From a bacterium (lineage in GTDB: Bacteria; ARS69), in assembly GCA_025774865.1 (NCBI GenBank), contig JALGZO010000067.1, forward strand, positions 1 to 14,237: 14,237 bases of DNA, read 5' to 3'. Shown piece by piece: positions 1 through 14,237 of the stretch (within the stretch, counting starts at the first letter, position 1; every line of letters begins with the position of its first letter). A model generated the notes under the pieces. It saw nothing but the letters and a program-made list of their open reading frames with translations, did no database searches and had not been told where the DNA came from. The position numbers and the translations under genes were made by a program.

Positions 1-960
1 GGTCCCGACGAGGAACAAGATCATCGGCAGGGCCACGAACCCGACGATCTCCGTGACGTACCAGAGCGCCCAACCTCCCGAGAAATGCCGCCAGAGCTGT
101 CCGTGCACGAAGTTGATCAGCTGGAGGAACAGATAGACGAACATCACCGCGCCGCAGATCTTGGCCAGTCCGAGCACGATGCCGTCGTGCGAGCGCTCGA
201 ATGCGGGAGACAGCCGATCGTGAAAGACACGCTTCGAGATGCTGCCTTCGAAGATGACCATCGACAGCCCGGCGAACACGCTCGAGACGAGGAAGAGGAT
301 GGGAATGAACTCCGAGTACCACAGCGGGTGGAGTTTCGGCTTCGCCATCATGTACAGCGCGCCGAGCCCGGACTGATGCAAGGTCGAGAGTGTGATCCCC
401 AGGATGACCGCCCCGATCGTCATACCCTTGAGGAGGCGATGGACGCGCCGGAGCCCGAGCCATTCCGCGATTGCCGGGGAGAACTCGATCAGCTCGACGA
501 TCATGTAGAGCATGAAGTGCCACGCCACGAGGAACAGCACTGAGCTCAGACCGAAGGAGTTGCCGATGATCGGATTGACGACGTTCCAGGGGCGGCCGAG
601 ATCGAGGAGAAGGGCGCCGGCGTAGAACACGTACGCGAGGAAGCCGTTCAGCACGGTGACGCGCACGATGGGGCGGTACTTCTCGACCCCCATGATGTAG
701 ACCAGGAACGTGATGACATACGCCCCGCCGGCGAATGCGACACCCGCCATCACGTCGAAGCCGATCCAGATGCCCCACGGGAACTGCTGGTCGAGATTAG
801 TCACCGCACCGAGACCGTAGGCGAAGCGGAACACCAGAATGACCGCACCGACCAGCATGAACGCGATCGAGATCACGTTGAACGGGGTGATCAGTCGGCC
901 CTTCGGGCGCATCTCGCGCTTGACGAACTGAACGGCCGAGGGGGCGGTCTGGACGCTCAT
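1..960 (-). CDS. NrfD/HybB-family integral membrane quinone-interacting subunit (partial, C-terminus off the left edge)
   Basis: My reverse-strand translation from the ATG at 960 is open to the window edge (320 codons, no stop seen). It is a polytopic membrane protein with many hydrophobic helices. It contains the HybB/HmcC-type signature LSTLHQSGLGALY followed by KLHPLWYSEFIP, and a PWGIWIGFDV segment near residues 61-70. Proteins of this family (NrfD, PsrC, HybB, ActC) sit in the cytoplasmic membrane and exchange electrons with quinone on behalf of a periplasmic ferredoxin-type partner; some couple this to charge transfer. Its start overlaps the stop of the upstream ferredoxin gene by four bases (ATGA), so translation is probably coupled and the two products probably form one complex. 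HybB-type proteins usually have 9-10 helices and about 390 residues, so perhaps 60-80 residues are missing. I cannot tell whether the leftward genes encode a hydrogenase, multiheme cytochromes or another partner. Confidence 0.9.
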   Translation of the reverse strand, partial: MSVQTAPSAVQFVKREMRPKGRLITPFNVISIAFMLVGAVILVFRFAYGLGAVTNLDQQFPWGIWIGFDVMAGVAFAGGAYVITFLVYIMGVEKYRPIVRVTVLNGFLAYVFYAGALLLDLGRPWNVVNPIIGNSFGLSSVLFLVAWHFMLYMIVELIEFSPAIAEWLGLRRVHRLLKGMTIGAVILGITLSTLHQSGLGALYMMAKPKLHPLWYSEFIPILFLVSSVFAGLSMVIFEGSISKRVFHDRLSPAFERSHDGIVLGLAKICGAVMFVYLFLQLINFVHGQLWRHFSGGWALWYVTEIVGFVALPMILFLVGT

Positions 961-1847
961 CTCTCCGTCCCTCCGTCGAGTGGGGTCGCAGGCTCGTCGT
1001 CCGTCCGCGGAGCGTCCCCCTGCCTGGCCTGGCGCATGCCGAGGAGCAGAGCGGGTCCCAGCGTAGCGACAAGCGGAACGGCGGTGAGGAAGTCGCGGGT
1101 GTATTCCGGAAGCGGCGTGGTGCCGAGGTCAGTCCGGAAGCCGAGTTCCTCGAAGGGAACCGGGGAGATGTAGAGCCAACCGGTGCCGCCCGCCTCGTGT
1201 TCACCATAGATGTACGGAACGTAGCGGTCAGGGTCCGTGTGGATGCGCCGCCGGGCGATCTCCAGCACCTCGGTGCGCTTGCCGAACGTGATCGCCTCGG
1301 CCGGGCACTCCTCTGCGCACGCCGGACGCTCCCCGTTCTTGAGTCTCTCCCAGCACATGCGGCACTTCATGATCCGCGGCACCGGACTGTCGTACTCGAA
1401 CTTCGGCACGTCGAAGGGGCAGGAAATCATGCAGAACCGGCATCCCATGCATTTGTCTTCGTTCCAGACGACCGGTCCTTCCTCCGTCTTGGCCATCGCC
1501 TTGGTCAGGCAGGCCGCAGCGCAGGCGGGCTCGAGGCAGTGCATGCACTGCCGCCGCACCCACACGTCGCCGCGACTGGTCTCGTGCCGGTTGACGACCA
1601 CCCATTGCTTGTCGGACGACTGTCGCTGGATGTCGTCGACGGTGGCGTCGTCGTAGTCCGGGGCGGGCAGGCCGTTCACCTCCGCGCACACATCCTCACA
1701 GTTCCGGCAACCCTCGCAGAGCGTCAGGTCCACGAGCGCGGCGTAACCGTCGGACCGATCCTCGGTGCTGCGGGCTTCGGCGGCCTTTCCCACGAGGCAG
1801 CCCGCCCCCGTGACTGCCGCGATCTTGAAGAAGCACCGTCTGTTCAT
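957..1847 (-). CDS. HybA-type ferredoxin with four [4Fe-4S] cluster motifs and a Tat-like signal
   Basis: The 296-residue protein has sixteen cysteines in four ferredoxin groups: C44/47/50/54, C101/104/109/113, C133/136/139/143 and C162/165/177/181. This is the pattern of the electron-transfer subunits HybA, HmcB, DsrO and PsrB, which wire four [4Fe-4S] clusters between a catalytic or heme subunit and an NrfD-type membrane partner. The N-terminus NRRCFFK followed by a short hydrophobic stretch resembles a twin-arginine export signal, so the clusters probably face the periplasm. A hydrophobic helix near residues 253-271 could anchor the C-terminus, as in HybA. The ATG at 1847 is preceded by a GGGAG ribosome site. 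The gene lies 49 bases after the membrane GcvH-like gene and overlaps the NrfD gene by four bases, so all three look like one operon. The physiological partner is not visible in the window. Confidence 0.92.
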   Translation of the reverse strand: MNRRCFFKIAAVTGAGCLVGKAAEARSTEDRSDGYAALVDLTLCEGCRNCEDVCAEVNGLPAPDYDDATVDDIQRQSSDKQWVVVNRHETSRGDVWVRRQCMHCLEPACAAACLTKAMAKTEEGPVVWNEDKCMGCRFCMISCPFDVPKFEYDSPVPRIMKCRMCWERLKNGERPACAEECPAEAITFGKRTEVLEIARRRIHTDPDRYVPYIYGEHEAGGTGWLYISPVPFEELGFRTDLGTTPLPEYTRDFLTAVPLVATLGPALLLGMRQARQGDAPRTDDEPATPLDGGTER

Positions 1848-1896
1848 CGTCCGGTCTCCCTCTTCGACAGGAGTCGGTTCAGTGAAAGAGCTTCTG

Positions 1897-2673
1897 TCAG
1901 TTCTGGGCCCCGCGCTCGTCGCTCGAGGTGAAGAAGGCTTCCTGAAGCCTCCGCCAAGCGGGTCCGTCGACGTGCTGGTAGAGCCCGTCCACGATCGCTC
2001 CTCCGTCGGCGAGCCCGGGAGCCGAAGTCGGCTCGGCCAGGATCAGCGCGATCAATCGGTCCACTTCTTCCCGGAACCACTCCTGTGCCTTGCGTCCGCT
2101 CAGGAGACGCGACGTCTCCGCGTCCACGTCCCGCCCGCGCAGCATGACCGCCCAGCCTTCGCCGAACGGCTCCTCGTTGACGAGCCCCGGCCGCTCACGA
2201 ACCCGCGAGTTCGTGGCAGTAACCGTGCCGGAGAGCGGCGCCTTGACCTCGACACTTCGATCACCACGCCGGAGCACGAAGAGTGGCTCGCCGCGGCGAA
2301 CCTCGGCGCCCCGAGCGGGAAGTTCGATGGTGTCGATGGGACCGAGAGCGGCCTGCATCAGATCGTCCGCGCCGACCAGGACTCGACGAGTCTGGAGACG
2401 CGCCCACGCGTGTCCGCGATCGAGCGCGACGTCGGTGCCCATCCGGAGTCCCTTGTGCTCGATCACCGGACAGATCTGGACATTCACCCACTCCCGAAAA
2501 CGAGAGTTGAACGCGAAGAGGAGCGTGCCCCCCGCGACGGTCACGACGAACAGCGCCAGCAGAATCACACGGCCGACGACGGTCATGACGGCGAAGAGGG
2601 GAAGGCACACGAGCAACACGACAAGAGAGGTGCCCAGGATCACGCTGCGGTTCAGCCATCTGTTGCGTGACAT
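1897..2673 (-). CDS. membrane-anchored GcvH-like (lipoyl-domain fold) protein lacking the lipoylation lysine
   Basis: I chose the ATG at 2673 (258 residues) because GGAGGA lies at the right distance before it; the longer reading from 2742 would start inside a sigma-54 promoter match. Residues about 10-55 form two membrane helices. Residues about 98-175 resemble glycine-cleavage H-protein: LGPIDTIELPARG, then VKAPLSGTV and LVNEEPFGEGW. When APLSG is aligned with the H-protein, the position of its lipoyl-lysine (seven residues before the A) is D138. K144 lies next to the motif but in the wrong place. The protein is therefore probably not lipoylated in the usual way. The C-terminal tail carries an ADGG motif (222-225) shared with the product of 2904-3638. 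It is first gene of the operon with the ferredoxin and NrfD subunit, which suggests an assembly, docking or accessory role in that redox complex; the role is inference. Family assignment is firm, function unknown. Confidence 0.83.
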   Translation of the reverse strand: MSRNRWLNRSVILGTSLVVLLVCLPLFAVMTVVGRVILLALFVVTVAGGTLLFAFNSRFREWVNVQICPVIEHKGLRMGTDVALDRGHAWARLQTRRVLVGADDLMQAALGPIDTIELPARGAEVRRGEPLFVLRRGDRSVEVKAPLSGTVTATNSRVRERPGLVNEEPFGEGWAVMLRGRDVDAETSRLLSGRKAQEWFREEVDRLIALILAEPTSAPGLADGGAIVDGLYQHVDGPAWRRLQEAFFTSSDERGAQN

Positions 2674-2693
2674 GGTCTTCCTCCGTTCCTTAC

Positions 2694-2712
2694 GACGGGA
2701 TTCGATCCCGTC
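2694..2712 (-). repeat. perfect 8-bp stem-loop in the 5' leader of the redox operon
   Basis: GACGGGAT, a three-base loop TCG, then ATCCCGTC. It lies between the predicted sigma-54 transcription start (about 2715) and the ribosome site of the membrane GcvH-like gene, so the mRNA would begin almost directly with this hairpin. It could protect the 5' end or be an operator; there is no U-tract, so a terminator is unlikely. Confidence 0.5.
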
Positions 2713-2725
2713 TGACCCCGCATAA

Positions 2726-2741
2726 AGCAAGGACCGCACCA
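2726..2741 (-). promoter_or_regulatory. sigma-54 (-24/-12) promoter for the GcvH-like/ferredoxin/NrfD operon
   Basis: On the minus strand the sequence reads TGGTGCG-GTCC-TTGCT against the consensus TGGCACG-N4-TTGC[A/T]. It matches 10 of 12 positions, including the invariant GG and GC dinucleotides with exactly ten bases between them. Transcription would start near 2715, about 42 bases before the chosen ATG at 2673. The adjacent response regulator gene (5593-6939) encodes a sigma-54 activator, which supports the call. Not experimentally shown. Confidence 0.7.
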
Positions 2742-2777
2742 CGTCGTCGCCGGGGCGCGGGGTGTTCTGCGGGGTCT

Positions 2778-2807
2778 CGCAAGTCCCCGTGAAAAGGGGA
2801 GTTTGCG
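2778..2807. promoter_or_regulatory. imperfect palindrome, candidate enhancer site for the sigma-54 activator
   Basis: The arms CGCAAGTCCCC (2778-2788) and GGGGAGTTTGCG (2796-2807) are inverted copies that differ by one inserted base and one substitution near the middle of the arm. The centre lies about 77 bases upstream of the predicted start of transcription, a usual place for an upstream activating sequence of NtrC-type dimers. It lacks a T-tract after the stem on either strand, so it does not look like a terminator for the gene ending at 2904. A 7-bp tandem repeat (CGAAGAT twice) lies nearby at 2832-2845. Confidence 0.42.
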
Positions 2808-2903
2808 GGGAGATTCGCGTATGCTTCCGACCGAAGATCGAAGATCGCCATGGCTTCGAGTGATGAGAAACTCATCGCCGGCGTTGAGATTCTCTACGTC
2901 GGC

Positions 2904-3638
2904 TCAGTGAATAAGATCGCGAAGTAGCTCGAGGTAAGCGACGGGTCCGACCATCTGTCGCAGGTCGGTGAGCCGCGCGCCGCCGTCGGCCAGAACGGGA
3001 CCGAGCTCCTGGCTTACCAGCATCCGAAGAGCCGCACCTCGGCGGAACCTCCGCAGGTCGAGCTCCGATTGTTCGCGCGCGGCGGCGGCGGAGAGCCACG
3101 GGCGCCCGGTCGTCTCGTCCTCGACGCTCACCTCCACGAGCCACCCTGCATCGTAGGGTTCCGCCAGGGCCGAGGTGGGGTTGTTCGCAAGACCGTCGTT
3201 GACCGCCTCGAGGCGACCGGCCTCGGGCGCCGCGAGCGACAGGCGCCCGACTCCGAGATCCAGTTCGCAGAAGGGCTCGCCTCGCGCGAGTGCGCGCGGA
3301 ACCGAGGGGTAGCGGACCCGACGGCACGCACCGAGAAGGGCGGCCGCAAGGGCGTCGAGCCCGACGCGACGCACACCTCCGGTGTTTCCGGGGCGCGGCT
3401 GGATCCAGAGGTGACCGCGGGCGTAGGTGCGATCCGACGGAAAGTCCCAGCCCCCCGAGGTGGTTGCTTCTCCGGCTTCGGTGCCTGTCTCGGGTGCTTC
3501 TCCCCGCAATGCGCTGTCGAGGGGGCAGCCCTCGCAGTCGAAGTCCCGATCGCACAGCTTGTAGGACACCAGTCCCGCGCTCATCCAGACGCACGGCTCC
3601 GAGCCCGGGGGAAGGATCGCGTGGCGCTGGCTGCTCAT
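2904..3638 (-). CDS. cytoplasmic GcvH-like protein with an N-terminal four-cysteine motif
   Basis: I placed the start at the ATG at 3638 (244 residues); the frame is open to 3887, but the upstream part is low-complexity, arginine-rich and overlaps the second sigma-54 promoter match. Residues 15-45 form a distinctive cysteine segment: PCVWMSAGLVSYKLCDRDF, then DCEGCPLDSALR, with C16, C29, C35 and C38, which could bind a metal or an Fe-S cluster. Residues about 73-170 follow the H-protein fold: GHLWI, VGLDALAAALLG, AAPEAG, AVND, EPYDAGWL. The lipoyl-lysine position corresponds to V130, so it cannot be lipoylated there. The tail VLADGGARLTDLRQMVGPV (ADGG at 217-220) parallels the tail of the membrane GcvH-like protein. 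There is no signal peptide or membrane helix. It is transcribed in the same direction as the redox operon 230 bases downstream, but has its own promoter match. Function unknown; partnership with the redox module is inference. Confidence 0.8.
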   Translation of the reverse strand: MSSQRHAILPPGSEPCVWMSAGLVSYKLCDRDFDCEGCPLDSALRGEAPETGTEAGEATTSGGWDFPSDRTYARGHLWIQPRPGNTGGVRRVGLDALAAALLGACRRVRYPSVPRALARGEPFCELDLGVGRLSLAAPEAGRLEAVNDGLANNPTSALAEPYDAGWLVEVSVEDETTGRPWLSAAAAREQSELDLRRFRRGAALRMLVSQELGPVLADGGARLTDLRQMVGPVAYLELLRDLIH

Positions 3639-3717
3639 GTCCGAGACCCCGGAGTACCGTTCGGAAGGGGTGGCGGGACGGTCGACCTGACCGTCCGCCG
3701 GCGATGTCTCACCTCTA

Positions 3718-3733
3718 TGCAAGGCTGGCGCCA
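3718..3733 (-). promoter_or_regulatory. sigma-54 (-24/-12) promoter for the cysteine-motif GcvH-like gene
   Basis: The minus strand reads TGGCGCC-AGCC-TTGCA, matching 10 of 12 positions of TGGCACG-N4-TTGC[A/T], with GG and GC exactly ten bases apart. The start of transcription would be near 3707, giving a leader of about 69 bases to the ATG at 3638. It is the second such match, both on the minus strand and both next to a sigma-54 activator gene. Confidence 0.65.
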
Positions 3734-3792
3734 ACGGAGAGCACCCGACGGAAGTGCTGGCCCGGCATGAGCTTCCACGAAAGTGTCGCCGC

Positions 3793-3815
3793 CGGGCCGG
3801 TCCGCCCCCGGCCCG
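3793..3815. repeat. GC-rich inverted repeat in the divergent intergenic region
   Basis: CGGGCCG (3793-3799) and CGGCCCG (3809-3815) form a perfect 7-bp inverted repeat with a nine-base spacer. Its centre is about 97 bases upstream of the second predicted sigma-54 start, so it could be an activator site, but it shares no obvious sequence with the palindrome at 2778-2807. The 299-base gap 3639-3937 between the divergent GcvH-like and kinase genes otherwise holds the sigma-54 match at 3718-3733; I see no convincing sigma-70 promoter for the kinase. Confidence 0.3.
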
Positions 3816-3937
3816 ACGAACGTTGAATTCCTCTACGAACCAATGGATCTTTCCACAGCGCGGAGTAATTTGGATCGGTGCCATCATCGAACCGCCGGAC
3901 TGGGGCGGCGAGAGAGTCGGTGGTGGCGCGAAAGGTC

Positions 3938-5596
3938 ATGGCTTTCAGACGCTCTCTCAGTACGCAGCTCCTGCTGCTGCTCCTGACGTCGATCGGCGTC
4001 GTCCTGGGCGTATATTCCTTCATCAACTACCGCTCCAGCCGGGACGAGTTTCTCGAGTTCGTCCATGGCGCCACGGAGCGCTCCAGTGATCTCATCCGTC
4101 GGGGCACGCGGGACGGGATGCTGCTCCACCGCCTCGACCGCGTCCAGGAGACGCTCGAGGACATCGCGGCCCACCCCGAGGTGGCGGCGGTCCGCGTCTA
4201 CGACAAGGACGGTCTGATCGTCCTTTCGGCGCGACGCGAGGAGATCGGCCACCGCATCGAGCTCGACTCCGAAACGTGCGAAAGCTGCCACCAACAGGAC
4301 CATACGACCGATGTCGGCCGGCTCTCCCGCAGCGGCCTGGTGGACGTGGGGAATGGGGACCAGGTGCTGCGCCATCTCGCCGTGATCGAGAACGAGACCC
4401 TCTGTTCGGCCCACTCCTGTCATCCATCACCGGAGGACCAGCGCGTGCTGGGCGTTCTGGACGTGGAGATGTCGGTCGCTCCCGTACAACGGACGTTGGC
4501 CGCGACCCAGTGGCGCATGGCGTCGACCACGGGAGTGCTGTTCCTGATCGTCGGCCTCGCGTCGGTCGGATTCGTACGCCGCGTCGTCAACCGTCCCGTG
4601 GTCGAGCTCGCGGAGGGTACGCGGCGAATCGCGAGGGGGGACCTCGAAACGCGGATCGACGTCAAGGGTCGACACGAGTTGGCCGACCTCGCGGGAGCGT
4701 TCAACGGGATGGCCGCGGATCTCGAAGCCGCGCGCAGCGAGATCACGGAATGGTCCGAGCGCCTCGAGCAGAAGGTGATCGAAAAGACCGGCGAGCTGCA
4801 ACGAACGCAACGCCAGGTACTTCACATGGAAAAGATGGCGTCTCTGGGCAAGCTGTCCGCGACCGTCGCCCACGAGCTCAACAATCCGATCGCCGCCATG
4901 CTGACCTACACGCGGCTCGTACAGCGGGAACTTCGCGATCAGGCCATTGATCAAACGGTTCGCGAGGAGCTGGACAGCTACCTGACCACACTCCAAAAGG
5001 AGTGCAGCCGCTGCGGCGACATCGTCCGCAACCTGCTCGCCTTCGCCCGACGCTCGGGAGCCGAGATGGCGCCGATCGATCTCAACGAGGTCATCGAGCG
5101 CAGCTTGACACTGGTTCGCCATCATCTCCAGATCAACGGGGTCACGTTGCATCGAGACCTGCTCGAGCACGACAGCCAGATGACTGCCGATGGGGGTCAG
5201 CTTCAGCAGGCCTTCGTCGCGCTCTTCGTCAACGCCGTCGAGGCGATGTCCGGTCCGGGGAACGGCGTTCGCGAGCTGACGGTTCGGCTCGACGGAGATC
5301 CGGATGAAGTCCGGATCGAGGTGAGCGACACCGGTACGGGAATCAGTCCGGACGTGCTTCCCCACGTCTTCGATCCCTTCTTCTCCACGAAGGACCAAGA
5401 GGCCGGCGTGGGCCTTGGGCTCGCCGTCGTCTACGGCATCGTCCGACGTCACGGTGGGACGATCGACGTGGAATCCCGCCTGACCGTCGGAACCACGTTC
5501 CGGGTCGCGCTCCCGCGTCGCCCGCGCCCCGACGGAGCCGGCAGGGGAAGCCAGGGCGCGGCGCGCAACGAACCGCACGAGGAGGCACCGAGATGA
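3938..5596 (+). CDS. membrane histidine kinase with a periplasmic c-type-heme sensor domain
   Basis: The 552-residue kinase starts at the ATG at 3938, preceded by AAAGG and followed at once by the first membrane helix (about 9-30). A GTG at 3878 would add 20 residues but is less likely. The periplasmic region (about 31-190) contains C114-ESC-H118, a classical CXXCH heme c motif, and C156-SAHSC-H162, a CX4CH variant. The second is followed by VLGVLDVEMS, as in heme-sensor kinases of metal- and sulfur-reducing bacteria. A second helix (about 195-213), a HAMP domain, a coiled coil and a HisKA domain with phospho-acceptor H312 in VAHELNNP follow. The ATPase domain has N, G1 (DTGTG), F (FDPFFSTKD) and G2 (GVGLGL) boxes, all intact. 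Its stop overlaps the response regulator start by ATGA, so the pair is one two-component system. The signal is probably redox state or a heme ligand; this is inference. Confidence 0.93.
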   Translation: MAFRRSLSTQLLLLLLTSIGVVLGVYSFINYRSSRDEFLEFVHGATERSSDLIRRGTRDGMLLHRLDRVQETLEDIAAHPEVAAVRVYDKDGLIVLSARREEIGHRIELDSETCESCHQQDHTTDVGRLSRSGLVDVGNGDQVLRHLAVIENETLCSAHSCHPSPEDQRVLGVLDVEMSVAPVQRTLAATQWRMASTTGVLFLIVGLASVGFVRRVVNRPVVELAEGTRRIARGDLETRIDVKGRHELADLAGAFNGMAADLEAARSEITEWSERLEQKVIEKTGELQRTQRQVLHMEKMASLGKLSATVAHELNNPIAAMLTYTRLVQRELRDQAIDQTVREELDSYLTTLQKECSRCGDIVRNLLAFARRSGAEMAPIDLNEVIERSLTLVRHHLQINGVTLHRDLLEHDSQMTADGGQLQQAFVALFVNAVEAMSGPGNGVRELTVRLDGDPDEVRIEVSDTGTGISPDVLPHVFDPFFSTKDQEAGVGLGLAVVYGIVRRHGGTIDVESRLTVGTTFRVALPRRPRPDGAGRGSQGAARNEPHEEAPR

Positions 5597-6939
5597 GTAG
5601 TGCCGAAGGGAGCATCCTGATCGTCGATGACGAGCTCTCCGTCCGCGACTCGCTCAATAGCTGGTTTCGGAAGGACGGCCACCAGGTCCAGACGTCGGCG
5701 AACGCCACCGAGGCGCTTCGGGCCTTGCAGGACCGTTCGTACGACGTCGTCTTGCTCGACATCAAGATGCCGGGAATGGACGGGATGGAGCTTCAGGAGC
5801 GAATCCACAAGCTCAACCCGAGAATCGCCGTCATCATGATCACCGCGTTCGCGACGGTGGACACGGCTGTACGTGCCCTCAAGCAGGGGGCGTTCGACTA
5901 CGTGACGAAGCCGATCGATCCGGATGAGCTCAGCCACCTCGTGCACCGGGCCCTCGAAACCCGCCGGCTCGAAAAGGAGAATGTGCAACTCCGTGAGACG
6001 ATCGATGATCTCGTGCTCACCGACACGATCGTGGGCGACAGCCCGCCCATGAAGAAGGTCATGGAGATGATCCAGCACGTCGCCGGGACGGACGCCACCG
6101 CCCTGGTGCTGGGGGAAAGCGGCACGGGGAAGGAACTGATCGCTCGCGCGATCCACGCGTCGAGTCAGCGGCGCTACTTTCCGATCGTGCCGGTGAACTG
6201 CGGCGCCCTTCCGGAGGAGCTGCTCGAAAGCGAGCTGTTCGGCCACGAGAAAGGGGCCTTCACCGGGGCTCAGCACCGTCGCAAGGGCAAGCTCGAGATG
6301 GCCGACGGTGGGACGCTGTTTCTCGACGAGGTCGGCGCGATCAGCCCCCGGATGCAGGTCGATTTGCTCCGCGTGCTGGAGACGAAGCAGTTCACGCGGG
6401 TCGGGGGTGAACGACCGATCCACGTGGATTTCCGGACGATCTGCGCGACGAACGAGGACCTGCGAGAGGCCGTCGCCCAAGGGCGATTCCGGGAGGACTT
6501 CTTCTACCGGATCAACGTGTTCTCGATCGAGGCGCCGCCATTGCGGGAGCGGCGTTCGGATATCGGGCCACTGGCGCGCCACTTCGTCGAGAAGTTCTCG
6601 CGCGAGATGGACAAGAAGATCACGGAGATCAGCCCCGAGGCGATGCAGCTGCTCGAAGGACTCGACTGGCCGGGCAACGTCCGCGAGCTGTCGAATGCAA
6701 TCGAGCGAGCCATGGTCGTGGGAAAACCGCCCGCGATTCTTCCCAAGGACCTGCCGCTATCCGGGCTCGTGGATCGGCCGGCGGCCGGTGACTCGCTCGC
6801 CGACATGGAACGGCGGCACGTCGCCTCGGTGCTGGGCCGCACGGGCTGGAACATCACGCGGACGGCCGAGATTCTCAAGATCGATCGCGTGACGGTCTAC
6901 AACAAGATCAAGAAGTACGGCCTGCAGCAGCCCTCCTGA
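5593..6939 (+). CDS. NtrC-family sigma-54-dependent response regulator
   Basis: The 448-residue protein has three domains. The receiver (about 5-120) has acidic D12/D13, phospho-acceptor D56 in LLDIKMPGMDG, T84 and K106. The AAA+ domain (about 146-380) has Walker A GESGTGKE (174-181), the GAFTGA loop (221-226) that contacts sigma-54, and Walker B TLFLDE (241-246). The C-terminal Fis-type helix-turn-helix includes WNITRTAEILKIDRVTVYNKI. All key residues are intact, so this should be an active enhancer-binding activator. It is translationally coupled to the heme sensor kinase (ATGA overlap). Its most likely targets in view are the two sigma-54 promoter matches upstream of the divergent GcvH-like/redox genes. 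The exact DNA site it binds is unknown. The closest named relatives by architecture are AtoC and ZraR, but the names should not be transferred. Confidence 0.95.
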   Translation: MSSAEGSILIVDDELSVRDSLNSWFRKDGHQVQTSANATEALRALQDRSYDVVLLDIKMPGMDGMELQERIHKLNPRIAVIMITAFATVDTAVRALKQGAFDYVTKPIDPDELSHLVHRALETRRLEKENVQLRETIDDLVLTDTIVGDSPPMKKVMEMIQHVAGTDATALVLGESGTGKELIARAIHASSQRRYFPIVPVNCGALPEELLESELFGHEKGAFTGAQHRRKGKLEMADGGTLFLDEVGAISPRMQVDLLRVLETKQFTRVGGERPIHVDFRTICATNEDLREAVAQGRFREDFFYRINVFSIEAPPLRERRSDIGPLARHFVEKFSREMDKKITEISPEAMQLLEGLDWPGNVRELSNAIERAMVVGKPPAILPKDLPLSGLVDRPAAGDSLADMERRHVASVLGRTGWNITRTAEILKIDRVTVYNKIKKYGLQQPS

Positions 6940-6949
6940 GGGCGGGATC

Positions 6950-7579
6950 GTGGAGAGCCGCCCCGAAACCCGAAAGTCGTTGCGACCCGGAGTCACGCCG
7001 TTGGATGTACTGCGTCTCGTGCCCATCCACTGCGGTACGCGCTCCAAGATGCTGGGGCCGCTGGGCGAGGAGCTGAGACGTGTCTTCGGCGTGAACGTGG
7101 AACAACGCTATCCGCGCTTCGATCCCGAGCTCGCGTACGATTCATCGCGGGGCCAGTACAACTCCAGACTGCTGCTAGCCGCGCTCCTCGCGGAAGCTCC
7201 GTCGGGAACCGGCCGGATCCTCGGGGTCACGAGCGTGGACCTGTTCATTCCCGTGCTGACCTGGGTCTTCGGGGAGGCCCAGCTCGACGGGGCCGCCGCC
7301 ATCGTCTCCTTCCATCGGCTCGACAACGAGATCTACGGGCTTCCCGCGTCGGAAGACTTGCTCTTCGAACGGCTCCGCAAGGAGGCGATTCACGAGCTCG
7401 GGCACACCTACAACCTGGTGCACTGCCACGACGACCGATGTGTGATGTCGAGCTCGACCTATGTCGACGGGGTCGACATCAAGTCGGCTCGATTCTGCGC
7501 AGAGTGCACGCGCATCCGGCGGGGGAAAGGTGCCAATCGGCCCGGATCAGCGGAACCTGGCTCTCGACCGCGAGGCTGA
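6950..7579 (+). CDS. amzA: archaemetzincin, zinc-dependent metalloprotease
   Basis: The 209-residue protein contains the full archaemetzincin signature: H148-E149-LG-H152, H158-C159, C164-V-M166, then C183 and C186. In this family the three histidines bind the catalytic zinc, E149 is the general base, the methionine forms the Met-turn, and the four cysteines bind a second, structural zinc. The N-terminal LRLVPI segment and the length (usually about 180-200) also fit. The start is a GTG at 6950, ten bases after the response regulator stop, with a GGCGGG site before it; the tight spacing suggests co-transcription with the two-component system, at least partly. The last 20 residues are Arg/Gly/Pro-rich and probably disordered. 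It has no signal peptide, so it likely acts in the cytoplasm. Natural substrates of bacterial archaemetzincins are unknown, and a link to the redox regulon is only suggested by position. Confidence 0.93.
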   Translation: MESRPETRKSLRPGVTPLDVLRLVPIHCGTRSKMLGPLGEELRRVFGVNVEQRYPRFDPELAYDSSRGQYNSRLLLAALLAEAPSGTGRILGVTSVDLFIPVLTWVFGEAQLDGAAAIVSFHRLDNEIYGLPASEDLLFERLRKEAIHELGHTYNLVHCHDDRCVMSSSTYVDGVDIKSARFCAECTRIRRGKGANRPGSAEPGSRPRG

Positions 7580-7632
7580 TGTGCGGCCGGGCCCCTTCCG
7601 GCATCCTCCGCGCACTTCTCCGTGGAGCTCCT

Positions 7633-7666
7633 CCGGGGCCAGGGATAGTGTGGGGGAGAGCCCCGG
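7633..7666 (+). repeat. 7-bp inverted repeat ahead of the EF-Tu-like gene
   Basis: CCGGGGC (7633-7639) and GCCCCGG (7660-7666) are perfect inverted copies with a 20-base spacer. They lie in the 110-base gap between archaemetzincin and the next gene, ending about 23 bases before its ATG. It could be a leader hairpin or a weak terminator; there is no T-tract and a chance match in GC-rich DNA is possible. Confidence 0.25.
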
Positions 7667-7689
7667 CAATGGAAAGGCGGGAGATCGTG

Positions 7690-7950
7690 ATGGCAGAAGA
7701 GGTCAAGATCGGTCGAGTCGGCCACTACTTCGGCAAGATCCAGGTGGCCGGCATCGAGTTGACGGAAGGGGATCTGTCCGTCGGAGACACCGTGCACATC
7801 AAGGGTCACACGTCGGACTTCACCCAGACGGTCGATTCGATTCAGATCGACGGCGTCGAGGCGGAGAAGGCCGAGACGGGGAAGTTGATCGGAGTGCGGG
7901 TCTCCGAGCATGCTCGAGTCGGAGACGAGGTTTTTCGAGTCAGCAGCTAG
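7690..7950 (+). CDS. stand-alone EF-Tu domain-2-like small protein
   Basis: The 86-residue product begins MAEEVKIGRVGHYFGKIQVA and continues through ELTEGDLSVGDTVHIKGHTS and FTQTVDSIQIDG, ending in DEVFRVSS. This is the beta-barrel fold of translation-factor domain 2 (the second domain of EF-Tu and IF2) without any GTPase domain. Such mini-proteins are annotated as translation elongation factor-like in anaerobes and have no established function; they may bind RNA or protein. The ATG at 7690 is preceded by GGGAG. An in-frame ATG at 7669 could add seven residues but the match to the family begins at the later start. It stands 110 bases after archaemetzincin and its stop codon overlaps that of the convergent metallophosphoesterase. 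Length agrees with the stand-alone family, so it is not a fragment. Confidence 0.83.
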   Translation: MAEEVKIGRVGHYFGKIQVAGIELTEGDLSVGDTVHIKGHTSDFTQTVDSIQIDGVEAEKAETGKLIGVRVSEHARVGDEVFRVSS

Positions 7951-8825
7951 CGCGGGTCCGAGCCGACGTGCCAGGGATCGACTGCCACGGTCACCCCGGG
8001 CTCGCCGACCTCGATCCAGCGAAAACCGACACTCCCGTAATCGGCGTCTCCGGTGTGAACGTGGAGGTTCGGGAGCACCTGAGCCTCACCACCACCGTGG
8101 GTGTGCCCGCAAAGGACGGTGATGCGGCACTCCGGATGTCGCGCGGCTTCCGCGATCAGGATGTCACCTGTCGCTTTGCAGCTGAATCCCGGCAACCAGT
8201 CCTCCGTCGAGATCCTACCGGCATGCCAGCAGGCGTCCCGGAACGGTGGTACGTGCGTGAGGACGACCACCTGCGCGTATCCGAGCACTGCCTGCTGGAG
8301 GCTCCCGCGCAGGGATTCCGCCGCTTCGTCGCCCAGCTCGCCGAGCTTACGCTTCAACGACGCCCGGTGCCGGAAACCTGACAGGACGTCGTCGAGGTCT
8401 ATCTGGTCTGCCAGGTCCTTGATCGCCAGGTAGTCCGTGAGAACCGGGGAGAGACTGAAATCTCCGAGACGTGCATCGCCCCAGCCGCCGTGTCCTACCA
8501 GCGCTGTGTCTCGGTTCAACTCGACGCACCCGCTGTCCGGTAGCCAGCGCAGCCACTGCGGCTCGAGCTCACGCACGCGGGTTCTGACCGACGCGATGTC
8601 CCCACCGTAGTAGTCATGGTTGCCGAGAACGAAGTAGATGGGTCGCTCGAATCGCTCGGCCAGCAAACGCAGCCAGTCATGGAGATCGGATGCGTCGGCA
8701 ATATCCCCGCCCAAAAGAATGACGTCAGGATTCGCGCGAACGATATCCCCGCAGAACCGCTCGAGGTCAGGAGCGTCGACCGAGTCCAGGTGAAGATCGG
8801 TGGCCCAAGCCAGGGTCGTGGACAC
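7947..8825 (-). CDS. calcineurin-like metallophosphoesterase
   Basis: The 292-residue protein has all five metal-binding motifs of the binuclear metallophosphoesterase fold in order: D10-x-H12, G40-D41, G68-N69-H70-D71, H191 in LTHVPP, and G240-H241-T-H243. Such enzymes use two metal ions (Mn, Fe or Zn) to cleave phosphomonoesters or diesters; the motifs do not reveal the substrate. There is no signal peptide or membrane segment, so it is probably cytoplasmic. The start is a GTG at 8825 with an excellent GGAGGG site five to ten bases before it. It reads toward the EF-Tu-like gene and shares the palindrome CTAG with it, so each stop codon lies partly in the other gene. It reads away from citrate synthase, separated by a 254-base divergent region. 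A role is not evident from the neighbours. Confidence 0.9.
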   Translation of the reverse strand: MSTTLAWATDLHLDSVDAPDLERFCGDIVRANPDVILLGGDIADASDLHDWLRLLAERFERPIYFVLGNHDYYGGDIASVRTRVRELEPQWLRWLPDSGCVELNRDTALVGHGGWGDARLGDFSLSPVLTDYLAIKDLADQIDLDDVLSGFRHRASLKRKLGELGDEAAESLRGSLQQAVLGYAQVVVLTHVPPFRDACWHAGRISTEDWLPGFSCKATGDILIAEAARHPECRITVLCGHTHGGGEAQVLPNLHVHTGDADYGSVGFRWIEVGEPGVTVAVDPWHVGSDPR

Positions 8826-8902
8826 CGCTCCCTCCGAGGGACGTTCCGGCGATCTCGAGGGGCTGCGCCGAGACCGCCCCCGCGAGGGGCTCCCCGGCGG
8901 CC

Positions 8903-8930
8903 TTGCCGTCTGGCGCTCCCAGGATAATAT
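8903..8930 (+). promoter_or_regulatory. candidate sigma-70-type promoter upstream of citrate synthase
   Basis: TTGCCG (8903-8908) and TAATAT (8925-8930) are separated by 16 bases and match the -35 and -10 consensus at four of six positions each. The -10 lies in the only clearly AT-rich stretch (about 8921-8938) of the 254-base divergent region 8826-9079. It would give a leader of roughly 140 bases. Position and base composition support it; the sequence match is modest. Confidence 0.38.
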
Positions 8931-8953
8931 TAGACTAAGCGGTCAGGTATAGC

Positions 8954-8992
8954 CCGTTCCCTGGGGGGCCCTCGCCCAGCAGCCGGGAACGG
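8954..8992 (+). repeat. 8-bp stem in the citrate synthase leader
   Basis: CCGTTCCC (8954-8961) and GGGAACGG (8985-8992) form a perfect stem around a 23-base loop, which itself contains a competing CTGGG/CCCAG pair (8961-8965 with 8975-8979). It lies between the candidate promoter and the citrate synthase ATG, so it would fold in the mRNA leader. No known riboswitch is recognised. Confidence 0.35.
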
Positions 8993-9079
8993 CCTTGAGG
9001 GGGCGAGTCCGTCGAGGATCGGGACAGACCCAGAGTCGGCGCCGGATCGAGGGGACCGGCGCGCCAGCGGGAGATTGCC

Positions 9080-10393
9080 ATGACGACCATCCAAGCCGCC
9101 CTCGCGAGGAACATTCCGAAGTGGCGGGAAGAAGTCCGTACCTTGATCAAGGAACACGGCAACGAAAAGGTGAGCGAGGTCACGCTTCGGCAGGCCTACG
9201 GGGGGATGCGGGGGGTCAAGTGCATGGTTTGCGACACCTCCGAGGTCCCGCCGGACCAAGGTCTTCTCGTTCGCGGTACTCCGATCGGCCAGCTCACGAA
9301 CAGCACGCCCGAGGATATCTTCTATCTCCTCTGCACGGGGGAGATGCCGGGCACCGGGGAGGTCGAGGCCCTTCGGAAGGACTTCTCCGACCGCTCCCAG
9401 GTTCCCGACTACGTGTGGACCGTTCTCGAGGCCATGCCGGCCGACTCGCATCCGATGTGCATGCTGGATACGGCCATCCTCGTCATGGAACGTGAGTCCA
9501 AGTTCCGGCAGGAGTACACGGAAGGTCTCAAGAAAGAGGACTACTGGAAGCCGACGCTCGAGGATGCGCTGACGCTTCTGGCGAGGTTACCCGCCGTCGC
9601 CGCCGGGGTGTACCGGATCCGCTTCAACAAAGGGAAACCGATCGATCCCCGGAAGGACCTCGACTGGGCCGGCAACTTCGCCCACATGCTCGGTATCAAG
9701 GACCCGAGCGGCGAGTTCGCCGACTGCATCCGCCTCTATCTCGTGCTGCACTGCGATCATGAGGGAGGCAACGTGTCCGCCCACGCGTGCCACCTGGTTG
9801 CCTCGGCCCTGTCCGACACGTACTACGCGGTGTCGGCCGGACTGAACGGGTTGTCCGGGCCTTTGCACGGGCTGGCGAACCAGGAGTGCCTGGGGTGGAT
9901 TCTCCGGGTCCAGGAGAAGTTCGGCGGGGTCCCGACCGACGAGCAGCTGACCGAGTTCGCCTGGGAAACCCTGAAAGCGGGCAAGGTCATTCCCGGGTAC
10001 GGGCATGCCGTCCTGCGGGTGACCGATCCGCGCTTCACGGCCCTCCGTGAGTTCGGCATGAAGCACTTCCCCGACGATCCCGTGATGACGATCGTCGACA
10101 AGGTCTACCGCATCGTTCCGGAGGTCCTGAAGGAGCACGGCAAGGCCAAGAATCCGTGGCCGAATGTGGACGCGGGCTCGGGCGCGCTTCTGTATCACTA
10201 CGGGCTGAGGGAGTTCCCGTATTACACCGTGATGTTCTCGGTGTCGCGGGCGCTCGGGATGTGCGCGCAGATGGTGATCGACCGCGCGCTCGGCGAGCCC
10301 ATCGAACGGCCGAAGTCGGTCACGACGGACTGGCTCAAGACCCAGGTGAACAGCGGGGAACGACTCGCGGAGAGCAGCGCGAGTCGCAGCTGA
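9080..10393 (+). CDS. gltA: citrate synthase, mitochondrial (type I) class
   Basis: The 437-residue enzyme condenses acetyl-CoA with oxaloacetate to citrate, entering the TCA cycle in the cytoplasm. The catalytic residues are H263 (GPLHG), H309 (PGYGHAVLR) and D364 (NVDAGSG). All three sit exactly 11 positions before H274, H320 and D375 of the pig heart enzyme, which shows that this is the eukaryote-like dimeric class and not the hexameric enterobacterial GltA. LHCDHEGGNVSAHA is also typical. Bacteria of the Geobacter type use this class. The ATG at 9080 has a GGGAG site six bases before it. The gene is single, divergent from the metallophosphoesterase and convergent with the ClpB-like remnant. 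An AT-rich promoter candidate and a leader hairpin precede it. The symbol follows general bacterial use. Confidence 0.96.
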   Translation: MTTIQAALARNIPKWREEVRTLIKEHGNEKVSEVTLRQAYGGMRGVKCMVCDTSEVPPDQGLLVRGTPIGQLTNSTPEDIFYLLCTGEMPGTGEVEALRKDFSDRSQVPDYVWTVLEAMPADSHPMCMLDTAILVMERESKFRQEYTEGLKKEDYWKPTLEDALTLLARLPAVAAGVYRIRFNKGKPIDPRKDLDWAGNFAHMLGIKDPSGEFADCIRLYLVLHCDHEGGNVSAHACHLVASALSDTYYAVSAGLNGLSGPLHGLANQECLGWILRVQEKFGGVPTDEQLTEFAWETLKAGKVIPGYGHAVLRVTDPRFTALREFGMKHFPDDPVMTIVDKVYRIVPEVLKEHGKAKNPWPNVDAGSGALLYHYGLREFPYYTVMFSVSRALGMCAQMVIDRALGEPIERPKSVTTDWLKTQVNSGERLAESSASRS

Positions 10394-10410
10394 CCGGCGG
10401 GTCCCGCCGG
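10394..10410. terminator. hairpin between convergent citrate synthase and ClpB-like genes
   Basis: CCGGCGGG, a T, then CCCGCCGG: a perfect 8-bp palindrome (seven pairs with a three-base loop) directly after the citrate synthase stop codon and one base before the stop of the convergent ClpB-like frame. The position fits a two-way terminator, but no T-tract follows on either strand, so it may instead slow polymerase or protect the 3' end. Confidence 0.5.
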
Positions 10411-10411
10411 A

Positions 10412-11086
10412 TCACCGGCGACTGGCCGACGCGGATGCGGCGGGCGGTGATTTCCGTCGCTTCCGCTTGGCCGGGGCCTTGCGGAACCCCATCTCGCGGT
10501 CGTGGCTGAGTTCGACGATCACCGTATCGCCGTCCCTGAACCGCCCGTCGATGATGGCGAGCGACAGCGGGTTCTCGATTCTCCGCTCGACCTCGCGATT
10601 CAGCGGCCGCGCGCCGTAGACGGGGCTGAATCCCACCTCGACGAGGAAGTCGCGCACCTCGAGCGAGACTTCGATCGTGATCCGCCGCTCCTCGAGCTGG
10701 ACCGCCGGACGGCTGAGGACGAGGTCGACGATCTGACGCAAGTGCGCCTTCTCGAGTTGGTGGAAGACGATGATCTCGTCGATAAGGAGAATGTTGAACA
10801 CGTCGGGGTGCGCCTTCTCGATCTCGTCGAGGAGAACCGCCGAGTACGGCCGCCGTCGAATCTGCTCGGTGAGCTGACCGCCCTCGCCGTACCCGATGTA
10901 GTCGGGAGGAGCGCCGATCAAGCGCGCGACCTGGTGCCGCTCCTGGTACTCCGACATACGGTTCTGCGTGCGAAGGCCGGCGCGGTTGCGGCGGATCGCG
11001 TTGCAAACGGACACGACGGCCTCTTCCTGTCCGATCCGCCGGCGGTGGACGTTCTCCTCCATGTAGTCGCCCCGGGCTGAAGGCAT
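10412..11086 (-). pseudogene. degenerate ClpB D2 fragment with two internal in-frame deletions
   Basis: The 224-residue frame follows the second AAA+ domain of the ClpB disaggregase closely: [39 protein letters not shown], Walker [13 protein letters not shown] (84-95), [35 protein letters not shown]. Compared with ClpB as I know it, about 37 residues that hold Walker A are missing between R43 and M44. About 65 residues that hold sensor 1 and the arginine finger are missing between L101 and I102. The whole N-terminal half, D1 and middle domain is also absent. It cannot hydrolyse ATP. Still, the frame is open, the pore-loop tyrosine region and sensor-2 GAR remain, and a basic tail ([13 protein letters not shown]) is added. 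The start is uncertain: ATG at 11086 with weak ribosome site, or ATG at 11062. It is either a decaying copy or a derived adaptor-like protein; a full-length clpB elsewhere is expected. Confidence 0.72.
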
Positions 11087-11235
11087 CGATCTTCATGCTC
11101 GCGCTATTCCCGGCTGGGCTCTCCGATTCGCTCGTCATACACTTCCGGAGCGATTGCCGATTCCCTATCTGGGGGGATGCAAGTGAGTCGCTCCGAGTCG
11201 TGGACGTGACCATCCGGGATCCTCCCGCCCTCAGA

Positions 11236-12816
11236 ATGCGCTACTTCTCGTCGCTTGCCGTGCTCATCGGCCTGCTGGGTGCATCGCTGATGTGCTGGGA
11301 CATCGATCGTCCCTTCTACGGGCTTCACAGTGTGGACCAAGCCCATAATGCGTGGTTGGCCCGCTCGCACGTCGTCTATGGCGTCGGCTACACAAGAGGC
11401 TATCCCACGTTCGAGGTCGGCTACCCTCCTTCCGAAACCCCTGGTCGATATCTCGACCATCCAATGCTTTACGTCTTGGTGAACGCTGGGGCGATGACCG
11501 TTCTCGGAGTCAACACCTGGTCTCTCCGAGTCATGAACATCGTCGCGACCGTCGTCGCCGTCCTTGTCTTCATGCGGATCGTTCGGGCGCTATCGAACGA
11601 CGCGACGGCGCTGCTATCGGGTCTCGTGCTCGTTCAGCTCCCGATCATCACGTACTTCGGCCTCGATCAGTGGCTATACCCTCTGACTCTCTCCGCTCTG
11701 TGGTGCTACTTGGTCCTCATCCGAGCACCTGAGGATGGACCGCGTCCCAGGGCGATTCACTTTGTTGGCCTCGTACTCTGCCTCTTTCTGAGCGTTCAGG
11801 TTCGATGGCAGGGGTGTTTCTTCGCGGTTGCGTTCGGTGTGCACTACGCAAGTCGGTGTCTCAGACGACGACGATGGCCGCGACCTGGACTATCGGCCGC
11901 CATCGCCGTGCCGTCCGTCGGCAGCCTGCTCTTGAACTTCGTGACTTTGGCCTCGGGCGACAATTGGAACTTCGGACGGCTCGCTGAGCTTTTCGGCTGG
12001 CGCGCGGGCTCCGGCGAGCGGGATGTTCACGAGTGGGGCCCTTGGTTCGCGAAAGTCGGAGAGTTCGCGGTCACCAACTTCACTCCGGTCGTGCTGATTG
12101 TCGCGCTGGCCTATTTGACGCTGGGACAGCTCTGGCTGCGTCGCGATCGTCGGGAGGGAGGAGGCGGTGACGGAACGAGCCGCCGCTTCCCGCAGTTCTG
12201 GCTGTTTCTGCTTCCCGGTCTCTTTCAGCTCTTCGTGCTGAAGGGAGTGGTCTGGGAACACCAGTGGTGGGAACGCCCCTTCGCGCCTCTGATCGCGATT
12301 GCTACCGCGCTCGGTGTGCTCATACTGGGGGACCTGCTACGCAGGATCCATCGACGACTTGGTTCCGTCGGCATCGCGGTGGCGACGGCGGTGATCAGCG
12401 CTTCTGCGTTTCTCGGAACCAAGCACTACCAGGATATTCGCTACTATTACCCGGAGAGACTCGAGATGTTCGAAGCGATGCGTGAAGAGATTCCGCCCGA
12501 CCAGGCTCTCCTGAGCTTCGAATCGTACTTCTTCGATCAGAAGCCCGGCGTGAAGCAGGGCTCCTATCGGCCGGAGGTTGCCTGGCACCTGAACCGCGAC
12601 ATCGTGGTCGCGCGGCTCCTGCCCGAGATCGAAGATCAGGCGCGCACGGGAAGATTCCCGTACTATCTGATGCCCGCGACGCATCGCAAGCACGACGTGA
12701 ATCAATACCTGGCCTGGCTGACTCTGCAAATGCGGAGTCGCTACACCTACGATGTGGTCCGGGGGAACCCGGATCAGTGGGTGTTTGACCTACGGACGCG
12801 GAGAAGCGCTCCGTAG
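11236..12816 (+). CDS. GT39-like (ArnT/PMT-type) membrane glycosyltransferase
   Basis: I favour the ATG at 11236 (526 residues) because the first membrane helix starts at once (MRYFSSLAVLIGLLG). The frame is open from 11095, and GTG codons at 11200 and 11206 are alternatives; no start has a strong ribosome site. The protein has many hydrophobic helices in the first 400 residues. D34 in HSVDQAHNAWLAR lies in the first periplasmic loop, where GT39/GT-C enzymes have their catalytic Asp, though a Glu normally follows it and here it is Gln. YLDHPMLYVLVNAG matches the family HP-x-LY motif. A soluble region of about 110 residues ends the protein (YFFDQKPGVKQG). Such enzymes move sugars from a lipid-linked donor to lipid, glycan or protein at the outer face of the membrane. 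It is followed after 49 bases by a polysaccharide deacetylase, which places it in a surface-glycan operon. Donor and acceptor unknown. Confidence 0.8.
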   Translation: MRYFSSLAVLIGLLGASLMCWDIDRPFYGLHSVDQAHNAWLARSHVVYGVGYTRGYPTFEVGYPPSETPGRYLDHPMLYVLVNAGAMTVLGVNTWSLRVMNIVATVVAVLVFMRIVRALSNDATALLSGLVLVQLPIITYFGLDQWLYPLTLSALWCYLVLIRAPEDGPRPRAIHFVGLVLCLFLSVQVRWQGCFFAVAFGVHYASRCLRRRRWPRPGLSAAIAVPSVGSLLLNFVTLASGDNWNFGRLAELFGWRAGSGERDVHEWGPWFAKVGEFAVTNFTPVVLIVALAYLTLGQLWLRRDRREGGGGDGTSRRFPQFWLFLLPGLFQLFVLKGVVWEHQWWERPFAPLIAIATALGVLILGDLLRRIHRRLGSVGIAVATAVISASAFLGTKHYQDIRYYYPERLEMFEAMREEIPPDQALLSFESYFFDQKPGVKQGSYRPEVAWHLNRDIVVARLLPEIEDQARTGRFPYYLMPATHRKHDVNQYLAWLTLQMRSRYTYDVVRGNPDQWVFDLRTRRSAP

Positions 12817-12865
12817 GGAGTGGGCGGCCGCTCGCGCAGCGCCGGGCTGCGAGCTGGAGGATCCG

Positions 12866-13747
12866 TTGGAGAACGCGCTGTCGATAGACCTCGAGGATTG
12901 GTACCACCCCCAACTGGTTCGGCCCCATGTGCGGGGAACCGCGAGGACGAGCCGTGTGGTCGAGGCCACCGAACGGCTGCTCGAGCTCCTGCGGAAACAC
13001 GACGTGAAGGCGACCTTCTTCTGCGTAGGCGAGGTGCTGGCCGAGCATCCGGAGCTGGCGCGCCGGATCCACGAAGCGGGGCACGAAGTCGGTTTCCACG
13101 GAATGACGCATCGTCCCTTGGGGGAGCTCGGTCCCGACGGCTTCGAGCGCGATCTGGGCGAGTTCGATGTGCTCACCAAGGGACTGCTGGGCCAGGAGGT
13201 TCATATCCGGGGATTTCGAGCTCCCACCTTCTCCCTCGACCACCGCACGAGTTGGGCGCTGCCGATGCTCGTGAGCCGAGGGTACGTCTACGACTCCAGT
13301 GTCTTTCCGATGCGGGGCCCACTGTACGGGGTGGGCGGTGCACCGCTCGCTCCTTACCATGTAGCCATGAGCGATCCGGCCGTCATCGATCCGGTCTCAT
13401 CGCTGACCGAGATTCCACCGGCCGTGTTCCGGTTCCGGGGGATGCGGGTGCCGGTCGCCGGCGGCGTATATCTGCGGACGCTGCCGCTGCGTCTGATTCT
13501 CGCCATGCTCGGCCGAATACAGAAGGATAGACCTTTCGTGCTCTACGTCCACCCGTGGGAGACAGATCCGGGGACACCGCGAGTCGACATGCCGGTGATG
13601 GCTCGGCTCGCGACCTACCACGGGATCCGGGGCATGTTTCGGAAGCTCGACCGGATGCTGAGCACATTCCATTTCACGACCGTTGCCGAAGTCGTCGAGC
13701 GCTGGGGCAAACGTCGCCATGTTGTTACGGATGAGATGACATGCTGA
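12866..13747 (+). CDS. polysaccharide deacetylase of the XrtA/PEP-CTERM type
   Basis: I chose the TTG at 12866 (293 residues) because GGAGG lies five bases before it and the family begins here (ENALSIDLEDWYH). A longer frame starts at 12752 inside the preceding gene. D8 and the ED at 10-11 form the metal/catalytic motif 1 of NodB-type deacetylases. H78 and H82 (FHGMTH) complete the metal site. RGFRAPTFSL, YDSSVFP, GGVYLRTLP and YVHPWE are the later motifs typical of deacetylases found with exosortase A and EPS loci (the DUF3473-type C-terminus). The enzyme removes N- or O-acetyl groups from a polysaccharide, usually during export. No signal peptide is visible. It lies 49 bases after the GT39-like gene and overlaps the DUF2304 gene by seven bases, so it belongs to one operon. 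The assignment to the EPS/exosortase type is by motif memory. Confidence 0.88.
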   Translation: MENALSIDLEDWYHPQLVRPHVRGTARTSRVVEATERLLELLRKHDVKATFFCVGEVLAEHPELARRIHEAGHEVGFHGMTHRPLGELGPDGFERDLGEFDVLTKGLLGQEVHIRGFRAPTFSLDHRTSWALPMLVSRGYVYDSSVFPMRGPLYGVGGAPLAPYHVAMSDPAVIDPVSSLTEIPPAVFRFRGMRVPVAGGVYLRTLPLRLILAMLGRIQKDRPFVLYVHPWETDPGTPRVDMPVMARLATYHGIRGMFRKLDRMLSTFHFTTVAEVVERWGKRRHVVTDEMTC

Positions 13748-14124
13748 TCATCAAGACCTTGATGGTGGTGGGAAGTCTGGTTCTCTTCTCCTACTTCTTC
13801 GTGGCTGCACACGGTCGGCCGGTCGAGAAGCTGGGAATAAGTCTCGTGTTCGTCGGGATCGCCTTCTTCGCGATCTTTCCCACATTGTCCGACCAGGTCG
13901 CCAACTTCGTCGGCGTCGATCGTGGCGCCGACTTGATGCTCTATCTGAGCACGATGGCACTGCTCTTTCTCTCTTTCCATCTGTATCTCCGACAGAAGAA
14001 GTTGCAGAGCGACTTGCAAGCCGTGGTTCGAGCGATCGGATTGCTCACCCTTCGGGAGGGAAGAGGGCGACCGCCGGAACCCGACGTGGCCGACCACCCC
14101 GGAGACGAGATACCCCCTGAGTAA
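13741..14124 (+). CDS. DUF2304 small membrane protein
   Basis: The 127-residue protein has three predicted membrane helices (about 2-24, 32-51 and 64-84) and a charged cytoplasmic tail. FVGVDRGADLMLYLSTMALLF is the hallmark segment of DUF2304, a family of unknown function that usually lies next to family 2 glycosyltransferases in polysaccharide and lipid-glycan clusters. It begins with an ATG at 13741 overlapping the last seven bases of the deacetylase gene, so translation is probably coupled. A GT2 gene follows after 14 bases, as is typical for the family. The tail after about residue 105 is Pro- and Glu-rich and likely disordered. Its role may be to anchor or regulate the glycosyltransferase; this is inference from context only. 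Confidence 0.85.
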   Translation: MLIIKTLMVVGSLVLFSYFFVAAHGRPVEKLGISLVFVGIAFFAIFPTLSDQVANFVGVDRGADLMLYLSTMALLFLSFHLYLRQKKLQSDLQAVVRAIGLLTLREGRGRPPEPDVADHPGDEIPPE

Positions 14125-14138
14125 CGAGGCGGGAGAAG

Positions 14139-14237
14139 ATGCAGGCGACGGGCGTCAGCGAGCCAACTCCGAGGCAGGACGTCTGGATCATCGTGCCTGC
14201 CTACAACGAGGGACCGGTTGTCGGTCGAGTCGTGAGC
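14139..14237 (+). CDS. family 2 glycosyltransferase, N-terminus only (cut by the right edge)
   Basis: The 33 codons visible encode a short leader and then VWIIVPAYNEGPVVGRVVS. IVPAYNE is the start of the nucleotide-binding fold of GT2/GT-A glycosyltransferases such as dolichol-phosphate mannosyltransferase. GGGAGAAG directly precedes the ATG at 14139, and the gene follows DUF2304 by 14 bases, the usual order for this pair. It probably transfers a sugar from a nucleotide donor to a lipid carrier or growing glycan; specificity cannot be read from this fragment. Confidence 0.8.
   Translation, partial: MQATGVSEPTPRQDVWIIVPAYNEGPVVGRVVS

Follow-up and report, generated by a model that had tools for sequence, protein, structure and literature searches.

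The DNA stretch analysed here probably encodes an Hmc-type membrane complex which carries cytoplasmic, non-lipoylated GcvH-fold domains and is placed under the control of a di-heme sensor kinase and a sigma-54 activator. The original prediction had proposed a heme sensor acting through a sigma-54 activator on a divergent redox operon, and gene co-occurrence across phyla together with promoter conservation supports this scheme. On comparative evidence, the circuit is real and wider than it had been drawn: the gene set also includes a third GcvH-like gene and an archaemetzincin gene. Open-licence papers were searched for GcvH in combination with either NrfD or response regulators and for archaemetzincin in combination with two-component systems; these searches yielded no description of the unit, and this widespread respiratory module and its switch are apparently undescribed so far.

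The window, i.e. the whole stretch of DNA that was analysed, is the complete contig C67 (14.2 kb) of a metagenome-assembled genome (MAG) with 8% contamination. Its phylum is represented by only five genomes in the collection and is of little use for estimating prevalence. Pfam and NCBIfam profile searches confirmed the identities of the window genes. The minus strand carries NrfD, a HybA/HmcB-type protein and two GcvH-like genes, and the divergent plus strand encodes the kinase, the NtrC-type regulator and the archaemetzincin. The features are as follows.

1 to 960, minus strand: membrane protein of the NrfD family, closest to the NCBIfam model HmcC (Pfam NrfD, 9e-12); truncated at its 3′ end, where the contig stops
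957 to 1847, minus strand: HybA/HmcB-type, predicted periplasmic 4Fe-4S protein (Fer4_11, 8e-20)
1897 to 2673, minus strand: membrane GcvH-like protein; two membrane helices at the N-terminus, extension with a DGG motif at the C-terminus (GCV_H, 5e-20)
2727 to 2741, minus strand: putative sigma-54-type promoter TGGTGC-N5-TTGC upstream of the membrane-anchored GcvH-like gene (pattern match; TGGTGCG..TTGC also in L028 and L029)
2904 to 3638, minus strand: soluble GcvH-like protein with the N-terminal four-Cys motif CVWMSAGLVSYKLCDRDFDCEGC (GCV_H, 1.8e-9)
3719 to 3733, minus strand: putative sigma-54-type promoter TGGCGC-N5-TTGC upstream of the soluble GcvH-like gene (pattern match; conserved in L028 and L029)
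3938 to 5596, plus strand: sensor histidine kinase with a periplasmic sCache-type domain, HAMP, HisKA and HATPase (Pfam/NCBIfam)
5593 to 6939, plus strand: NtrC-family response regulator with receiver, AAA+ and Fis-type HTH domains, GAFTGA at 6253-6270 (Pfam/NCBIfam)
6950 to 7579, plus strand: archaemetzincin (peptidase M54), HELGHTYNLVHCHDDRCVM, directly 3′ of the regulator gene (Pfam M54, 8e-21)

The minus-strand operon runs off base 1 onto contig C583 (G000:C583, L013). The join rests on an overlap of 136 bp which is 99.3% identical, with one mismatch. C583 starts with the same NrfD codons, completes NrfD and then encodes the third GcvH-like protein; no gene on the same strand directly follows it. 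Positions 1 to 6939 had been presented as a self-contained unit whose output is an NrfD/HybA-type complex with two GcvH-like proteins. These genes were all recovered, but a third GcvH-like gene lies past base 1 on C583, the archaemetzincin gene at 6950-7579 had been missed, and the lipoyl lysine is missing from the GcvH-like proteins.

Relatives were gathered by an alignment scan with HybA after a search of genome contigs with a GcvH-like protein found none. The scan returned at least 80 loci from many phyla, which represent the nearest part of the family. Type A, the layout of the window, comprises a membrane GcvH, HybA, NrfD, a GcvH fused to a KGxEY helix, often a soluble four-Cys GcvH, and the di-heme kinase, NtrC regulator and archaemetzincin. 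Among the loci listed, it occurs in Acidobacteriota, Myxococcota ('Deltaproteobacteria'), Gemmatimonadota, Bacteroidota, Chlorobiota, Calditrichota, Krumholzibacteriota, Fidelibacterota and Thermodesulfobacteriota. Type B, which among the listed loci is also found in Pseudomonadota, comprises the di-heme kinase, one or two receiver-GcvH proteins, usually a pentaheme cytochrome, HybA, NrfD and a free HmcD-like peptide. Of 39 receiver-GcvH proteins, 37 have retained the phospho-acceptor box, and the two exceptions are truncated or misread frames. Both layouts are joined in L044, L067 and L088.

The co-occurrence check proposed by the original prediction turned out positively, with the same gene set recurring across phyla in the listed loci. 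When counting is restricted to loci flanked by 6 kb or more on each side, the di-heme kinase is present in 25 of 28 listed HybA loci with GcvH-like genes versus 0 of 5 without GcvH (Fisher p 2e-4). Redox genes without the kinase, which had been named as evidence against the unit, do exist among relatives, but the five that have long flanks are likewise devoid of GcvH-like genes. In L054, L032, L057 and L107, of which some lie on short contigs, GcvH, HybA and NrfD occur with no kinase in view. The pairwise distances of HybA, kinase, NtrC regulator, archaemetzincin and fused GcvH correlate with r of 0.57-0.89, a level reached in 0 of 2000 permutations, although shared genome ancestry contributes to these values. 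Related loci do not count as independent observations in any of these comparisons. For NrfD distances the correlation is weaker (0.30-0.69). On the HybA tree the layout labels cluster, with 13 changes versus 39 after shuffling. Among 298 Gemmatimonadota genomes drawn separately, 10 contained the HmcD-GcvH fusion, 20 archaemetzincin and 20 strong di-heme kinase matches; all 10 fusion-bearing genomes have both kinase and archaemetzincin (Fisher 1.4e-13 each). Where contigs are unbroken (eight of these genomes), all three genes fall inside roughly 5 kb of the same strand.

The regulator is of the NtrC type and its GAFTGA loop is intact, as had been predicted. The pair resembles AtoSC, ZraSR and NtrBC in combining a HisKA kinase with an NtrC-family sigma-54 activator (best models AtoS and AtoC), but differs from them in that its sensor is di-heme and that it is linked both to a respiratory operon and to an archaemetzincin. 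The genome of the window has one copy of rpoN. Two sigma-54 (-24/-12) promoter matches directed at the divergent redox genes had also been proposed; these are indeed the only two matches to TGGNNC-N5-TTGC in the 14.2 kb, and both lie on the minus strand and point at the redox genes. Chance expectation is 0.29, and two matches were reached in 6 of 200 shuffles.

Conservation of these putative promoters, the second check suggested, is found near and far. In L028 and L029, the two nearest relatives, both elements occupy the same places and form the best-conserved block in otherwise diverged intergenic DNA. Across more distant relatives a relaxed pattern, YGGYNYN5TTG, was used, which was fixed after some sites had been seen; the same pattern was applied to type B as a control. 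In the listed type A loci, 35 of 49 leading-gene regions contain a sense match versus 3 with an antisense match (2.4 expected). The receiver-GcvH loci of type B, which lack the cognate NtrC regulator and in which the output of regulation is GcvH, show no such enrichment, with matches in 2 of 35 listed leading-gene regions and 1.7 expected. A scan with a weight matrix based on the sigma-54 consensus yielded 21/46 versus 3/46. We infer that the regulator activates the redox operon directly together with sigma-54. A chance neighbourhood, in which unrelated two-component genes stand beside a respiratory operon with accidental promoter matches, could draw on the weakness of the pattern in one window alone (the 6 shuffles in 200 given above). 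It has a negligible probability and was rejected: linkage recurs in many phyla, the genes diverge in a correlated way, the promoters are conserved and type B serves as a negative control.

The redox genes resemble those of the Hmc complex of Desulfovibrio: the best NCBIfam models are HmcB, HmcC and HmcD and the gene order is B-C-D. The HybA-type protein matches the HmcB model with 2.8e-100 (335 bits) and NrfD the HmcC model with 3.5e-96 (323 bits), both under the curated NCBIfam cut-offs of 420 and 550, respectively. The HybA-type sequence contains a twin-arginine signal (MNRRCFFK) and a C-terminal membrane anchor, and the signal suggests a location on the periplasmic side. The N-terminal helix of the third GcvH-like protein matches HmcD, with an E-value of 6e-6 (5.9e-6) for the L044 copy and of only 0.037 for the copy of the window's own genome. 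In type B loci the same HmcD-like helix is encoded by a separate small gene after NrfD. The fusion of this helix to a GcvH domain thus indicates that the GcvH domain is physically tied to the Hmc-type complex.

Differences to the Hmc complex are equally clear. The curated cut-offs are not reached, GcvH-fold domains are added, and control is exerted by a sigma-54/NtrC system with a di-heme kinase. The 16-heme cytochrome HmcA, HmcE and HmcF were not found in the operon, and no multiheme protein is encoded by the window genes; we therefore regard the complex as Hmc-like and not as Hmc. Multiheme cytochromes stand nearby in several relatives. Hmc is described as passing electrons between cytochromes of the periplasm and a cytoplasmic partner of unknown identity, with the NrfD-like HmcC interacting with menaquinone (PMC4215793). 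By analogy, the redox genes would encode a complex which transfers electrons between quinone and periplasm.

The similarity to HybA and HybB would also fit a membrane arm of a Hyb-like [NiFe] hydrogenase, the circuit being a hydrogen-uptake regulon. Within the 298 Gemmatimonadota genomes a [NiFe] hydrogenase is indeed present in 8 of 10 module genomes versus 62 of 288 others (p 2e-4), and the genome of the window has one. However, none was seen in the operons or in the window, the hydrogenase genes of this genome being on other contigs, and in other phyla many module genomes are without the enzyme: it was found in 11 of the 22 genomes searched. An obligate hydrogenase partner is thus unsupported outside Gemmatimonadota, and we judge the hydrogen-uptake explanation improbable compared with an Hmc-like complex.

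The GcvH-like proteins retain the fold of the glycine cleavage H protein (TM 0.91 to the E. coli protein), and the H-W, G-D-D, P-x-x-G, N and P-x-x-x-W positions are conserved. The start ATG of the membrane GcvH-like gene at 2673 is backed by L028 and L029, and the four-Cys motif of the soluble protein is present in at least 17 related proteins. Unlike GcvH, these proteins carry additional membrane helices, receiver domains or a four-Cys head as well as a C-terminal extension with DGG. In the alignment, the lipoyl lysine is missing from all GcvH-like proteins of this unit and is present in only one of 138 aligned GcvH-like domains; four of the other 137 have gaps and the commonest replacements are G, D, S, N and E. 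The retained fold and the matches to GcvH models could suggest working lipoyl carriers which, like the lipoate-binding protein of the sHdr pathway, shuttle electrons or one-carbon/sulfur groups. Five canonical GcvH of the same family retain the lysine in the same alignment, whereas it is replaced or unaligned in 137 of the 138 domains, and a carrier function, very improbable on these counts, was rejected. We propose instead that the domains serve as docking or regulatory subunits of the complex. The charge distribution of the third protein suggests that its GcvH-like domain faces the cytoplasm. Because the genes match GcvH models, annotation pipelines may mislabel them as glycine cleavage proteins.

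The sensor kinase had been predicted to contain two periplasmic heme c motifs. Two were found, CESCH (CxxCH, 4277-4291) and CSAHSCH (4403-4423), but the second is a CX4CH and not a CxxCH motif. Both are present in at least 51 kinases with a spacing of 42-51 residues. The sensor region is a predicted single-Cache domain: the model has a pLDDT of 86.5, and Foldseek matches include WalK, CitA, DcuS and the heme domains GSU0935 and GSU0582. A Pfam search gave no match for this region, including DUF3365, and a sequence search of the PDB returned nothing convincing. Mono-heme Cache sensors have been described in a recent preprint, and those fused to signalling domains are reported to bind NO (PMC12889525). 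With these sCache_heme (DUF3365/Tll0287) sensors, the kinase shares a periplasmic single-Cache fold, a covalent-heme motif and the fusion to HAMP and kinase domains. It differs from them by two motifs in place of a single CXXCH heme and by the unmatched DUF3365 profile; on the structural model, the sensor is a two-heme relative of this group. An N-terminal substrate-binding domain was considered as a general part and dropped since it is found only in Bacteroidota fusions. An in-frame TAG is listed in five Gemmatimonadota kinases; as a match without the TAG starts a few residues later, its position is probably just upstream of the start codon.

We infer that the signal is either the redox state or a gaseous ligand, for instance NO, and the label 'redox-responsive' of the original prediction should be taken in the same conditional sense. 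The sensor might specifically detect nitric oxide, placing the module in a nitrosative-stress or nitrogen-oxide response and not in redox balance. Kinase-type sCache_heme domains are reported to bind NO without holding oxygen (PMC12889525), and the predicted sensor fold belongs to their superfamily, its matches including GSU0935 and GSU0582. Members of the described family contain a single heme, however, in contrast to the two motifs of the at least 51 kinases here, and the sensor region of the window's kinase has no Pfam match. Furthermore, the nitrite reductase NrfA is not associated with type A: it occurs in 0 of 10 module genomes versus 28 of 288 others in Gemmatimonadota, a weak test. A dedicated NO detector therefore appears rather unlikely.

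In the scheme that we favor, the di-heme sCache kinase would sense a periplasmic redox or gas signal and phosphorylate its NtrC-type partner. The regulator and sigma-54 would then act at the two divergent promoters and lead to expression of the Hmc-type complex. This would comprise the periplasmic HmcB-like iron–sulfur protein, the quinone-interacting HmcC-like NrfD subunit and the HmcD-like helix, and it would carry cytoplasmic GcvH-fold domains: one fused to the HmcD-like helix, one with its own membrane helices and one soluble with four cysteines. In sister systems this kinase family has receiver-GcvH fusions as its partners, and there phosphorylation, not transcription, would carry the signal to the complex. 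Module and switch can be tested as a single unit, and their conservation in several phyla offers a testable way into the question of how uncultured bacteria, anaerobic and respiring, regulate their electron flow. As a tentative generalization, GcvH-fold domains could be a common cytoplasmic control part of NrfD-type respiratory complexes: a single di-heme sensor family would either induce, via NtrC and sigma-54, the complexes with such a domain or phosphorylate receiver-GcvH proteins which bind to the complexes and gate them, and the archaemetzincin would adjust one of the proteins.

The module also gives a context to three orphan protein types: lipoate-less GcvH look-alikes, di-heme Cache kinases and bacterial archaemetzincins. 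The archaemetzincin gene is absent from all seven type B genomes of the Gemmatimonadota draw and from the L028 genome, and is thus typical of type A but not essential. It directly follows the NtrC gene in at least 22 loci. This fixed position beside a two-component system distinguishes it from known archaemetzincins (peptidase M54), with which it shares the HEXXH...HCX4CXM site. Compared with the motif HEXXHXXGXXHCX4CXMX17CXXC, the window copy contains HEXXH, HCX4CXM and CXXC, with N in place of G in HEXXHXXGXXHC and a spacer about one residue short.

The soluble GcvH-like proteins, which adopt the GcvH fold but do not carry the lipoyl lysine, begin with a conserved four-cysteine head. In the window copy (2904-3638, - strand) and 16 related proteins, this head follows the motif C-[VIL]-[WY]-x-x-[AS]-G-x(3)-Y-x-[LI]-C-x(5-6)-C-x-x-C. 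It has no match in Pfam and is possibly a metal or cluster site. The membrane-anchored GcvH-like proteins of Bacteroidota carry a PBP_like_2 (phosphate-binding-protein-like) domain of ~300 residues at their N-terminus (L046, L058, L075, L078, L090, L093, L095, L096 and L106).

The following additional features were located in the same genome:

Contig C334 of G000, 3273-9440 (locus L012): second cassette
Window ~7690-7950, + strand: small gene (MAEEVKIGRVGHYF...)
Window 10412-11086, - strand: gene resembling the C-terminal part of ClpB

The second cassette encodes a kinase, an NtrC regulator, a membrane GcvH-like protein, an iron–sulfur protein and NrfD. Its kinase is soluble and without heme motif, and its iron–sulfur protein lacks an export signal, which suggests a parallel version facing the cytoplasm. 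The product of the small gene at ~7690-7950 resembles domain 2 of an elongation factor standing on its own; the long open reading frame there has no Pfam match. The ClpB-like reading lacks the Walker A region and is probably a decayed or truncated gene.

In Gemmatimonadota, the nitrite reductase NrfA occurs in three of the seven genomes with the sister (type B) layout (G043, G077 and G187) versus 25 of the 291 others (p 0.02), and in none with the window's layout (type A). In relatives, 13-heme cytochromes are encoded directly 3′ of NrfD (L042, L044, L087-L089, L094 and L098), and 21-heme cytochromes ahead of the operon (L059, L080 and L081).
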